A DNA stretch of 64,000 nt, taken from positions 1 through 64,000 of IMG/VR virus record IMGVR_UViG_3300050011_000542; one strand, given 5' to 3'. Shown here piece by piece: positions 1-64,000 of this stretch. Both the position numbers and the translations under genes were made by a program. Position 1 is the first letter of the stretch. Each line of letters opens with the position of its first letter. The notes beneath the pieces were generated by a model. That model had not been told where the DNA came from, ran no database searches, and saw nothing but the letters and a program-made list of their open reading frames with translations. This stretch comes from a virus.

Positions 1-218
1 CTGGTTTTACGACAGAAGAATTAGCTTTTGATTATTTAATGTGGAACGCTCTGGTCTCGGAGCGCCGAGCTACTCTCAACCCCGATATAGTGATCTGGTT
101 GTCAGTTTGGGATTGTCACGATTTAGCTATGAATGTGCGTGACGACGATGAGAGGAGATTTGAGCGACGGGGTCATTATCACGGTTGGTTTGATGCTAAA
201 AAAGGGGCAGGTCAGTGA
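1..218 (+). CDS. 3' end of an unidentified protein (truncated by window edge)
   Basis: An open frame (codons from base 3) runs to TGA at 216-218, giving about 71 C-terminal residues. It has a hydrophobic stretch (PDIVIWLSVWD) and a charged tail with several Arg and His residues. The stop overlaps the GTG of the following glycosyltransferase (GTGA), so the two are translationally coupled. I do not recognise the family. Confidence 0.6.
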   Translation, partial: GFTTEELAFDYLMWNALVSERRATLNPDIVIWLSVWDCHDLAMNVRDDDERRFERRGHYHGWFDAKKGAGQ

Positions 219-1702
219 GTATTAAGTGCTTAGTGGACATAATTCTCACTGCCCAGCCGAATCAATGTTCGAGTATGGTGCATGGGTACAAATTTACAGA
301 GGCCGTGCTCAAGCAGCGCTCTGATGTGTTTTTCTATTGGATGGTGCCTGATTACCTGGACGAGGCTGGCATGGCCCAGTTGCCTCAGCACCCAAATATC
401 CGATACATCAAGGTAAAAGCTCACAAAGACCGCACCAAAGAATATCTGACCTTCAACGCCGATCACGACAACTGCGTGGCCTTCAACGGCGATACCTGGG
501 ATTGGGATATCCTGGTGACGACGCGCACTGGCATGACCCCGCTGATGAAGCTGGTGATGTCATCGCCCCGGCTCAGTAAGTTCACCTGGATCAAGGAAGT
601 CTGGCTGCTTGAAGAAATGCCCCTGATGGATTTCAAATCCTCAGTGGTTACGATTGACGCTGACGTGCAGGATCGCTTTACCATTGCTGGGCACCTTGCA
701 GCTGATAAGGTATGGATCGTCTCATATCACGAGAAAGGCCATATCCTGCGCCGGGCTAAGGATTTCTACTCGCCGGCCATGGTCCAGAGCCTCGACAAGA
801 AAATCAAGTCGATCTGCCCTAATTCCTTTTCGGCGTTCGATCTAAAAAAGCCAGAGCATTTCTTCGTGAAAGGCGGTGAGAAGCCTTTCTGCATTGCCTA
901 CACGGGACGCATGACCAAGACCTCGGCACGCTTGCACGAGACCAGCGACGTAATGCTACGCCAGTGGATCATGCGATCCGACGTGCGGCCGATGGTATGT
1001 ACGGTCAGCACTGGCCTCAAGGTGTTCAACAAGGACTCGACCGAGGTTCATTTCGCCAATCGGGAAGAGTTTTGGAAACTGGCCCAGGAAGATATGCACG
1101 TCATCCTGATCCTCTATACCGAAGGAGGCTTCGCCCTCTCGCTATTCGAGCCCATCATGCTAGGCACCCCAGCGATCGTCGCTAAGGAGGACTGGTCGGT
1201 CGCCATGCTGCCTGATTATCCTTTCCTGGCCAAATCCACGACAGAGGCTTACGGCTACTGCAAGCGCTTCTACGACGATTACGCAGGCATGTATGAGACC
1301 TTCCGGCAATGGCACCAGGAAGTGTTCATCCCGGTGTTCAAGAAGCGGTTCGAGACGGATCTGCTGCACGACTTGATGCTGCAGGGATTGACAGACTTCG
1401 AGACGCGAGTGCCCACCCTATTCAAAGATCGGGCAGCGCCCCGGTCCACTGGAGGTATCATTAAGACGCTTATCGATGCCCTGAAAGATCGTAATGAGTT
1501 TGTGCTATTCGATCTTATTAGAGAGCTCGGGGCGTCTGGTGAGTTTAAGATGTTGGCCCAGAAGACCGTAGACCATGATCGAGATCGCAGGGGCCTGGTC
1601 TGGAGCTCCCCCTGGCCGGATATAAGAATGATTCTCAAGGTGTTCTACGGCTGGGAAGACGCCTCGACTGTCACCGGCCACATGAAACGAAAAGCTGCCT
1701 AG
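215..1702 (+). CDS. GT-B fold glycosyltransferase (GT1/GT4-like)
   Basis: A 495-residue protein starting at GTG 215, overlapping the previous stop. The C-terminal half contains YTGRMTK at about residue 230 and EGGFALSLFEPIMLGTPAIV at about 305-325. The latter matches the E-x-F-x-L-x-x-x-E-x-x-x-x-G-x-P-x-I signature that binds the nucleotide-sugar in GT-B enzymes. The N-terminal half resembles a receptor-side Rossmann domain but is divergent. Substrate is unknown. Sitting beside a dNMP kinase and terminase, it could modify phage DNA; a virion or host-surface glycosylation role is equally possible. Glycosyltransferase class is fairly sure, substrate is not. Confidence 0.75.
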   Translation: MSIKCLVDIILTAQPNQCSSMVHGYKFTEAVLKQRSDVFFYWMVPDYLDEAGMAQLPQHPNIRYIKVKAHKDRTKEYLTFNADHDNCVAFNGDTWDWDILVTTRTGMTPLMKLVMSSPRLSKFTWIKEVWLLEEMPLMDFKSSVVTIDADVQDRFTIAGHLAADKVWIVSYHEKGHILRRAKDFYSPAMVQSLDKKIKSICPNSFSAFDLKKPEHFFVKGGEKPFCIAYTGRMTKTSARLHETSDVMLRQWIMRSDVRPMVCTVSTGLKVFNKDSTEVHFANREEFWKLAQEDMHVILILYTEGGFALSLFEPIMLGTPAIVAKEDWSVAMLPDYPFLAKSTTEAYGYCKRFYDDYAGMYETFRQWHQEVFIPVFKKRFETDLLHDLMLQGLTDFETRVPTLFKDRAAPRSTGGIIKTLIDALKDRNEFVLFDLIRELGASGEFKMLAQKTVDHDRDRRGLVWSSPWPDIRMILKVFYGWEDASTVTGHMKRKAA

Positions 1703-1711
1703 ATAACCACA

Positions 1712-1727
1712 AGACCATGGAGGGTCT
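1712..1727 (+). promoter_or_regulatory. CsrA-type SD hairpin of the dNMP kinase
   Basis: 5-bp stem AGACC/GGTCT closes the hexaloop ATGGAG, which contains the SD. ATG follows at 1730. One of the best members of the hairpin family. Confidence 0.85.
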
Positions 1728-1729
1728 AA

Positions 1730-2323
1730 ATGCTGGTAGGGATCATCGGTCCGAAAGAGTCTGGTAAGTCCACGTTGGCCCTGCAGCTGTGTGAGCACCA
1801 GGGCTTTAAGCGTATGCGCTTTGCTGACACTCTCAAGGAAATGCTGGTTTGTTTCTTTCGGGGCCAGGGCTGCCCCGAGACCAGAGCCTGGGATATGGTC
1901 GACGGCGAGCTCAAGGAAGTCGAAACTCCTTACCTAGAAGGCCGCACGCCTCGCTGGGCAATGCAAAGCCTTGGCACCGAATGGGGCCGGCGTCTTATTG
2001 CCGATCAGCTGTGGGTAAATGTCTGGCGCCGGTCGGTCGAGAAAGCTTTAGCGGCTAACGACAAAATAGTTGTCGACGATGTGCGCTTTGCGAACGAAGC
2101 CAAAGTCATCAAAGAGCTTGGTGGAACACTTGTCCGACTGGAAAGGGACGGCTGTGTTCCGGGCACGCATGCCTCGGAGCGCGAGTACCTCACAATCGGC
2201 CCCGACTTTACGATCATGAACCCGCGCTCTGCCAATAAGACAGAAAGACTTGATCCTCACATGTCTCGACTGGAACTGCTACGACGTTTCACTGCTGGGT
2301 GCATCAAGCATCTTGGGCGGTAA
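1730..2323 (+). CDS. Deoxynucleoside monophosphate kinase
   Basis: A 197-residue P-loop kinase expected to phosphorylate dNMPs to dNDPs for phage DNA synthesis. The Walker A is GPKESGKST at residues 7-15. The segment VVDDVRFANEA at about 113-123 is typical of phage dNMP kinases related to T4 gp1. ATG 1730 is set by the SD hairpin just upstream. It begins a new translation unit after the glycosyltransferase. A modified-nucleotide substrate is possible given that neighbour, but that is inference. Confidence 0.85.
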   Translation: MLVGIIGPKESGKSTLALQLCEHQGFKRMRFADTLKEMLVCFFRGQGCPETRAWDMVDGELKEVETPYLEGRTPRWAMQSLGTEWGRRLIADQLWVNVWRRSVEKALAANDKIVVDDVRFANEAKVIKELGGTLVRLERDGCVPGTHASEREYLTIGPDFTIMNPRSANKTERLDPHMSRLELLRRFTAGCIKHLGR

Positions 2324-2325
2324 CC

Positions 2326-3174
2326 GTGAGCGCAATCGATAAGACCAAAGCGCTCAAGCGGCTTGTTGTCCCCGTCGATCAACTGGAGCCGAACCCTAAT
2401 AACCCAAACAAGATGAAGCCCAGCGAGTTTAATTTGCTCGTTGATAATCTCCAACGCACTGGTCTGACCGACGCCATCCTAGTGCGCCGGCTGGGCAAAG
2501 ACCGCTACCGCATTGTTGGCGGCCATCATCGCTGGGAAGCGGCCCGGTATCTCGAATTCTCCGAGGTGCCGATCTGTGTGATCGACGACCCCGACTTCGA
2601 TGACGATGCCGAGACCTTCCAAGTGGTCAGGATGAACGTCATCCACGGCCGCATGGACCCGACTGCCTTTACCGCCCTCTACGAGCAGATGAGCGGTAAA
2701 TACACTGAGGAGATGCTGCAGGATTTGTTCGGCTTCGCGGAAGAGGCCGAGCTTAGAAAGCTGATCAAGTCGACTGCCAAGGGCCTTCCCCCGGAGATGA
2801 AGCAGGCGTTCCAGGAAGCATCCGGGGAAATCAAGACTATCGACGACCTGGCCAAACTGCTGAACAGGCTATTTACCACGCACGGCGACAGCCTTCCCTA
2901 CAACTATCTTTTTCTTGACCACGGTGGAAAAGAGAGCATCTGGCTGCGTATCAATAAGTCGACGCTAGATGCTTGTTTTCTGATTGGAAATATTTGTCGA
3001 GACCGCAAACGCACCATGGACGACCTGGTAGGCTTTGTTCTGCAATCGATTGCAAAGGGCGAGCAGAACGACCTCCTCGACATGGCCCAGAAAGTTACCA
3101 AGGAAGTTGTAATCCCAGCAGGTATGCCTGTGTTGCCCACTAAGGACAACATCAAGGCAGTGATGTCGATCTGA
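2326..3174 (+). CDS. ParB-like (ParB/sulfiredoxin domain) protein
   Basis: 282 residues from GTG 2326, three bases after the kinase stop. The N-terminal part has LEPNPNNPNK, then ILVRRLGKDRYRIVGGHHRW and EAARYLEF, the hallmark ParB N-terminal nucleotide-binding fold. A helical region resembling the ParB central helix-turn-helix follows (FTALYEQMSGKYTEEMLQDL to LPPEMKQAF). Such proteins often lie beside terminases in phages and may act in packaging, partition or regulation. Palindrome TGCAATCGATTGCA lies inside the gene at 3041. The stop overlaps the next start (TGATG). No ParA partner is in this window. Confidence 0.75.
   Translation: MSAIDKTKALKRLVVPVDQLEPNPNNPNKMKPSEFNLLVDNLQRTGLTDAILVRRLGKDRYRIVGGHHRWEAARYLEFSEVPICVIDDPDFDDDAETFQVVRMNVIHGRMDPTAFTALYEQMSGKYTEEMLQDLFGFAEEAELRKLIKSTAKGLPPEMKQAFQEASGEIKTIDDLAKLLNRLFTTHGDSLPYNYLFLDHGGKESIWLRINKSTLDACFLIGNICRDRKRTMDDLVGFVLQSIAKGEQNDLLDMAQKVTKEVVIPAGMPVLPTKDNIKAVMSI
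3041..3054. repeat. TGCAA-N4-TTGCA palindrome, copy 1
   Basis: TGCAATCGATTGCA, perfect 14-bp palindrome inside the ParB-like gene. Confidence 0.85.
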
Positions 3175-3755
3175 TGTCGACCGAGGCTTACGCACCGCTC
3201 AAAGCCTTGGGCGAACAACGGATGTCCGATCTCACCGATCTAATGGTGACGGGGCAGTCGATCTCGTCGCTCGTGCGCGTGCTGCATGAGGAATGGTGTG
3301 TCTGCCTCGACATGAAAGCCGCAGCTCTGCACAAGATGCTGCAGCGCTACCGCAAGAATGTCGTCGAGCCAACTGAGCGGGAAAGAATTTCCCAGGCCCT
3401 GGTAGCCAAGAGACTGCCAGAAGTAAGGCTCACGTTAAACGCCCTGCACGAGCTCGAAGCCACCATCATGGTGCAGCAGGAGCGTATCCAAAAAGCCTTG
3501 AACACTGAAAATAAGATGCAGGGCCTCTTACTCAAAGATACCCGTGAGGAGATACGCCTATTAAAAGATTTGTTGCATGAACTAGCGATGGTGCAGCTTG
3601 AGACCGGCGTGATGAAGCGTGCCACCAAGACTTTCCAGGGCACTTTCCTCAACCCCGATGGCACCCTCTCGGCCGTGCAATGGACCGAGAAAACCGAAGA
3701 GGCGCTCCAGTTCCTGGAGCAGGATTTGCTTGAACTCGCCGCACCAGCAGATTGA
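3174..3755 (+). CDS. Hypothetical coiled-coil protein, small terminase subunit candidate
   Basis: 193 residues, ATG overlapping the previous TGA. The N-terminal 60 residues could form a helix-turn-helix (SISSLVRVLHEEW). The middle (about 70-150) is a long charged helix likely to form a coiled coil. Position immediately before the large terminase and this layout fit a small terminase subunit, which binds packaging DNA and feeds the motor. I see no diagnostic motif, so this rests on position. It overlaps the terminase start by about 26 bases if that gene begins at TTG 3730. Confidence 0.55.
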   Translation: MSTEAYAPLKALGEQRMSDLTDLMVTGQSISSLVRVLHEEWCVCLDMKAAALHKMLQRYRKNVVEPTERERISQALVAKRLPEVRLTLNALHELEATIMVQQERIQKALNTENKMQGLLLKDTREEIRLLKDLLHELAMVQLETGVMKRATKTFQGTFLNPDGTLSAVQWTEKTEEALQFLEQDLLELAAPAD

Positions 3756-5607
3756 CGTGCTCCGGCAGAAGCTGGAAGCCTGTCGTATCGTCTTAGAGCA
3801 GTACACCCTGTCTGGGCCGATAGTGCTGCAATACGGCCTTACCATGAAGGACGTGCGCGAGCGCGTGTCCTACTACGTCCGCATGATTAAGCACTTCCAG
3901 GGTATTGAAAGCCCAGAGAAGTATCTATGCCTCCCCGTAGACGCCGACACCTTTCTCATGGCTCCGGAGCTGGGCAACCATAGCGAGTCTGTATATCCCG
4001 AAGTGCGCAGGTGTTTCGCCGAGTTGAATTCTGGGCAGTATGTAGAGGGTGTGTTCACCGGAGGCATCGGGTCAGGTAAAACTCAGATCTCACTATGGAC
4101 ACAAGAGTTTCAGCTTTACTTGCTGTCTTGCTTGAAGAACCCACACAGGGAATTCAACCTAGACCCGTCCAGTGAGATTATGTTCGTGTTCCAGAACCTC
4201 TCTGGGAAGCTGGCTAAGGTTGTCGACTTTGACAGGTTCAAAGCCTCCGTAGAGCAGATTGCCTATTTCAAACTGCATTTCCCGTTCGACCCTAATTTAA
4301 CTTCAGAGTTAAGATTTCCAAGACGAATTATAATAAAACCTCTTACTGGTGATGTAGGTGCAGCTATTGGTCAAAACATTTTTGGCGGGATTATCGATGA
4401 GGTGGATTTTATGGCCATCGTCGAGAAGTCCAAACAATCAACAGACGGTGGTGAATTTGACCAAGCTAAGGAAATGTATGATTCTATTGTTAGAAGGCGC
4501 AAATCTCGCTTCTTAATTAATGGCAAGATGCTTGGTATGCTTTGCCTTGTTTCTTCTAAAAGGTATCCGGGGGCTTTCACAGATAGAAAGGAGCTGGAGG
4601 CCAAGACTGATAATACGATCTATGTTTACAACAAGCGTGTCTGGGAGATTAAACCGCCTGGCACTTATTCCGGCGAATGGTTCTATGTTTACATTGGCAC
4701 TGATAGTCAGAAGCCCCGCATACTCCAAGATGGAGAAGACGTAAGTGGCCTCAACCCAGATTTAATTAGGCCGATACCTGTAGAGCTTCGCACTGAGTTC
4801 AACCGCGATCTCCTGTCGGCTCTGCGGGACATCGCGGGCGTAGCCACCCTGGCGCTGCACCCGTTCATTCTCGATCGTGATGCTTTAGGCCGGGCTTTTG
4901 GCCGCTGCATCTCGATCTTGTCTTCTGAGACGTGTGATTTCACGACCTCGCAACTGAAGATTTTCCCGCGTCGGTTTATCCGGCAGCAAGAGCCCCGGTG
5001 GATACACCTAGACATCGGTATCACTAAGGACAGCCTGGGCATGTCTTGTGCCTGGGTGCCGGGGTTTGTGAACATTCCCCGCACCGAAGATGAGTCAGAG
5101 CAGCTGCCACAGATCCAGTTTGATTTTGTATTGGAAGTACCGCCCCCACCTCACGGGGAAATCTCGCTAGAGCGGGTACGGTCGGTTATCTACAAATTAA
5201 GAGAGCAGGGCCTTAACATTCGATGGGTGTCTATGGACTCGTCGAACTGCCGTGACATGATGCAGATCTTGCGTAGTCGAGGTCTTACGTCTGGCTACAT
5301 CTCGGTAGATGCCACATCACTGCCTTATGACCTCTGCAAGACAGCTATGTACGACGGCCGGTTGTCGGCCCCGATGCACGATAAGGCTTTGTCTGAATTC
5401 GGAAGGCTTGAGGTGGATGTCAAATCAGGGAAGATCGATCACCCGGCAGATGGTAGCAAAGATTCGAGCGACAGCATGGCAGGTTGTGTGTATGGCCTCA
5501 CCATGCGCCGAGAGATTTGGCACCGCTACGGCATCCCGCCCAATGCAATTCCCCGGAGCCTGATAGCTAAGATCCAGTCAGGGCCAAGCCAAGGAGTGGC
5601 GATATGA
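3730..5607 (+). CDS. terL: Terminase large subunit
   Basis: The ATP-driven packaging motor and headful/site nuclease. From TTG 3730 it is 625 residues. AGGA at 3721 supports this start; GTG 3757 is the alternative. Walker A is GGIGSGKT at about residues 111-118. Walker B is GGIIDEVDF, about 110 residues later. The C-terminal RNase H-like nuclease shows HLDIGITKDSLG and the metal-site stretch DHPADGSKDSSDSMAG. Length and motif order are normal for TerL. Longer upstream readings would run through the preceding gene and are unlikely. Confidence 0.93.
   Translation: MNSPHQQIDVLRQKLEACRIVLEQYTLSGPIVLQYGLTMKDVRERVSYYVRMIKHFQGIESPEKYLCLPVDADTFLMAPELGNHSESVYPEVRRCFAELNSGQYVEGVFTGGIGSGKTQISLWTQEFQLYLLSCLKNPHREFNLDPSSEIMFVFQNLSGKLAKVVDFDRFKASVEQIAYFKLHFPFDPNLTSELRFPRRIIIKPLTGDVGAAIGQNIFGGIIDEVDFMAIVEKSKQSTDGGEFDQAKEMYDSIVRRRKSRFLINGKMLGMLCLVSSKRYPGAFTDRKELEAKTDNTIYVYNKRVWEIKPPGTYSGEWFYVYIGTDSQKPRILQDGEDVSGLNPDLIRPIPVELRTEFNRDLLSALRDIAGVATLALHPFILDRDALGRAFGRCISILSSETCDFTTSQLKIFPRRFIRQQEPRWIHLDIGITKDSLGMSCAWVPGFVNIPRTEDESEQLPQIQFDFVLEVPPPPHGEISLERVRSVIYKLREQGLNIRWVSMDSSNCRDMMQILRSRGLTSGYISVDATSLPYDLCKTAMYDGRLSAPMHDKALSEFGRLEVDVKSGKIDHPADGSKDSSDSMAGCVYGLTMRREIWHRYGIPPNAIPRSLIAKIQSGPSQGVAI
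5588..5600 (+). promoter_or_regulatory. Weak CsrA-type SD hairpin (7-nt loop)
   Basis: GCC/GGC 3-bp stem with loop AAGGAGT containing the SD of the 5604 gene. The loop is one base longer than the canonical form. Confidence 0.45.
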
Positions 5608-5789
5608 ATTTCATCTTCTGGTCCGATACCAATGAGCGTCTGTGGCAGGACGCCGTAGACGCCGCAGGCTTCGATGTACGCTATCAGGTGATCCAGTCAG
5701 GCTCACGAAACTGCGGGGTGTTTACCGGCAATCTGCCAGACAGCCTGATAGACCTCGCTAAAGAGCTGGGCGCTGACATTATAGATTAG
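5604..5789 (+). CDS. Hypothetical protein (61 aa)
   Basis: Small protein whose ATG overlaps the terL stop (ATGA), with a good SD (AAGGAG) 7-12 bases upstream. Sequence such as FDVRYQVIQSGSRNCGVFTG suggests a compact alpha/beta fold. No recognised family. Confidence 0.65.
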   Translation: MNFIFWSDTNERLWQDAVDAAGFDVRYQVIQSGSRNCGVFTGNLPDSLIDLAKELGADIID

Positions 5790-5802
5790 ACCAAGGAGGG
5801 TC
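5789..5802 (+). promoter_or_regulatory. CsrA-type SD hairpin of the 5805 gene
   Basis: 4-bp stem GACC/GGTC, hexaloop AAGGAG, start GTG at 5805. Confidence 0.8.
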
Positions 5803-5804
5803 AT

Positions 5805-6278
5805 GTGCGTAACTACGAAGTGATCGAACGCTGCGTTCTCGCCACCATGCTAGGGTCTGTTGTAGAGAGCCTGCAGAGGCAGGGAATGACTCTGCGAGCA
5901 GATGTGCTCAAATACCTGAACACGGCTGCAGCGGCCCCGCTGGGCGCACTACGGCCCGCTGAAGTGGGTGTGCATGCCCGACACGCTGTCGATATGTCAG
6001 ACGCCCTGCTGAAATCCATTAATGAAGACGATCTCCGTACCGTGCTGTTGATCGTGTGTCTCTTTATCGAGAAGCTGGTTGACGAAGGCTTGTTCGTGGA
6101 TGTGCAGAATCAAGCTGTGCTGATAGCCATGCTGATTGTTACCGAAGCCAAGGAAGATGAAGGAGCGGGCTGGCCCGCCTTGCAAGACCGTCTGATGATG
6201 AGAGCCAGCAACCTGGTTTGTCGAGCCCAGTTGCTGGGGTACTTTACTCAGCTAACCATGAAGCCAATCCTGCATTAG
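5805..6278 (+). CDS. Hypothetical protein (157 aa)
   Basis: GTG start at 5805, three bases after the SD hairpin. Predominantly helical and Leu/Ala rich. It has a hydrophobic segment (TVLLIVCLFIEKLVDEGLFV) that looks amphipathic rather than membrane-spanning. No motif recognised. It is followed by a leader with a promoter. Confidence 0.65.
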   Translation: MRNYEVIERCVLATMLGSVVESLQRQGMTLRADVLKYLNTAAAAPLGALRPAEVGVHARHAVDMSDALLKSINEDDLRTVLLIVCLFIEKLVDEGLFVDVQNQAVLIAMLIVTEAKEDEGAGWPALQDRLMMRASNLVCRAQLLGYFTQLTMKPILH

Positions 6279-6289
6279 TCGCTATTTAA

Positions 6290-6317
6290 TTGACCTCTGC
6301 ACGGGGCCAGGTACTTT
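6290..6317 (+). promoter_or_regulatory. Sigma70-like promoter
   Basis: TTGACC, 16-base spacer, TACTTT, in the 74-base gap before the 6353 gene. The predicted transcript would begin just ahead of the hairpin at 6336. Confidence 0.55.
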
Positions 6318-6335
6318 AACCCGTACCAAATTCCT

Positions 6336-6351
6336 ACACCAATGAGGGTGT
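6336..6351 (+). promoter_or_regulatory. SD hairpin, variant loop AATGAG
   Basis: 5-bp stem ACACC/GGTGT with loop AATGAG. Same architecture as the CsrA-type hairpins, but the loop lacks GGA (TGA instead); the GAGGG SD straddles loop and stem. Start GTG 6353. Confidence 0.65.
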
Positions 6352-6352
6352 C

Positions 6353-6565
6353 GTGCAGAAGTCAGCTCTCGAAGTTCACGGCCTGTTAAAAGCCAAGGGC
6401 GGCAAAGTCCAGGCTTGGGTGCAACTCGCGCCTGGTCATGGGTTGTTCGTGTATGTGGAAAAAGGACATCTGGCCGATGGGCTCAAGATGTTCAGTTCCG
6501 CCCTCAAGATCGAAGTGGCCGAAATGGAAGACGGCACCCCGATGCTGGGAGGGCCGGCAGCATGA
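6353..6565 (+). CDS. Hypothetical protein (70 aa)
   Basis: Small basic-to-acidic protein, GTG start two bases after the hairpin. Its stop overlaps the ATG of the dikinase-like gene (ATGA), so the two are co-translated. It has no cysteine or catalytic motif. It may be a small partner of the phosphotransferase, judged only by coupling. Confidence 0.6.
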   Translation: MQKSALEVHGLLKAKGGKVQAWVQLAPGHGLFVYVEKGHLADGLKMFSSALKIEVAEMEDGTPMLGGPAA

Positions 6566-8634
6566 TCAAACTCTCCGATATCGTGCGCTTTTCCAAAGAT
6601 TTGAACGCATACGACTACATTACAGAAAAAGGCGAAGAGGCTGCTATAGCCAGGCTAGGAGGTAAGGGCCAGGGCTTGGTCGCCATGACCCTGTTAGGCA
6701 TCCGCGTTCCCCCAGGCTTTATCATCGGGACGGACTGGTGCAATCAATTTCAGCAAGATCCAGAGGGGGTGATGGAGGCGGCGAAAGCCGATCTGCCGGC
6801 CCATCGTAGTTGGATGCAGCTGAGCAGCGTAGCTGGCAAGGATCATCTGGTTTCGGTTCGGTCAGGCGCCCCGGTGTCAATGCCAGGAATGATGGACACC
6901 ATCCTTAATGTCGGTCTCACCAAAGAGACTATGGGTATCTGGGAGAAGAAGCTGGGCCGGCGCACGATGCTCGACTGCTACCGGCGACTGATCTCGATGC
7001 TGGGCACTACGGCTTACGATATTCCGGCCGATCGCTTTGCTATGATCCTGGACAAGATGAAAAACCAGGAGGCTGTAAATAGTGACAAGGATTTAAATGC
7101 TAATGCGCTGGAAGCTATAATAGCCGAGAGCCTGGTGTTGTTCAAAGCCAGCACCGGCAAGGATTTCCCCGATACGGTCGAAGAGCAACTGCTTGTTTCA
7201 ATCGAGACGGTGTTCAAATCCTGGAACAGTGAAAGAGCCAAGATTTATCGTAAGCTCGAAGGCATACCAGACGACCTGGGCACTGCTGTTACCGTTCAGA
7301 TGATGGCCTTCGGCAATCTTAATGAGCAGTCTGGGACAGGCGTGATGTTCTCACGGAATCCCAATACGGGAGAGAACACGCCACTGATCGAGTATCTGGA
7401 CAACGCCCAGGGCGAGGATGTGGTTGCCGGTATCAGGACGCCTTATACCCCTACCGACAAGAAGATGCTGATGGAGTTGAAGAGCATCCTCTACACTCTG
7501 GAACAGATGTACCAGGACATGGTGGATGTCGAGTTCACCGTGCAGGATGGCGTGATCTACGTGCTGCAATCCCGCAAGGGAAAGCGCACGGCACGGGCGG
7601 CTGTCAAAGTGTGGCTCGACATGGATGGTAGCCTGGCTGGCTTTAAGAAGCGGGTAACGCGCAAGCAGCTGCATCAGTTGTTCAAGCCCCAGCTAGACCC
7701 GAGTTTTAAGGCGCCTCCGATGTTCGAGGCTCTCGGGGCGAGTGCTGGTTTCGCCCAGGGCGAGGCAGTGTTCTCGGCCCAGGCTGCAATCGATTGCAAT
7801 GCCGCAGGCAGGCCCTGCATCCTCGTCCGCTCCGAGACTTCTCCTGACGATATCGGAGGCATGGAAGCAGCCAAGGGAGTGCTCACAGCGACAGGTGGCA
7901 GCACATCTCACGCGGCCGTCGTGGCGAGAGGCAGAGACAAGCCATGCGTGGTCGGCTGCACGGCCCTGACATTCCATGAAGACGGCACTGTAGACCTGGG
8001 CGACGTGCTCCGCGAGGGTGACAAGATCGCGATCGACGGCGATACTGGCAGGGTATGGCGTGACGTAGACCTGCCGGTTATATCGGCCGAAGGCAGCGAG
8101 CTTGTCGCCAAAGCTTGCGAGTCGCTGATGTACGATTTAGCCAAGCGAGGGATTGAGATAGCTAAACAAATTATCGATCCTTATGCCTCGACCTTTCTAT
8201 CTTTTTCAGAAGTAGCCGCCGATGCGCTAGTGTTGTATGATCTAACATTGCCAAGTCACAAATTAGAAGACTCAGACTTAGAGTTTCTGGACAGCTGTGG
8301 AAAGACGGTTGATCTAAGCCAAGACCTGGCGACTATGGCTATAACTGCAGCTGCTTTACAGCAGGCTCCAGACAATTGTTACGCTCTGTATCCTTACCGC
8401 AAGAAGTCACCTGATTTGCCTGCCAAAAGGCGTTATGGCCCAGCCCCGGTATCGGTTGGCGAGGCTCTATTCAAAACCACGCCTTGTCAGGTAGCCATGG
8501 AGAGCATCATCGAAGTCGGTCGTTTGCAGGGTTTCCATAAGCTCCGGGCAGCCTTGAAAAAGTCGGGCACCGTAGCACCCTTGTTTCAGGTTGTGCCTTT
8601 AGAGTATGCTTTGTTTTCAGTTCTAGCCGACTAG
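6562..8634 (+). CDS. Pyruvate phosphate dikinase-like phosphotransferase lacking the PEP/pyruvate TIM barrel
   Basis: 690 residues from ATG 6562, overlapping the previous stop. The N-terminal ATP-grasp domain shows SVRSGAPVSMPGMMDT (about 98-113), diagnostic of PPDK. The central swivelling domain has GGSTSHAAVVARG with the phospho-accepting histidine at residue 450. PPDK continues into an approximately 340-residue TIM barrel that binds pyruvate/PEP. Here only about 190 residues follow, without the barrel's signatures. The enzyme should therefore form a phosphohistidine from ATP and pass it to an unknown acceptor. Rifampicin phosphotransferase is a known precedent for such re-targeting. The acceptor is unknown. 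A TGCAA palindrome lies at 7785. Confidence 0.88.
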   Translation: MIKLSDIVRFSKDLNAYDYITEKGEEAAIARLGGKGQGLVAMTLLGIRVPPGFIIGTDWCNQFQQDPEGVMEAAKADLPAHRSWMQLSSVAGKDHLVSVRSGAPVSMPGMMDTILNVGLTKETMGIWEKKLGRRTMLDCYRRLISMLGTTAYDIPADRFAMILDKMKNQEAVNSDKDLNANALEAIIAESLVLFKASTGKDFPDTVEEQLLVSIETVFKSWNSERAKIYRKLEGIPDDLGTAVTVQMMAFGNLNEQSGTGVMFSRNPNTGENTPLIEYLDNAQGEDVVAGIRTPYTPTDKKMLMELKSILYTLEQMYQDMVDVEFTVQDGVIYVLQSRKGKRTARAAVKVWLDMDGSLAGFKKRVTRKQLHQLFKPQLDPSFKAPPMFEALGASAGFAQGEAVFSAQAAIDCNAAGRPCILVRSETSPDDIGGMEAAKGVLTATGGSTSHAAVVARGRDKPCVVGCTALTFHEDGTVDLGDVLREGDKIAIDGDTGRVWRDVDLPVISAEGSELVAKACESLMYDLAKRGIEIAKQIIDPYASTFLSFSEVAADALVLYDLTLPSHKLEDSDLEFLDSCGKTVDLSQDLATMAITAAALQQAPDNCYALYPYRKKSPDLPAKRRYGPAPVSVGEALFKTTPCQVAMESIIEVGRLQGFHKLRAALKKSGTVAPLFQVVPLEYALFSVLAD
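7785..7798. repeat. TGCAA-N4-TTGCA palindrome, copy 2
   Basis: TGCAATCGATTGCA inside the dikinase-like gene. Confidence 0.85.
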
Positions 8635-8643
8635 GAGTGTCTG

Positions 8644-8955
8644 GTGCCTCTCATTCTCACGCTAAAGCAAGGCGAAGGTTTCACGGTCGGAGACAAGACC
8701 GTCATCGTCGACAAGATCCTGTCGGAGACGCAGTTTATCCTGCGGGTAGCTGGCGGCGAGGTTGTCGCGGTAGACGATATGAAAATGACGAAAATCGCCC
8801 CGGGAGTGAGAGTGATGTCGGGCACTCGTGGACAAAACACGCTGGCACGGGTATGTATCGAGGCTCCCTTGGATATGAAGATCCATCGGCGCCAAGGATA
8901 CAGCAATGCCCATTCCGAGAGGCGACATCAATACGGACGGGCTGGGCCGCTATAG
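8644..8955 (+). CDS. csrA: CsrA/RsmA-family RNA-binding translational regulator (with insertion)
   Basis: 103 residues from GTG 8644, SD TAGGAGT at 8632-8638. Residues 3-17 (LILTLKQGEGFTVGD) align with the first strand and turn of CsrA (LILTRRVGETLMIGD in E. coli). Residues 64-86 (QNTLARVCIEAP, then MKIHRRQGY) align with its GNQVRIGVNAP and VHREEIY. His81-Arg82 fall on H43-R44; R44 is the key RNA-binding arginine. R6 of CsrA is Leu here and R7 is Lys8. About 36 extra residues are inserted between strands 2 and 3, so it is longer than the usual ~61. CsrA dimers bind ANGGAN hairpin loops; at least 21 such loops lie at gene starts in this window. Family assignment is by eye but strong. Confidence 0.8.
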   Translation: MPLILTLKQGEGFTVGDKTVIVDKILSETQFILRVAGGEVVAVDDMKMTKIAPGVRVMSGTRGQNTLARVCIEAPLDMKIHRRQGYSNAHSERRHQYGRAGPL

Positions 8956-9229
8956 CCTGGCAGAAGGGATTGTAGAGGCTGCTAAGGCTCAGGGGCTATT
9001 CGGTAATGTTGCGGGCTTCATACTCCGCGCTGCCAGCGAGTCAGGTCCCTACAAGCACCCAGAGGGCAACAGGAGATACTTTAACTACCTGCTCGATATC
9101 CAGGGCGGCGTAGTTGTCGGGATTAAGCGTATGGACAGCGACACGCCAATGTCGCGGGCCGGTGCCAAGAAAGCAGACTTGTCTAAGGAAATCGTGGCCC
9201 AGGTGATAAAGAAGCATCTGGGCGGGTAA
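8906..9229 (+). CDS. Hypothetical protein (107 aa)
   Basis: ATG 8906, overlapping the csrA-like gene by 50 bases in another frame; AAGGAT upstream may be its SD. The protein is alpha/beta (RRYFNYLLDIQGGVVVGIKR) with a Lys-rich C-terminus. No family recognised. The overlap is unusual for this compact genome, and a later start is possible. Confidence 0.6.
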   Translation: MPIPRGDINTDGLGRYSLAEGIVEAAKAQGLFGNVAGFILRAASESGPYKHPEGNRRYFNYLLDIQGGVVVGIKRMDSDTPMSRAGAKKADLSKEIVAQVIKKHLGG

Positions 9230-9239
9230 CACCATGCAA

Positions 9240-9253
9240 CTCCATGGAGGGAG
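9240..9253 (+). promoter_or_regulatory. CsrA-type SD hairpin of the first phosphatase
   Basis: 4-bp stem CTCC/GGAG, hexaloop ATGGAG, ATG at 9257. Both outer stem pairs differ from the GACC/GGTC type, showing compensatory change. Confidence 0.8.
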
Positions 9254-9256
9254 CAA

Positions 9257-9766
9257 ATGGGCAAGCGTAAAGAAGCCGAGCAGCGTCATGCAATTAGTTG
9301 CAACGGCAGCTTTCATCTTTGGTTTATGGGCTACAAGGTAAAGGTTGTCGGGGCACCGTTCCGCAACTTTGTCAAGGCCAAGCCGACTGTGTGCCTGCTC
9401 GAAGAAATTCCGCAATGGATGACAGCCGGCGTTCATCTGCCGATCCAGGACTTTAAGACCCCAGAGATTGGCGAGTTGGAAACCGCCCTGATCAAGTCAG
9501 CTGCCTTGATGGGAGAACATCGTGAGCTCTATGTAGGCTGTGCTGGCGGCTACGGTCGTACAGGGACGTTTCTAGCAGCCCTGGTCAAGATCGCCGACAA
9601 GCCCCCGGCTCACGCAGTGTTCTATGTGAGAGCGGTCTACCACCACAAGGCTGTTGAAACAACCGACCAGTTCAGACTGGTTGAACAATGGAAGCCCAGC
9701 TTCTGGTTCATGCTCAAGTTCAAATGGAGCTTTGTGAAAGGTGTATTCCGGTATCTCTTTACCTAA
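9257..9766 (+). CDS. Protein tyrosine/dual-specificity phosphatase-like protein 1
   Basis: 169 residues. The signature VGCAGGYGRTGTF (about residues 94-106) gives the CX5R phosphatase loop, with nucleophile Cys and phosphate-binding Arg, followed by the usual Thr and a helix. An upstream IQDFKTPEI segment could carry the general acid Asp. The same fold recurs at 10896 with closely similar CX5R and downstream AAL/KAVE sequence, so the two are paralogues. Substrate may be protein phosphotyrosine, phosphoinositol or nucleotide. The nearby ATP-dependent phosphohistidine enzyme suggests a phosphate-transfer theme, by inference only. Confidence 0.8.
   Translation: MGKRKEAEQRHAISCNGSFHLWFMGYKVKVVGAPFRNFVKAKPTVCLLEEIPQWMTAGVHLPIQDFKTPEIGELETALIKSAALMGEHRELYVGCAGGYGRTGTFLAALVKIADKPPAHAVFYVRAVYHHKAVETTDQFRLVEQWKPSFWFMLKFKWSFVKGVFRYLFT
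9289..9302. repeat. TGCAA-N4-TTGCA palindrome, copy 3
   Basis: TGCAATTAGTTGCA near the 5' end of phosphatase 1; arms exact, centre TTAG. Confidence 0.75.
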
Positions 9767-9786
9767 GACCGTCACTCCCATACGAT
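9758..9786 (+). promoter_or_regulatory. Putative promoter with TACGAT -10
   Basis: TTTACC, 17-base spacer, TACGAT, overlapping the end of phosphatase 1. The downstream CGGTTT leader is shared with 32323-32334. Serves the 9814 gene, whose ATG follows AAGGAGAGG. Confidence 0.55.
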
Positions 9787-9813
9787 CGGTTTTATAGGTA
9801 AAGGAGAGGCGTA

Positions 9814-10899
9814 ATGTTGCCTTTTGACACTCTCGGGCATCATCGAGAGAGGCCGGTTAAAAAGAAACTCGATCTGTCATCGGTTCCGGTCGGGGCGGTT
9901 TCGAAGAAGGCCAAGGCATACACCGATAAGCCAATGGTCGAGCCCGTCCATGAAGCGGCCTGGTTCTACGTGTATAGTCAGGCCGACCAGGCGATAGCGA
10001 AGCAGTATCATCCACTGGAGCCACTGCCCCAAGACGTGCTCGATATCGTGATCGACCGCATGGACCACATGAATCGTCTGGCAACCCGGATGTTCTACTA
10101 CCTGCTGGTGGTATGCACCCGCGAGGCTCGGCACGAGCATGGCACTCTTGACTATGAGTTCATGTCTCAGGAGTTCGGCCCCGAAGCCTCTACCTTTCAT
10201 CAGTCGATTAAGTCGAGTGGAGAACAGGGGGCTGTTGGCAAGCTCTATAATCACCCGCCCCTGATGGGCCTGGGCGCTTATACTCGCTCTTTGCAGCACA
10301 TCTTCTACAAGGGCGGTTTTAACGGAGGTTATGGAGGCCCGAAGTGGGGCAGCATAGCTGACTGCCTAGCCTCCTATGCGACCGGCCAGACCACTGGCGA
10401 GGAAATGATCGATACCGCCTTTACGCTGGAGCACAATGGCGGGGCGATGTTTAACAAGAATGTGTTCTTTAGCTTTGCTCACAGTCAAATTCATAAGATT
10501 TTGGATGTTCAGAGGTCGGGGCAAGTTCCGGCTCTGATGATGGCCCCGGTCGGTCAATATCCAAAAAAGTACATACCAGAAGGTATCCTTGAACAGATAC
10601 TGAAGATGAGAAATGTCCTCGGAGAGGATTTCATCGACCGCGCTTATGTGGATTGGTACAAGGTAATGGCCTTGGGCTCTATCCATGACTATTGGGGGTA
10701 CACGACTGCCCAGAAGGAAGTCCACGGCGATAGCCAGTGGGAAGCCCAGGCAGAGAAAATGAAGAACAAACCCGCGAAACAGAATGTGCCTGATTTTAAT
10801 AAGATGCTCGCTACGAAAGAGCCGGCTTGGACGAAAGAAACCCATTTCATCCTGCCAGGGCAGCTCGGCGCCTTGAAGAAACTGGCGAGGGCCGCATGA
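9814..10899 (+). CDS. Conserved-looking hypothetical protein (361 aa) between two phosphatases
   Basis: ATG 9814 with strong SD AAGGAGAGG. A helical protein with a notable Gly-rich section (YKGGFNGGYGGPKWGS, about residues 168-183), then TLEHNGGAMFNKNVFFSFAH (about 208-227). The LEHNGGAMFNK stretch looks like an active or binding site, but I cannot name the family. Flanked by two paralogous CX5R phosphatases and co-translated with the second (ATGA overlap), so it probably acts in the same process. Confidence 0.75.
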   Translation: MLPFDTLGHHRERPVKKKLDLSSVPVGAVSKKAKAYTDKPMVEPVHEAAWFYVYSQADQAIAKQYHPLEPLPQDVLDIVIDRMDHMNRLATRMFYYLLVVCTREARHEHGTLDYEFMSQEFGPEASTFHQSIKSSGEQGAVGKLYNHPPLMGLGAYTRSLQHIFYKGGFNGGYGGPKWGSIADCLASYATGQTTGEEMIDTAFTLEHNGGAMFNKNVFFSFAHSQIHKILDVQRSGQVPALMMAPVGQYPKKYIPEGILEQILKMRNVLGEDFIDRAYVDWYKVMALGSIHDYWGYTTAQKEVHGDSQWEAQAEKMKNKPAKQNVPDFNKMLATKEPAWTKETHFILPGQLGALKKLARAA

Positions 10900-11600
10900 C
10901 CGCTACAGTCAGTCGTTTCGACGAATACCTGTTCGATAAGGACGACGATATGTCCAAGAAGAAGGGTCACAGTCACGGGTATGGTCTTAATGACTTTGGC
11001 CTGGGCAAGTGTGCCCTGTCGCATCCTGCCCTGGTGATAGGCGACCACAAGATCTGGGGCGGCTCGTGCGTGGCCCCGGCCATTACCGATTGTGATGTCT
11101 ACATAGGCTTCGACCGAGGCATGGGACTGACCGCCAAGCGGTTTCCCTGGACTAGCGGCCACGAGTTCCTGTTTCCGATCCCCGACATGGGTGTGCCCGC
11201 CACTGTCCCGACTTTCAGGGCGTTGGTAAAATGGACTGCCCAGCAGCTGGAAGAAGGTTTGAAGGTGCATTGCGGCTGTATAGGAGGCCACGGCCGCACC
11301 GGCACGTTCCTAGCCGCCCTGGTCAAGGAAATGACCGGCAACGAAGACGCCATCGAATATGTGCGCGAGCACTACTGCAAGAAGGCTGTTGAGTCGAACG
11401 AGCAGATAGCCTTTCTGGTCAAGAATTTCGGCATCAAGTCGACCAAGGCCAACAAGGTATGGAGTCACAGCCCAGCCAAGTCAGCTATCAAGTGGCCAGC
11501 CCAGACAGGCAGTAGCAAGGCAGCAGCTGTAAATGCCAACAGCAACACTTTCTTCCCGATGAAGACCGGCTACACGCTATTTACTGCCGGTAAAACTTGA
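10896..11600 (+). CDS. Protein tyrosine/dual-specificity phosphatase-like protein 2
   Basis: 234 residues from ATG 10896, overlapping the previous stop, with GAGGG as SD. VHCGCIGGHGRTGTFLAAL (about residues 126-144) is the CX5R loop; FPIPDMGVPATVP upstream may supply the acid Asp. It resembles phosphatase 1 through the loop and the following HYCKKAVESNEQ (phosphatase 1: YHHKAVETTDQ). Compared with phosphatase 1 it has a longer N-terminus with a DDD stretch and a basic C-terminal tail. Confidence 0.8.
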   Translation: MTATVSRFDEYLFDKDDDMSKKKGHSHGYGLNDFGLGKCALSHPALVIGDHKIWGGSCVAPAITDCDVYIGFDRGMGLTAKRFPWTSGHEFLFPIPDMGVPATVPTFRALVKWTAQQLEEGLKVHCGCIGGHGRTGTFLAALVKEMTGNEDAIEYVREHYCKKAVESNEQIAFLVKNFGIKSTKANKVWSHSPAKSAIKWPAQTGSSKAAAVNANSNTFFPMKTGYTLFTAGKT

Positions 11601-11624
11601 TCCCATCGGGGATATGACTACGAT
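11597..11624 (+). promoter_or_regulatory. Putative promoter with TACGAT -10
   Basis: TTGATC, 16-base spacer, TACGAT, followed by ACCCTCATAACAAATT. Nearly the same -10 and downstream run as at 59871. It drives the 11661 operon. Confidence 0.6.
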
Positions 11625-11640
11625 ACCCTCATAACAAATT

Positions 11641-11654
11641 TCCCATGGATGGGG
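11641..11654 (+). promoter_or_regulatory. CsrA-type SD hairpin of the 11661 gene
   Basis: CCC/GGG stem plus a U-G pair closes loop ATGGAT. It places the start at ATG 11661 rather than the in-frame ATG inside the loop. Confidence 0.7.
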
Positions 11655-11660
11655 CCGGTA

Positions 11661-12467
11661 ATGATATCGTTTACTAACCTTGCAAACCTCAATCTGGAGT
11701 GCCTCACGGCCGACGCCATGCTGGCGCCTTTGGCGAAAGACCTGCAGACGCAAGGTGTGAAGCTGTCTCCGAGTGCCAAGGGTCTCGATCTGCTGAAAGA
11801 CGGAAAATACGTGTACCGGGGCGTGTCGCTGCGCCCACAGACGGTTCTGGATTTCCTCGATAAGAAGCTGGGCGATCGGCAGATGTCGGTGCGGACGCTG
11901 CTGCTGCACTGGCTTAATGGTGCCAGCATGGCTGCTGAGAAGACCCCAAATGAAGCGTCTACGCTAAAGGAAGCTTGGCAAAAAGCTGCGGCTTCAGGAG
12001 GTGACATTATCCTGAAACCGCCCAGTGAAAAGATCAAGATAGAAACGATCAATGTAACCGGGGCCGGTAGTTATCCGGTTTCTAGTGACCCTTTGGAAGC
12101 CTCTATCGTTAAGCTGGCCCAGGCCACGGCGCTATATCAACGAGTACACGGTACTGGGGCTGGCACGATCTATTTTATGATCGCGGCCACTGCAGACGGC
12201 AGCTTAAAGCTGGCTGCCAGGTATCTGGCCAGCGGCAACAAGCTTACTCTCCGGGCCGAAGGTAGCATGATTAAGCATGGGGCTCGTCTGCAAGCGGCCG
12301 GGATCGACGTGAAGAAAGACTATGCTTCGGTGCATCTGCATGCCGAGAACAATCAGATGCTGGCCAGGGCTTTGGGGGCGTTCCTCTATGCCCTGGATGT
12401 AGAGTGGGCGACTCCACTGCCCCGGCTTAGCACGATTATATCGCTATGCGCTCACGGGGCTAAGTGA
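11661..12467 (+). CDS. Hypothetical protein (268 aa)
   Basis: Starts at ATG 11661 after the SD hairpin. Mixed alpha/beta, with AGTIYFMIAATADGSLKLAA (about 165-184) and HLHAENNQMLARALGAFLYA (about 225-244). No catalytic motif recognised. First gene of an operon leading to the DNA polymerase. Confidence 0.7.
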   Translation: MISFTNLANLNLECLTADAMLAPLAKDLQTQGVKLSPSAKGLDLLKDGKYVYRGVSLRPQTVLDFLDKKLGDRQMSVRTLLLHWLNGASMAAEKTPNEASTLKEAWQKAAASGGDIILKPPSEKIKIETINVTGAGSYPVSSDPLEASIVKLAQATALYQRVHGTGAGTIYFMIAATADGSLKLAARYLASGNKLTLRAEGSMIKHGARLQAAGIDVKKDYASVHLHAENNQMLARALGAFLYALDVEWATPLPRLSTIISLCAHGAK

Positions 12468-12676
12468 TGTCCAAGTATAAGGTGCCAGCTGAGCTCGTGA
12501 CGGTGATCCAGAGCCTCGGTGTTGGCGATATGGTAGACGGTAGACCCCTGTTCCCCGGCATCTGCGACGAGCCGGTGAAAGCAGAGCTCAGGTTTCGCGA
12601 CGAAGACCAGCACCAGATGCGACTCAGCTATTTCGGGATAAAGCTCTGTACTCGTACTTACGTCGCCAAGGAATAG
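12467..12676 (+). CDS. Hypothetical protein (69 aa)
   Basis: ATG 12467 overlaps the previous TGA; GTG 12464 is possible. Small protein with no recognised motif, in the polymerase operon. Confidence 0.55.
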   Translation: MSKYKVPAELVTVIQSLGVGDMVDGRPLFPGICDEPVKAELRFRDEDQHQMRLSYFGIKLCTRTYVAKE

Positions 12677-12678
12677 GC

Positions 12679-13119
12679 ATGTCGCACACGTACCCGACCA
12701 TTTCTCTCTACACTCTGGCTGATACGCTGGAATGTAAGATCGAGGTTAACAAGCAGGGCCTGGTCGAGGTAGCGCGACCCGTCCGGTTTTCGGCCCCGAA
12801 AGGTATGGCCTTTGAAGAGAAGATGATGGCGATTGGCTCATGCTTTATTCCCGATGAGAAAGTCACCTGCCTACTGCTAAAGCTTGATGTCGAGGGTGAT
12901 CTAAGAGTAATCCTGGGCACGTCGTCATCGGCCACTCCGGAGACCTTCGTTTGGTTTGTTGATGCGTCGAAGTCTAAGGATTTAAGCAAGTTCGACGATC
13001 TTGAGTCTCTGCCTGATCTGTTTGGTATGGTCGGGGCCGGGTTGGTAAAGTGCTTTATGCAGAAGGGCAAGAACACGCCTTGGCACGAACGCGACCTTAA
13101 TGAGTTTCTTGTGCTTTAG
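12679..13119 (+). CDS. Hypothetical protein (146 aa)
   Basis: ATG 12679, two bases after the previous stop; AAGGAA upstream. Beta-rich N-terminal half and an acidic middle (DASKSKDLSKFDDLESLPDL). Function unknown. Confidence 0.65.
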   Translation: MSHTYPTISLYTLADTLECKIEVNKQGLVEVARPVRFSAPKGMAFEEKMMAIGSCFIPDEKVTCLLLKLDVEGDLRVILGTSSSATPETFVWFVDASKSKDLSKFDDLESLPDLFGMVGAGLVKCFMQKGKNTPWHERDLNEFLVL

Positions 13120-13130
13120 GAGTTAGGCTT

Positions 13131-13352
13131 ATGGCCGCACTAAAATTAGGAACGACTTCTGAATTTATAGAGTTTGTTAGGCAAGGTACTCAGATTCATG
13201 TCTTCATTCGTGAGAAGGCGTGCCCAGAAACCAAAAACAAACCGTCTCATTGTGAATTCACGCTGGGTATGGCCGAGGCTGAGAAACTAGCAGCGTGGTT
13301 ACAGAGACGAGTTTCACCACGGACGGTGATTGATGCTAACGATCTGGACTGA
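13131..13352 (+). CDS. Hypothetical protein (73 aa)
   Basis: ATG 13131 with AGGAG upstream. Small beta/alpha protein ending in NDLD. It overlaps the polymerase start by 20 bases, so translation is probably coupled. No recognised family. Confidence 0.6.
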   Translation: MAALKLGTTSEFIEFVRQGTQIHVFIREKACPETKNKPSHCEFTLGMAEAEKLAAWLQRRVSPRTVIDANDLD

Positions 13353-15702
13353 CCAGTACGATAAGAAGGTTCTCGACCAGACAATCGGGGCTGGGTTGAA
13401 AGACCTGCCTGATGTGCCTGAGCATCGTATGCTCGCCTTGAAAGACGAGCTGTACTTACCGCAGGTAGGAGAGGTTGTTCTAGCCTGCGGTAAGAAGGCT
13501 TTGCAGCTGCTGCAGGCCCACAAGCTCGTACCGAAGAACCGGGGCTTAGAATCTCAGCGCGGTAATGCTATCCAAGCCTCGGCCGAGGGCGGTAAGTATC
13601 TAATCACGGTCGACCCCTACCTAATCAACAGCGATGCTAACATTGGTTTTGAGATAGGCTGGGACATACGCCTGGCCTGGCGTTTGCTCAAGCACGGTCA
13701 TACCAGGGCGATCCTGGGCAACTATCGCTGGGTGCCAGACTTCTCCGATGCAATCAATTGCATCAAAGCCAAATTCGCCCAGACCGGAAAGCCAGTCTCT
13801 ATATCCATGGATACCGAATCCATGGGCCTTTACCCATGGTATCCAGATAAGCACCTGCTCACTGTCCAGGTTACGCATACGGTTGGCATGGCCGATGTCT
13901 ACAAGGTGCCAGCGGGTGGCCAGTTCCATCCTGAAGTCGCCCAGCAAATCTCCTGGCTGCTCAACAGCCCTATGGTTAAGACCAGGGGAGCTAACTTCAA
14001 ACACGACCTGTTGTGGTTCTGGGTGAAGCTCAGTTTGGAATGTTCGAACTTCAGCCTCGACACGACCTTGGCAGGCAGTTTGTTAAATGAAAATCGCTCG
14101 AACAGTTTGAATACTCACGTCAAGTGGTACGACCCAGAATTGGGTGGCTACGACGATGACCTGAACAACAAGCATGATAAAGGGCACATGGAGCTCGTGC
14201 CTGACGACGAGTTATTGCCCTACGCAGGAGGCGACACGGACGGCGATCTACGAGTCTCCAATCACATGATTAAAGAACTGGGCCAAGACCAGCAGTTGTT
14301 CAAGTTTTACATCACGATCCGCCATCCTTCGGCGCGAGCCTTCGAGAAGATTGAACGTCGAGGCGTGGTGTTCGATGTTGAGAAGGCGACCAAGCTAGGC
14401 GAGGAGCTGCAAGCGACTTCGAAGGAGCTGAACAGGGAAGCACTAGATCTGCTTCCGGCTCGGCTTAAAATGAAGTACATGGACAACCTGTCGCTCACGC
14501 GACCGGCGATCCTGCGTGATTATTTCTTTACGCCTCTGGGCCTCAATCTAAAGCCTAGGGTTTACACAGCTTCTGTAGAGAACCCGCAGCCGTCTACGGC
14601 CAAGTCGCATTTGCAGATGTTTGCTGACGATCCTGCAGCTAAACGCATGTGCGAAGTCATGACCGAGATGCGGTCGTGCGATAAGATGAACAGCACGTAT
14701 GTTGTCGGTTTCTTGTCTCACCTACGCCCTGATGGTTTGTTACACCCGACATATTTCCTGTTCAAGGGCGAAGCCTACGAGAACGATGACGGGGATGATG
14801 ATGCGGGGGTTGTTACCAGCAGACTCTCCTGTCGCGATCCGGCTTTCCAGACAATTCCCAAGCGCTCGAAGTGGGCTAAAAAGATTAGAGCCTGTTACCC
14901 GGCCCCGCCAGGATACGTCATGTGGGCCGTAGATTATTCCCAAGGTGAGCTCAAAATTGCCGCTTGCTTGGCAAATGAAAAAACAATGATACAGGTCTAC
15001 CTCGACGGATTTGATCTCCACAGCAAGACTGCTTCAGGTATTGCCGGAATGAGTGTTGAAGACTTTCTTGCATTGGAGCAAAGCAACAACTTGTTGTTTA
15101 CACAGTATCGCACAGCAGGTAAGGCTGGTAACTTTGGTCTTATTTACGGAATGGGAGCAGAAGGCTATCAGGTGTATTGTTGGGCTCAGTTCGGGGTTAA
15201 GAAAACGATTGAAGAGTGCGAGAACGAGCGCAACGCCTTCTTCGCCACTTACCCGGAGCTATTGCCCTGGCACGCTAATTACAAACACATGGCCCATCAA
15301 AACGGGCATGTACGATCGCCTTTGGGTGTTGCCAGGCACCTACCTCTGATCCATAGCCGCAACGGCTATGAGCGCAGTAAGGCTGAAAGAATGGCCGTGA
15401 ATTCCCCGGTGCAAGCGACTCTGTCAAATGCCCTGGAATGGTCTATTGTCCGGGTAGACCAGGAAATACCAGAGGACGACGCCTTCGTTGTCGGCATGGT
15501 TCACGACCAGATGATCGGCTACGCCAAGGCAGATAAGGTCGACAGTATCGTTCCTCAGATCATGGAGCTCTGCGAGACACTGCCGTTTGAGAAAGAGTTT
15601 GGCTGGAAGCCTCAGTTGAAATTCACGGTCGATGCCGAAATCGGCCCCGACATGGCCTCGCTCAAAAAGGTGCCCAGGCCGGAGTTCCTACTCGCAGCAT
15701 AG
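13333..15702 (+). CDS. Family A DNA polymerase with 3'-5' exonuclease
   Basis: 789 residues from ATG 13333. Exonuclease motif I is SISMDTESMG (DxE, near residue 157). LDTTLAGSLLNENRSN corresponds to exo II. Polymerase motif A is WAVDYSQGELKIAA (about 531), motif B RTAGKAGNFGLIYG (about 593-606), and motif C VHDQ (about 723; HDE in E. coli Pol I, so Gln replaces the metal-site Glu). No 5' nuclease domain, as usual for phage Pol A. It replicates the phage genome with the DnaB-like helicase and primase at 58.6-62 kb. A TGCAA palindrome lies at 13749. Confidence 0.95.
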   Translation: MLTIWTDQYDKKVLDQTIGAGLKDLPDVPEHRMLALKDELYLPQVGEVVLACGKKALQLLQAHKLVPKNRGLESQRGNAIQASAEGGKYLITVDPYLINSDANIGFEIGWDIRLAWRLLKHGHTRAILGNYRWVPDFSDAINCIKAKFAQTGKPVSISMDTESMGLYPWYPDKHLLTVQVTHTVGMADVYKVPAGGQFHPEVAQQISWLLNSPMVKTRGANFKHDLLWFWVKLSLECSNFSLDTTLAGSLLNENRSNSLNTHVKWYDPELGGYDDDLNNKHDKGHMELVPDDELLPYAGGDTDGDLRVSNHMIKELGQDQQLFKFYITIRHPSARAFEKIERRGVVFDVEKATKLGEELQATSKELNREALDLLPARLKMKYMDNLSLTRPAILRDYFFTPLGLNLKPRVYTASVENPQPSTAKSHLQMFADDPAAKRMCEVMTEMRSCDKMNSTYVVGFLSHLRPDGLLHPTYFLFKGEAYENDDGDDDAGVVTSRLSCRDPAFQTIPKRSKWAKKIRACYPAPPGYVMWAVDYSQGELKIAACLANEKTMIQVYLDGFDLHSKTASGIAGMSVEDFLALEQSNNLLFTQYRTAGKAGNFGLIYGMGAEGYQVYCWAQFGVKKTIEECENERNAFFATYPELLPWHANYKHMAHQNGHVRSPLGVARHLPLIHSRNGYERSKAERMAVNSPVQATLSNALEWSIVRVDQEIPEDDAFVVGMVHDQMIGYAKADKVDSIVPQIMELCETLPFEKEFGWKPQLKFTVDAEIGPDMASLKKVPRPEFLLAA
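13749..13762. repeat. TGCAA-N4-TTGCA palindrome, copy 4
   Basis: TGCAATCAATTGCA inside the polymerase gene. Confidence 0.8.
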
Positions 15703-15720
15703 CATAGCCAATCCGTTTCC

Positions 15721-15745
15721 CCTCCGTAGCCAAGGCACGGAGGCC
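15721..15745 (+). promoter_or_regulatory. Portal leader with two mutually exclusive SD hairpins
   Basis: GGC/GCC (15734-15736/15743-15745) closes loop ACGGAG, a CsrA-type hairpin. Alternatively CCTCCGT (15721-15727) pairs over 7 bp with ACGGAGG (15737-15743) and hides the SD. Both use the same bases, so only one can form. Start GTG 15751. Confidence 0.7.
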
Positions 15746-15750
15746 GAACG

Positions 15751-17421
15751 GTGGCTGGTAGGAAAAAATTAGACCCGGTAGAGGTAGGCCGGGTTTCTGA
15801 AATCGGCCCGATGCCTGTCGAGGCAATGATACAGCGCTCGTTGCAGCCTGTTGTCTGGAGCTCTGACGAAAACAAATACGTTAAGCGCGACAAGGCCGAT
15901 GTAGCTACCAGCGGCACCACGCACTCGAACGCCCTGAGCTACGAAGACGAGTTTACGGCCTTTTATACCGACCCGACTCTGCTGGGCTCTGGCGTCTCGA
16001 TTATGATGCCCCCTTTCAATATGCAGCAGTTGGAAGAGCTGGCCCAGAACAACAATGCCCTGATGCCTTGCATCGACTCGATGATCGCTAACATCGACGG
16101 CACGGGCCACATCATCAAGCCGATCGACAACACCGATCCTAACAAGCGCCAGGAAACCAGCATAGGGTCGCTGAACGATTTCTTCAATGAAGTCTATCCG
16201 GGCATGTCGTTTATCGGCTTACGCAAGCTGATCCGCCGCGATCTGGAAACTGTCGGTAATGCCTTTATCGAAGTGCTTCGGACCATGGACGGCAAGATTG
16301 CTTTCATGCGTCACATCGAAGCCAAGACCATGCGTATCGTGCGGCTCGATAATGCCGTGCTCGTTGCCAAAGAGGTTATGCGTAATGGCAAGCTGGTAAA
16401 GATCAACATCAATGTGCGCGAGCGCCGGTTCGTGCAACGGGTCAATCTCAAGCTGCAGTATTTTAAGGAGTACCAGGCCAGCCGAGAGGTTAGTAAGACT
16501 ACCGGGGCCTGGGAAACTGCCCAGTCCCCTGTTGCAGTAACTGACCGGGGCACTGAAGTTGTTCATTTCATCAAGATGAAAGACCCAGGCACTCCTTATG
16601 GCGTACCGTTGTGGGTTCCGCAAATTCCTAGCGTGCTCGGTAGCCGTAAGGCCGAGGAGTACAATCTCAATTTCTTTGACTCAGGGGGTATCCCGCCGGT
16701 GCTGTTCATCGTCTCTGGCGGTGTAATGGCGGAAAAGGCCAAGGAGTATCTCAACCGCTTAATGTCCTCGTCGGGGTCTCTTAGGTCTCGGGGCGCTGTT
16801 CTTGAAGCCTATGCGACAGATGGCTCTCTGGAGCAGGCGAACAACGTCAAGGTGACGGTCGAGCGCTTCGGTCACGAGCGCCAATCCGATAGCCTGTTCG
16901 AAAACTATGATAAGCGATCGGCGAACCGGGTTCGCATGGCCTGGCGCTTGCCCAGCCTGCTGATCGGGGATGTGACCCAGTACACCTACGCGGCGGCTTA
17001 TGCGAGCTACTCGGTTGCCGAGGCCCAGATATTTTCACTTGAGAGAAAAGACTTCGACGAATTTGTGAACACCAGGCTGTTGCCTGAGCTCGATCCCAAG
17101 CGCGAATTCGTCTTCAAGTCCAATCCGCTCATGGTCAAGGACTCTCCGTTGCAGATGGAGGCTATGACATTGGCAGCCGCTGCTGCGGTGATCGACGGCG
17201 ATGAGTTGGTTACCAACCTCAATCGCATTGCCGGCACTGAGATGCATTACAGCGATAATTCCACTCTGCCCGTAGGACCAATTACTAGTAGAGTGATACC
17301 GGGGCAATCTGCTGATGGCAGTAGCACTGTCGATCAGGGCCATAGCGGGCGTGGGTCTACCCCGCACGTGGCCCCGCGCGGCTCGAAAAAAAGCGTCGAG
17401 CTTGAAGAAGAGCCCACGTAA
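15751..17421 (+). CDS. Portal protein (PBSX-family-like)
   Basis: 556 residues, GTG start. The dodecameric portal forms the DNA channel and docks terminase. ETVGNAFIEVLRTMDGKIAF (about 166-185) and the following HIEAKTMR are typical of the PBSX/XkdE-like portal family. NRVRMAWRLPSLLIGDVTQY and AAAYASYSVAEAQIF (about 390-430) match the conserved stem/wing region. The C-terminal tail is low complexity and charged. It follows the polymerase and starts the head module. Confidence 0.9.
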   Translation: MAGRKKLDPVEVGRVSEIGPMPVEAMIQRSLQPVVWSSDENKYVKRDKADVATSGTTHSNALSYEDEFTAFYTDPTLLGSGVSIMMPPFNMQQLEELAQNNNALMPCIDSMIANIDGTGHIIKPIDNTDPNKRQETSIGSLNDFFNEVYPGMSFIGLRKLIRRDLETVGNAFIEVLRTMDGKIAFMRHIEAKTMRIVRLDNAVLVAKEVMRNGKLVKININVRERRFVQRVNLKLQYFKEYQASREVSKTTGAWETAQSPVAVTDRGTEVVHFIKMKDPGTPYGVPLWVPQIPSVLGSRKAEEYNLNFFDSGGIPPVLFIVSGGVMAEKAKEYLNRLMSSSGSLRSRGAVLEAYATDGSLEQANNVKVTVERFGHERQSDSLFENYDKRSANRVRMAWRLPSLLIGDVTQYTYAAAYASYSVAEAQIFSLERKDFDEFVNTRLLPELDPKREFVFKSNPLMVKDSPLQMEAMTLAAAAAVIDGDELVTNLNRIAGTEMHYSDNSTLPVGPITSRVIPGQSADGSSTVDQGHSGRGSTPHVAPRGSKKSVELEEEPT

Positions 17422-17451
17422 GTAACCGGCTCTAGCCTACAACCGAGTTAC

Positions 17452-17465
17452 TGCAATCGATTGCA
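17452..17465. repeat. TGCAA-N4-TTGCA palindrome, copy 5
   Basis: TGCAATCGATTGCA in the gap after the portal gene, 20 bases before ATG 17486. Confidence 0.85.
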
Positions 17466-17467
17466 CT

Positions 17468-17484
17468 GACCGCGTTATGCGGTC
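17468..17484 (+). promoter_or_regulatory. Hairpin without SD before the protease gene
   Basis: GACCGC/GCGGTC 6-bp stem with loop GTTAT, directly after the palindrome. It sits where other units carry the CsrA-type hairpin but lacks GGA. Confidence 0.5.
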
Positions 17485-17485
17485 G

Positions 17486-18079
17486 ATGGCCAATCAACAT
17501 GCCCAGATCAAAAAGAGTGACGAAGAACTCCAGATAGTTTGGTCTGAAGTTTACGCACCCATGATTCCAGATAGTACCGGCGATTACATGACCGCCGATG
17601 AAATCCGCAAGATCGCCTACGATTTCCTTATCAAGCGCCGCACCGCCCAGATCGACGTAAACCACGACAACGTGTTGTATGGCTGCTTTGTTGTCGAGAG
17701 CTTTATCGCGCGTGAGGACGACCAGATATTCATCCCAGGTTCTTGGGTACTGGGAGTGCATATCCCGCCTCCAGAAATCTGGGCCATGGTCAAGTCTGGC
17801 GAGCTCAACGGCTTCTCTATGGAGATCTATGCTGTTCGCACTCCAACCTCGCTTTTAATGGAAATCCCAGAGGTCATTGCTGGTTTAACAGAGATCACCG
17901 AAGGTCATGATCACCGCTTTGAAGTCTCTTACGACGATGACGGCAGCTTCGTTGGTGGAAAGACTAACACGGTAGCTGGCCATTACCATGAGATCGTGCG
18001 CGGCACAGTAACGGAACCGGCCCACAACCATACACACCGTTTCTCGTATGTCGAGGTTCTGGCAGATGCCCAAGGTTGA
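17486..18079 (+). CDS. Prohead protease, XkdF-like (peptidase S78_2)
   Basis: 197 residues from ATG 17486; ATG 17477 lies in the hairpin and is less likely. EVYAPMIPDSTGDYMTADEI, then IDVNHDN (catalytic His region) and GSWVLGVHIPP, then GELNGFSMEIYAV (GFS, probable Ser nucleophile) match the XkdF-like phage protease pattern. It should cleave scaffold and capsid during maturation. The C-terminal region is His-rich (GHDHRFE, AGHYHEI, HNHTHRF), perhaps metal binding. It overlaps the next gene. Confidence 0.8.
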   Translation: MANQHAQIKKSDEELQIVWSEVYAPMIPDSTGDYMTADEIRKIAYDFLIKRRTAQIDVNHDNVLYGCFVVESFIAREDDQIFIPGSWVLGVHIPPPEIWAMVKSGELNGFSMEIYAVRTPTSLLMEIPEVIAGLTEITEGHDHRFEVSYDDDGSFVGGKTNTVAGHYHEIVRGTVTEPAHNHTHRFSYVEVLADAQG

Positions 18080-19352
18080 TGTCCAAGCAAATGAATTGAC
18101 GGACGGTGAGGTTCGGTACGTGTCGCTGGTAAGTCGCGGCGCCAATCGCATCCCGTTCAGGATCACGAAAAGTAGTGAGGGTGAGATGGATTTGGATATC
18201 TCGAAGCTGTTCCGCCGCAAAGGTGAGCTCGCCGGTCTTCAGGGGGGCATTGCCCCGGTTGTGACCAAAGTGGTGTTGCCGAAGACCGACGCGGAAGGTG
18301 AGCTCGATATCCAGAAGACCCTGATTACGACTTTGGGTTTTAAGGCCGACGACGTGACCGAGGGTGACACTTATCGGTCCTTTAAGCAGGCCGATGGTGA
18401 GCTTGACGAAGTGGCGCTGAAGCTTGACGAGGGTATTCACCTGGTCGTGGCACACGCCAAGAAGTCCTTTATGGACCTGGGCGGGGCCAATGAGGGCAAC
18501 AGCTTTGCCACTCAGGGCTTTTTCCCCAGCTTCTACAACGCGATGGACATGCTGTCGGCTTCGGTCTGGGATCTGATGGCCGATGCCAACTCCTCGCCGG
18601 AAGCGGCCCAGAAGCTTGAACTGGTTGCTACTGATTTCGGCAACTACATGAAGACCTTGATTTCGGCGATCCCGGAGACTGCCTGGAAGGCTGACAAGGA
18701 AGTTCAGGCTATTCGGGTGAAGCGCGAGAACGCTCCGGCAGGTACTGAGGAGAGTGGCATCAAGAAGTCGGACGAAGCCCCGACCCTTGAACAGATTCTC
18801 AAGTCGATCGTCGATGGCAAGCTGACCAAGAGCGTGCTCGAAGGGCTGGCCAAGGCTGATAGCGGAGAGGTCGCCGGCTACATTGCCGAGATCACCGGCA
18901 TGAAGGTCGCTGATATCACGACTGTTCTGGGCAATCCGCAAGCTGGCGGCAAGCTAGTCGCTGACGTGTCGCTTAACGAAAGCGCTGATTACGCAGCCGG
19001 GCTTGGCAAGCCGAGCACCGACAATGCGCTGTCGCCAGCTACGGACGCCGTAGACAGCGAGGCTTTCCTGAAGTCCGACGCAGGCAAGGGTCTGCTCGCG
19101 GCTTTCGGTGAGATTGTGAAACAGACTGTCGCTCCCATTCAGGAGACGATCGAGAAGATGGACGGGCGTTTGGGGACGGTTGAAGCGACCGCGACCGAGG
19201 CCAAAGAGCTTGCCACCAAAGCCGATGGCACTCTTTCGACCACTCTGGCCGGTGGGAGTGACACTGGTGACCTAGAAGTACGACGTGAGACGGTGCGTAA
19301 GGGTTCGGGCGGTCCGCCGCCACTGCTCGATACGGCCTTCATGCGCCCGTAA
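18066..19352 (+). CDS. Capsid assembly/scaffold-like protein
   Basis: 428 residues from ATG 18066, inside the end of the protease frame. N-terminus VRYVSLVSRGANRIPF is a motif seen in protease-linked head proteins. The rest is acidic and helical with an Ala/Glu/Lys-rich C-terminal half (about 330-400, coiled-coil-like TIEKMDGRLGTVEATATEAK), as in scaffolds. Its position between protease and capsid supports a scaffold role. This is not proven by any catalytic motif. Confidence 0.65.
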   Translation: MPKVDVQANELTDGEVRYVSLVSRGANRIPFRITKSSEGEMDLDISKLFRRKGELAGLQGGIAPVVTKVVLPKTDAEGELDIQKTLITTLGFKADDVTEGDTYRSFKQADGELDEVALKLDEGIHLVVAHAKKSFMDLGGANEGNSFATQGFFPSFYNAMDMLSASVWDLMADANSSPEAAQKLELVATDFGNYMKTLISAIPETAWKADKEVQAIRVKRENAPAGTEESGIKKSDEAPTLEQILKSIVDGKLTKSVLEGLAKADSGEVAGYIAEITGMKVADITTVLGNPQAGGKLVADVSLNESADYAAGLGKPSTDNALSPATDAVDSEAFLKSDAGKGLLAAFGEIVKQTVAPIQETIEKMDGRLGTVEATATEAKELATKADGTLSTTLAGGSDTGDLEVRRETVRKGSGGPPPLLDTAFMRP

Positions 19353-19369
19353 GCGTCAATTGAGTTAAG

Positions 19370-19381
19370 CCCACGGAGGGG
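19370..19381 (+). promoter_or_regulatory. CsrA-type SD hairpin of the major capsid gene
   Basis: CCC/GGG stem, loop ACGGAG, ATG at 19385. Confidence 0.75.
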
Positions 19382-19384
19382 ATA

Positions 19385-20371
19385 ATGGCTGGTAATTCGG
19401 AACTTCTGAAAAAGGCTGATCTGGCACTTTCTGATCTGTCTTCGGGAGGCTCGCTCAATCCTGAACAGTCGGCGATGTTTATTCGCAAGCTGATCAAGGA
19501 GCCGACGCTGCTGAAGCAGGCTCGTATCATCGAGATGCTGGCGCCGCAGCGGAAGATCAACAAGATCGGTTTCGCCCAGCGCATCCTGCGTGCCGCGACC
19601 TCCGCGACTGCACTGCCGCAGAACGGCGCCGGTGCCCTCGGTGGCCGGGCAAAGCCGACGACTTCGCAGATTTCCTTAAATACCAAGGAAGTCATCGCCG
19701 AGGTGCGGTTGCCCTACGATGTGTTGGAAGACAACATCGAACGCGCTCAGACTGCGGACAACGGCCTGCCGAATACCGGCCCCGGTGGTCTGCGTGAGAC
19801 GCTGGTTTCCATGATTGCCGAGCGTGCTGCGCTCGATGTCGAGGAGCTGGCGCTGCTGGGTGATACGGCTTACACCAACGGTGGAGACTCGGACGATCAG
19901 GCGTATCTCACCCTGGTCACCGGCTACATCAAGAACGCCAATGCCAACGGCCATGTGGTCGACAACGCCTCGGCGACCATCAGCAAGACCATGTTCAAGA
20001 ATGGTCTCAAGGCGATGCCTCCGCAGTTCCTGCGCAATCGCCTGGCGATGCGGCACTTCGTCTCCGTCAACCAGGAGACCGAATACCGGGATACTCTCTC
20101 GGATCGTGTCGGCCAGCTGGGTGACAGCCACGTTACCGGCTACAACGCCTGCTTTGCTTACGGCGTCCCGGTTCAGCCTGTCGCGCTCATGCCCGAAGCC
20201 AAGGGCCTGTTCACGAATCCGCTGAACTTCATCGTTGGGGTCGAGCGTAATCTGTCGATGGAGTACGACAAGGACATCACATCTCGTGTCTACATCATCG
20301 TCCTGACCATGCGCCTCGATGTGCAGGTCGAGGAAACGGACGCGCTTATCGAGTATATCAACATAGCGTAG
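19385..20371 (+). CDS. Major capsid protein (HK97-fold)
   Basis: 328 residues. N-terminal helix and arm followed by KPTTSQISLNTKEVIAEVRL (E-loop/strand region) and AERAALDVEELALLGD, a segment typical of HK97-type capsids. The C-terminal P-domain strand FIVGVERNLSMEYDKDIT precedes RVYIIVLTMRLDVQVEETDA. It sits between scaffold and connectors and is followed by a strong terminator. Highly expressed product expected; its SD lies in a CsrA-type hairpin. Confidence 0.9.
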   Translation: MAGNSELLKKADLALSDLSSGGSLNPEQSAMFIRKLIKEPTLLKQARIIEMLAPQRKINKIGFAQRILRAATSATALPQNGAGALGGRAKPTTSQISLNTKEVIAEVRLPYDVLEDNIERAQTADNGLPNTGPGGLRETLVSMIAERAALDVEELALLGDTAYTNGGDSDDQAYLTLVTGYIKNANANGHVVDNASATISKTMFKNGLKAMPPQFLRNRLAMRHFVSVNQETEYRDTLSDRVGQLGDSHVTGYNACFAYGVPVQPVALMPEAKGLFTNPLNFIVGVERNLSMEYDKDITSRVYIIVLTMRLDVQVEETDALIEYINIA

Positions 20372-20393
20372 GACGTTTAAGCGATAGGGAGCT

Positions 20394-20426
20394 AGGGCTG
20401 CCTGCCTCGTGTGGGCGGCCCTTTTT
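20394..20426 (+). terminator. Rho-independent terminator after the capsid gene
   Basis: AGGGCTGCC pairs over 9 bp (one G-U) with GGCGGCCCT, followed by five T. Separates capsid from connector genes. Confidence 0.85.
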
Positions 20427-20431
20427 CTTGC

Positions 20432-20445
20432 TGCAATCGATTGCA
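20432..20445. repeat. TGCAA-N4-TTGCA palindrome, copy 6
   Basis: TGCAATCGATTGCA six bases after the terminator and four bases before the next SD hairpin. Confidence 0.85.
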
Positions 20446-20448
20446 ATA

Positions 20449-20460
20449 ACCACGGATGGT
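20449..20460 (+). promoter_or_regulatory. CsrA-type SD hairpin of the 20465 gene
   Basis: ACC/GGT stem, loop ACGGAT; sets the start at ATG 20465 rather than the ATG inside the loop. Confidence 0.75.
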
Positions 20461-20464
20461 AACA

Positions 20465-20827
20465 ATGGCCCAGGTTACTCTTGTGAGCCCGAATAGCTAT
20501 TCGACGCCCACACGCACCTTCTATAAAGGTGACACCATTTCGATGCCAAATGACGAGGCCAAATATTTCTCTGATAACCCGCACTTTGAAGTGCGTATGG
20601 ACGCGGTGCTCGTAGCCCCACCCGCTGAGCCTTTGGCTCAAGAAATTAAGACCCCTGAAGAGCTTGCAGCGGAGGCCGCAGCAGCCACTGCGACTGCTCC
20701 GGCTGCCCCTGTTCGTATGACTGTCAAGGTCGGGGCTAAGGTTGCAGAGCTTGCTTCGGAACTGGCGAAAGCCGAGGCCGAAGACGAAGCGGCCGACGAT
20801 ACCAAGGGGGGAGCGGTTTCCGCCTAG
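20465..20827 (+). CDS. Head-associated hypothetical protein (120 aa)
   Basis: ATG 20465 after the hairpin. N-terminal VTLVSPNSYSTPTRTFYKGD is followed by a low-complexity Ala/Pro/Glu tail. Its position between capsid and connector genes suggests a minor head protein. No family recognised. Confidence 0.65.
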   Translation: MAQVTLVSPNSYSTPTRTFYKGDTISMPNDEAKYFSDNPHFEVRMDAVLVAPPAEPLAQEIKTPEELAAEAAAATATAPAAPVRMTVKVGAKVAELASELAKAEAEDEAADDTKGGAVSA

Positions 20828-20830
20828 TCC

Positions 20831-21520
20831 ATGTATCTTATCGGCACCACAGATGCACTAGCTGACCTGGGCGTTGATAACACGGTTGATCTAAAGGAGG
20901 GCACTGTCCTCGCTCTGGAAGCCGCAACGGCCCAGCTTACTGGTGATTTGCGGAACGGGTCATTCGACAGGGTGACCCGCACCGATATCTTCTGGGTGGA
21001 TGTTAGACTTCTGTTGACTCCAGTGCTCCGGGGCGAGCTCAAGCTCACCTCCGGGTTCGTGGACAAGAATCAGACCTTTACGATTGTTGCCGGGTCCGAC
21101 TGGAACGACCTCACCAACACCCCGCCTGTAGATCCGTACCTGAATTTCACGGCCCAGCTAGGGGCCACGCTCGATATCACTCAGTACGTCACGATCGACT
21201 ACGAAGCCGGCAAGGTCTCCTTGACCGGCATGTGGCTCGACATGTTTCCGTGGATTAAAGTTACTTATACGGCTGGTTTTGCTCCTTTTGGTGGAAGCCC
21301 CGCTGAGACTGATTTGTACGACCCCGCCCAGGTTCCTACATGGCTGCAAAAGCTATGCTTGATGGGGGCTCGTTGCTTGTTGGCCGACACAATACCGTCT
21401 AAGGAAAGCGGACAGAAGACTGACCCGTCACGGCTGGTGCGGGCCTATAATACGGCGGTTGGCGCGAAGTCCCGGTACATGCCTGGGGCGACGTTGCCAA
21501 TGTCCAGCCAGCTCGCATGA
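20831..21520 (+). CDS. Head-tail connector-like protein (229 aa)
   Basis: ATG 20831, three bases after the previous stop. Mixed beta sheet N-terminus with a C-terminal helical part (VPTWLQKLCLMGARCLLADT) as in gp6-like adaptor proteins that sit on the portal. Overlaps the next gene (ATGA). Assigned by position and length. Confidence 0.6.
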   Translation: MYLIGTTDALADLGVDNTVDLKEGTVLALEAATAQLTGDLRNGSFDRVTRTDIFWVDVRLLLTPVLRGELKLTSGFVDKNQTFTIVAGSDWNDLTNTPPVDPYLNFTAQLGATLDITQYVTIDYEAGKVSLTGMWLDMFPWIKVTYTAGFAPFGGSPAETDLYDPAQVPTWLQKLCLMGARCLLADTIPSKESGQKTDPSRLVRAYNTAVGAKSRYMPGATLPMSSQLA

Positions 21521-22152
21521 TCACCCTAGAGATCGACGGGCGCCCGTACAGCGATGCTGCGGGGGGTCTACGGCAGCTTGCTCGGCAGTTTGAGACTGCT
21601 CCTAATAGAGCCGCGCCCCGGATTGCTAAAGACCTGGACGAGTATCTACACATGATCGGGGCAAAGCTGGCCCAGAGGCACAGTGCTTCGTACCCGAATG
21701 CTTCAAGTGATCGTCTCGCTCGGCGCACCGGGGAATTGGTTGCGGCCCTGACAGACGGTATTCGTGTAACTAGCGCTGAGTCGATCGGTAATATCTCCGG
21801 GGAATTTCAGCTTCCAGACTATGCCGGCATCCAAGAGACTGGCGGTGTGATCGCTGGTAGGGCTGGTAATTACCTGGCCATCCCCTTGCCGGCCGCCTTA
21901 CGGGCTGATGGCACGCCGATCATGGCCCGGCCCAGAGACTGGGATAACACCTTCACGGCAATGTCTCGTAGAGGAAACTTGATCCTCTTTCGTCGTACAG
22001 GCCGGGGCAGGGTGGTGCCCCTCTATGTTCTAAAGCGACAAGTGGCTGTACCGCCCCGGTTGGGCCTGGTCGACACCATCGAGACCGACATGGGGTACTT
22101 CGTTGATAAGGCGATGACCTCGATCCTCAACGCCATATTGGAACTGGCATGA
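21517..22152 (+). CDS. Neck/tail-completion protein (HK97 gp10-like position)
   Basis: 211 residues. Helical N-terminus (GGLRQLARQFETAPNRAAPR) followed by a beta-rich core with ETGGVIAGRAGNYLAIPLP, resembling minor neck proteins that join head and tail. It overlaps both neighbours by four bases, so it belongs to a tightly coupled connector operon. Confidence 0.6.
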   Translation: MITLEIDGRPYSDAAGGLRQLARQFETAPNRAAPRIAKDLDEYLHMIGAKLAQRHSASYPNASSDRLARRTGELVAALTDGIRVTSAESIGNISGEFQLPDYAGIQETGGVIAGRAGNYLAIPLPAALRADGTPIMARPRDWDNTFTAMSRRGNLILFRRTGRGRVVPLYVLKRQVAVPPRLGLVDTIETDMGYFVDKAMTSILNAILELA

Positions 22153-22616
22153 CCGATACCGTTCGCCAGACCGTAATGGCGTATTTGACCAATCAGTTTA
22201 AGACGATTGTCGCCGGCTCTCCGGGTGGTGACCCTTATACCGTCCAGTGGACTCGTGTCGAGAATGCCCCGTTCGAGTACACGGCTGGCAAGAAAGCCTT
22301 TGCTCTGGTTATTCAAGATGTGACCGAGAAGAAGGTTCAAGAGATTGGCATCTACGATTGCACGATGAAAGTCGTGTTTGAATTCTATGCTTATACGGCG
22401 ACAGACTCTGACCGCTCTGCCATGGGTAGGATTATTCTTGGTGAAATAGAGAGACGTATTGGCGAAGACCCGTCTCTGGGCGGTCACGCCATCACCATGT
22501 ACGAAACCGCTAATGACGTGAAGGTAGACTCCCCTGACGTTCATGAAATATGTGGGGTGGTTTACTACGATCTGCGCTATCGCCATTCAATACGCGATCC
22601 CCGAAAGGTCGCGTAG
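22149..22616 (+). CDS. Tail terminator-like protein (155 aa)
   Basis: 155 residues with a helix-strand pattern. RQTVMAYLTNQFKTIVAG opens it; MKVVFEFYAYTATDSD and LGEIERRIGEDPSLGGHAIT follow, as in tail terminators of the lambda U/HK97 gp10 group. Function from position before the tail-tube gene. Confidence 0.6.
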   Translation: MTDTVRQTVMAYLTNQFKTIVAGSPGGDPYTVQWTRVENAPFEYTAGKKAFALVIQDVTEKKVQEIGIYDCTMKVVFEFYAYTATDSDRSAMGRIILGEIERRIGEDPSLGGHAITMYETANDVKVDSPDVHEICGVVYYDLRYRHSIRDPRKVA

Positions 22617-22620
22617 AGCC

Positions 22621-22634
22621 TGCAATCAATTGCA
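22621..22634. repeat. TGCAA-N4-TTGCA palindrome, copy 7
   Basis: TGCAATCAATTGCA in the gap before the 22655 gene, five bases ahead of the SD hairpin. Confidence 0.85.
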
Positions 22635-22639
22635 ATTGG

Positions 22640-22651
22640 GCCACGGAGGGC
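22640..22651 (+). promoter_or_regulatory. CsrA-type SD hairpin of the 22655 gene
   Basis: GCC/GGC stem, loop ACGGAG, ATG 22655. Confidence 0.75.
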
Positions 22652-22654
22652 ACC

Positions 22655-22852
22655 ATGGACGACCTAAAGAACCTAGAGCCAGAAGCAGACTCCGTTATGG
22701 AGGTGTCAGCTGCGGCCCCGGAGGCACCGGCCCCGACTGGGAAACCGATTACCCAGGAGGACCATGTTCCACCCGGCGTAGGCGGCGAATTTGTGCTCCT
22801 GCCCAATGGCATTCGTGTCACGGCAGCTCGTTACGAGGAGTCACTTAAATGA
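22655..22852 (+). CDS. Hypothetical protein (65 aa)
   Basis: Starts at ATG 22655 after the hairpin. Acidic, Pro/Ala-rich N-terminus, then a short beta segment (GGEFVLLPNGIRVTAARYEE). Overlaps the next gene by four bases. Unknown. Confidence 0.65.
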   Translation: MDDLKNLEPEADSVMEVSAAAPEAPAPTGKPITQEDHVPPGVGGEFVLLPNGIRVTAARYEESLK

Positions 22853-23610
22853 CCACGCCTGTTGTCAAGCTTGAAACTTTTTCTGCCCTCAGCAAGCTTT
22901 ATAGCAAGGGGCCTTTTGGTCTGGCCGCTATCGTGCGGAGCATTCTGCAGGTGCAGGCCAAGAACGCTGCGTCCCTGATCACGGTTCTTACCGATAGCTC
23001 GACTGGCACCAGCGGTGGCAACACGGTTGGTGCGGTTCCGTCTTCGCTTGCTGTTACCGTAGGCGGCGGGTCTGTCCTGGCCCCGAAGGCTGGGTGGGAT
23101 ACCGACTGGGCCGAAATCCGCAATGGTGTTGCTACGCTGGCGGCTCAGTATAACGCCATTCAAGCTGTCATCCCGGTCGGGGCGATCACCGATAGCACCG
23201 GAGGCACCTCTGGTGGCGCGACTGTTGGGGCAATCAGCCATGCCATGGCGGCTGTGGATGGGACCGCGAGCAATGCTCTGGCCCAGGCTCAGGTTACGGC
23301 TGACGCTGCCGTGCTTCAGGCCAACATCTCAGAGCTGACCTTCTGGGTGAACAAGCTCTGCACTGCGACAGGCACGACTCCGCTGGTGGACAGCACTGGC
23401 GCTGCCAGTGTGCTTCGCTCCGGCACCTTGGTTGCTATGCACGCCAGTTCGGCTGCCGGCGTTGATGGGACTGGCAATTCGGTGCTCAACACCGTAGCCA
23501 ACACTTTCCTCACCGATGCGGCAAACGCTATTGCCACGTTGGCGGCGAAGCTGAACGCGATCGTGGCTCATTCCGGGGGTTACCTGGTTCTTGGTGCGGT
23601 GGCTGGTTAA
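22849..23610 (+). CDS. Structural protein, possible decoration or head fibre
   Basis: 253 residues. Ala/Gly/Thr-rich with a repeated module: DSSTGTSGGNTVGAV at about 47-61 and DSTGGTSGGATVGAI at about 110-124. Repetitive helical/beta modules suggest an elongated virion decoration protein. No Cys cluster or catalytic site. It directly precedes the tail tube gene. Confidence 0.65.
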   Translation: MTTPVVKLETFSALSKLYSKGPFGLAAIVRSILQVQAKNAASLITVLTDSSTGTSGGNTVGAVPSSLAVTVGGGSVLAPKAGWDTDWAEIRNGVATLAAQYNAIQAVIPVGAITDSTGGTSGGATVGAISHAMAAVDGTASNALAQAQVTADAAVLQANISELTFWVNKLCTATGTTPLVDSTGAASVLRSGTLVAMHASSAAGVDGTGNSVLNTVANTFLTDAANAIATLAAKLNAIVAHSGGYLVLGAVAG

Positions 23611-23619
23611 TCTGGCCAC

Positions 23620-23632
23620 TCCCACGGAGGGA
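23620..23632 (+). promoter_or_regulatory. CsrA-type SD hairpin of the tail tube gene
   Basis: TCCC/GGGA stem, 5-nt loop ACGGA; ATG 23641. Confidence 0.75.
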
Positions 23633-23640
23633 TTTAGACG

Positions 23641-24900
23641 ATGCTCGTCGTACAACGCACCCTGCTTACTGCCAAGGTCGAAAGCACCTACGGTGTCGAC
23701 GCTTCGCCGTCGACTGCTAACGACTGCTTCTTGGTCAGCAATCCTGACTTTACGTTCGTAGGCAATGTGCTGGAGCGCAATTTCATTCGCCGTAACTTCT
23801 CGCAGCTGCCCCACGTCATGGGCCTGCACATGGCGAAGATTAAGTTCGAGCATGAAATCCGTGGTAACGGCCTGGAGCAGTCTGGGATTATCACCGATGC
23901 CCCGCGTCTAGGCCGCCTGCTGCAGGGTTGCGGGTTTTCGGCGACTGCCATGGCCGCTGACGGTGTGATTTGGGGTCCGTATCCCATTCGTCCGTCCGGG
24001 GCCGCGTCGATTGTTACGGCGGTAGGTAGCTCGTCCGCGCCGACCAATACCGAGTCGGTTGGTTACAGCATCATCGTGACAACCCCTGGTGTGTCTGCTA
24101 CGGCGGCTGTTACCATCACACCAGACGACTTGGCCCTAGATACCGTTCAGACGGGCGTCGTGGTTACCAGCGGCACGCCCTTTGCGGTTGGGGCTCTGGG
24201 CGCTCACGCGACCCTGACCTGGGCTGGCAGCCTGGTTAACGGCTGGGGCTGGCAGATGTCCTTGATGAAAAAGGGCACCCGCTACGATCCGGTGTCGACC
24301 GCCCAGCAGTCGCTGACGATCAAATTCTATTTGGACGGCATCCTGCACAGCCTCACCGGCTGCTTCGGCACGTTCTCGATGCAGGCTGACGCCGGCAAGT
24401 ACGCCAATGGCACGTTCGAGTTTACCGGGTTTTATAATCCGGTGGTCGATACCGCGTTCCCGACCGACAGCGTGTACGAGACACAGCTACCGGCAATGGT
24501 CGAGCTCGGCAAGCTCACGATCGACAAGGGCTTCCAGGGCGTCGTGTCGATGTTCAGCTTCGATCTGCAGAACACGATCAGCCAGCGCGACGACATCAAC
24601 TCGGCGAACGGCCTGAAGGCTATCCGTATCACCGACCGCAAGCCCAAGGGCGGGATCGACCCAGAAGGCGAGCTGGTGGCTACCGAGGATTTCTGGGGTC
24701 AGCTGGTTGGGGCTACGCAGATGCCGCTCCAGATCCGCATCGGAACGGTGCTGGGTAATACGGTGCGTCTCTTGGCTCCGAACACCCAGTACGCTGGCAT
24801 CACCTACAAGACTCTGAATGATATCCGGCACAACGACATCGCGCTGGAGTTCCGTTCAGGGCCTCTCGGTAATGACGAGGTAATGTTCGCCTTTATGTAG
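23641..24900 (+). CDS. Major tail tube protein (long form)
   Basis: 419 residues, beta-rich. GNVLERNFIRRNFSQLPHVM and TITPDDLALDTVQTG occur in a protein whose C-terminal half (AGKYANGTFEFTGFYNP) fits a tail-tube fold. It is large for a tube protein; the central part from about 115 to 190 looks like an inserted Ig-like domain (SIIVTTPGVSATAAVTITPD). Position before tail chaperone and tape measure supports the call. Confidence 0.75.
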   Translation: MLVVQRTLLTAKVESTYGVDASPSTANDCFLVSNPDFTFVGNVLERNFIRRNFSQLPHVMGLHMAKIKFEHEIRGNGLEQSGIITDAPRLGRLLQGCGFSATAMAADGVIWGPYPIRPSGAASIVTAVGSSSAPTNTESVGYSIIVTTPGVSATAAVTITPDDLALDTVQTGVVVTSGTPFAVGALGAHATLTWAGSLVNGWGWQMSLMKKGTRYDPVSTAQQSLTIKFYLDGILHSLTGCFGTFSMQADAGKYANGTFEFTGFYNPVVDTAFPTDSVYETQLPAMVELGKLTIDKGFQGVVSMFSFDLQNTISQRDDINSANGLKAIRITDRKPKGGIDPEGELVATEDFWGQLVGATQMPLQIRIGTVLGNTVRLLAPNTQYAGITYKTLNDIRHNDIALEFRSGPLGNDEVMFAFM

Positions 24901-24911
24901 TTTCGAGAGTT

Positions 24912-25100
24912 GTGGAAGAGTCGTCTGAATACTCGACGACATACGATGCTGCTCCAGAGCTGCGTCATCTCATCTGGAATCCACATCTGAGCACGAGCCC
25001 TGATGTGGCTTGTATGCTCCTCCTCGCTCTCATCTCTGCTCTCGTTATCATTGCTTTTTGGGATCTGCTTATGATCCTCGATAAGCGACCGAAACGTTAG
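24912..25100 (+). CDS. Small predicted membrane protein (62 aa)
   Basis: GTG 24912, weak SD GAGAG. Acidic N-terminus, then one strong hydrophobic segment (VACMLLLALISALVIIAFWD) and a basic tail (DKRPKR), giving an N-out topology. Lies between tail tube and chaperone. Possibly a moron or an exclusion protein; function unknown. Confidence 0.5.
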   Translation: MEESSEYSTTYDAAPELRHLIWNPHLSTSPDVACMLLLALISALVIIAFWDLLMILDKRPKR

Positions 25101-25111
25101 AGGTTGAGATA

Positions 25112-25123
25112 GCCATGGAGGGC
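25112..25123 (+). promoter_or_regulatory. CsrA-type SD hairpin of the tail chaperone
   Basis: GCC/GGC stem, loop ATGGAG; start GTG 25128. Confidence 0.75.
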
Positions 25124-25127
25124 GCAA

Positions 25128-25547
25128 GTGGGTGTTCGTGCAATCACGGTCGGTCAGACCAAGAATTACGTGTCGGAGAGTGACCCTGATAAGGGCACTG
25201 ACAAAGAAACTGTTTTCGAGATCGGGGCACTTGACGTATTCGTAAATGCCCAGCTTACCGATCAATCGACCGTGTTTCATGACGGCGGCGCGTCTATCCA
25301 CACCCAGACGCTTGCCCTGTCCCGTGTGCGCTTTGGTTTGAAGAGCCTGCGCAACTTCCGCACTGCCGATAACAAGGTTGTCGCCTTTAAGACCGAAGAC
25401 GTTCAGCTCGGGGCGAGGACTTACAAGGTTGTCTCCGACGAGATCATCATGAAGATGGACCCGGAGCTGATTAATGAGCTTGCCAGGGCCATTACCGACT
25501 ACAACACGGTGCCCCCGGACGAAGCAAAAAACTCCGCAAAGGCGTAA
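25128..25547 (+). CDS. Tail assembly chaperone, G-like short form
   Basis: 139 residues, GTG start. Functional analogue of lambda gpG, which wraps the tape measure. Near the end the sequence AAAAAAC (25526-25532) in zero frame A|AAA|AAC is a canonical -1 slippery heptamer. A share of ribosomes should shift into the frame encoding the T-like domain. Confidence 0.8.
   Translation: MGVRAITVGQTKNYVSESDPDKGTDKETVFEIGALDVFVNAQLTDQSTVFHDGGASIHTQTLALSRVRFGLKSLRNFRTADNKVVAFKTEDVQLGARTYKVVSDEIIMKMDPELINELARAITDYNTVPPDEAKNSAKA
25526..25532 (+). promoter_or_regulatory. -1 ribosomal frameshift slippery site
   Basis: AAAAAAC read as gcA AAA AAC. A -1 slip continues through an open frame to 25951, giving a G-T fusion of about 274 residues. 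Confidence 0.85.
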
Positions 25548-25951
25548 TCGCGCTTTCTCTCTTCAGGGATCGCAATTGCGCCACATGCGAGTCGGCCCAG
25601 AAGGTCTTATGGGGCTGTACTGCTAAGAAACAGCCAGACGGAACCTGGCTAAACCCGGCTCGCATGCCGCAAATTATCGACGGTGAAGAAGACTGGGCCT
25701 GTCCACGGCAGGGTATTCGCGAGAACCCAGCCTACTGGCAGCAGCTACTGTTCTTCTACAATAACTACAAGTCCGGCTTCCTTCCTGATCCGGGGGCGCT
25801 ATCGGAACAGTGTGCCCGCCTTATGACTATCGTTTCGATACTGTCGGCTACGTTTGATGAAGCCGATGAGGAGCTTTCCGATCAGCGGCGCCGGCAGATG
25901 GTAAGCGCCGCCTCTGCGGCTAACCAAGCCCAGGCCGGCCAGAGAAGGTAG
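25532..25951 (+). CDS. Tail assembly chaperone T-like domain (made by -1 frameshift)
   Basis: The -1 frame after the slippery site is open for 139 codons with no stop, up to the tape measure start. It contains a cysteine cluster (RNCATCES, then LWGCTAKK, and EDWACPRQ) that could bind metal. Then NPAYWQQLLFFYNNYKSGF precedes a helical tail. No good independent start with SD exists before ATG 25664, so I read it as the extension of the G-like protein, as in lambda gpGT. Confidence 0.82.
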   Translation, partial: LRKGVIALSLFRDRNCATCESAQKVLWGCTAKKQPDGTWLNPARMPQIIDGEEDWACPRQGIRENPAYWQQLLFFYNNYKSGFLPDPGALSEQCARLMTIVSILSATFDEADEELSDQRRRQMVSAASAANQAQAGQRR

Positions 25952-28900
25952 ATGCCGGACTCAAAGCAAATCACTCTGATCATGCAAATGCGCGACGAGC
26001 TGTCGTCTGCATTGCAGAAACAGGGCCAGTCGATCGATGCTTTGTCCGCCAAGGTCAATGCTCTTGACTCGTCTTTGAACCGGGTGGCAGCTCGTCAGGT
26101 TACGCTGGCCCAGCAAACCAAGAGCCTGGGCACGGCCCTGCAGGGCAACACCTCGGCTCTTACCCAGCTGACCAACGCCCAGACCACGCATAGCAATGTA
26201 CTGCAATCGGTTGCAACGAATACCAAGGGTGTAACCAGTGCAGCTGTAGCCGGGGCGGCAGCGGCTCGTACCGGCAGCACGGCGGCCAATCAGCAAACTA
26301 CAGCTGTAAAAGCTTTAGGAGCCGCTCACGGTTCGGCCGCCATCAGGTTCCGTGAAACCCTGGTGCTGTTGCGAGAGTTCGGCCGGGGCAACACCAGCCA
26401 GATGCTGGGCTCGGCCTCGATCCTGTTTAACCAGGGCTTTAAGGTTCCTCCGCAGTTGTTCCTGCTCGGGGCGGTTATCCTCGGGGCCGGGGCCGCTTTC
26501 GTTTATTTCGAAGACAAAGGCTCTAAGGCGTTCAAAAATGTCGCTGAGGCTGCCAAACAGATGGGCAGTGCGATCGGGCTGTCGACCTCGCAGCTCTCTC
26601 AGCAAGCCGATAAAATTGCTACTTCCGGCCAGTTTAGCATCGCAGACACCCGCAATCTTCAAGCCCAGGCGCTTCGCGCTGGAGTTATTAGTCCGCAGGC
26701 TCTAGAAGGCATTCTTGCCAACTCGCACAACTTCGCGGCCCTAACTGGACAGACTCAAGCAGCAGGAAACAAGCAGCTTACGGAAATGATTGGAGACCCG
26801 TCTAAGGGTCTCAAAGAACTTAGCACTGTTATACCGATCTTGACCGCAAAGGAGCAGGATCTAGTCCACAAGCTTATTCAGCACAATGAAATAACCCAGG
26901 CCCAAACCGTTCTTATGGACGCTTTGACCCAAAAATCTAAAGGAGCGGCTGATGAAGGTCTTGGGTATCTTGGCCGGGCCATCGATAGTCTGAAGAAGAA
27001 AGCGTCTGAAGTCGGCAATGCCATCATGAATGCTGGCGTGCCGAGCTCTAGCGGGGACGCTGATCGGTTGCTTCAGACACTACGAAACCAGACTGCTACA
27101 GCTGCTCGGGCCGGGGACGCCTCCGGCCTACCAGTGGCTTTTGGGAGTCCAGGGGGGCTACCTTCGTCCTCTGACATATTGGCTCGTCGCCGGGCTTTGC
27201 TTGGAACAGAAGGCCCAGAAGCTGGTGGACCGGCCATTAGTCCTGAATTGCAAAGGCTGACTCACGAGCTGGTTGCTGCGGTTTATCAGAACGAGTCGGG
27301 TAGTGGCCAAAACAACAGCATCCATACGATTAATGGCCAGCGCATCGGCGGCCCAATGCAAATTGCAGAGGGGACTGGCGCACCATATTTGAAGCCTGGA
27401 GAAGACCTCTTTAATTTCAATACCAATATGCGTGTGAGTACGCAGATTCTCCAAGACTACATCGTCAAATACAAGGACGTAGACAAGGCGCTAATTGCCT
27501 ATAACGCTGGGCCTAAATATGTCAATACGCCTCATGATCAGTTGTCCCAGGAAATTCAGAAATATCTAGATCAGGCTCATCAATACATATCCGCAGCTGG
27601 TAATGTTACCGGGACTAGCGAAGGTGGCGAACAAGCAGCGATGATCTCTGCTGTGCGAGCTTATGTTCATGGAGTGGATAGAGCCCAAGGAGATTCCACT
27701 ACTGCCAAGGCAGTTGACGCCTATAGGCAGTCAAAAGAGAAATTCGACGCATCAGATCCAAAAGAGCGCGCCTTTAACGAAGGTACCTCTATTTATAGTC
27801 GTGCGAGAGACGCGCTGAATGCACCTGGTCTTAGCGATGAAGATAAAAAGAACTTACAACTTCTGCAGAGCCGTGGAGATTTTCAGCGCCACACAGCCAT
27901 CTCCGATACCGAGCGTCAGAGGCTAGTGACCCAGGCCGAGACCAAAGCCGGAGGCATGCCTCCACAGCAGGCCCAGGAATATCTTGCCGGCCGCCTGAAG
28001 GAGATTGAGCTCCTCGGAACCCTGCACAGCCAGGAAGAGGTAGAGGCCGCGTCTAAGGCCGCTATGGCGCGGGTAGCGCGAGAGCACGCATCAGCCCTTA
28101 AACTGACAAACCTAGAGCTGGCAGCCTCTACAGACGGCCTGAAGAAGGAAGCAGCGGCATACGCTGTGAGTCAGGCCGAAGGCATCCGTGCGGCGGCCCA
28201 GCGTGAAGCCAATATGAAGGGTTTGCAGAACGACGGTATTAGTCCGGACGTTCGAACTAATCAGTTGTTGGCCGAGGGGTCGGCCAAGGCTTTGTCTACG
28301 CTAAATCAGCAAGTGGTTAAGAGCAACGAAGCGGCCGAGGCCGCTCTAAAGCTCGCCGGGGCCACTAACATCAGTGTGGTGGAACAGAAAAAACAGGAAG
28401 TTCAGAACCGTGCCACGGCTGCCTCGGCTGATGCTATGGCACACGCGCTCTCCTTGGCCACTGACGCGGAGAGAGCTGCTGCAGTTGCCCAGGTTACAGT
28501 TGCTCGGGATAAACTAGCTACAAACTTCAAGACCGAGGAAAATTCTAAGGAAACCGTCGACTTCAATAAGTCGATGGCTCACGCCAAGGAGCAGTTAGCA
28601 ATTAATGAGGCCGAATATAAAGCTGTCCAGGACGGTTCCAAAGGAGCCAAGGAACAAGTAGACATCCTGAAGGCAAAGTTTGCCTTGCAGCAGCAATTTC
28701 CGAATATGACCGATGAAGAGGCAAAAGCCTGGGTAGAAGTTAATAAGCAAATAGGGGCGGTACACGATAAGACGCTGAAAGCAGAGGAGGCTCTTAAGCC
28801 GTATCAGGAGCTGACTAAGCAGATTGAGAGCTCGATGAATTCGGTGTTTGACAGCTTGCTTACGAACGGCACGCGCAGCATGCAGAACATCCGGCGCCTG

Positions 28901-29539
28901 GTCGGCGACTCCATGAGAAAAATTGCTTCAGATATCGCCAATACCTTCGTCTTTAAACCACTTGAAAACGGTATTGCCTCACAACTATTCGGTAGTGGTG
29001 TAGTCCCAGGCGGATCTGCTGCCGGGGCTACTGGGGGTCTTTTTAGCGGAGCTACAGGGGCAGCCGGTGGTGGTTTATTGGGCGGTGCTTTTAGTTGGTT
29101 GCATGGCCTTGTAAGTGGTGGGGCCGGAAGTAGCCTCTCTGCTGCGGCGCTTAGCGACGAGGGCTTTGCCCACGGCGGGGCTTTCACGAACGGCATTCGC
29201 TGGATGGCCCAGGGCGATATCGTTAATTCGCCGACGCTTATTGGTCGGGTAGGTAGCAAGGCAGGGGTAGCCGGTGAGGCTGGGCCAGAGGCCGTGCTAC
29301 CGTTGTCGCGCGATAAGTCGGGCAACCTTGGTGTCGCTTCGTCTGGGCACGGCGCTGCCTTTTCCCCGACCGTAATCATCAACAACAATGCCCCTGGCGG
29401 GGACAAGCGACAAAACGCCGACGCAGCGGCCCAGTCGGCGGCTGCGGTGCAGCACGCTCTAAATGCCATGTTCACCAGCGGTGTGCGTAACGAGCAGCGC
29501 CCCGGTGGCATGCTTAACCAGATGAGTCAGCTGTCATGA
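25952..29539 (+). CDS. Tape measure protein with lytic transglycosylase (SLT) domain
   Basis: 1195 residues, ATG immediately after the chaperone stop. It sets tail length and is ejected into the cell. Coiled coils lie at about 1-110 and throughout 640-1000. A hydrophobic stretch follows at about 165-185. An SLT fold lies at about 433-530 with the catalytic Glu in YQNESGSGQ, then GGPMQI and ALIAYNAGP. The C-terminus is Gly-rich and ends ...LNQMSQLS. The peptidoglycan cutter probably opens the cell wall on infection. The gene overlaps the next by four bases. A TGCAA palindrome lies at 26202. Confidence 0.92.
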   Translation: MPDSKQITLIMQMRDELSSALQKQGQSIDALSAKVNALDSSLNRVAARQVTLAQQTKSLGTALQGNTSALTQLTNAQTTHSNVLQSVATNTKGVTSAAVAGAAAARTGSTAANQQTTAVKALGAAHGSAAIRFRETLVLLREFGRGNTSQMLGSASILFNQGFKVPPQLFLLGAVILGAGAAFVYFEDKGSKAFKNVAEAAKQMGSAIGLSTSQLSQQADKIATSGQFSIADTRNLQAQALRAGVISPQALEGILANSHNFAALTGQTQAAGNKQLTEMIGDPSKGLKELSTVIPILTAKEQDLVHKLIQHNEITQAQTVLMDALTQKSKGAADEGLGYLGRAIDSLKKKASEVGNAIMNAGVPSSSGDADRLLQTLRNQTATAARAGDASGLPVAFGSPGGLPSSSDILARRRALLGTEGPEAGGPAISPELQRLTHELVAAVYQNESGSGQNNSIHTINGQRIGGPMQIAEGTGAPYLKPGEDLFNFNTNMRVSTQILQDYIVKYKDVDKALIAYNAGPKYVNTPHDQLSQEIQKYLDQAHQYISAAGNVTGTSEGGEQAAMISAVRAYVHGVDRAQGDSTTAKAVDAYRQSKEKFDASDPKERAFNEGTSIYSRARDALNAPGLSDEDKKNLQLLQSRGDFQRHTAISDTERQRLVTQAETKAGGMPPQQAQEYLAGRLKEIELLGTLHSQEEVEAASKAAMARVAREHASALKLTNLELAASTDGLKKEAAAYAVSQAEGIRAAAQREANMKGLQNDGISPDVRTNQLLAEGSAKALSTLNQQVVKSNEAAEAALKLAGATNISVVEQKKQEVQNRATAASADAMAHALSLATDAERAAAVAQVTVARDKLATNFKTEENSKETVDFNKSMAHAKEQLAINEAEYKAVQDGSKGAKEQVDILKAKFALQQQFPNMTDEEAKAWVEVNKQIGAVHDKTLKAEEALKPYQELTKQIESSMNSVFDSLLTNGTRSMQNIRRLVGDSMRKIASDIANTFVFKPLENGIASQLFGSGVVPGGSAAGATGGLFSGATGAAGGGLLGGAFSWLHGLVSGGAGSSLSAAALSDEGFAHGGAFTNGIRWMAQGDIVNSPTLIGRVGSKAGVAGEAGPEAVLPLSRDKSGNLGVASSGHGAAFSPTVIINNNAPGGDKRQNADAAAQSAAAVQHALNAMFTSGVRNEQRPGGMLNQMSQLS
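26202..26215. repeat. TGCAA-N4-TTGCA palindrome, copy 8
   Basis: TGCAATCGGTTGCA in the tape measure gene; arms exact, centre TCGG. Confidence 0.8.
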
Positions 29540-29913
29540 CGATTCCTCTGTTTCTATCGTCTCTGACGGTATTTCCCACGACTGTAGCCCAGCCCAGCTA
29601 CAACTCGTCGGAGGATCATACCCCGCGCGTGCTCACGGCGTCGTTCGGAGACGGCTATTCCCAAAGAAGCCTCGATGGAATCAATAATGATCCTGGGCTT
29701 TTCAATCTGGTGTGGACCAATCTGCTCGACGCAGAGAGTGACAACATCGTCAATTTCCTGTCGGCCCGCGCTGGAGTCGTAGCCTTTACTTGGACGCCTC
29801 CACGCGGGAGCGTGGCGATAGCCGTTACCTGTAAGAAGTGGAATAAGACGTGGACTGATGCTGGAGCCCAGCAGCTTACCGCTGAATTTAGACAGGTATT
29901 CGATATCACATGA
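29536..29913 (+). CDS. Minor tail protein M-like (lambda gpM)
   Basis: 125 residues. FGDGYSQRSLDGINNDPGLF and FLSARAGVVAFTWTPPRG, then CKKWNKTW match the gpM family that begins the lambda-type tail tip. Overlaps the tape measure and the L gene by four bases each. Confidence 0.88.
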   Translation: MTIPLFLSSLTVFPTTVAQPSYNSSEDHTPRVLTASFGDGYSQRSLDGINNDPGLFNLVWTNLLDAESDNIVNFLSARAGVVAFTWTPPRGSVAIAVTCKKWNKTWTDAGAQQLTAEFRQVFDIT

Positions 29914-30638
29914 CCAGTAACATCACGCTCGCCGTACAAACCCCGGCTCCTGGAGAGTACGTCGAGCTGTTCACTCTTAATGCCATCGCCATCGGCTCTG
30001 GGGTGTTTCATTTCACGCTTAGCGAGTTCTCGAATACGGCCCCGCTGCTTTTCAATGGCGTGTCGTACCCACCGCTTGATGTCGAGTTTACGGGTATGGA
30101 GACGACCTCGGTCGGGTCTATCCCGCAGCCGACGCTAAGGGTGAGAAACCATAATTACATCCTGTCGACGCTGATCGCTGATTTTGCTGATGGGGTCGGG
30201 GCCACACTCAGTCGGATACGTACCTTCGGGTGCTTTCTCGACGGCCAGCCGGAGGCCGACCCTAACGCTTACATCAGCCAAGACACCTTTATCATCGAGC
30301 AGAAAACCTCTGCCGATAATGTCGCCATCGAATGGAAGCTCTCTTCGGTGCTAGACCAGCAGGGCATGATGCTGCCGGCACGTAATGTGCTGCGGGACAC
30401 CTGTACGCTGGTCTATCGAATCTACGATAATAACCTGGGCGTGTTCGATTACAGCCGGGCAACTTGCCCGTATGTCGACGGCAATTATTTTACGATCCTA
30501 GATCAGTCGACCAATCTGCCTTTCAAGGACGAATGCAGCCACCTCCTGAGCGGTTGTAAGTTGCGGTTCGGCGGCAACCCGATACCTGCTTCTTTCTTCC
30601 CTGGAGCTGGGCGGTTCTCGTCTGGGTTCGGCGGCTAA
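29910..30638 (+). CDS. Minor tail protein L-like (lambda gpL)
   Basis: 242 residues. Beta-rich N-terminus with FTLSEFSNTAPLLFNGVSYP. The C-terminal Cys positions (RATCPYVDGNYF, DECSHLLSGCKLRFGG) match the four-cysteine metal-binding end of gpL (iron-sulfur in known members). Ends in TAATG overlapping K. Confidence 0.88.
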   Translation: MTSNITLAVQTPAPGEYVELFTLNAIAIGSGVFHFTLSEFSNTAPLLFNGVSYPPLDVEFTGMETTSVGSIPQPTLRVRNHNYILSTLIADFADGVGATLSRIRTFGCFLDGQPEADPNAYISQDTFIIEQKTSADNVAIEWKLSSVLDQQGMMLPARNVLRDTCTLVYRIYDNNLGVFDYSRATCPYVDGNYFTILDQSTNLPFKDECSHLLSGCKLRFGGNPIPASFFPGAGRFSSGFGG

Positions 30639-31342
30639 TGTTCGATCCAGCGATCATTTCTGAAATCCGTAAGCACGCCCTGGACTGCTACCCGCACGAA
30701 TGCTGCGGGGCGGTGACCTCTGATGGCTATCTGCGCCAAGAGAACATCTCCGATACCCCAGAGAGCAATTTCAAGATAGACTCGGCCAAGGTGCGCGACC
30801 TCGATGTGAAAGCCTACGTGCATTCACACTGTGGCACCAGCCAGTCTCCTTCGACGCTCGACATGCAGCAACAGGTCGCTACAGCGGTGCCCTGGGGTAT
30901 TGTTGCTACGGACGGACATCAGGTTAGCGATGTGGTTTGGTGGGGCAGGGGAGCCCCGGTAGCACCACTGTTCGGCCGCAAGTTCATTCACGGCATCTGG
31001 GACTGCTACAGTCTGATCAGGGACTTCTACTCCGAGTACCTGAAGATAGAGATACCAGACTTTCCTCGTGAGGAAGGCTGGTGGATGAATGGGTTGGATT
31101 TATACCAAGAAGGCTTTACCAAGGCTGGGTTTATCAAGTTCGACGGCCCAATCACCGAGCTGCAAAGGGGCGATGTGTTTCTCATGCAAATCCGCAGCCA
31201 GGTGCGCAATCACGGCGGCGTGCTGTATGATGTCCACCAGGTAGCTCATCACCTGGCGGGGCGGTTGTCGACTCGTGAAGTTATGCCGGCGTACTGCAGA
31301 CGCCCTTCTACCGTGTGGTTGCGACACACAAGCAAAATCTAA
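30638..31342 (+). CDS. Tail tip protein K-like: JAMM domain plus NlpC/P60 peptidase
   Basis: 234 residues. The N-terminal JAMM metallopeptidase motif VHSHCGTSQSPSTLD (HxH-x7-SxxD, about residues 63-77) is preceded by YPHECCGAV. The C-terminal NlpC/P60 domain has the catalytic Cys in GIWDCYSLI (about 128) and His in VRNHGGVLYD (about 190). Cleaves peptidoglycan during tail assembly or infection. In most lambda-type phages gpI follows directly; here about 1.8 kb intervenes. Confidence 0.9.
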   Translation: MFDPAIISEIRKHALDCYPHECCGAVTSDGYLRQENISDTPESNFKIDSAKVRDLDVKAYVHSHCGTSQSPSTLDMQQQVATAVPWGIVATDGHQVSDVVWWGRGAPVAPLFGRKFIHGIWDCYSLIRDFYSEYLKIEIPDFPREEGWWMNGLDLYQEGFTKAGFIKFDGPITELQRGDVFLMQIRSQVRNHGGVLYDVHQVAHHLAGRLSTREVMPAYCRRPSTVWLRHTSKI

Positions 31343-31343
31343 T

Positions 31344-31357
31344 TGCAATCAATTGCA
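31344..31357. repeat. TGCAA-N4-TTGCA palindrome, copy 9
   Basis: TGCAATCAATTGCA right after the K gene, at the left boundary of the accessory insertion. Confidence 0.85.
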
Positions 31358-31403
31358 CTGAGTTTTACGCTCGCCCAGAGGTTTCTTGTGGGAGGGCGTA
31401 GTT

Positions 31404-31805
31404 ATGCGTAAGGTCGCTATTTTAATCTGCTGTTTTGCTATTTTCAGCTCAGCGAAAGCTGCCGATAAGATCATGAGAGATCACGATGCTGATAAATTCA
31501 TCACATCTGACTTCACAGTGCTGTGTGAATCGGCATTTTCACTGACTGAAGCCACTAAAGCTGCATCTAAAAGAGATAGTAATTGGCTCAAGCAGCTAAA
31601 TTGTGTTAAGGCCGACGCGGGTCTAGAAGTTACATTGGTAGAACCAGTTACCTGGTTCTTAAGCGATTTAACAATTCCATGGAAAGTCCGGGCTCCCACA
31701 AAAGACGGTAAAGGAGTTACGGTTTACGTCGATCATTCTGAACTTAGATGGCCTGACGGTAATTACATACACCCAAGCGCAAGCGAAGCTACTAAGCCTC
31801 AATGA
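31404..31805 (+). CDS. Exported hypothetical protein (133 aa)
   Basis: ATG 31404 with SD GGGAGGG. The signal peptide MRKVAILICCFAIFSSAKA ends in an AKA|AD signal peptidase I site. The mature part is about 114 residues with two Cys (CESAF, LNCVKAD). Located between tail genes K and I, so probably a cargo gene acting in the periplasm, e.g. on superinfection. No family recognised. AT-richer than the tail genes. Confidence 0.7.
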   Translation: MRKVAILICCFAIFSSAKAADKIMRDHDADKFITSDFTVLCESAFSLTEATKAASKRDSNWLKQLNCVKADAGLEVTLVEPVTWFLSDLTIPWKVRAPTKDGKGVTVYVDHSELRWPDGNYIHPSASEATKPQ

Positions 31806-31812
31806 AATTGAA

Positions 31813-32181
31813 TTAAATAAGTCGATTAGAGATCACGTATTTATGGGCTATCTCGAACGAAGCCTCGTCTCCAATAATGATAAGGTTGTGTATTAGACGG
31901 GTTTCTAAATAGACATTTTTGCGAGCCTTGAAATTAAGTACGAGCATTTTCGGGGTACTGCGAACGATAGTTGCCTTAACGGCAATGCGCGGCTCAATCT
32001 TCTTTTGACGTGCCTGGGGCCGCCACGGCGTATTTTCAGAACTGGCTCTCATAAGGCGCAGGCCCCGTCTATCTTCTCGGCCATCGTTATCTGTCAACCA
32101 TCGCCATAGATGTACGCTGTATCCGACGATAAAAACCATGGCTACTACGGCCAGGGCGTACCACGTGAAGAAGTCGTCCAC
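31813..32181 (-). CDS. Reverse-strand single-span membrane protein (122 aa)
   Basis: GTG at 32181 (reverse), preceded by strong SD GGGGGAGG; TTG 32208 is an alternative start. The N-terminal membrane segment (WYALAVVAMVFIVGYSVHLW, about residues 7-26) is followed by a basic cytoplasmic domain (RPQARQKKIEPRIAVKATIV). It is one of only two reverse genes and converges on 31404. A moron-like origin is likely; it may protect the lysogen or cell, by inference. No family recognised. Confidence 0.7.
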   Translation of the reverse strand: MDDFFTWYALAVVAMVFIVGYSVHLWRWLTDNDGREDRRGLRLMRASSENTPWRPQARQKKIEPRIAVKATIVRSTPKMLVLNFKARKNVYLETRLIHNLIIIGDEASFEIAHKYVISNRLI

Positions 32182-32300
32182 AGCCTTGCCTCCCCCTGCT
32201 GTGGCCAAGCCTATAGGTTGTGGTGGTAGGTTGCAAAGTGCCTTCGACGACTTTAGTAATCACATGACATGCACACAGAACACTAATGCTATAACCTAAC

Positions 32301-32348
32301 TATACTGCTCACGTACTCCAGATACGATCGGTTTGGTCAAAACAAACC
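32301..32348 (+). promoter_or_regulatory. Putative promoter and leader hairpin
   Basis: TACGAT (-10-like) at 32323 with TATACT 16 bases upstream. The hairpin GGTTTG/CAAACC lies at 32330-32348. The run ATACGATCGGTTT is shared with 9780-9792. Between divergently transcribed genes. Confidence 0.5.
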
Positions 32349-32364
32349 AACTGGAGTAAGTAAG

Positions 32365-32547
32365 ATGTCTGTAGGAGAATTGATCGACAGCCTCTCCATG
32401 ATCGGAGATCAGTCTTTACCAGTTTTCTTAGACAGTGGGTGTGACTGCTCTGTAGTCTTAACCGACCGGGGCGTGTTGCTGGAGGATGACAGCCCTGAAT
32501 GGATGGGAGCTTGCTCCAAGTCCATGTTCTTTGCTCTTCACGCTTAG
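32365..32547 (+). CDS. Hypothetical small protein (60 aa)
   Basis: ATG 32365 after ACTGGAGTAAGT. Acidic, with SGCDCSVVLTDRGVLLED in the middle. No recognised function. Co-transcribed with the next gene from the TACGAT promoter. Confidence 0.6.
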   Translation: MSVGELIDSLSMIGDQSLPVFLDSGCDCSVVLTDRGVLLEDDSPEWMGACSKSMFFALHA

Positions 32548-32556
32548 GAGGGCGAT

Positions 32557-33075
32557 GTGAAAAAGCAAAAATGGATTGATCGCCTAGGCGAGCTGGTGAA
32601 GCTACAGCATCAGGTATACCTGGACATGGGCGAAGCTCTCAAAGAGGTGAGGGCGAGAACCTCGTCTTATGAGTACGCTGAAATCCTGACTCGGTTGGGG
32701 CTCAGCTATCGGCGAGCCAGATATTTTATCATCCTGTATGAGACGGCTGAGCGGCTTGAGATCACCCGAGAGGACAGCCTGCAACTAGGCTGGACCAAGT
32801 TCTCTATCATCGCCCCGATCCTGACGGCTAGTAACAAGGATGCTTGGGTCGAGACTGCCAGGGCCACAACCGTATTAGAACTTCGAGCCTTGGTACGTAA
32901 AGCTCTCGGGGAAATCGACGGTGGTGAGATAGGCGTCTCCTTCGTGCTCACGAAAAATCAGGAAGCTCGCTTGTTTAATGCCTTGGTACAGGCCGGAGCG
33001 GTGCAGCACGGCTGCGGTCTGCTGTTCAAAGGGGAGGCTTTGGACGTTATTATCTCTGACTGGCTAGGGACGTAG
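32557..33075 (+). CDS. Hypothetical helical DNA-binding-like protein (172 aa)
   Basis: GTG 32557 with SD AGGAGGG. Helical; ILTRLGLSYRRARYFIILYE (about 44-63) looks like a helix-turn-helix, with similarity in style to DUF3102-type regulators. The C-terminal part (about 120-170) is beta-rich. Inserted between tail genes K and I. A regulator of the insert is possible but unproven. Confidence 0.6.
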   Translation: MKKQKWIDRLGELVKLQHQVYLDMGEALKEVRARTSSYEYAEILTRLGLSYRRARYFIILYETAERLEITREDSLQLGWTKFSIIAPILTASNKDAWVETARATTVLELRALVRKALGEIDGGEIGVSFVLTKNQEARLFNALVQAGAVQHGCGLLFKGEALDVIISDWLGT

Positions 33076-33079
33076 GCGT

Positions 33080-33093
33080 TGCACTTGATTGCA
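33080..33093. repeat. TGCAA-N4-TTGCA palindrome, near copy
   Basis: TGCACTTGATTGCA, one arm mismatch, before the tail I gene and 7 bases ahead of the SD hairpin. Confidence 0.6.
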
Positions 33094-33100
33094 ATGAACA

Positions 33101-33116
33101 CGACCACGGAGGGTTG
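33101..33116 (+). promoter_or_regulatory. CsrA-type SD hairpin of the tail I gene
   Basis: Stem CGACC/GGTTG (one G-U pair), loop ACGGAG; GTG 33116 touches the stem end. Confidence 0.75.
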
Positions 33117-33754
33117 TGTTGCGGGACGTAGTGCTCCACGGATTCCTTAAGGATAAGTACGGTGGACCGTTTCGCTTAAATGCGAATACGCCACGACAAG
33201 TTGTGTCTTTGCTGTCGGCCAATTTCCCAGAGTTCGACCAAGACATCAGGCAGGGCCACTATCGAGTGGTTCGAGGCGATTTCGACACCGGCATGGAACT
33301 GACTGTCGACTTGCTTGGTATGAGCCTGGGCAACGCTACGTTGCACCTCGAACCCATTATCGAAGGCGCGGCCTCGGGGTCAGGCAAGGGCATCGCCAAG
33401 GCTGTGATCGGCGTAGCGCTTATTGCTGCAGCGGTCTTTCAGCCAGAATTTCTCGGGTTCGGAGCAAGTGGCCTAAGTGTCTTTGGAACAGGGCTATCGA
33501 TCCCAGCTGCCAGCATCGGCATGTTTGGCCTTGCCTTGGCGGTTAGCGGCGTGGCCCAGGCCATCTCACCGACCCCGACAGGTAAGGTAGACCCCCACGC
33601 CTCATTCCTGTTTGGTTCGATCCAAAACATAACCCAGCAGGGCAGCTCAATCCCCCTGACCTACGGTCGTATCCGAGTGGGCTCTATCATGATTTCGGCT
33701 GACATCCAGACCACTGACGACATTCAAGACACCCCTGGGTTCACCACGAAATGA
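33116..33754 (+). CDS. Tail assembly protein I-like (lambda gpI)
   Basis: 212 residues. N-terminal ubiquitin-like domain (about 1-80), then a hydrophobic Gly/Ala region (AKAVIGVALIAAAVFQPEFL, AASIGMFGLALAVSGVAQAI), then SIPLTYGRIRVGS at the end, as in the gpI/TipI family. Overlaps J by four bases. Confidence 0.85.
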   Translation: MLRDVVLHGFLKDKYGGPFRLNANTPRQVVSLLSANFPEFDQDIRQGHYRVVRGDFDTGMELTVDLLGMSLGNATLHLEPIIEGAASGSGKGIAKAVIGVALIAAAVFQPEFLGFGASGLSVFGTGLSIPAASIGMFGLALAVSGVAQAISPTPTGKVDPHASFLFGSIQNITQQGSSIPLTYGRIRVGSIMISADIQTTDDIQDTPGFTTK

Positions 33755-36700
33755 CCTCGAAAATCATCGACTTTACCGAGGTCGACGGCGTATTTGTCGA
33801 AGGCAGCAAGGGCAGCAGCAAGAGCGGCGGCGGTAATTCCCCAGGTGTGTCTTCGAGTGGCGGTATCGAAGCCCCGAATACGCTGCAGAACAATACTTTT
33901 GCTGTTTGCGTAGACCTTATCGGGGAAGGCCCTATCCTGGGCTTGTACGACTCTGTGATTACGGCCCTGGGGGGTGGTAACGGAAGCGGGGCCAAGTCGG
34001 TTTACTTTAACAATGTGCCGTTTGTATCGCCCATCGGGGATCAGAATTTCTTCGGGGCAATCTTTGGCTTTCGTAATGGCGTGCCCGGCCAGGACGTAAT
34101 GCCTGGAGTGGTGACCGCCTCTAATGAGGTTTCGGTCAATACCAACGTCACTCAGACGGTCGGCCCGATTGTCAGGACGGTCACGGATAGCACCGTCACG
34201 GCGGTACGGGTTACGATTGAAATTCCGGCGCTTTATCATTTGGTTACAGGCACTGGCGATGTCACAGGCACAGACCTAGAAATCACCGTCGAAATCCAGA
34301 CCGGAGGCGGTGCCTACGCCAACGTCATTACCGACTCGATAGTTAATCAGAAATGTACCAGTCCTTATGAGCGCAGCTATACGATCGCTCTGGGAGACGG
34401 GTCGGTAGGCAGTGGCCCTTGGAACATCAGGGTTACTCGCATCACCCCAGACAGCACCGACAGCAACCTGGTCAATGCTTTTGCCTGGGCCGGCTACACC
34501 GAAATAACTTCTGGAAATTTCCCGTACCCTAATTGCGCTGTCATAGCCACCAGCTTTAATGCTCAGTTGTTCGGTACGCAGGTGCCTACCCGTAGTTTTG
34601 ACGTGCTAGGTTTGATCGTCGATATACCGTCCAATTATGATCCGGTTGCTCATGTCTATACGGGTGTTTGGGATGGTACATTTATTCAAGGTTGGACGAA
34701 CAACCCTGTCTGGGTGCTGCTAGACCTCTTGCTGAATCCTCGCTACGGCCTGGGCCAGCGGGTGTCGCTAGACAACATCGACATCGGTAGCTTCTACTTG
34801 GCGGCGCAATACTGCGATGTGCAAATTCCAGACGGTAAAGGTGGCCTGGAGTTTCGCTACACCTTCAATGGTCAGATCACCCAGCAGAACGACGCTTACA
34901 AAGTGCTGCAATCGGTTGCATCGAGTTTCCGGGGCATTTTGTTTTGGACCAACGGCACGGTTTACCTCAAGGCGGATATGCCGACCCTGCCAGTTGCCCT
35001 GGTCGCCCCGGCCAATGTTATAGACGGCAAATTCACTTATAGTGGTTCGGCCCTGAAGTCGCGCCATACCGCCGCCCTGGTGACTTTCAAAGACCCGCTC
35101 AACAACTACGATGACACGGTAGAGTTTGTCGTCGATAACCCAGGCATTCAAGAACTAGGCTATCGCCAGATTAACATCGTTGCTTTCGGTTGTACCTCGC
35201 GGGGCCAAGCTCATCGCTTCGGGGCCTGGATACTCGATACTGAAAGAACCCAGACTGAGACTGTCGTTTATCAGGCGTCTTTCGATCAGTGCTTCTTAAA
35301 GCCTGGTGATGTTGTTTACATTGCTGACCCAGCTTATTCCGGGGCGCGCTACGGCGGCCGTATCGTCAACTACGTGAATAGCGGTGGCACCGACCTAGTA
35401 ACCATCGACCAGACCCTGAACCTCGACGGAAATCAGACCTATCAGCTGCAATTCGTTAAGCAGGATCAAACTATGATCCCGCTAACCACCATTCTCAATC
35501 CTGGTGGTACGTGGAACGTAATGACGATTGCTGCCCAGGGCCTGTCGCCTCTAAAGAACGCGATGTGGATGATCACATCGTCCAATCTACAGCCCCGGCA
35601 GTTCCAGGTACAAAGCCTGCGTGAAGTTTCGCGTGGCATCATCGAAATCACGGCCCTGTTCTATGACCCTAACAAGTTTGCTCGTGTCGAAGAAGGCGTC
35701 ACTGTTACTACGCCGGTTTATACGAATTTCCCGGTTACGCCTCCGGTGCCGCCTTCAAACCTCTCTGTCATAGAGTCAGACTACATCGCCAATGGCGTAG
35801 CGGTAAGCCGACTCACTTTTGGCTGGTCGCCTTCGACAGACGTGCTGGCCTTCAAATACGGCGTGTACTACGAAGACCCGAGCCATCAGGTTGTAAACCT
35901 ACCTCTGACTTCACAATTTGCTATTTCGGTCGATCCGGCTCAGCTCGGTCCGTACACATTCAATGTGTTCTGCTTGACCACGGACGGCAGGCAGTCGATC
36001 GTCTCTGCAATCACAGTTACCTGCACGGGAAAGTCGACGGCCCCGGCCCCGCCAAGCGGTATTACGCTATTCGGAGGATCACACCAGATCACCATCAAGT
36101 GGGTGATCCCGCCTAACCTGGATTATGCCTATACCGAAGTCTGGGCTTCCCAGACTAATGACATCGCAACTGTTACATTGATAGGACTGGCGGCTGCCGG
36201 ATCGTTCATTTTCACTGGCCTGGCCAATAGTGCGACTTGGTATTTCTGGTTGAAGTCGGTTGACCAGTCCGGCAATCATAGTGCGTTTACCTCGCCGTCA
36301 GTTCATGCGACCACGGTTTACCTGATCGCCGACGATATTGCTGACGCCTTGCTAACTACGGCGGCCTTCGCCCAAAGCATTAAAGCCCCGGCAGTTGTAA
36401 ACGGTCTGCCAAATCCGCTAACCTGGGGCGGTAATACCTTCGTCTACAACACCTTGGACGGTAAGCTCTATAACCTGATATCGGGGGCTTGGGTTAAGAT
36501 CTACTCGGACAATAACTCGACCACTATGACCAACCTCAATGCTGCGTTCTTCAGCTTGGGAATCAACATTCCGGCAGTGGTAACCAGCCTTCCTGTGACC
36601 GGCACTGAAGGCCAGACAGTTACTCTGACCACAGATGGCAAGCTTTATCGCTGGCATAGCGGAGCTTGGACGGTTACCACTGACGGCGTTGATATAGCTG

Positions 36701-37590
36701 CCAGGTCGATCGCAGCAAACAAGCTTATTGTTGGCACAATCACTGCTAATGAGATTGCTGCGAACACGATTACAGCTGGCCTCATCGCAGCCAATACCAT
36801 TACCGCAGGTCAGATCGCTGCCGGTGCAATCGGGGCGGCCCAGATTGCCGCCGGGTCGATTAGAGGCACAAACATAGCCTCGAATACCATCACTGGCGAT
36901 TTGATAGAAGCCAATACGATTGATTGTATCTCGCTAAAGAGTTCAACCATATCGTCGGTAGATATATTTGTAGGTAACCCTAATGGATCTGCGTATATCA
37001 AGCTACATGCCCTGGACGACGGCAACGGCTGGGGTCCATATATGGAAGTTGTCGATGCCAATAGCATTGTAAGAGTAGCAATCGGGCGTATCGCGGGAGA
37101 CTACGGTATCTTTATTGCTGACCATTTTGGTAGCCCAGTCCTCTTGGAGACTGGCGTTTTAGGAAACGACATCGTTGGTTTCGGTCAAATCATCAACGGT
37201 AACGTCAATACCAATCATCTAGCTATCTCTACTGTTACCAATGTAGCTTCTGATGTCAGTGCTAGTGGTGTCACTACGTCGTCTTGGGTGTCTTTCTCCA
37301 GTGTAACACTGAGTTTTTCTGGGCAAAACGCCCTCGTTATGTTTTCCGCTATAAGTGATTACAACAATAATGGATCGGCAATATATCTTCTTAATGGGCG
37401 TATTGTGTTGGACGGAAGCACTGTAGTTTGGTCAGGGGTTGTTACATCCGGATCTCCTATTGTCGGGTCAGTTAGTGTGCCTGGTATTTCTGGCAGTCAT
37501 ACTTTCGATTTTGAACTGCAGAACGGCTCTACAGGTATAGCTATCGTCGTACATACCGTCAGCATGATTGTTATGGATGCAAAACGATGA
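33751..37590 (+). CDS. Tail tip/host specificity protein J-like
   Basis: 1279 residues. N-terminal J core with GIEAPNTLQNNTFAVCVDLI and VWVLLDLLLNPRYGLGQRV; fibronectin type III-like domains at about 660-860. The C-terminal stalk is built of repeated TITA.., e.g. GTITANEIAANTITAGLIAA (about 995-1060), typical of trimeric gpJ fibres. Likely contacts the host receptor. A TGCAA palindrome lies at 34907. Confidence 0.92.
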   Translation: MTSKIIDFTEVDGVFVEGSKGSSKSGGGNSPGVSSSGGIEAPNTLQNNTFAVCVDLIGEGPILGLYDSVITALGGGNGSGAKSVYFNNVPFVSPIGDQNFFGAIFGFRNGVPGQDVMPGVVTASNEVSVNTNVTQTVGPIVRTVTDSTVTAVRVTIEIPALYHLVTGTGDVTGTDLEITVEIQTGGGAYANVITDSIVNQKCTSPYERSYTIALGDGSVGSGPWNIRVTRITPDSTDSNLVNAFAWAGYTEITSGNFPYPNCAVIATSFNAQLFGTQVPTRSFDVLGLIVDIPSNYDPVAHVYTGVWDGTFIQGWTNNPVWVLLDLLLNPRYGLGQRVSLDNIDIGSFYLAAQYCDVQIPDGKGGLEFRYTFNGQITQQNDAYKVLQSVASSFRGILFWTNGTVYLKADMPTLPVALVAPANVIDGKFTYSGSALKSRHTAALVTFKDPLNNYDDTVEFVVDNPGIQELGYRQINIVAFGCTSRGQAHRFGAWILDTERTQTETVVYQASFDQCFLKPGDVVYIADPAYSGARYGGRIVNYVNSGGTDLVTIDQTLNLDGNQTYQLQFVKQDQTMIPLTTILNPGGTWNVMTIAAQGLSPLKNAMWMITSSNLQPRQFQVQSLREVSRGIIEITALFYDPNKFARVEEGVTVTTPVYTNFPVTPPVPPSNLSVIESDYIANGVAVSRLTFGWSPSTDVLAFKYGVYYEDPSHQVVNLPLTSQFAISVDPAQLGPYTFNVFCLTTDGRQSIVSAITVTCTGKSTAPAPPSGITLFGGSHQITIKWVIPPNLDYAYTEVWASQTNDIATVTLIGLAAAGSFIFTGLANSATWYFWLKSVDQSGNHSAFTSPSVHATTVYLIADDIADALLTTAAFAQSIKAPAVVNGLPNPLTWGGNTFVYNTLDGKLYNLISGAWVKIYSDNNSTTMTNLNAAFFSLGINIPAVVTSLPVTGTEGQTVTLTTDGKLYRWHSGAWTVTTDGVDIAARSIAANKLIVGTITANEIAANTITAGLIAANTITAGQIAAGAIGAAQIAAGSIRGTNIASNTITGDLIEANTIDCISLKSSTISSVDIFVGNPNGSAYIKLHALDDGNGWGPYMEVVDANSIVRVAIGRIAGDYGIFIADHFGSPVLLETGVLGNDIVGFGQIINGNVNTNHLAISTVTNVASDVSASGVTTSSWVSFSSVTLSFSGQNALVMFSAISDYNNNGSAIYLLNGRIVLDGSTVVWSGVVTSGSPIVGSVSVPGISGSHTFDFELQNGSTGIAIVVHTVSMIVMDAKR
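34907..34920. repeat. TGCAA-N4-TTGCA palindrome, copy 10
   Basis: TGCAATCGGTTGCA in the J gene. Confidence 0.8.
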
Positions 37591-37802
37591 GTAATGAAAT
37601 GCCACCTGTTGTTAAGCAGGTTAATTATGTGTTGGTTGACGGCTCTGGAGCAATCACTCGGGCCGGGCACTGTCTGGAAAGTAATTTAGAGCTAAAGCCT
37701 ATACCAGCGGGGCTGTCTCTGATCCAGACAGACCAGATGCTGCACCCGCCGTCTTGGTCACAGTACCAGGCCGTAGACGGAGTTATCACCAAGATCGCCT
37801 AA
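37587..37802 (+). CDS. Hypothetical protein (71 aa)
   Basis: ATG overlaps the J stop (ATGA). Beta-rich small protein (VNYVLVDGSGAITRAGHCLE), possibly a tail-tip accessory. Unknown family. Confidence 0.65.
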   Translation: MSNEMPPVVKQVNYVLVDGSGAITRAGHCLESNLELKPIPAGLSLIQTDQMLHPPSWSQYQAVDGVITKIA

Positions 37803-37843
37803 ATCGCCGCCGTTTTAAGGATGTGAGCACGGGATAGCCCCGT

Positions 37844-37857
37844 TGCAACTGATTGCA
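37844..37857. repeat. TGCAA-N4-TTGCA palindrome, copy 11
   Basis: TGCAACTGATTGCA, arms exact, upstream of the spanin-like pair; SD CGGAGG follows. Confidence 0.75.
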
Positions 37858-37874
37858 GCTCGGAGGCCCTCATC

Positions 37875-38312
37875 ATGGCGGATAACAATCCGAAGGAAGT
37901 CCCCCCGCGTTATTGGGTAGACCCCGGAGCTCCGGTAGAACACGAGCGCCCAGATCATAGAAATGAAATGAAGCGAGATTGGGTTGGTTATGTCATCCAG
38001 TCTGTAGCTATCTGTTTTACCGTCGTCGCAGCTATTTTTGTTTACTCCTGGCACATCGATGCACGGTTCGATGACCTGTCTCATAAATGGGACAACAGAT
38101 TTGGCGAACACACTGGTTTGATTTCTTCTCTGCAGACGCAACAGGCCACGCTGCAGGCCCAGCAACTCGGGTTACAGCATCAGTTCGAAACTGCCGAAAC
38201 CAGGCACAATAGCTTTGAAGGCGAAGTATCGCGCAAGCTTGATTCAGGCATGAACCAACTGGGTACGATTGCCACGGATCTGGCGCTTCTCCGCAAGGAG
38301 ATTAAACATTGA
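37875..38312 (+). CDS. Inner-membrane spanin-like protein (i-spanin candidate)
   Basis: 145 residues. A membrane segment at about 37-58 (GYVIQSVAICFTVVAAIFVY) is followed by a coiled coil with heptads rich in Gln/Leu (QTQQATLQAQQLGLQHQFET) to the C-terminus. Overlap with a downstream lipoprotein gene fits an Rz/Rz1-type pair that fuses inner and outer membranes at lysis. The cytoplasmic N-terminus of 36 residues is longer than usual, so the call is moderate. Confidence 0.6.
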   Translation: MADNNPKEVPPRYWVDPGAPVEHERPDHRNEMKRDWVGYVIQSVAICFTVVAAIFVYSWHIDARFDDLSHKWDNRFGEHTGLISSLQTQQATLQAQQLGLQHQFETAETRHNSFEGEVSRKLDSGMNQLGTIATDLALLRKEIKH

Positions 38313-38551
38313 AAATTTTCCTAGCGCCGGTCCTTGTCGGGCTCTTGCTAGGAGCCTGCGCCGCCGACCGGCCCCGGCCTATCGAAATTAAAGGCCCTCT
38401 CGTAGATGGCCCAGTTGCCGACGCTTCACCTGCGCGCCGAACTGCCCCGTCAAATACCACCGAAACTGATTATCGAATTGATAAGCTTGAGAATTCCGTT
38501 CAGCAATTGAAAGACACGTTGTCGGCGCCCCCAGCGCCACAAGGCCACTGA
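38309..38551 (+). CDS. Lipoprotein, outer-membrane spanin candidate
   Basis: 80 residues, TTG start, four-base overlap with the previous gene, SD AAGGAG. Lipobox LLLGAC with Cys at residue 17, then a Pro-rich mature part (ADRPRPIEIKGP, SAPPAPQGH) as in Rz1-type o-spanins. Confidence 0.65.
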   Translation: MKIFLAPVLVGLLLGACAADRPRPIEIKGPLVDGPVADASPARRTAPSNTTETDYRIDKLENSVQQLKDTLSAPPAPQGH

Positions 38552-38563
38552 CCAATGAGGGTC
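38550..38563 (+). promoter_or_regulatory. SD hairpin, variant loop AATGAG
   Basis: GACC/GGTC stem, loop AATGAG (no GGA), TTG start at 38568. Confidence 0.65.
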
Positions 38564-38567
38564 TACC

Positions 38568-39860
38568 TTGCGAGATTTCAAAACTGTAGCTGAAGCCGAG
38601 GCGTTTCTTCAGGTCGCCTCCGAATTCCCCTCCAAGGCTGAATTCGCCAGGCACTTAGGCAAGTCAGTCACTACCGTAAAAGACACGCTGACTAGAGCAA
38701 AGCGCCTAGTACAAAAAGGTGACGAGCCAATCAGGCCGATGCCTGAAGTGCCAGAGGAAGCCGAAGAGCCCAAAATAGACCCTGCTGAACATGAGCGCTT
38801 GCGCCGGGCCAATGTTCGCCTCGAAACCCAGCAGCGCCATCTCACCACTAGGCTGCGCGAGCTCGACCAAGACAATCTGTCGGCCGAGCATGTGCGTGAG
38901 GCCATTTTCCATCTCAAAGCCGAAAGCTCGCTGCCCCCCGATTGGCTGATCGACGACCGTCCCGGTAAGGGTGTGTCTGGAGTTCCTTGCACCATCTGGA
39001 GTGACTGGCATCTCGGGGAAGTAGTCTCTCGGGCCGAGACCAACGGCATCAACGAATTCAACCTGTCGATCGCCGACACACGAATTCGCCGCCTAGTTAG
39101 CAGGACGATCGACCTTTGTTTTAACCACATGACCGGCACTGACTATCCGGGGCTGGTTGTAAACTTGATTGGCGACATCGTTTCCGGCTCGATCCACGAC
39201 GAGCTGACCCGTACCAATGAGATTACTTCTCTGCAGGTGGTTGTCTGGGCCAGGGACCGGATCTGCTGGGCACTGTCACAAATGGCCGACAAGTTCGGCA
39301 AAGTGTTCGTGATCGGCGTCCCCGGAAACCATGGTCGTACCACCAAGCGCATCGAGTCCAAGACCTTCGTCTACCAGAACTACGACTGGCTGATCTACAC
39401 GCTGTGTGAAGCCTACTTCAAAGAGGCCGGAGACGAGCGCGTGCGCTTCTATGTGCCGGTGTCAGGTGACGCTTATTACAATGTCTACTCGCATCGCTAC
39501 CTGGCGATCCACGGCCATGATCTGGGCGTTAAAGGCGGGGACGGCATTATCGGTGCGCTAGGCCCCATCCAACGCGGGGCCATTAAGACGCAGCATAGCT
39601 CGTCTCAAGTGCAGCGTGATTTCGATACCTTGCTGCTGGGCCATTGGCATCAAGAACTATGGCTTCCCAAGGTTTTCGTGAACAATACTCTCAAGGGATT
39701 CGACGAATTTGCCCTGAAATTCCTGCGCGCCCCGGCATCTGCACCGAGCCAATCCCTGTGGTTCACTCACCCTAAGCATGGAATCACCGCCAGGTGGTCC
39801 GTTTTCCTTGAGGATCGTCAGCGCGTAGATAACCCAGAATGGGTGTCCTGGGCGTCCTGA
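38568..39860 (+). CDS. Calcineurin-like metallophosphoesterase with N-terminal helix-turn-helix
   Basis: 430 residues, TTG start. Helix-turn-helix at about 20-45 (AEFARHLGKSVTTVKDTLTR), a charged linker, then the metallophosphoesterase core. The core has SDWHLGE (DxH), LIGDIVSG (GD), VPGNHGR (GNH), IHGHDLG and LLGHWHQ (GHxH). All metal ligands of the family are present. May act on DNA or nucleotides; similar phage proteins are common but little understood. Its helix-turn-helix suggests specific DNA targeting. Confidence 0.85.
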   Translation: MRDFKTVAEAEAFLQVASEFPSKAEFARHLGKSVTTVKDTLTRAKRLVQKGDEPIRPMPEVPEEAEEPKIDPAEHERLRRANVRLETQQRHLTTRLRELDQDNLSAEHVREAIFHLKAESSLPPDWLIDDRPGKGVSGVPCTIWSDWHLGEVVSRAETNGINEFNLSIADTRIRRLVSRTIDLCFNHMTGTDYPGLVVNLIGDIVSGSIHDELTRTNEITSLQVVVWARDRICWALSQMADKFGKVFVIGVPGNHGRTTKRIESKTFVYQNYDWLIYTLCEAYFKEAGDERVRFYVPVSGDAYYNVYSHRYLAIHGHDLGVKGGDGIIGALGPIQRGAIKTQHSSSQVQRDFDTLLLGHWHQELWLPKVFVNNTLKGFDEFALKFLRAPASAPSQSLWFTHPKHGITARWSVFLEDRQRVDNPEWVSWAS

Positions 39861-39883
39861 TCTGCTGAACAGGAACGCACCCC

Positions 39884-40309
39884 ATGGCGTTAGATGTTGC
39901 CGGCACACAAGCCCAGAAATGGATGGCCGGTGACGGGACCGGGGCCAGTGTTGGCGACCCGCTTATCCAGTCGATCGAAATTAATGGCGTAACCGACCAG
40001 GACGGCCTGGCGATTAAAGCCAGCTCGATCAACATCATCGATTTCAGTTTCACTTGCAACGGCAGCTGGCAGCACATCCTGACGGCCCAGGCCACCCGCA
40101 AGTATATGAAGATCCAGAACATCGGCACGGCCCTGATTGGCTGGGCCATTAACGATCTTACCAGTGCCAAGACGCCGCCTTGCCTCAGTGCAGTGACGCT
40201 TTATCCGGGTGGCTCCGAGAACAGCGACGGCTCGTCTTTCCATCACGGCGATGTGTGGATTAAAGGGCCGAGCGGCACCCCGGTCACCGTATTTTCGGAT
40301 GTCGCCTAA
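39884..40309 (+). CDS. Structural hypothetical protein (141 aa)
   Basis: ATG 39884. Beta-rich (ITCNGSW-type; IDFSFTCNGSWQHILTAQAT), no catalytic residues seen. Its overlap with the tail fibre gene suggests a virion component. Confidence 0.65.
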   Translation: MALDVAGTQAQKWMAGDGTGASVGDPLIQSIEINGVTDQDGLAIKASSINIIDFSFTCNGSWQHILTAQATRKYMKIQNIGTALIGWAINDLTSAKTPPCLSAVTLYPGGSENSDGSSFHHGDVWIKGPSGTPVTVFSDVA

Positions 40310-42108
40310 TGGGGACATTCAATCCGTATGTGCCGTTACCTGAAACCACGGTAACCGCAACCAAAGCACTTGCTGCCGGCACGATTGGCTCGGTGTTTGT
40401 TAATAACACCTCTGGGTCTGGCATTACGATTACCTTGCCGCCGAACCCATACGACAATCTTGTCATTGATGCTTTCGATGTTGCCGGTACGGCAGGTGCT
40501 CATACGATTACCTGGGTCGGAGCTGCCGGGGCCACTATCGGCGGTTCTTCCAGCTACCTTATGTCGGTTAATTTCGCCGCCATCAAGTTTTACTATTCGA
40601 CGGCGGCAGGCGGTTGGTTTGTTGATCTAACAGCTTCTACCTATGCGTCTAATGCCGCAACGTCGGCGACGGCTGCAGCATCTTCAGCTACTGCAGCGGC
40701 AGGGTCTGCAACCACGGCGACTACACAGGCAGGCAATGCCGCGACTTCGGCTACCGCTGCTGCCTCTAGCGCGACTGCTGCAGCATCGAGCGCAACAGGA
40801 GCTGCAACTTCTGCTACCACAGCTACGACGCAAGCTACCACAGCTACGACGCAAGCCACCACAGCTACGACGCAAGCGGGTATAGCGACTACCCAGGCAG
40901 GCAATGCCGCGACTTCAGCCACAGCCGCAGCAAGTTCTGCCACGGCCGCTGCTGCAAGTGCTACCGCTGCAGCGGGGTCGGCTACGGCTGCAGCGGGGTC
41001 AGCTGCCACTGCCCTGACAACTATAGCCGGCGCTATTAATGGCGTGTCGGTAGCCAAAACAGCAGCCTACACAGTAGCAAATTCCGATAAACGGCTTACG
41101 CTTAGTTTCGGAGGCAGCACTGGCTACACTGTTACTGTTCCTTCAGCAGCGGGCTTTGACTCCGACTTCCAGGTACGGCTCTTTAATGCAGATGCAGGTC
41201 GTGCCAAAACGATAGCTATAACCGGGTATTCTAATTTCTTTCTGTGGCCATTGCAGTCGGTAATTGTTCATAACATCGGTGGCACTTGGGAAATGTACCC
41301 ACGTACCCAACGCTGGATACTACCTGGCGGCGGCATTCCTATGTATGTAGATCCAAGTGGCGGCCCGACTAATGACGGTCTGACGCTAGGATCAGCCAAG
41401 GCTACGATATTAGATGCTTGGAATACTATTAGGGATCAAACCGATGGTCCTCTATTTATTCAGCTTACGCCAGGGGTTACTTACTCAGTTATTGCTGGGG
41501 GAGGGGCTGTTTCAGGAGAGCTAGACGGGGACACAACTTCATCGTTTGGTAGACTAATACAGATTGTCGGAGATCCTACTCTAGTAAACCCGCCTATTTT
41601 GATTTGTGGTAGTGGCCAGTCGTGCATTGTTCTTAGAGACGGTGCTTGGAGCATCATCCATGGCATTTCTTTCAAGACAGTTGGCAATAGTAGCACCGGA
41701 GTTAATATTCAACAAAAAGCTCTTGGGGATATACAAGATTGTACTTGGGATATTTTTCCGCTTGGCTATCATATAATTGTTGATGATGATGGCGATGCTA
41801 ATATGGCTGGCGCTATGAAATTTGTTGGCAGCACTTCTATGCTTGCTCACATTTATGTTGGTCATAAAGGTAAGGTACTTTCTGGAGCAAGCTTCGATGG
41901 TACGGGTCAAACCGTAGCCTTTACAGTTGGTTTTATACAGTTGGATTTACATGCGGAAGCAACCTTCAACGGCTCGTCATTCGCTAATTTTGGCTCCTTT
42001 ACCGGCCCCAAATACTTTATCACACACAGCAGTTTTTTAACTCAAGGGGGCCTTACTTTTCCAGGAAATGCCTCCGGCTCGGCTGATGGCACGAGCTTGG
42101 CATTCTAG
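40309..42108 (+). CDS. Tail fibre protein with Ala/Thr repeat stalk and beta-helix-like end
   Basis: 599 residues. N-terminal domain about 1-105, then a low-complexity Ala-Thr-Ser stalk at about 105-240 (AATSATAAASSATAA units) including three tandem 21-bp DNA repeats at 40816-40877. The C-terminal half (about 330-599) begins with IPMYVDPSGGPTNDGLTLGS and looks like a right-handed beta-helix (pectate-lyase-like), often receptor binding or depolymerase. The last part is AT-richer. Confidence 0.8.
   Translation: MGTFNPYVPLPETTVTATKALAAGTIGSVFVNNTSGSGITITLPPNPYDNLVIDAFDVAGTAGAHTITWVGAAGATIGGSSSYLMSVNFAAIKFYYSTAAGGWFVDLTASTYASNAATSATAAASSATAAAGSATTATTQAGNAATSATAAASSATAAASSATGAATSATTATTQATTATTQATTATTQAGIATTQAGNAATSATAAASSATAAAASATAAAGSATAAAGSAATALTTIAGAINGVSVAKTAAYTVANSDKRLTLSFGGSTGYTVTVPSAAGFDSDFQVRLFNADAGRAKTIAITGYSNFFLWPLQSVIVHNIGGTWEMYPRTQRWILPGGGIPMYVDPSGGPTNDGLTLGSAKATILDAWNTIRDQTDGPLFIQLTPGVTYSVIAGGGAVSGELDGDTTSSFGRLIQIVGDPTLVNPPILICGSGQSCIVLRDGAWSIIHGISFKTVGNSSTGVNIQQKALGDIQDCTWDIFPLGYHIIVDDDGDANMAGAMKFVGSTSMLAHIYVGHKGKVLSGASFDGTGQTVAFTVGFIQLDLHAEATFNGSSFANFGSFTGPKYFITHSSFLTQGGLTFPGNASGSADGTSLAF
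40816..40877 (+). repeat. Three tandem 21-bp repeats in the fibre gene
   Basis: Three near-perfect copies (40816, 40837, 40858) encoding a seven-residue unit TTATTQA; prone to slippage and length change. Confidence 0.9.
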
Positions 42109-42116
42109 GTGTAACC

Positions 42117-42713
42117 ATGGATACCACCTTGACTACCATCACATTGTCTGCCCCGCCTGGAGTTACGCGAGTTCCTTACGGTAATTTCTTTATTATCGTC
42201 GAGCCGGACGGGACGATCCAAATACCTCCTGTCGCAGTGCCCACAATGCTTGCCGAAGGCTGTTCTCTGGTTAATGGAGTAGGGGGAGTACCTTCCACGT
42301 CTGACCTGGCCGCAGCAGCTATAGTCCCTGCCAGCCATGTGGCCACTGCTTCTCAGGACGAACTTTCTTACTACCTGGGCATTCACGGAGTCGCCAGTAG
42401 TGTTCTACAGCTTATGGCGCTACCCCAGATGAGGACTCAAGCGGTCACGATTGCTGAAGCGCAGGCATTGAAAGCCCTGGTGATTAGTAAAGCCGCGTTT
42501 ATCAATCTGTTTACGGACGCAGAATTTCTCGCCATTGCCACAGCGGCCCCGACGAATCCAAGGATCAATGTCTGGCTGATTAAAGCCCAGGCCAGGGATC
42601 AAATCGATCTTACCGACCCTCTGGCCAAGCAGGGTCTGGATGCCTTGGTAGCTGCTTCTCTCCTGTCTGGGCCGCGCGAGACCGCGATCCTCGCAAATCA
42701 GAAACCAAGCTAA
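42117..42713 (+). CDS. Hypothetical protein downstream of the tail fibre (198 aa)
   Basis: ATG 42117. Beta N-terminus (TLSAPPGVTRVPYGNFFIIV) and a helical C-terminal part (QLMALPQMRTQAVTIAEAQA). May be a fibre-associated or chaperone protein by position. Confidence 0.65.
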   Translation: MDTTLTTITLSAPPGVTRVPYGNFFIIVEPDGTIQIPPVAVPTMLAEGCSLVNGVGGVPSTSDLAAAAIVPASHVATASQDELSYYLGIHGVASSVLQLMALPQMRTQAVTIAEAQALKALVISKAAFINLFTDAEFLAIATAAPTNPRINVWLIKAQARDQIDLTDPLAKQGLDALVAASLLSGPRETAILANQKPS

Positions 42714-42738
42714 AAACCGTTTAGGGGATGAATGAGGC

Positions 42739-42752
42739 TGCAATCGATTGCA
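42739..42752. repeat. TGCAA-N4-TTGCA palindrome, copy 12
   Basis: TGCAATCGATTGCA 20 bases before ATG 42773. Confidence 0.85.
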
Positions 42753-42772
42753 GCGCCCTGGACGAGAGCACC

Positions 42773-43135
42773 ATGAACAACAACCCAAAGATCGTTTTTG
42801 TAGCGTCCCTGTTCACGTCCAAGATTTTCTGGGCGCAGGTCGTAGCCATTGTTGCAACCTTGGCGACCATGAGTGGCTTTCATCCGGGCTGGGCGACTGA
42901 AGCTAACCAGGCCGAGCTCGTCGGTATGATCGACATGTTTGCGACCACGGCGCTTCGTATCTGGGGATTTAGTGGCCCGGTCTCCCTGACCGCCCCGATC
43001 TCGGCCCTGGCTCCGCAAGAGCTTACTGCTGGCGTGCATACGGTAACTGTCACGCCGCCAGTGCCTGTACCGGCTCCGGTGCCCGTCCTCACCATCTCTT
43101 CGGCGCCGCTTCCGGGGCTGGCCCCGGTCGCCTAA
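42773..43135 (+). CDS. Membrane protein, holin-like candidate (120 aa)
   Basis: ATG 42773 with GAGAG upstream. The N-terminal half has one clear span (FWAQVVAIVATLATMSGF) and a weaker second (MFATTALRIWGFSG); the C-terminal tail is Pro/Val-rich (PVPVPAPVPV). Two spans near lipoproteins and a lipase suggest a holin, not established. Confidence 0.6.
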   Translation: MNNNPKIVFVASLFTSKIFWAQVVAIVATLATMSGFHPGWATEANQAELVGMIDMFATTALRIWGFSGPVSLTAPISALAPQELTAGVHTVTVTPPVPVPAPVPVLTISSAPLPGLAPVA

Positions 43136-43143
43136 TCAAGTTC

Positions 43144-43157
43144 AACCACGGAGGGTT
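43144..43157 (+). promoter_or_regulatory. CsrA-type SD hairpin of the 43163 lipoprotein
   Basis: AACC/GGTT 4-bp stem, loop ACGGAG, ATG 43163. Confidence 0.8.
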
Positions 43158-43162
43158 TATCT

Positions 43163-43591
43163 ATGAGTAAAAGTATCATTGCTGCACTGGGTCTCACTGT
43201 CGCTCTCGGGGCTTGTGCCCCGGTTGCACCGAACGGTGTTAACCCGGTTGCCAGTCTGGAAACCACGCTGTCTTCGCCGGCAGGGCAGGCGTTCGTAACC
43301 AACCTGGTGGGTACGGCTTTCCCGCAGCTGAACACGATCGTTGCCAAGGGCTCGGCGGCTTCGGCTGCTGACCTTCAAAAGGTTGCCTATTGGCTGCCTT
43401 GGGTTCAGGGCGCTGTCGTGCTGTTCGGCCCGACCATCATGACGCCTGACGAGGTTACCAAGGTCAGTCAGGGCATTTCGCAGGTGTCGGCGCTGGTCGC
43501 CAATCCGCCTGCTGATGTGAGCTCGGTGATGGTTACGGTTGGCCAGCTGGTCACCACGGTGCAGGCCGACCTCAAGCCGGCCCTGAAGTAA
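43163..43591 (+). CDS. Lipoprotein (142 aa)
   Basis: Signal peptide with lipobox ALGAC (Cys at residue 18), mature domain helical and Ala/Val rich (VVLFGPTIMTPDEVTKVSQG). Outer-membrane-anchored; function unknown. Overlaps the next lipoprotein gene by one base. Confidence 0.75.
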   Translation: MSKSIIAALGLTVALGACAPVAPNGVNPVASLETTLSSPAGQAFVTNLVGTAFPQLNTIVAKGSAASAADLQKVAYWLPWVQGAVVLFGPTIMTPDEVTKVSQGISQVSALVANPPADVSSVMVTVGQLVTTVQADLKPALK

Positions 43592-43896
43592 TGCCTATCC
43601 GTACCTGGCTTCTAGTGAGCCTAGCTTGCCTCGGGGCTTGTCAACCGCTCACTGGGAGTCAGGTTCAGGATACGGAGATTATACGACAAAGAATTGTCGG
43701 GGCTTGTCTGCTAACGCCGCTGTTTAAGCCGGTTGACACCGCCCTGACCGCTGCTATCCCAGCCGCCACTATCCCTGTCGACTTGAAGAACCTTGGTGTG
43801 GACATCGTGTGCAAGAACCCGGCGTTCTTCGCTGCGCAAAACGCCACGACGGCTGATTGGGTAATGGCCCAGCTAAAGCCCTATTTCAGAGACTGA
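43591..43896 (+). CDS. Lipoprotein (101 aa)
   Basis: ATG 43591, lipobox CLGAC with Cys at residue 17, mature part with a second Cys pair (VGACLLTP, DIVCKNPA). Unknown role, co-translated with the preceding lipoprotein. Candidates include lysis or superinfection exclusion. Confidence 0.7.
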   Translation: MPIRTWLLVSLACLGACQPLTGSQVQDTEIIRQRIVGACLLTPLFKPVDTALTAAIPAATIPVDLKNLGVDIVCKNPAFFAAQNATTADWVMAQLKPYFRD

Positions 43897-43898
43897 TC

Positions 43899-44549
43899 AT
43901 GCTCGATCTTGTAATCATCAATACCTCGGTGAAATTCAGCAGTTCGCTTATTGCTGCGATGATCCCGGCTTTGCAGCGCCAGGTTAGCGGGGACTTTGCC
44001 CCGCTGTGGGGTATCGACGCGACCCTGCATTTCGATACCCAAGATCCTGGCAATGTGCCGTATCGGGTGATCCTCAAAGACCAGACCGATGATCCCAAGG
44101 ATCTGGGCTTCCATCTGCTCGACAACGGATGCCCCGAAGCCCGTGTTTTCTGTGACACGCTGCCAGAAAACCAGGCGGCAAGCGTTCTCGGGCACGAAAT
44201 CATGGAGATGTTAGCCGACCCGCTAACCAATCGTATGGCCAAGGACGGTCGGCACATCATCGAAGTCTGCGACCCGTGTGAAGAGAATGGCTACATGATC
44301 GATGGCGAGTTTGTCAGCGATTTTGTGACGCCCAGCTATTTCGGTTTCGATTCCGGTACTCGATACGATTTCAACAGGCAGCTTGCTGGGCCGTGCCCGC
44401 TCTTGATGCCCGGTGGATACATTATGGAGCTTGTCAACAATCAGTGGACGAGCCACTTCGGACGTCGAGCTGACGGTACTATAAACCCACGCGCGCTTGA
44501 GTCCGGTCGCAGCCAATGGCGGGCAGCTCAGGGCATTTCGACCAAATAA
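43899..44549 (+). CDS. Putative metallopeptidase-like protein (HExxE)
   Basis: 216 residues from ATG 43899. ASVLGHEIMEMLADPLTNR (about 89-107) gives H-E-x-x-E followed by an Asp, resembling zinc metallopeptidase active sites (gluzincin-like). A Cys-rich stretch (EVCDPCEENGYM) follows. Could be a peptidoglycan- or protein-degrading enzyme in the lysis region. The fold is not confirmed. Confidence 0.6.
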   Translation: MLDLVIINTSVKFSSSLIAAMIPALQRQVSGDFAPLWGIDATLHFDTQDPGNVPYRVILKDQTDDPKDLGFHLLDNGCPEARVFCDTLPENQAASVLGHEIMEMLADPLTNRMAKDGRHIIEVCDPCEENGYMIDGEFVSDFVTPSYFGFDSGTRYDFNRQLAGPCPLLMPGGYIMELVNNQWTSHFGRRADGTINPRALESGRSQWRAAQGISTK

Positions 44550-44558
44550 TTCTCTACC

Positions 44559-44574
44559 TCACCACGGATGGTGA
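44559..44574 (+). promoter_or_regulatory. CsrA-type SD hairpin of the lipase gene
   Basis: TCACC/GGTGA 5-bp stem, loop ACGGAT; ATG 44577 is the start, not the ATG in the loop. Confidence 0.85.
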
Positions 44575-44576
44575 CC

Positions 44577-45257
44577 ATGCTTACCGATCTCGACCTAGTA
44601 AAGCTGCAGCTTGCTGCTTACGAATATGACGGCATGCCATTTGCCTGGGATTGGTCGGCCCAGATAAAGAGCGATAACATCGTCCTGGGCGGTATCAAGA
44701 ATGTCGGTGACGATCAGGTTTTGATCTTCCCTGGCACGCGCACGCTCGACGAGTGGCGCATGAACTTTCAGGCTTTGCCAGAGAGCACGGACCACCCGGT
44801 GTTCGGGCCAGTGCATCGGGGCTTTTTCACTGGGCTTGAGCCTTTCGTTACCATGGCCCAGACTCATCTGAATCCCAATAAGACGATCTATGTAGTCGGC
44901 CATTCTCGGGGCGCTGCAGAAGCACCACTGGCAGCTGCATTGCTGCGTATGGCCGGGCTCCTGGTCACTCGCATCGTGATGTTCGCGCCCCCCAAGACCG
45001 GCGAAGCCAAGTTCGTCGCTTTCATGGCCCCGGTCGACAAGGTACTGTATCGAAACTCAGGCCCAGACGGGCATGACTATGTTACCGATGTCCCTGCTTA
45101 CATTCCTGGACTTGCCCCGTATGTGCATCTGGCAGGTCTAACCGATGTAAGAGGGGAGCCCGATCCCCTAGATGCCTGGGGGCTTTTCCGGTTCCACCAC
45201 ATTCAGTATTATTTACAAGGACTTAGCAGTCTTTACGCTCTCAAAGGTGTCCAGTAA
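44577..45257 (+). CDS. Class 3-type lipase/esterase
   Basis: 226 residues. FPGTRTLDEW (about 49-58) is the lipase-3 oxyanion region, VVGHSRGAAEAPL (about 105-117) the nucleophile elbow with Ser at about 110, and HHIQYYLQGL near the end holds a possible His. No signal peptide. A lipase in a lysis region is unusual; it might attack membrane lipid or act inside the cell. ATG start after the hairpin. Confidence 0.82.
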   Translation: MLTDLDLVKLQLAAYEYDGMPFAWDWSAQIKSDNIVLGGIKNVGDDQVLIFPGTRTLDEWRMNFQALPESTDHPVFGPVHRGFFTGLEPFVTMAQTHLNPNKTIYVVGHSRGAAEAPLAAALLRMAGLLVTRIVMFAPPKTGEAKFVAFMAPVDKVLYRNSGPDGHDYVTDVPAYIPGLAPYVHLAGLTDVRGEPDPLDAWGLFRFHHIQYYLQGLSSLYALKGVQ

Positions 45258-45775
45258 TGGACATCTACGACCTTATGTGGCTTGTCGGCTATTTAGAAGG
45301 AGAAGGCACTTTTATCTGCTCTATTATGAAAGGAGGCAGATACGCCAGTATCCAAATATCAGGATCATCAACTGATGAGGACATAGCAGCAAGAGCCAGC
45401 GCCCTTCTTGGCAAGCCCTCAATAGGCCCTTATACAAACAAAGGATCGCTTGGTAAAAAACCTTATTGGATATTTGCCATATCAGGAGAGCGGGCAGCCA
45501 GATTAATGGTAAAATTACCACCATTTATGGGCATTCACCGTCAAGCCCAGATAGATAAATCTTTAGCTCTCTGGGAAGCACGGCCTACGAGACATCGTGA
45601 AACTGGGCTCCCTCCTGATTGCCACCCCGATAAAGTCCACTATGCTCGGGGCCTGTGCCGGCCTTGCCATTACAAGTTCTTTCGGTACGATATCCATAAA
45701 TTAAGCGAGGAAGCGATAACTGATCGCTTAGCTCAGCGGCCAATGTCACTTTATGCAAGGGCACTAGGAGCCTAG
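45257..45775 (+). CDS. LAGLIDADG-type homing endonuclease
   Basis: 172 residues. WLVGYLEGEGTF (about 8-19) is a LAGLIDADG helix, with MVKLPPFMGIHRQAQIDKSL in the later core. The C-terminal tail has two Cys and a His (YARGLCRPCHYKFF), maybe a zinc knuckle. It is free-standing, starting at the lipase stop (TAATG). AT-richer than the flanking genes, pointing to mobile origin. One LAGLIDADG motif implies a homodimer. Confidence 0.82.
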   Translation: MDIYDLMWLVGYLEGEGTFICSIMKGGRYASIQISGSSTDEDIAARASALLGKPSIGPYTNKGSLGKKPYWIFAISGERAARLMVKLPPFMGIHRQAQIDKSLALWEARPTRHRETGLPPDCHPDKVHYARGLCRPCHYKFFRYDIHKLSEEAITDRLAQRPMSLYARALGA

Positions 45776-45781
45776 CTGCTC

Positions 45782-45795
45782 TGCAATCAATTGCA
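45782..45795. repeat. TGCAA-N4-TTGCA palindrome, copy 13
   Basis: TGCAATCAATTGCA after the homing endonuclease, in the 119-base gap. Confidence 0.85.
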
Positions 45796-45848
45796 GCGGT
45801 GTGTCACTGGCTCCAGTAGCTATTCAAACCTCTCGTTATGGCTTTAGT

Positions 45849-45879
45849 CGAGGTGTGAGCCTCGAACCAGGATGGTTTG
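45849..45879 (+). promoter_or_regulatory. Tandem leader hairpins
   Basis: CGAGG/CCTCG with loop TGTGAG (45849-45864), then GAACC/GGTTT with loop AGGAT (45864-45878, one G-U). The second resembles the CsrA type. Before ATG 45895. Confidence 0.5.
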
Positions 45880-45894
45880 AGAGGCTACGTTGCC

Positions 45895-46284
45895 ATGAAG
45901 AGGTTGTTGGCTCTTCTTTGTGTAGTCGCTCTGGCGGGTTTTCCGATCAGCCGGGCTTATGCTGACACGGTTGTAAACACCGGCCCCAGCGGGCTTGATC
46001 ACAGCGGAAATCCTCCTTCGCTCAGCGGTCTTACTCTGCTGGCGACGATTGCCCCGAACAACAATCGCAAAGGGTACTTCGTTCAGGCCCAATGCACGGC
46101 CGGACTCACTGTTGTATTCGATGACGCAGCGGGTTCGACCACCGCAACTGTAGTGGTACTCGGAGGAGCGGCGTCTAACGGAGCCCAGGGTGGCTCTGTA
46201 AATATGGCGGGTATGCCTCACCAGGGTCGTATCAGGATCTACTCCAGCTCGGCTGGGTGTCAGATGGCTTCGCGTGTCTGGTAA
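45895..46284 (+). CDS. Exported hypothetical protein (129 aa)
   Basis: ATG 45895, signal peptide MKRLLALLCVVALAGFPIS ending at AYA|D. Mature part is beta-rich with two Cys (QAQCTAGL, SAGCQMAS). Its stop overlaps the next start (TAATG). Confidence 0.7.
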   Translation: MKRLLALLCVVALAGFPISRAYADTVVNTGPSGLDHSGNPPSLSGLTLLATIAPNNNRKGYFVQAQCTAGLTVVFDDAAGSTTATVVVLGGAASNGAQGGSVNMAGMPHQGRIRIYSSSAGCQMASRVW

Positions 46285-46529
46285 TGAAAAGTCGGACCCG
46301 TATAGCTGTAGTTGCGGCGGCCTTAATAGTTGTCGCTGCTCTCAGCTCAGTCGCAAACGCTTGTATCGACCAGACTTTTGGTAGCACCGAAAACGACCCC
46401 GGTTCCTGTTCTGGGCTAGGTATCGGATTTCCTTTTACCGCAGCAGCACCACCGTCTGGATGCTCGGCTATTCAGCTAGATCAGACGGTTTCTTGCAACG
46501 CGGCGTCATTACCAATTTTGGGGATGTAA
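46284..46529 (+). CDS. Small exported Cys-rich protein (81 aa)
   Basis: ATG 46284 overlapping the previous stop. Signal peptide (VVAAALIVVAALSSVANA) followed by four or five cysteines (CIDQTF, GSCSGLG, SGCSA, VSCNA), likely disulfide-bonded in the periplasm. No known family. Confidence 0.65.
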   Translation: MKSRTRIAVVAAALIVVAALSSVANACIDQTFGSTENDPGSCSGLGIGFPFTAAAPPSGCSAIQLDQTVSCNAASLPILGM

Positions 46530-46532
46530 ATC

Positions 46533-46832
46533 GTGAAGAAACGCTCAATCATTGTAGGTTTATTTACGCTGCTTTCAGTTAGCCCGGCGATGGCCTGGGA
46601 GCCGTCCAAGGACGCCCCGGCCTGGGCCAGAAGTTTACCAGCGGTACACGGCGCTCTGCAGGCTTGTCGTGACCTGGAAGACTCGGTCCAGACGGCAATG
46701 CTCACTGCTCGCGCACAATTAAATGCAGCACTTGCTGAGAATTCAGATCTAAAAAGCGCGTTATCCGATGCCATGGCTGATCGCGACAAAGCAGTAGCGC
46801 GAGTAAAAGAACTAGAGTCAGGAGCTCCGTAA
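46533..46832 (+). CDS. Exported coiled-coil protein (99 aa)
   Basis: GTG 46533; signal peptide ending SPAMA|W. Mature part is a coiled coil (ALAENSDLKSALSDAMADRD). Possibly periplasmic, spanin-like in topology but without an anchor. Confidence 0.65.
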   Translation: MKKRSIIVGLFTLLSVSPAMAWEPSKDAPAWARSLPAVHGALQACRDLEDSVQTAMLTARAQLNAALAENSDLKSALSDAMADRDKAVARVKELESGAP

Positions 46833-46833
46833 C

Positions 46834-48936
46834 ATGAAAAGGCTCGTAATCGCAGCCGTTGTCGGCGCATTGCTGCATGGCCCTGCGTTTGCGGGGTCGA
46901 GCACGATCTCAGTTAAGGATGCTGGTGGATCTACGATCACTTTCGGAGCCACCACAGACGGGTCTACTAATCTTTATAGCAACTTCGCCATCGTTGACGG
47001 CTCAGCTGCCGCCAATAAGGCGGGAGTTACGGCGCGCGGTGCGCTCCAGATCGAAGGTGTAGCGAGCGGTACTGCGATTCCGGTCAGTGCGGCTTCGCTG
47101 CCGCTTCCGACTGGAGCCTCGACCAGTGCCAAGCAGCCCGCCTTGGGGACTGCCGGCTCTGCATCAACCGACGTTCTGACCATTCAGGGCGCTGCCAGCA
47201 TGACCAAGCTACTGGTCACTGCTGATCCGATCACCGGCACGGTCACGGCCAATGCAGGAACCAACCTCAATACTTCTGCGCTGGCTTTGGAGAGTGGCGG
47301 CAACCTCGCAACGATCGCAGGCAGTATTGTCTCTGGAGGTACGGCCCTTGGGTCGATTAAAAACAGCCTTACTGGTGGCTCGGTAACAACTGCTGCCCCG
47401 ACCTACACCACTGGTCAGATTGATCCGCTAAGTCTCAATACATCGGGTGGCTTGCGAGTCGATGGTTCTGGGGTAACCCAGCCGGTCAGCGCGGCCTCCC
47501 TCCCGCTTCCCACGGGGGCCGCCACCTCGGCAATCCAAACTGGTGGCAGCCAGAAGACCCAGATTGTCGACGGCTCTGGCAATGTTATCGCCTCGACCAG
47601 CAACAACCTCAACGTCCAGTGTGCGAACTGTTCTGGCTCTGGGGTGAGCGCGGCGGATGAAGCCTCGTTCACCGCTGGGGCTTCGGTGTTCGCTTCTGGA
47701 GGTGGGTTCTTCCAGACGACCGCGACCAGCAATCCCCTCACGACCGGCCAGCAGGGCGCCTTCCAGCTGACCGCCAACCGCGCGCTCTTTACCAATCTGC
47801 GCAATGCGGCCGGTACAGAGGTGGGAACCTCCTCGACACCCCTGCAAGTGAGCCTGGCGAACACCGCAGGCAATGCGACCGCAGTTAAAGTCGATGGCTC
47901 GGCGGTGACGCAGCCGGTTTCCATCTCCGGTAATCAGGCGGTTAACGAGGCACAGATCAACGGCGTCACGCCGCTAATGGGCAACGGCGTTAGCGGCACC
48001 GGCTCTCAGCGCGTAAACATCGCGTCTGACAACACCGCGTTTTCGGTCAATGCCAATGCTGGCACCAACCTTAATACCTCAGCCCTCGCGCTTGAGTCAG
48101 GGGGCAACCTGGCGACGATCGCAGGCAATATCGTTTCGCAAGGGACGGCGCTAGGCGCGATAAAAAACGAGCTTATGGGTGCCTCGGTCACGACCGCATC
48201 CCCCACCTACACGACGGGACAGATCAATCCGCTCAGCATGGATACTTCGGGTTCTCTGCGGGTCAATGTCGTCACCGGAGGCACGTCAGGTACGGTAGCG
48301 CAAGGTTCGACTACTTCTGGGCAGTCGGGCATGATGATCCAGGGTGCGGTTACGACCGCAGCCCCGTCATATACTACAGCGCAGACGAGCCCGCTCAGTC
48401 TCAATACATCTGGTCAACTGCGAGTATCGGTCGAAGCCATAACCAATTCGACGGGCGCTGCGACCGGCGCGAGCGTTCCCTCGAACGCCGGATATGCCGG
48501 GGTGCGTGCTACCACGTCGGAGCCCACGGCCGTTTCGGACGGCCAGCTAGCCGGCGTCATGGCCGATGTCCGTGGCGCCCAGGTGATGCTGCTGGGGGCG
48601 GTGCCGCAGAACTACGTCTCCGGGCTGATCAGCTCGGCCATGACCGGAACCACCAGCACCCAGCTTCTCGCCGCGCCGGCCGCGGGTTTGCGCAATTACG
48701 TGACGACCCTGGTCTGCTCAAACTCGCACGCCACGGTGAGTACGGATGTCGATATCAAGGACGGCAACGCAGGCACCTCGATTTTCACGATCCCGGCAGC
48801 CGCAGTCTACGGCGGCACGGCGATTTCCTTCCCGGTCCCGCTCAAACAGCCGACGACTGCAACCCGCCTCGACGCCGCTGACGTGACGACCGGCGCTAAC
48901 GTCCGCTGTGCCGCCGTAGGGTACAAGGGGGCCTAG
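46834..48936 (+). CDS. Repeat-containing fibre-like protein with signal peptide (700 aa)
   Basis: N-terminal signal-like segment MKRLVIAAVVGALLHGPAFA. It contains a duplicated module of about 75 residues: GTNLNTSALALESGGNLATI near residue 141 and again near 411, each followed by TTGQI-PLS-TSG-LRV. Also carries SAASLPLPTGA units. Beta-rich, like phage fibre or adhesin shafts. Base composition is GC-richer than upstream. A Sec signal on a virion fibre is odd. Confidence 0.7.
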   Translation: MKRLVIAAVVGALLHGPAFAGSSTISVKDAGGSTITFGATTDGSTNLYSNFAIVDGSAAANKAGVTARGALQIEGVASGTAIPVSAASLPLPTGASTSAKQPALGTAGSASTDVLTIQGAASMTKLLVTADPITGTVTANAGTNLNTSALALESGGNLATIAGSIVSGGTALGSIKNSLTGGSVTTAAPTYTTGQIDPLSLNTSGGLRVDGSGVTQPVSAASLPLPTGAATSAIQTGGSQKTQIVDGSGNVIASTSNNLNVQCANCSGSGVSAADEASFTAGASVFASGGGFFQTTATSNPLTTGQQGAFQLTANRALFTNLRNAAGTEVGTSSTPLQVSLANTAGNATAVKVDGSAVTQPVSISGNQAVNEAQINGVTPLMGNGVSGTGSQRVNIASDNTAFSVNANAGTNLNTSALALESGGNLATIAGNIVSQGTALGAIKNELMGASVTTASPTYTTGQINPLSMDTSGSLRVNVVTGGTSGTVAQGSTTSGQSGMMIQGAVTTAAPSYTTAQTSPLSLNTSGQLRVSVEAITNSTGAATGASVPSNAGYAGVRATTSEPTAVSDGQLAGVMADVRGAQVMLLGAVPQNYVSGLISSAMTGTTSTQLLAAPAAGLRNYVTTLVCSNSHATVSTDVDIKDGNAGTSIFTIPAAAVYGGTAISFPVPLKQPTTATRLDAADVTTGANVRCAAVGYKGA

Positions 48937-48939
48937 CCG

Positions 48940-49344
48940 ATGCAACGGACTTTCAAGGGTGAGTGGAGCCTCGGCGAGCTTCACGGTTATCCGTTTACGC
49001 TCGACGGGCGCGGAGCCTACACGCAGCTTCATGCCCACGATAAGGGCCATGTCATGCAGGCGACCCGGCGGGTTGGCGTCTATGCTGTGCTGCCGAGTGG
49101 TTTCGAGCACGTCGAGACCGTGCCGCAGGGCGAGACACGTTACATCAAGGCGCACATACCGCATATCGTCTTTGCGGTCGAGGATGGGTTGACTGAATGT
49201 CAGTGCCTGTTCTCCCGCTACGGCGCTGAGGGAGAGTTTCGCGCCGATCCGAAAGAAGGATCGCGGCAACCCTACGTCGAGACTTGCGACCTCACGCAGT
49301 TGCCCGATCTTGTTCAAAAATGGCTTACCGATGAAGCGGCGTAG
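48940..49344 (+). CDS. Cupin-like hypothetical protein (134 aa)
   Basis: ATG 48940. LHAHDKGHVM (His-rich) followed by GVYAVLPSGFEHVETVPQGE and HIPHIVFAVEDG suggests a cupin double-stranded beta-helix. Metal binding by the His cluster is possible. Overlaps the next gene. Confidence 0.55.
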   Translation: MQRTFKGEWSLGELHGYPFTLDGRGAYTQLHAHDKGHVMQATRRVGVYAVLPSGFEHVETVPQGETRYIKAHIPHIVFAVEDGLTECQCLFSRYGAEGEFRADPKEGSRQPYVETCDLTQLPDLVQKWLTDEAA

Positions 49345-49783
49345 CGTCCTCCTTGCCGCGCTCGGTGCGCTATTCATTCCCGCATTTCGGCTGAAGGCTG
49401 CGGACGTGCCAAAACCAAGACTTTGCGTGTGGGCGAGCACCCGCAACACTGGGCTGCCGGGCCGACCGCAGCGCGGGGATGTGATCGACATCCTCGACAC
49501 GACGCAGCACCCCGGCCGTAGCGTCTATGGACATCCCGACTTCCGCATCGTCGATGTCAACATGCAGTGCGACAATCCGAAGCGCGAGCTGGCTAAGTGG
49601 ATCGCCCGCGACGATGCGCCGGAAGGTTTCCTGTCCTGGCATCGCAAGTTCACCCTCGACCTCGATGCGATTGAGCGAGCCGAACGCCGCCGCCTTGCGG
49701 TCGATGATGTGATCGTGACGCTGCCGGGCAATCTCTTGGTTAAGCCTAAGCTGATGCTGCCCGATCCGAGGATCATCGGATGA
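49331..49783 (+). CDS. Exported hypothetical protein, Tat/Sec-like signal (150 aa)
   Basis: ATG 49331, signal-like MKRRSVLLAALGALFIP with twin Arg and an alanine-rich cleavage region. Mature part carries two Cys and RGDVIDILDTTQHPGRSVYG, no known motif. It lies between fibre-like genes. Confidence 0.6.
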   Translation: MKRRSVLLAALGALFIPAFRLKAADVPKPRLCVWASTRNTGLPGRPQRGDVIDILDTTQHPGRSVYGHPDFRIVDVNMQCDNPKRELAKWIARDDAPEGFLSWHRKFTLDLDAIERAERRRLAVDDVIVTLPGNLLVKPKLMLPDPRIIG

Positions 49784-50790
49784 CGGTCACAAAGATCATC
49801 GGGCCAAATGTGGGGGCGGATTTTGCAACGCCTGCGCTGTGGTTTGCGTCTTTCCCTTCGACATTGATCGATAACGAGGTCGGCAACTTTCAAAATGCCG
49901 AGGTGGTGGCCTCGGCTTCTCAAGCGCTGACCGGCGTGACGGCGGGATCGTTTACCGTGACGATGCAGGCTGGTGCGGGAAATAGCTTCGCCGACAATGC
50001 CGGTAAACTGACTAACGCCCTGGCCTATAACGCGAGCAACGGTGCGGCGTTGCGGGTGACGGCGTCGAGCAGCAGTCCGGCACTCGACATCCAGTGTAGC
50101 AATTTCGCTCTGATCGGCATTCAAGTCGAGAAGACCGACGCCTACGGTTCCGTCATCAGCTTCGGCAATAGTTCGTTTAGCGGGCGATCGATCAATCAAG
50201 TTATCGCTCAGCACACCAATAATACGACCGTTACCGGCGATGTCTGCCTTGGAGTGAATGACGCCACCGGGCCGGTCAAGAATGTGCTGTGCCTTTCAGC
50301 CCCCAGTTCTGGCGCAGGGGTCGGCGGGATCAACAACATCAACCAGAACTGCGTTTATCAGGACATCACCATCGTCAATCTCGGGACTGGCGTGGGTCGA
50401 ATAGGCTTTCAGGCACCGTATGGCGCGCCGCTGCTGAATAACGTGGTCGTTGCTGGCTTTGCCACTGACTACAGCGGCACGGCTGGTACTTGCGCCAACA
50501 ATGCGACCGACAAGGGTACGTTTGGCGGGACGAACTACGGTACGTCGGGGCAGGTCTCGGTGCCGCTTTCGACGGCGACATGGCAGAATATCACGCCCGC
50601 GACCGCCGATCTTCGGGCCAAGTCGTCGGGTACGAAACTTCCAGCCAACGGCACGAACACCGGCACGCCCTCGACCGATATTGTCGGCACGACCCGCGCC
50701 AGCCCGACAACGATAGGGGCGTGGGAAGCAAGCGCTGGTGGTGGCGGTGGTGCCAAGCCGCATGGCTTGCTGTTGCGAGGGGCGGGCTGA
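49780..50790 (+). CDS. Beta-helix-like structural protein (336 aa)
   Basis: ATG 49780, overlapping the previous stop. Repeated beta turns with Asn/Gly (SINQVIAQHTNNTTVTGDVC) and a Gly-rich C-terminus (SAGGGGGAKPHGLLLRG) as in phage fibre tip or glycine-rich end proteins. It ends in an ATG overlap with the next gene. Confidence 0.65.
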   Translation: MTVTKIIGPNVGADFATPALWFASFPSTLIDNEVGNFQNAEVVASASQALTGVTAGSFTVTMQAGAGNSFADNAGKLTNALAYNASNGAALRVTASSSSPALDIQCSNFALIGIQVEKTDAYGSVISFGNSSFSGRSINQVIAQHTNNTTVTGDVCLGVNDATGPVKNVLCLSAPSSGAGVGGINNINQNCVYQDITIVNLGTGVGRIGFQAPYGAPLLNNVVVAGFATDYSGTAGTCANNATDKGTFGGTNYGTSGQVSVPLSTATWQNITPATADLRAKSSGTKLPANGTNTGTPSTDIVGTTRASPTTIGAWEASAGGGGGAKPHGLLLRGAG

Positions 50791-53700
50791 TGCAGCGCAT
50801 AAGCCGCCGCAGCTTGCTTGCAGGGAGTACTAGCGGCATAGCCTTGATGCGAGGGTTCGGGGGCGGCTTCATTGGCATCGGTGCCGGCACCAGCAGTAGC
50901 TGCGCGATCACGTCGGTCTTGCTCAACGGCAACTCAAGCACAGGAACGGTTTTATCAGGAAGTTCCGGGGCTACTGTGGGCACACTCACCAGCACCACGA
51001 CGGGAAGCTGCGGCGCGGATAGCTGGACAAAAAGCGGCACGGATGCCGCCTCGTTTACAATAACCGGCGCAGTGGTAACGGCAGCTTCGTCGCTCAGTCC
51101 GGGCACCTATAGCGTCAATTTCATTGATACGATTGCTGGGGCAACGGGTTCCGGGGCAACGCACGCATTTACGATTACGGCCGCGGCCTCCACAACCCTA
51201 GCCACGCTGACCGTGAACAACGTCAGCGGCAGCGCCATGCCGGCCTCGGCGTTCTGGGAGTTCGGCCAGCCCTTCGGCGACGGCGATGTGCCGACTGGCA
51301 GCATCGTTACGGCGACGCTCAACGGCACGAGCGTACCGCTTCAAGCCATCGCCAGAAGCACCCACGGCAGCGGCGCGGCTTCGTCCGGATCGCTGAAATG
51401 GGGCCTGCTCCAGGCCGATCTATCCGGCGTGGCTATTAGTGCGGGCTCAAGTCAGGCGCTTGTCCTTTCATCGACCGCGGGTTCTTGGAGTTCAACGACC
51501 GGACGCACCAATGCCGATTGGACGGGTCTGGTGGATACGGTCGAGTTGACGAACCTGACGACGACCGGAACATCATCAAGCACGATGAACAAGGCCGGGA
51601 CGTGGATCGCCGCGTTCGATAATGGCGCGAGCAATACTCTCGAAACCGTTGGCACCAGCCCGCTCGGTCTGCGGGTCAAGGTCTACGCCAATTTTGTCAA
51701 CACCGGCACGACCCACCGCTATCTGCGCGCGTATATGGAATATTGGGTGACGCAGCTTGCCGGCGGCGGTCTGGGGCCAATAGCTTCGTTCGGGCCGATG
51801 ATCGACAACACCCGGATGCTCGTCACCAGCGGCACCGATACGCCGAGCCAGTTCACCTACGATATCAATTGGAAGCGCAACGGCGCGTCGCAGCGCTCGA
51901 TCACCGGCATCCCAGGCATTGCAGGGACGCTCCTGCCGTTCTGCCGGGGGGATGGACAGTACGATTGGACGGCAAGCGAGCCGGTCGTTGTCGTCACGCG
52001 TGACATCACGGAGCTGCGCAAGACCAAGAAGGTTCCGCCCTTCATCTCAGGGCTGACGACCTATTCGTTCTCGACCGAAGGGCAGATCAGCTCTCTCGGC
52101 GCGACCATGACGATGATAAATACGGGAGTCGCCAATCCGCTGTGGGGCAGCCAGAACACGACAAACCCCGTAGCCGTGAGCTTCCGAACGACGGGCGCGT
52201 TTCCGACCGGGATAGTCTCTGGCACGACCTACTGGGCAGCGTTCCTCAGTTCGACGACGTTCTCCTTTTACGACACCCTGGCTCATGCGGTCTCGGCCGG
52301 TGCAACGGGCAAGGTGACGCCATCGGGCGGGAGCGGAACGCTCTTTGTGCGCCTCGACACAGCGCCGACCAGCCCAGGCCCGCTGTGCCAAGGTTTGGAG
52401 GCGGCGGGCAATCGGCCGGACATCAGTATTTTCACCGAATGGGCTGTGGCACCCCTTTTCGCGGCCAGCGTCTCGGTTGCCGCCGCTCAAGCTGCCCAGC
52501 GTATGGCGCGCGCCACGGCGATGGCGATGTCTGGCGTGCCGTATCACTACCTCGACAACACGACGAATAAGATCATCTCGCTCTTGCCGACCGCGCAAAC
52601 GCCCGCAGGGATGCAGGGGGCCGCCGATTACAGCGCCGCCTACTGGACGGGGAGCCTCTACAGCAGCGTAATCAATGGCGGCTCGGGGCCAACGGGAAGT
52701 CAAAACGGCTGGGATGCTAACACCACCTACGGGAACAGCAGTCACATCCCCTCGCCGATCTATCTGACGTGGCTGCTTGAGGGCAAAATCTATTTCCGGG
52801 ATTTGCTATTCAATCTCGGCAACCGGGCTATCGTTGGCGCGGGCGGAGCCTATGGTCCGCAGATGAATTATGTGGACTCAGCGGTTGGTAGTGGCACTAC
52901 CTATTATAGAAACTGGATATTGGACAGCGGCGAGTCGATCCGCGCCTGCGCATGGTCGATGCGTGATGTCGCCAATGCCGCGATGGCCGCCTCGGATGGG
53001 TCAGACGAGCGAACCTATTTCGTGCAATCGCTGCGGGATAACCTCGATCTCTACGCGGCGTTCCGCACCTACAAGAGCACCAATTACTCCAACTTGGGGA
53101 TTTTCTATTACGATACGGGCGACTGGCCGGCATCGACGCATAACCTGGCTCCTAGCGTCGTTGAAGGGTTTATGGCGGTCTATTACGTCAACGCGGCGCA
53201 GTTCGCGGCGATGCTGCACACGGACAACGCCAGCGTCGGAACTGATCTGAATACCTGCGCCAATAACTGGGCGACGTGGCTGATAAATTTCTACAATCAG
53301 TGGGGCTTTGCTAGCACCGGGTACTCGATCAACCCGCGCACAACGGCGATGGGGCAAGCAACAACCGGGGCGGCTTATGCCTCTGGCGTTGCCAATGTCG
53401 GACAGGGGCCGGGGTCGAATATCTTTTTCAGCTACTCGGGTACCACCATTACATGGAGCGGCGTCGATCCGTGGTGGACGCTGGCGGTGGGGGACAAGTT
53501 CCAGCCAACCAATTGGTTCTCCCTCGACACTGCCTCGGGTTCGACGCCGAGCTGCGCTGATCCTCCAGCATCGCTCACAATTGGGACGATCTATACGATC
53601 CTCACGGTCAATGTTGGGGCCAAGACCTTCACTCTAAATAACGGCAGCGGTTCGCCGATATCGTTCGCCACCTCGCCAAGCAATCTCGGTGGCTTCCTGC

Positions 53701-53927
53701 TCCCGAGCGGGCAGTCCTTCGCGTCTACCGGCTATATCAGCGACGCCAATGGTGCGGGTGGCGCTGACGGTTACGGCGCGCATGTAATATCTGGTCTGGG
53801 GATGGCGGCTGTCCGGGGCGTAAGTGGGGCATCTGCCGCCTTCACGAGCGCCAACAACCGCTATGTCCTGGGGACGCCGCTCGCCTATAACACCGAGGCG
53901 ATGTGGTACATGCAGAGTTCGGTTTAG
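50790..53927 (+). CDS. Large fibre/receptor-binding-like protein with twin-arginine-like N-terminus (1045 aa)
   Basis: ATG 50790 (TGATG overlap). N-terminus ISRRSLLAGSTSGIAL resembles a Tat signal, then a Gly/Ser/Thr-rich region (about 30-140), Ig-like segments and a large mixed C-terminal domain with many Trp/Tyr (WSMRDVANAAMAASDGSDER). No enzyme motif recognised. Codon composition is GC-rich. Candidate receptor-binding or accessory exported protein; function unknown. Confidence 0.65.
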   Translation: MQRISRRSLLAGSTSGIALMRGFGGGFIGIGAGTSSSCAITSVLLNGNSSTGTVLSGSSGATVGTLTSTTTGSCGADSWTKSGTDAASFTITGAVVTAASSLSPGTYSVNFIDTIAGATGSGATHAFTITAAASTTLATLTVNNVSGSAMPASAFWEFGQPFGDGDVPTGSIVTATLNGTSVPLQAIARSTHGSGAASSGSLKWGLLQADLSGVAISAGSSQALVLSSTAGSWSSTTGRTNADWTGLVDTVELTNLTTTGTSSSTMNKAGTWIAAFDNGASNTLETVGTSPLGLRVKVYANFVNTGTTHRYLRAYMEYWVTQLAGGGLGPIASFGPMIDNTRMLVTSGTDTPSQFTYDINWKRNGASQRSITGIPGIAGTLLPFCRGDGQYDWTASEPVVVVTRDITELRKTKKVPPFISGLTTYSFSTEGQISSLGATMTMINTGVANPLWGSQNTTNPVAVSFRTTGAFPTGIVSGTTYWAAFLSSTTFSFYDTLAHAVSAGATGKVTPSGGSGTLFVRLDTAPTSPGPLCQGLEAAGNRPDISIFTEWAVAPLFAASVSVAAAQAAQRMARATAMAMSGVPYHYLDNTTNKIISLLPTAQTPAGMQGAADYSAAYWTGSLYSSVINGGSGPTGSQNGWDANTTYGNSSHIPSPIYLTWLLEGKIYFRDLLFNLGNRAIVGAGGAYGPQMNYVDSAVGSGTTYYRNWILDSGESIRACAWSMRDVANAAMAASDGSDERTYFVQSLRDNLDLYAAFRTYKSTNYSNLGIFYYDTGDWPASTHNLAPSVVEGFMAVYYVNAAQFAAMLHTDNASVGTDLNTCANNWATWLINFYNQWGFASTGYSINPRTTAMGQATTGAAYASGVANVGQGPGSNIFFSYSGTTITWSGVDPWWTLAVGDKFQPTNWFSLDTASGSTPSCADPPASLTIGTIYTILTVNVGAKTFTLNNGSGSPISFATSPSNLGGFLLPSGQSFASTGYISDANGAGGADGYGAHVISGLGMAAVRGVSGASAAFTSANNRYVLGTPLAYNTEAMWYMQSSV

Positions 53928-54661
53928 GGTGACGCAACGGCGATAAGTACGTCGCCCCGCTCGCCATTGGAAAGATACCCGATAAGCGATGCGAGCAGCG
54001 ACATTTTCCACCATCCCTCAGCGGAGGCCGTACCGGCGGAAGTCATCTTCTCCACGGCAAACCCGGTTTCAGTGAGCGCCTGATTGAGACAAGTGCTGGA
54101 GAGCGGAGTGATGTGGCCGCTTTCGGTATAGTCATTCGCGGCGAACCAGCGATAAACCCCGGATTGACAGAACATTGCCTTGGACAGCGGGCTTTCAATG
54201 TTGGGGGTCGAGAGGATCAGGAACCCAGTCGGTTTGAGCAATAGGCGGGTTTGGCGCAGAAAGTGCCTCGGGTTTTCCAGATGCTCGATGATCTCGCTGG
54301 CGATCACGCAATCGAAGCTGCGATTAAAACGGTGGTAAAAATCCTCGTTTAGATTGGCCTCAACGAAGTCAACCCCGTCTCGGTATTGCAGTTTGTCAGG
54401 GATGAAGTCGCAGGCCGTAACCTGATATCCGGCATCCGCAAGGCGGCGCGATAGAGCGCCGGCACCGCAAGCGAGATCGAGGACGGCACCCGCCGGCAGT
54501 TTGGTTTTGAGGATGTTCAGCAACTCGGCATGAACGCCGGGAACGCCATGTACCCGCAAGCCTGCGTATTTTTCGAGGCTGTCGCTATCGACCTGATCTT
54601 CGACCCGGTATCGACCCACGATTGTCATGCGCGCGCTCGATAGCAGATTTGCGGTTTTCAC
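53924..54661 (-). CDS. Class I SAM-dependent methyltransferase
   Basis: Reverse strand, GTG at 54661 (245 residues); ATG at 54628 is an alternative start. Motif I is VLDLACGAGALSRRLADAGY (about 61-80), then VTACDFIP (motif II acid), CVIASEIIEHLENPRHFLRQ and LLLKPTGFLILSTPN. Resembles UbiG/Methyltransf_11 small-molecule or sugar methylases. Its C-terminal end overlaps the fibre gene end by four bases. It may modify lipopolysaccharide or a fibre glycan, by inference, and marks the right edge of the GC-rich region. Confidence 0.85.
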   Translation of the reverse strand: MKTANLLSSARMTIVGRYRVEDQVDSDSLEKYAGLRVHGVPGVHAELLNILKTKLPAGAVLDLACGAGALSRRLADAGYQVTACDFIPDKLQYRDGVDFVEANLNEDFYHRFNRSFDCVIASEIIEHLENPRHFLRQTRLLLKPTGFLILSTPNIESPLSKAMFCQSGVYRWFAANDYTESGHITPLSSTCLNQALTETGFAVEKMTSAGTASAEGWWKMSLLASLIGYLSNGERGDVLIAVASP

Positions 54662-54716
54662 TCAACCCTGAGTCTCGGCAGGTCTCCGGGACGGCTCAAA
54701 GCAACAGATAGACTAC

Positions 54717-54730
54717 TGCAATCAATTGCA
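54717..54730. repeat. TGCAA-N4-TTGCA palindrome, copy 14
   Basis: TGCAATCAATTGCA upstream of a promoter; first copy after an 8.9-kb gap in which none occur. Confidence 0.85.
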
Positions 54731-54750
54731 GCAACACAATCGACTTTTTC

Positions 54751-54779
54751 TTTACCCATAGCTGACTGGCCCATACACT
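54751..54779 (+). promoter_or_regulatory. Putative promoter of the replication block
   Basis: TTTACC, 17-base spacer, TACACT, in the gap between the divergent methyltransferase and the AAA+ gene, just downstream of the palindrome. Confidence 0.6.
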
Positions 54780-54803
54780 CCCTTCATACCCTAATTAAAC
54801 AGG

Positions 54804-54815
54804 GCCATGGAGGGC
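54804..54815 (+). promoter_or_regulatory. CsrA-type SD hairpin of the AAA+ gene
   Basis: GCC/GGC stem (plus a G-U pair), loop ATGGAG, ATG 54820. Confidence 0.75.
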
Positions 54816-54819
54816 TGTT

Positions 54820-55995
54820 ATGTTGCAATTGGCTGCTAAAGCCAGGCTTCCCCTGATCTTTGCCAGGTCTCAGGAGAGTTCGTCTTACCTCGGGGCCGTG
54901 CTGTCCGAGACGATCGGAGAAGAAGCGCTTAAATTTACCAAAACTCCACTCGAATCCGACCGTGTGTATTACTCCCGCACGGTTAAAGATTTTCCCAGCC
55001 GGCGAGCTTTGTTCGATTTATTCGAAGCAGCTGGGTCGTCTCTTATCACGGTCGACGCGGACGATAGCTTCCCCGGTGCTGTGGAGGTCGGGGAAGTTGC
55101 GACCCCGACAGATCTTCTGGTTAAGGCGATCGAGGAAGCCCACGGCAAGCCCGATAGCCTGCTTAGGGCCGTGAAGGGCTGCACCGTCATCGAAACCATC
55201 AACCTCTTGAAGATGACTCAGGTGCGTGAAGGCAAGCTGGACTTCGAGGGCATATCGAAAATGCGCCGAGATCTGGTGCAGCCGACCCAGGGCCTTACGG
55301 TGATCGATACCAAGGATGCGGTCTATGTCGCACCCAAGCGTATAGCCGAGTGGGAAGACCGTGAGAGGCACTTCTTCGGTAAGGTCGACCACAGGCTGGC
55401 CCCGCGCGGTCTGCTGCTCTACGGGCCTCCAGGCACCGGCAAAACCGCTGCCTCGAAGTGGCTGGCCCAGAAGTGGGGACTGCCCCTGTTCAGATTAGAC
55501 ATCGGTGGCACCAAGAACATGTTTGTTGGTAACTCGGAGAAGTTTCTGCGCGAGGCAATCTTCCGGGTCGAGCAAGCTGCGCCCTGCATCGTGCTGCTCG
55601 ACGAAATCGAGAAGATGTTCACCGGCAGCTACCAAGACTCAACCACCATGTCGATGGCCAGCTACCTACTGTGGTGGCTGTCTGAGCATCGAGCCCAGGT
55701 GCTTACCGTAATGACCTGCAACAACAAAGACGTTCTTCGCCCCGAGCTCTACCGAGAAGGCCGCCTGGACGGTCAGATTGAATTCCCGAACCTCGAGTCC
55801 ATGACGGCCGTGGTGGAGTTCGCCAAGCTGATCTTTGCCTCCTACGATATGAATACACCGCCTGATATCTTGGCCTGGGCAACTAAACTGAAGTCAGGAG
55901 CAACCGAAACCTGGTCTCATGCCAAGGTTATCGAGACGGTTAAACAGCGAGTCAAAAGCAACATGCTAAATCTCTTGACCCAGGAGGCCAATTAG
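54820..55995 (+). CDS. AAA+ ATPase
   Basis: 391 residues. Walker A YGPPGTGKTAASK (about 200-212), Walker B CIVLLDEIEKMF (about 254-265), sensor I LTVMTCNN (about 300), arginine finger region YREGRLDGQIEF. An N-terminal domain of about 170 residues is probably for substrate or partner binding. Fits the FtsH/spastin-like class; may remodel protein complexes at the start of the replication block. Precise target unknown. Confidence 0.85.
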   Translation: MLQLAAKARLPLIFARSQESSSYLGAVLSETIGEEALKFTKTPLESDRVYYSRTVKDFPSRRALFDLFEAAGSSLITVDADDSFPGAVEVGEVATPTDLLVKAIEEAHGKPDSLLRAVKGCTVIETINLLKMTQVREGKLDFEGISKMRRDLVQPTQGLTVIDTKDAVYVAPKRIAEWEDRERHFFGKVDHRLAPRGLLLYGPPGTGKTAASKWLAQKWGLPLFRLDIGGTKNMFVGNSEKFLREAIFRVEQAAPCIVLLDEIEKMFTGSYQDSTTMSMASYLLWWLSEHRAQVLTVMTCNNKDVLRPELYREGRLDGQIEFPNLESMTAVVEFAKLIFASYDMNTPPDILAWATKLKSGATETWSHAKVIETVKQRVKSNMLNLLTQEAN

Positions 55996-56025
55996 GCAAA
56001 AGTTACTGTATCTTTATTTCCCTAA

Positions 56026-56035
56026 TCACGGAGGA
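56026..56035 (+). promoter_or_regulatory. Weak CsrA-type SD hairpin
   Basis: Canonical loop ACGGAG but only a 2-bp TC/GA stem; ATG 56044. Confidence 0.45.
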
Positions 56036-56043
56036 ACAGGGAC

Positions 56044-56655
56044 ATGTCTGAACGACAGTTTATGAGAGGCACGACAGGTAGTAGTGATTACCTGATGATC
56101 GCCAAAAACGGCGATATCGGCCTGGGCGTTAAGCCCCTGTTCGAAAGCCATTACCTCACAATCGACGGTAAACACGGCACTGTCGGTGTGTTTGCAGTAC
56201 GCCTGCGTTCGGCGCCGCTCGATCATGCCGCAGTACCTAAGCATGTTATCGTCGAGACCTGGCCAGAAATTAAGTTTAAGGCTGTAGATTCACGGAGGGC
56301 TTCGGCAATTATTGGTGGTCCAGTCTGGGGCAAGAAACGGAGCTCGGAGCTATTAGCCGGTTTCGCTCTACAGAATGTAGACGCGGCGTTGACGGCCAAA
56401 ATTTTAGCGCTGCTGGGGGACCAGGTTGCCCTCGCCCCGGCCGATGAGATAAAAGCTTTCTTGCTTGAGAGCTTCATCGAGAAACTTGGCCCAGACCGCG
56501 CCGGTCCGCTCGATGGCACACCGTTAGATTTTGCTTCCTACCTCAATAAGACCCATCACTCAGTGTACGATATTGTTGCTCAGTACGATCATGTCGACGA
56601 CCCGTATGACGAAGAATTAATGGACGACGAGGAATTAGCCGACGAAGAAGACTAG
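56044..56655 (+). CDS. Hypothetical protein (203 aa)
   Basis: ATG 56044. N-terminal beta domain, helical middle, very acidic tail (DDPYDEELMDDEELADEED), typical of DNA-mimic or protein-interaction tails. Function unknown. Its end is followed by a terminator. Confidence 0.7.
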   Translation: MSERQFMRGTTGSSDYLMIAKNGDIGLGVKPLFESHYLTIDGKHGTVGVFAVRLRSAPLDHAAVPKHVIVETWPEIKFKAVDSRRASAIIGGPVWGKKRSSELLAGFALQNVDAALTAKILALLGDQVALAPADEIKAFLLESFIEKLGPDRAGPLDGTPLDFASYLNKTHHSVYDIVAQYDHVDDPYDEELMDDEELADEED

Positions 56656-56670
56656 ACCGCTCGGTTAGCA

Positions 56671-56704
56671 CCCGGCAGGCTCGTTAGGGGCTTGCCGGGT
56701 TTTT
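56671..56704 (+). terminator. Rho-independent terminator
   Basis: CCCGGCAGGC pairs with GCTTGCCGGG (10 bp with one G-U), loop of 9 bases, five T. Ends the AAA+ unit. Confidence 0.88.
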
Positions 56705-56711
56705 CTGTATC

Positions 56712-56725
56712 GACCATGGAGGGTT
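56712..56725 (+). promoter_or_regulatory. CsrA-type SD hairpin of the 56728 gene
   Basis: GACC/GGTT stem with one G-U pair, loop ATGGAG; start GTG 56728, seven bases after the terminator T-run at the nearest point. Confidence 0.75.
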
Positions 56726-56727
56726 CG

Positions 56728-57081
56728 GTGTATCTGGGCAAGGGGGAGCTTGTAAGAATCTCGTTCTGTCGGGGCATTACCAGGACGGTAAATGCGGGGC
56801 TGTTGCTTTTCGTAATTTCAGAAACAATTAGGCATGACAAGAAATTGCATAAGAACTTGGGCTGGAATTCTACACCGAAATGGCTTTGGGAAGCCCTGTC
56901 AGGGTTAAGCCTGTCTCAGTTTAATCGAGCTTTCAAAGAACTCAGGGATGAGCTATGTCTCATTGAGACGGATACCAAATTAATTGGTAGTGTTAGGGCG
57001 CATTACACTCGCATTACCGAAATAGGATGGCGACAACTTGAAATTAGACCTGACGTAGTTACTGCCCGCTTCCCGAAATAA
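56728..57081 (+). CDS. Winged-helix replication/regulatory protein (paralogue of the next gene)
   Basis: 117 residues from GTG 56728. LWEALSGLSLSQFNRAFKEL with following CLIETDTK resembles LADTGLSLNQYNRSLARLK and LGLVETRQ of the next protein, so the two share a winged-helix domain. It lacks the long C-terminal part. May compete with or assist the initiator. Confidence 0.7.
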   Translation: MYLGKGELVRISFCRGITRTVNAGLLLFVISETIRHDKKLHKNLGWNSTPKWLWEALSGLSLSQFNRAFKELRDELCLIETDTKLIGSVRAHYTRITEIGWRQLEIRPDVVTARFPK

Positions 57082-57088
57082 TCTCTTT

Positions 57089-57104
57089 AGACCATGGAGG
57101 GTCT
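57089..57104 (+). promoter_or_regulatory. CsrA-type SD hairpin of the initiator
   Basis: AGACC/GGTCT 5-bp stem, loop ATGGAG; places the start at TTG 57106 and not at the ATG in the loop. Confidence 0.85.
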
Positions 57105-57105
57105 G

Positions 57106-58044
57106 TTGAGTTCCGTGTCTATTATTACGAAATGCCGTAATTTAACCAAATCGGGTGACGCGGCAATCCTATACAACAGGGTTCAGTGGTGGTGTCAGTG
57201 GTCGCTCATTAAACGCCGGGGCGTTTTTTGGTATGCGAAAACCAGAAAAGACTGGTTAGCAGATACGGGCTTGAGCCTAAATCAGTACAACCGATCGCTG
57301 GCCCGTCTTAAAGCTCTGGGTCTCGTCGAGACTCGCCAGATGAAATATCACGGCGAGTTTATCACTCATATCCGGATATGTGAAAGTGCGGCAGAATTGC
57401 CGATAACTGCCACCGAGTCTCACATTGGAGACTCCACCGAGTCTCACATTGGAGACTCGCTTATCTATATGGGAGATAAGTCTAAGGAGATAACAGCGCC
57501 CAAGAGCGCTGAACCTCTAGCGGAGGAAATTAAGGAAGACTTTTCCGGAAAAGGGAAAGAGGAAAAAGCTAGACCCGAATTGCAATTGATTGCGGGAGGG
57601 CTCACGGAGGAGTCGATGAACGCCAAGGATTACATCCTGAAAGCTCAGGCAAAAGATAGACCCGTTCCTAAAAGCTCAGCGGAGGCGCTACGAGAGGCTT
57701 GGAGAGCCGGAGTACACCAACACCATAAGACATTCGTTCCTGCCCTCACGGGGCAGCAGATGGGGCAATTGAAGCATTTTGAGAATAGGACTCCACCGGG
57801 GCGGGCTGTGGAGATCCTTTCCTGGGCTTTGGAACACTGGGACAGGTTCCGAAATCTCACTGAGGAAGAGGCCGGGGCCTTCAATACGCCCACGGCGCCC
57901 ATGCTGGGATTTCTGCTCAAGCACGTCCAGCTGGCGATCAAGGGGGAGGCCGAGGTATCGGCCCCGGAGAATGAATACAAATCCAAGGTCAAGATTGGTG
58001 GCCCTAAGCCCAATATGGGGCTCAAGAGCGTCGCCAATGGATAA
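57106..58044 (+). CDS. Replication initiator-like winged-helix protein with internal GANTC hairpins
   Basis: 312 residues from TTG 57106. N-terminal winged helix (about 1-95), a linker with a duplicated TESHIGDS unit, and a helical C-terminal domain (about 200-285) in the style of DnaD/phage replisome organisers. The linker DNA holds two tandem 20-base hairpins plus another, so the origin may lie inside the initiator gene, as in lambda O. It is followed by a loader candidate and a DnaB-like helicase. A near palindrome lies at 57581. Confidence 0.75.
   Translation: MSSVSIITKCRNLTKSGDAAILYNRVQWWCQWSLIKRRGVFWYAKTRKDWLADTGLSLNQYNRSLARLKALGLVETRQMKYHGEFITHIRICESAAELPITATESHIGDSTESHIGDSLIYMGDKSKEITAPKSAEPLAEEIKEDFSGKGKEEKARPELQLIAGGLTEESMNAKDYILKAQAKDRPVPKSSAEALREAWRAGVHQHHKTFVPALTGQQMGQLKHFENRTPPGRAVEILSWALEHWDRFRNLTEEEAGAFNTPTAPMLGFLLKHVQLAIKGEAEVSAPENEYKSKVKIGGPKPNMGLKSVANG
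57415..57480 (+). repeat. Tandem GANTC-rich inverted repeats, candidate origin
   Basis: Two identical 20-base hairpins (57415-57434 and 57439-57458, period 24), each GAGTCTC/GAGACTC with GAGTC and GACTC ends, so four GANTC sites in 44 bases. A third hairpin CTTATCT/AGATAAG lies at 57460-57480. Confidence 0.75.
57581..57594. repeat. TGCAA-N4-TTGCA palindrome, near copy
   Basis: TGCAATTGATTGCG, one arm mismatch, inside the initiator gene about 100 bases after the GANTC cluster. Confidence 0.55.
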
Positions 58045-58600
58045 GCTGCTCCCGGGCATCCTGGATGATGCGGTTCATGATCGCTTGTGGCTGGGCCGTG
58101 ACGAGTTCTGCAATGATGCCGGTATCCCGGTCGAGCATCTGCACACCAGCATGGTTGGAGTTTGCTCCGAAGCTGAATTGGCCTATTTCCTGCGCGGTTC
58201 GAAGACACTGATAACCGAAGATCACTGCTGGGGCCTCTACTACACTGGCACTGGCTATAAGCCTCCTGTAGCCCTGCGCATGTCATATCTAGCCGGCGGC
58301 TATCTCAGAAACTTTATCCGGGCCAGGGTGATTGTGCTTAACGACCTGATGGCCCAGATCGAGGCCAACAACCCGCCTGATATCTCGGTGGTGCTGATCC
58401 CCGATTTTTACACTGGCAAAACCGACAAGAAGGCCATGCCAGCCTGGAAAGTGAGGCAGCTGTATAGCTGGCTGCTCCAGAGATGGCAGAGGTCACAGCA
58501 CACGATTATCGCGGTTTCGAACCTCAAGGATTTGTCTTCGGAATGGGGGCCGCACGTTGGCGAGCATATTTCTGAGTTCTTCGCGGAGGTGACGCCGTGA
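58037..58600 (+). CDS. Helicase loader-like protein, no visible Walker A
   Basis: 187 residues from ATG 58037, inside the end of the initiator frame (overlap of 8 bases). ISVVLIPDFYTGK and HTIIAVSNLKDLSSEWG look like Walker B and sensor strands of a DnaC/IstB-like AAA domain. I see no GxxxxGKT Walker A, though a Cys/Trp-rich N-terminus exists. Its position between initiator and DnaB supports a loader role. Degenerate or atypical. Confidence 0.6.
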   Translation: MDKLLPGILDDAVHDRLWLGRDEFCNDAGIPVEHLHTSMVGVCSEAELAYFLRGSKTLITEDHCWGLYYTGTGYKPPVALRMSYLAGGYLRNFIRARVIVLNDLMAQIEANNPPDISVVLIPDFYTGKTDKKAMPAWKVRQLYSWLLQRWQRSQHTIIAVSNLKDLSSEWGPHVGEHISEFFAEVTP

Positions 58601-59838
58601 AGACCGCTGGTTTCATGTTTATGTCGGCGCTACTTACGAGCGGCAACAAGGCCGACAACTTGTCGCATGGGGCGCTAGGCCACCTGTTTACCGAGCTCGA
58701 ACAGCCGGCCTACGCATGGGTAAACCAGTTCTCCAAGAACTACGGTGACCTGCCTACGGTCGATACCTTTGAAGACGCGACCAAAGTCGAGCTGCCGATC
58801 GCCCCGGAGCCGGTAGCCTATTACCTAGACCTGCTTCGTCAGAGATATACGCACGACAGCCTGCTGGCAGGCATGGAGTCCGCTCGTAAGATCTTGGGCG
58901 ACACTCACGACCAGGAAAAAGCCCTGGCTGGCTTAACCGACCTGGTAATGCAATTGGTTGCAGAGAAACACGGAGGCGTGTTGCGAGATTTCCGCGAGGC
59001 TTATGATTTGGTGATGTCGAGTTACTTAGCCAAAAAAAGCGGCGCCGAAGCGGGTATTAAATTTGGTTGGCCTACTCTGGATAAGATGACCGGAGGTATG
59101 GTTACGGGGGATGTGGTCAGTCTGATCGGAAAACCGGCAGCGGGTAAGTCGTGGCAGCTTTGCTATAACGCTTATCACGCTTGGTCTGAGCAGGATAAAG
59201 TGCCTCTGATTGTCTCGACGGAAATGGCTATGTTGGCCATAACCCAGCGCCTTGCCTCTCTGCATGCGAAAAAGAATTTCGGACAGATTAAAGACGGCAC
59301 ATTGACCAGCGTGGGGGAAAAACAAGTGTCGGACCGCCTCGGTACTTTGGCCGGAGCCCCGGTGCCTCTGTGGGTGCTGGACGGAAACCTGTCGAGTTCA
59401 GTCGAAGACATTTACGCCATTGCCCGTCAGGTAAAGCCTGACTGCATCTACATTGACGGGGCCTATTTGCTTACGCACCCTAAAGAGCACGACAGGTACA
59501 AGCGCGTGGCTGAAAACACCAGCTTGATCAAAAAAGAGCTGGCCAGTTTATGCCCCGTGGTGTGCTCCTGGCAGTTCTCCCGAGAGGCTGCCAAAAAGAA
59601 GAAGATCGAAGAGGTTGGCCTTGACGAAATTGGTTATAGCAATGCCATTGGAGAAATTTCCAGCATCGCCTTGGGGCTCTTTCAGGAAGAGAGCGTTGAG
59701 ACAGTGAAGGGTAGGGTGGTAAATATCTTGAAAGGTAGAAACGGAGAGACTGGTCGGTTTACGACCAACTGGAATTTTTCCCTGATGGATTTCAGTGAGA
59801 GGGTCGAAGTGGCCTTCGAAAAAATCCAATACCCATAG
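58597..59838 (+). CDS. DnaB-like replicative helicase
   Basis: 413 residues; ATGA-type overlap with the previous gene (GTGA). N-terminal helical domain; RecA core with Walker A IGKPAAGKSWQL (about 177-188), FGWPTLDKMTGGMVTGDVVS ahead of it, and Walker B CIYIDGAYLL. The LKGRNGETGRF segment near the end is typical of DnaB (KxRxG). 5'-3' helicase of the phage fork. A TGCAA palindrome lies at 58949. Confidence 0.9.
   Translation: MKTAGFMFMSALLTSGNKADNLSHGALGHLFTELEQPAYAWVNQFSKNYGDLPTVDTFEDATKVELPIAPEPVAYYLDLLRQRYTHDSLLAGMESARKILGDTHDQEKALAGLTDLVMQLVAEKHGGVLRDFREAYDLVMSSYLAKKSGAEAGIKFGWPTLDKMTGGMVTGDVVSLIGKPAAGKSWQLCYNAYHAWSEQDKVPLIVSTEMAMLAITQRLASLHAKKNFGQIKDGTLTSVGEKQVSDRLGTLAGAPVPLWVLDGNLSSSVEDIYAIARQVKPDCIYIDGAYLLTHPKEHDRYKRVAENTSLIKKELASLCPVVCSWQFSREAAKKKKIEEVGLDEIGYSNAIGEISSIALGLFQEESVETVKGRVVNILKGRNGETGRFTTNWNFSLMDFSERVEVAFEKIQYP
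58949..58962. repeat. TGCAA-N4-TTGCA palindrome, copy 15
   Basis: TGCAATTGGTTGCA in the helicase gene. Confidence 0.75.
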
Positions 59839-59848
59839 CCATTTTTCC

Positions 59849-59876
59849 TTGTCTTTCGTCCGGTCACCGCTACGAT
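59849..59876 (+). promoter_or_regulatory. Putative promoter with TACGAT -10
   Basis: TTGTCT, 16-base spacer, TACGAT, then ACCCTTACTCAAATT; same downstream pattern as the 11597 promoter. Confidence 0.65.
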
Positions 59877-59897
59877 ACCCTTACTCAAATTCTCTTA

Positions 59898-59913
59898 TTC
59901 CCACGGAGGGGAA
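59898..59913 (+). promoter_or_regulatory. CsrA-type SD hairpin of the 59915 gene
   Basis: TTCCC/GGGAA 5-bp stem, loop ACGGAG, ATG 59915; every outer pair differs from the GACC type yet pairs. Confidence 0.85.
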
Positions 59914-59914
59914 A

Positions 59915-60358
59915 ATGGCTAAATCAGCAGTCCAGATGTTAAAGGACGAGGTTAATCCGGAGACGGAGATGACCGGCCTTATCGACAGCCTGGGCGCTCG
60001 CGCAGCGGAGTTCGAGAAAGCCAAAAAGCTGGTCCGCGAGTTTCAGAACGACCAGACCCGGTTGCGTGCCCTGATCGATGAAAAGAACAAGCCAGACGAG
60101 ACGGGTTCGGCTGTTGGCTCCAATTTCATCGTCGATTTCGGGGCCAAGGGCAAAGAGCGCAAGATCGTCGACATGAAGCCGATCGTAGAGCGGCTCGGCG
60201 CTAAGGTGTTTCTCACCGTGTGCAGCTTTCCTCTGGGTCAGGTTGACGACCTGTTTACCAAGGCAGAGCGCGACAAGTTCGTGACCGAGTCTCAGAATGG
60301 TTCGCGCAGCCTGGAGTTTAAGCCGGCTCGGGTATCCCTGGCAGAAGCCGCCGAGTAG
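59915..60358 (+). CDS. Hypothetical coiled-coil protein (147 aa)
   Basis: ATG 59915. Coiled coil at about 15-55 (AEFEKAKKLVREFQNDQTRL), then a compact alpha/beta part. Not recognised. First gene after a promoter, ahead of the sigma factor. Confidence 0.7.
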   Translation: MAKSAVQMLKDEVNPETEMTGLIDSLGARAAEFEKAKKLVREFQNDQTRLRALIDEKNKPDETGSAVGSNFIVDFGAKGKERKIVDMKPIVERLGAKVFLTVCSFPLGQVDDLFTKAERDKFVTESQNGSRSLEFKPARVSLAEAAE

Positions 60359-60365
60359 GATCAAA

Positions 60366-60381
60366 ACACCACGGATGGTGT
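60366..60381 (+). promoter_or_regulatory. CsrA-type SD hairpin of the sigma factor
   Basis: ACACC/GGTGT 5-bp stem, loop ACGGAT; ATG 60388. Confidence 0.85.
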
Positions 60382-60387
60382 CGTGTC

Positions 60388-60864
60388 ATGAGCTTCACCG
60401 ACAAAGAACTTTCGGATTGTGTGCCGGGCTTGCTCCGCTACGCACGGTCTCTTACCCGTAACCCTGATAAGGCTGAAGACTTATTAAACGACACGATCTG
60501 TCGGGCTTTAAAGAAGCGACATCTTTATACCGAAGACGCCAAGCTGAAACAGTGGCTTGGTGTGATTATGCACAGCCAGTACGTGAATTATGTTCGTAGA
60601 ATTGCCCGCGAAGGAAAGTCTGTAGAGGTTCGAGATACTGATCCGGCTCTGACTTATCAGGCTGATCAAGATTGTGGTCTTAGAATGCGCGATCTTGCTA
60701 GGGCTTTCGGCCAGCTTTCAGAAGATCAGCAGCAGGTTATTATGCTTATCGGCGTTGAAGGAAAACGCTACGATACAGCTGCAGAGATTGTGGGCATCCC
60801 GGTAGGCACTATCCGAAGTCGTTTAAGCCGGGGCCGAGTTAATCTGAAAGAATTAGTTGGTTAA
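60388..60864 (+). CDS. ECF-type sigma factor (EcfG/PhyR sigma-domain-like)
   Basis: 158 residues. Region 2: LLRYARSLTRNPDKAEDLLN and LKQWLGVIMHSQYVNYVRR (about 15-70). Region 4: LSEDQQQVIMLIGVEGKRYD and IVGIPVGTIRSRLSRGRVNL (about 109-155). The pattern is that of alphaproteobacterial EcfG/PhyR sigma domains. No response-regulator receiver domain, so a bona fide sigma factor or an anti-sigma titrator. It could redirect host RNA polymerase to phage promoters or interfere with the general stress response. Its own SD sits in a CsrA-type hairpin. Confidence 0.85.
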   Translation: MSFTDKELSDCVPGLLRYARSLTRNPDKAEDLLNDTICRALKKRHLYTEDAKLKQWLGVIMHSQYVNYVRRIAREGKSVEVRDTDPALTYQADQDCGLRMRDLARAFGQLSEDQQQVIMLIGVEGKRYDTAAEIVGIPVGTIRSRLSRGRVNLKELVG

Positions 60865-60876
60865 ACCACGGAGGTT
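60864..60876 (+). promoter_or_regulatory. CsrA-type SD hairpin of the 60881 gene
   Basis: AACC/GGTT stem, 5-nt loop ACGGA; TTG start at 60881. Confidence 0.75.
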
Positions 60877-60880
60877 AACC

Positions 60881-61273
60881 TTGCCTGTACCCATCACGCC
60901 TAAGTATCTGGACGATCTTCGGTCAGAAGCTAAAAGTCAGCAGCGTCGAGGCCGGCAGTATTTCAACAATGAACTGACGCCGCTGCAATTGATTGCACTG
61001 CTCGACGAGCTATATCGCCTTGAAGGCCGAGAGCATGACTTGCTGCAGTCGAACAATCATTATCTGGAGCGGGCGCGTGTTGCCGAAGCCCAAGTCAGGG
61101 TCGTGCAGGAGGGTGTTTTCAAGCGTATTTCAGAAATGGTGATGCACGCTGCCTCCCCGACTATCCTTGTGTACGACGGTGTTATACCGGAAGACGTAAA
61201 GAACAAGCTGTCGAGCAACTGGAAGGGTCTAGCCGATAGCTATTACGGTCAGTTCAAGAAGGCGGGTTCGTGA
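60881..61273 (+). CDS. Hypothetical protein (130 aa)
   Basis: TTG start set by the hairpin. Helical, with LTPLQLIALLDELYRLEGRE (coiled-coil or helix bundle). It overlaps the primase start by four bases. Contains a TGCAA palindrome at 60984. Unknown function. Confidence 0.65.
   Translation: MPVPITPKYLDDLRSEAKSQQRRGRQYFNNELTPLQLIALLDELYRLEGREHDLLQSNNHYLERARVAEAQVRVVQEGVFKRISEMVMHAASPTILVYDGVIPEDVKNKLSSNWKGLADSYYGQFKKAGS
60984..60997. repeat. TGCAA-N4-TTGCA palindrome, copy 16
   Basis: TGCAATTGATTGCA in the 60881 gene. Confidence 0.75.
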
Positions 61274-62205
61274 CAGAAGACGAAATCCGTGAGTTTGTAG
61301 GGCTGCTTGGGCAGAAGACCGGAGAGTTTCGAGCCGGATGGGTGACGTGTACTTGCGCTCTTGCCCCCTGGACACACACTCACGGTGGTAAAGACAAGTC
61401 CCCTACCTTCGGGATCAAGATCGAAGAAGGCTTGCCCTTCGTATCGTGCTTTGCCTGTGATTTCCACGGCAAGCTGTGTGATCTGATCGTCGAGCTGCAT
61501 TATCTGGGCTCTGAACTGCCGCTGGGCGCTTTGCTGGCAAAGCTGGACGGCCTCGATATCGAAATCGAGAAGCCGATCGCCAACTGGGAGGAGCAAGCCT
61601 GGCGGCATGAGGAAGCAATCTTCCCAGAGTGGCTGCGCGAAGCACTGGAGCCTGCTTGGTGTGACGGAGAGGTTCATCCATATCTGGGGGATAGAGGCGT
61701 GCCAGTGGTCACGGCCCAGGCCCTGGATATCTGTTGGGATGACTTCCGACAACGCATCGTGTTCCCGGTAAGAGATTTTAAGGGCCGTCTGCGCGGTTTA
61801 CACGGCCGCTCCATCTATCCCCACGTCGAGCCCAGATACCGCATGTACCCGTTCGAGAAGAAAACTAACCCCCATGTCTGGCTAGGTGAGCATTGGGTAG
61901 ACTTCGAGAAGACGGTTGTCGTGACTGAAAGCGTGTTCGATCTCGCCAGGGTCCATCAGGTCTACGAGAACACCGTGACACCGTTGCGAGCTAGCCTGAG
62001 CGTTGAGCAGGTTAAGCGCATGCTTGGTGCTCGTAAGATAATCACCCTATTCGATAATGACAAAGCCGGGGAGAAGGCTCGCTCGAAGATGTCCCTGGTC
62101 CTACGCAGCCAAGAAATAGTCCACTTGCTGCCTCCCGAAGAATTTGGAGATGCCGGGGCCACGCCTCTTGATCAGCTTGGTATGATTTTAGAACCGCACC
62201 TGTAA
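61270..62205 (+). CDS. DnaG-type primase
   Basis: 311 residues, GTG start overlapping the previous stop. N-terminal zinc-binding Cys/His pattern (VTCTCALAPWTHTHGG, SCFACDFHGK). A TOPRIM-like catalytic part follows: VVVTESVFDLARVH (Glu), then KIITLFDNDKAGEKARSKM (DxD). RNA primers for the DnaB-like helicase. Shorter than bacterial DnaG, lacking its C-terminal helicase-binding domain. Confidence 0.88.
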   Translation: MTEDEIREFVGLLGQKTGEFRAGWVTCTCALAPWTHTHGGKDKSPTFGIKIEEGLPFVSCFACDFHGKLCDLIVELHYLGSELPLGALLAKLDGLDIEIEKPIANWEEQAWRHEEAIFPEWLREALEPAWCDGEVHPYLGDRGVPVVTAQALDICWDDFRQRIVFPVRDFKGRLRGLHGRSIYPHVEPRYRMYPFEKKTNPHVWLGEHWVDFEKTVVVTESVFDLARVHQVYENTVTPLRASLSVEQVKRMLGARKIITLFDNDKAGEKARSKMSLVLRSQEIVHLLPPEEFGDAGATPLDQLGMILEPHL

Positions 62206-62212
62206 TAGACGA

Positions 62213-62240
62213 TTGACTGTGTAAGTGTGGCGGCTAGACT
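62213..62240 (+). promoter_or_regulatory. Sigma70-like promoter
   Basis: TTGACT, 16-base spacer, TAGACT, ahead of the ssDNA-binding protein gene. Best -35 match in the window. Confidence 0.7.
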
Positions 62241-62267
62241 ACACGAATCACTGGATGTGATTTTCTG

Positions 62268-62283
62268 ATCTCACGGAGGAGAT
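62268..62283 (+). promoter_or_regulatory. CsrA-type SD hairpin of the ssDNA-binding protein
   Basis: ATCTC/GAGAT 5-bp stem, loop ACGGAG; ATG 62290. C-C/G-G positions are replaced by T-C/G-A yet still pair. Confidence 0.85.
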
Positions 62284-62289
62284 TGAAAC

Positions 62290-63156
62290 ATGGGTATCAA
62301 ATTTACTGGTAAAGCCGCTGCTGCGGTAGCTGCCCAGCCTGATGAAGGCACCCAAGACAATACGGGACAGGCCGGGGCGCACGGAGTTCAGCCAGCCCCT
62401 CTTAGCTTCGTAAAGCCCGGCGTTGCTATTGCAACTGCCCAGGCGGCTCCCAAGTCCACAGTAAGCTGGATGAAGAAGGGTCTCGCCCTCCAGTCAGCTC
62501 TCCAGAAAGACGAAACTATTGCGGCCGAGCGCAAGGCCGACCGTGAGAAGCTCTGGCGCTTTCGCATGAAAGCCGGCCAGGAGCGGACAGTCACCTTTCT
62601 CGACGGCAACCTCGACGCTAACGGCATGCTGAACGCAGTTGCTTTCCGCGAGCATCGTGTACCGTTCCAGGGCGGCTATCAGAACTACATCTGCACCGAA
62701 GACAATGAACCGTGCCCGATCTGCCAGGGCGGTGATCAGTCTTCGTTGGTGTTCGCTTTCACGATCATCGACCACACGCCCTATACGTACACCAGTGGCC
62801 AGAATGCCGGTAAGACGGTGAGTGACCGGGTGAGATTGTTTGCCTGCAAACGAACCTCCTACCTGATGCTGCAGAAGCATGCGACGGCCCAGGGCGGTCT
62901 AGCAGGTGTCACGTTTGAGATTACCCGCACCACCGATAAGTCCCCAGGTGTTGGCGATGTTTTCGTGCCGACCATGAAGAACAGTATCGCCGATATCCAA
63001 GCCCAGCTGCCAGATGCCAAGGTAGCCAATTACGAAGAAGAATTGATCTACCGTGATGCCGCTACCCTGTCTGCTATGGGGCTGGGCAAGACGGTTACGA
63101 CGATCGGCGCCAAGTCTTCGTCTGCAACCATGCAGCAGGCTGAAGATTTGTTATAG
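62290..63156 (+). CDS. Single-stranded DNA-binding protein (phage OB-fold type)
   Basis: 288 residues. After an Ala/Gln-rich N-terminus the core begins with LWRFRMKAGQERTVTFLDGN (about 88-107), followed by HRVPFQGGYQNYICTEDNEP and CPICQGGD, a Cys pair as in zinc-bearing phage ssDNA-binding proteins. Mixed beta core to about 250 and a tail ending in acidic EDLL, which could recruit partners. Coats ssDNA at the fork. Start fixed by the hairpin. Confidence 0.75.
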   Translation: MGIKFTGKAAAAVAAQPDEGTQDNTGQAGAHGVQPAPLSFVKPGVAIATAQAAPKSTVSWMKKGLALQSALQKDETIAAERKADREKLWRFRMKAGQERTVTFLDGNLDANGMLNAVAFREHRVPFQGGYQNYICTEDNEPCPICQGGDQSSLVFAFTIIDHTPYTYTSGQNAGKTVSDRVRLFACKRTSYLMLQKHATAQGGLAGVTFEITRTTDKSPGVGDVFVPTMKNSIADIQAQLPDAKVANYEEELIYRDAATLSAMGLGKTVTTIGAKSSSATMQQAEDLL

Positions 63157-63167
63157 GACGATCTGAG

Positions 63168-63243
63168 GCCGGGTTAGCTCAGTTGATAGAGCACCGCCTT
63201 TGTAAGGCGTGGGTCGGAGGTTTGAGTCCTTCACCCGGCACCA
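63168..63243 (+). tRNA. tRNA-Thr (anticodon TGT)
   Basis: Acceptor GCCGGGT/ACCCGGC, D-stem GCTC/GAGC, anticodon loop TTTGTAA (anticodon TGT, reads ACA), T-stem GGAGG/CCTTC with loop TTTGAGT (T at the usual C56), discriminator A and encoded CCA. The anticodon stem has a C-T mismatch at its outer pair. Confidence 0.9.
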
Positions 63244-63249
63244 GACCCC

Positions 63250-63261
63250 ACCACGGATGGT
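63250..63261 (+). promoter_or_regulatory. CsrA-type SD hairpin of the 63270 gene
   Basis: ACC/GGT stem, loop ACGGAT, ATG 63270; right after the tRNA. Confidence 0.7.
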
Positions 63262-63269
63262 AATCGGGC

Positions 63270-63407
63270 ATGGAAGCTTTCCATAGAATTCTGTCTGGGC
63301 AAGCCCTGACAAAGAGACAGCTGACGTGGTGCGGTCGGGTTGTTCTCGTCTGGATGACAATGGATGTGATCCAGTTTGCTGATATGGTTGTCGGGTGGTT
63401 TAAGTGA
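63270..63407 (+). CDS. Small predicted membrane protein (45 aa)
   Basis: ATG 63270. Basic N-terminus (GQALTKRQLTW) and a hydrophobic segment (VVLVWMTMDVIQFADMVVGW). Its start follows a CsrA-type hairpin and its stop overlaps the GTG of the helicase, both supporting reality. Unknown function. Confidence 0.6.
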   Translation: MEAFHRILSGQALTKRQLTWCGRVVLVWMTMDVIQFADMVVGWFK

Positions 63408-64000
63408 CATCTGTCGCTGACTTGCTTATGTCAGAACCACCGATGATGACCGGGGCCAGTGCTGTTTACGAATACAGCGAAGCTCTGGAAAAGCGCTTCG
63501 AGGCAGTGTCTCGCTTCGGCGATCCGTTTTCGATGTCTAAGGTAGTAGGCAAGCATCTGCATCTGCCCCGAGCGGTATGCCCTATGGGGCTGGACCTCCG
63601 GGTAGACGGCGTTGCAATTGATTTCACTTCCAGCTTCGTGCCTAGGTCGGTAGAGCAAGCCCGTGTCGTCTCCGAGGTAGTCGCCTGTCTGAAAGCCGGC
63701 CACAGCGGGGTTTTACAGGCCCCGACAGGATTCGGGAAAACCGCTGTTTTTTCTGAAGTAATTGCTCAGCTTGGTATTAAGCCGTTAATCATCGTTACGA
63801 AGGACGATTTACAAAATCAATGGATAGATGCCGCCCAGAAGATGCTAGGACTAAAGCCAAAAGAAATAGGTCTTATCCGGCAAGATACATGTCAAGTAGA
63901 AGGCCGTAAATTTGTAATTGGCATGATACATTCTCTTTCCATACCGGGGAGATATCCGCAATGGATACTTGATGAGTTCGGACTCGTATGCTGGGACGAG
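63404..64000 (+). CDS. SF2 DNA/RNA helicase, N-terminal part (truncated by window edge)
   Basis: GTG 63404 overlapping the previous stop. APTGFGKTAVFSEVIAQLGI is the Walker A (about residues 106-125). IVTKDDLQNQWIDAA is motif Ia-like (Q-W), GMIHSLSIPG follows, and the end of the window reads CWDE, the start of motif II. Resembles UvsW/ERCC3-type helicases acting in recombination or repair. The C-terminal half lies outside the window. A near palindrome lies at 63613. Confidence 0.85.
   Translation, partial: MTSVADLLMSEPPMMTGASAVYEYSEALEKRFEAVSRFGDPFSMSKVVGKHLHLPRAVCPMGLDLRVDGVAIDFTSSFVPRSVEQARVVSEVVACLKAGHSGVLQAPTGFGKTAVFSEVIAQLGIKPLIIVTKDDLQNQWIDAAQKMLGLKPKEIGLIRQDTCQVEGRKFVIGMIHSLSIPGRYPQWILDEFGLVCWDE
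63613..63626. repeat. TGCAA-N4-TTGCA palindrome, near copy
   Basis: TGCAATTGATTTCA, one arm mismatch, in the helicase gene. Confidence 0.5.

What the first reader, a model, noticed from the sequence alone, without database searches (positions are those of the whole stretch)
6562..8634. Dikinase-like phosphotransferase without the PEP/pyruvate barrel
ATP-grasp and phosphohistidine domains are intact (H450), but the TIM barrel is replaced by about 190 residues of unknown fold. The acceptor must be something else. Re-targeted versions are known for an antibiotic (rifampicin). A phage version next to a CsrA-like regulator and two phosphatases is unusual.
Basis: partly seen in the sequence, partly recalled or inferred. 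Interest (0 to 1): 0.78.

Follow-up and report, generated by a model that had tools for sequence, protein, structure and literature searches.

The report
Barrel-less phage dikinase in conserved cassette
This phage gene, called "pyruvate phosphate dikinase" in databases, keeps the part that loads phosphate from ATP onto a histidine but has lost the part that handles pyruvate; it travels in a fixed five-gene block with two phosphatases, a CsrA-like RNA-binding protein and a protein of unknown fold, so it probably phosphorylates something other than pyruvate.

Summary
Observation confirmed. Gene 6562-8634 encodes 690 aa: a PPDK-type ATP-grasp plus phosphohistidine (swivel) domain, with no PEP/pyruvate barrel. 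Residues ~506-690 match nothing (Pfam, PDB sequences, PEP-barrel profile), and no PEP barrel is encoded in this phage record or in 13 related complete phages. The tested ATP- and phosphate-transfer residues, including H450, are preserved in 74 relatives (one D-to-E change). The protein is not unique: it is a clade of phage proteins in ~39 isolate records and >70 metagenomic phages, usually annotated "PPDK"; one paper docks PEP into it, which our data contradict.

The main new point is context: a strictly conserved block, dikinase / CsrA-like / phosphatase-1 / phrog_20946 / phosphatase-2, between terminase and DNA polymerase (71 of 71 testable loci carry dikinase and a phosphatase beside phrog_20946). 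phrog_20946 is a confident AlphaFold model without PDB match, with many invariant polar residues. The tail is the least conserved part (17% versus 49-54% identity), so it is unlikely to be a re-targeted active site; the acceptor is more likely held by a partner. Closest precedent: M. tuberculosis VadK, a barrel-less PPDK derivative that autophosphorylates its histidine. The substrate is unknown; carriers DLP3 and DLP5 have restriction-resistant DNA.

The parts
6562..8634 (+). Barrel-less PPDK-type dikinase, 690 aa (ATP-grasp ~30-380, linker and phosphohistidine domain ~385-500 with H450, variable C-terminal region ~506-690)
8077..8631 (+). Variable C-terminal region (residues 506-690) in place of the PEP/pyruvate barrel
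8644..8955 (+). CsrA-like protein, 103 aa; GTG start directly behind the dikinase stop; in 69 of 71 cassettes
   Evidence: Pfam CsrA 26.1 bits (cut-off 27); PHROG 9500; conservation
9257..9766 (+). PTP1, DSP/PTP-type cysteine phosphatase, CX5R motif (C95-AGGYG-R101), invariant D65
   Evidence: Pfam PTP-SAK E=1.3e-9; alignment; CX5R in 188 of 191 family members
9814..10899 (+). phrog_20946 protein, 361 aa, all-helical, no known fold match; invariant Y52, Y96, R103, E104, R106, W178, D200, H207, N208, K215, D231, Q233; H107 in 99%
10896..11600 (+). PTP2, second CX5R phosphatase; ATG at 10896 overlaps the phrog_20946 stop
   Evidence: Pfam PTP-SAK E=5.3e-6; alignment; start inferred from the ORF

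Best explanation
The protein is an ATP-dependent phosphohistidine phosphotransferase derived from PPDK and stripped of its PEP/pyruvate barrel. Step 1 (inferred from intact residues and from VadK): the ATP-grasp domain binds Mg-ATP and moves one phosphate onto H450 of the swivel domain. Step 2 (inferred): instead of swinging to a pyruvate barrel, phospho-H450 delivers its phosphate in trans to an acceptor that is, or is held by, the co-conserved phrog_20946 protein, with the variable C-terminal region acting only as docking or tether. Step 3 (inferred): one or both CX5R phosphatases of the same block remove the phosphate or process the product, giving a phage-encoded phosphorylation/dephosphorylation cycle; the CsrA-like protein probably regulates the block or host mRNAs. 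Shown here: domain content, intact catalytic residues, absence of any barrel, phage forms as one clade, strict five-gene linkage. Not shown: the acceptor and any biochemical activity.
For: ATP-grasp and His residues K35, R100, Q283, E285, E324, Q336, R338, H450 are invariant in 74 of 74 and D322 in 73 of 74. No barrel in cis or in trans in 14 phage records. Phage forms are one clade apart from 17 full-length PPDKs, support 100. 71 of 71 non-redundant phrog_20946 loci with at least 7 kb upstream carry the dikinase and at least one phosphatase, 69 the CsrA-like gene. All seven bacterial-genome hits show the set, one of them on a short contig that holds only the end of the dikinase. The isolate records with phrog_20946, one short fragment apart, all appear in the dikinase list. 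phrog_20946 keeps a dozen invariant polar or aromatic residues at 33% mean identity, whereas the dikinase tail is at 17%. CX5R in 188 of 191 phosphatases. Precedent: M. tuberculosis VadK has only the same two domains and autophosphorylates its histidine (PMC13400623); HpeHI shows that dikinase functions can be divided between two proteins (PMC12167813).
Against: No direct evidence that phrog_20946 binds the dikinase or carries the acceptor; strict linkage may reflect lineage history, since the cassette marks one phage clade whose DNA polymerases are at least 40% identical to the window's. Clustering of the invariant residues in the phrog_20946 model could not be inspected. The variable tail could still hold a fast-evolving specificity site. 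The phosphatases may act on unrelated targets.
Confidence: 0.45

Rival explanations
1. VadK-like regulatory kinase: the autophosphorylated protein binds host metabolic enzymes (or phosphorylates host proteins) and retunes metabolism; phrog_20946 is not its acceptor.
For: Same two domains as VadK, which binds methylcitrate cycle enzymes (PMC13400623); a fast-changing C-terminal region fits host-specific docking; CsrA-like neighbour.
Against: The block is fixed across phages of alpha- and gammaproteobacteria, while host-directed genes usually come and go; strict linkage with phrog_20946 is unexplained; it falls below the PRK05878 cut-off (372 against 456 bits).
Confidence: 0.25
2. DNA hypermodification: the dikinase phosphorylates a nucleoside or hydroxylated base (or a precursor) and phrog_20946 and the phosphatases complete the replacement.
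For: Two carriers have DNA of unknown modification: DLP5 cut by only 4 of 36 enzymes (PMC5834331), DLP3 by 0 of 15 (PMC7326821). The block lies next to DNA polymerase in the carriers examined.
Against: No thymidylate synthase/hydroxymethylase (PF00303) or TGT (PF01702) in 14 records; other modification families were not searched. DLP3, DLP5 and this phage share a divergent ThyX that the Vibrio carriers searched lack, an alternative source of modification. No digestion data found for Vibrio or Rhizobium carriers.
Confidence: 0.15
3. Genuine PPDK acting as an auxiliary metabolic gene that makes or uses PEP, as published for Vibrio phage J26.
For: Catalytic N-terminal two thirds are PPDK-like; PMC12038007 reports a TIM-barrel-like PBD and docks PEP.
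Against: C-terminal part has no detectable relation to the barrel, no PF02896 in 14 phages; only two short strands in the model's tail; the paper itself aligns only 489 of 691 residues with 1GGO; four of six bacterial genomes with this cassette hold a separate PPDK over the family cut-off in a frame of 895-1016 aa.
Confidence: 0.03
4. Decaying remnant of a captured PPDK without catalytic function.
For: Loss of an entire domain and a poorly conserved tail.
Against: Nine tested ATP/phosphate-transfer residues kept in 74 relatives with one conservative change; frames intact throughout.
Confidence: 0.03

Closest known systems
M. tuberculosis VadK (Rv1127c; NCBIfam PRK05878/NF004531 by my own reading of the model), PMC13400623
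   Same: Barrel-less PPDK derivative: ATP-grasp plus phosphohistidine domain; VadK autophosphorylates H422
   Different: VadK has no described C-terminal extension and no phage cassette; the phage protein scores 372 bits against the 456 cut-off of PRK05878
Pyruvate, phosphate dikinase (TIGR01828; 1KBL)
   Same: About 33-38% identity in the fold alignments, same catalytic residues
   Different: No PEP/pyruvate barrel; 501 against a cut-off of 843 bits
Rifampin phosphotransferase (RPH)
   Same: ATP-grasp and His swivel chemistry re-targeted to a new acceptor
   Different: RPH has a rifampin-binding domain and a C-terminal His domain; here the order is ATP-grasp, His, variable tail
Two-component dikinases HpeHI (PMC12167813) and phenylphosphate synthase
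   Same: Precedent for dikinase domains divided between partner proteins
   Different: There the ATP-grasp is the separate subunit; here ATP-grasp and His are fused and the acceptor part would be separate
Glucan water dikinase with SEX4 phosphatase (from general knowledge)
   Same: Dikinase working opposite a DSP-type phosphatase
   Different: No glucan-binding domain was found; an analogy only
PHROG 18609 / phage 'PPDK' of RcZahn, DLP3, DLP5, SIO-2, J26
   Same: Same family; 39% identity over the full length with RcZahn
   Different: Previously annotated kinase or PPDK; no barrel-less interpretation or cassette description was found in the papers read

Membership tests
PPDK | ATP-grasp domain with catalytic residues | tested here: met
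PPDK | Phosphohistidine swivel domain | tested here: met
   PF00391; H450 in 74 of 74
PPDK | C-terminal PEP/pyruvate TIM barrel (PF02896), in cis or trans | tested here: not met
PPDK | Score over the TIGR01828 cut-off | tested here: not met
   501 against 843 bits
VadK / PRK05878 | ATP-grasp plus His domain, no barrel | tested here: met
VadK / PRK05878 | Score over the NF004531 cut-off | tested here: not met
   372 against 456 bits
VadK / PRK05878 | Autophosphorylation; binding of methylcitrate cycle enzymes | not testable with these tools
   needs purified protein
Rifampin phosphotransferase | Rifampin-binding domain; score over the RIF_Ptrans_rph cut-off | tested here: not met
   38.8 against 999 bits, best stretch is the His region
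PHROG 18609 | Match along the family profile | tested here: met
   E=2e-146, residues 22-517 to 15-514 of 685, tail not matched
CsrA (8644-8955) | Pfam CsrA over cut-off | tested here: inconclusive
   26.1 against 27 bits
Cysteine phosphatase (PTP1, PTP2) | CX5R loop and general-acid Asp | tested here: met
   188 of 191 members CX5R

The most novel reading that the evidence does not exclude
The dikinase and phrog_20946 form a new two-component phosphotransferase of phages in which a PPDK-derived phosphohistidine donor passes phosphate to an acceptor bound by a protein of new fold, reversed by dedicated phosphatases; the product could be a novel modified nucleotide, DNA base or protein.
Probability: 0.3. 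Interest if true: 0.82.

Novelty: new variant of a known kind. Interest (0 to 1): 0.6.

Why it matters
A gene repeatedly published as a phage glycolysis enzyme cannot be one. The conserved block of dikinase, two phosphatases, CsrA-like protein and a protein of unknown fold in a wide clade of ~80-112 kb siphophages points to an undescribed phosphorylation cycle, testable in cultured phages (SIO-2, J26, DLP3, RcZahn). phrog_20946 is a good target for structure determination, and the DNA of DLP3/DLP5 is an open puzzle that may or may not be linked.

Tried and rejected
Split PPDK: PF02896 absent from 14 phage records. Barrel remnant: profile-profile probability 0.2%. C-terminal domain of known family: nothing consistent in Pfam (19 weak hits, one member each) or PDB sequences, best E 0.12. 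phrog_20946 of known fold: Foldseek PDB best E 0.74; BFVD gives four significant matches, unnamed, 22-30% identity, probably its own family. PADLOC: no defence family except a chance-level BrxC hit to PTP2 (E 0.0056, 12.4 bits). Rfam in 5000-16000: nothing. Single-sequence scan of viral contigs found none, the alignment scan returned 80. DNA-modification families PF00303 and PF01702 absent. Full-length PPDK hits in unverified Listeria, Enterococcus and faecal 'phage' contigs lack the cassette and look bacterial. A first ThyX comparison picked wrong frames for RcZahn and DLP3 and was not used.

Full report
What is there. The window is bases 1-64000 of a 95,216-base virus record. The gene at 6562-8634 starts with ATG after a GGAGG and overlaps the preceding gene by ATGA. 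Its product has a PPDK-type ATP-grasp domain and a phosphohistidine domain, aligned to C. symbiosum PPDK residues 5-519 and no further. Equivalog scores fall well short of PPDK (501 against 843 bits) and of the PRK05878 model (372 against 456), which is the model of short PPDK-like proteins to which VadK would belong by my reading. PHROG calls the family 'kinase' (18609).

No barrel. The last ~185 residues give no Pfam or PDB relative, no profile-profile similarity to the barrels of 13 full-length PPDKs (probability 0.2%), and no PEP-utilizers_C domain occurs in this record or in 13 complete related phages, though the control genomes all ring. AlphaFold2 with 74 sequences gives mean pLDDT 87.6, but block means of 44-88 for the tail, with only two short strands there. 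Foldseek finds PPDK.

Catalysis intact, tail free. In 74 sequences the tested residues K35, R100, Q283, E285, E324, Q336, R338 and H450 never vary and D322 once. Mean pairwise identity is 49% (ATP-grasp), 54% (linker/His) and 17% (tail); the tail has no invariant position. I infer that the tail is docking or linker rather than a conserved acceptor site.

Family and context. tblastn finds the protein in 57 phage records, and IMG/VR gives 149 matching stretches, the best 80 kept. The short phage forms are one clade, support 100, against 17 full-length PPDKs. They sit in one block: dikinase, CsrA-like, PTP1, phrog_20946, PTP2, between terminase and polA/portal; some Vibrio carriers have only one phosphatase. 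Of 71 non-redundant phrog_20946 loci with at least 7 kb upstream, 71 have dikinase and phosphatase and 69 the CsrA-like gene. Seven bacterial-genome (prophage or binned phage) hits show the same set, one on a short contig with only the dikinase end; of the six genomes searched, four also hold a separate PPDK above the family cut-off in a frame of 895-1016 aa. Among isolates, the listed polA hits with about 40% or more identity belong to the group with the cassette, and the next group at ~31% does not appear among dikinase hits. The cassette therefore marks a clade, which also means that linkage alone cannot prove functional coupling.

Partners. Both phosphatases carry CX5R and an invariant Asp; 188 of 191 family members keep CX5R. 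phrog_17568, their PHROG, is labelled 'thymidylate synthase', apparently a misnomer. phrog_20946 is modelled with pLDDT 91.8 as an almost all-helical protein; no PDB match is better than E 0.74, and BFVD gives only four significant matches at 22-30% identity. At 33% mean identity it has invariant Y52, Y96, R103, E104, R106, W178, D200, H207, N208, K215, D231, Q233, as expected of an active or binding site; this is inference, since coordinates could not be inspected.

Literature. PMC12038007 presents the J26 homologue as PPDK with a TIM barrel and PEP docking; its own alignment covers 489 of 691 residues, and our results contradict the barrel. PMC13400623 shows that VadK, with the same two domains only, autophosphorylates its histidine. 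PMC12167813 describes a two-component dikinase. PMC5834331 and PMC7326821 report DNA of DLP5 and DLP3 as largely uncut by restriction enzymes; both carry the cassette. A causal link is untested; these two and the present phage also share a divergent ThyX.

Mechanism. Best supported: an ATP-loaded phosphohistidine donor acting in trans on an acceptor at phrog_20946, opposed by the phosphatases. The donor chemistry is strongly implied (about 0.85); the acceptor assignment is a proposal, giving an overall 0.45. Pyruvate is essentially excluded.

Verdict. Literature coverage is limited to the open-licence papers that could be searched.

Noticed in passing
L185:8709-9605 (record 71708-72607): ThyX-like protein whose Pfam Thy1 matches come in reversed order (profile 59-190 first, 13-57 after), suggesting circular permutation; a divergent ThyX match also occurs in DLP3 and DLP5, whose DNA resists restriction enzymes.
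   Followed up: partly
L185:2371-4443 (record 65370-67445): RecA with intein splicing domain and weak LAGLIDADG match.
   Followed up: no
window 60388-60864: Phage-encoded ECF-type sigma factor (Sigma70 regions 2 and 4).
   Followed up: no
L019:5989-7086 (Bacillus phage G gp139): A separate short phage dikinase of about 366 aa with ATP-grasp and His motif, internally shortened, no C-terminal tail and no cassette.
   Followed up: partly
window 9257-9766 and 10896-11600: PHROG 17568 is named 'thymidylate synthase' but its members here are CX5R phosphatases; the label appears in phage records such as SIO-2 and DLP5.
   Followed up: yes
window 11649-12467: 272-aa protein between PTP2 and polA, weak match to phrog_25950 (unknown function); a gene of similar size holds this place in many relatives.
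   Followed up: no
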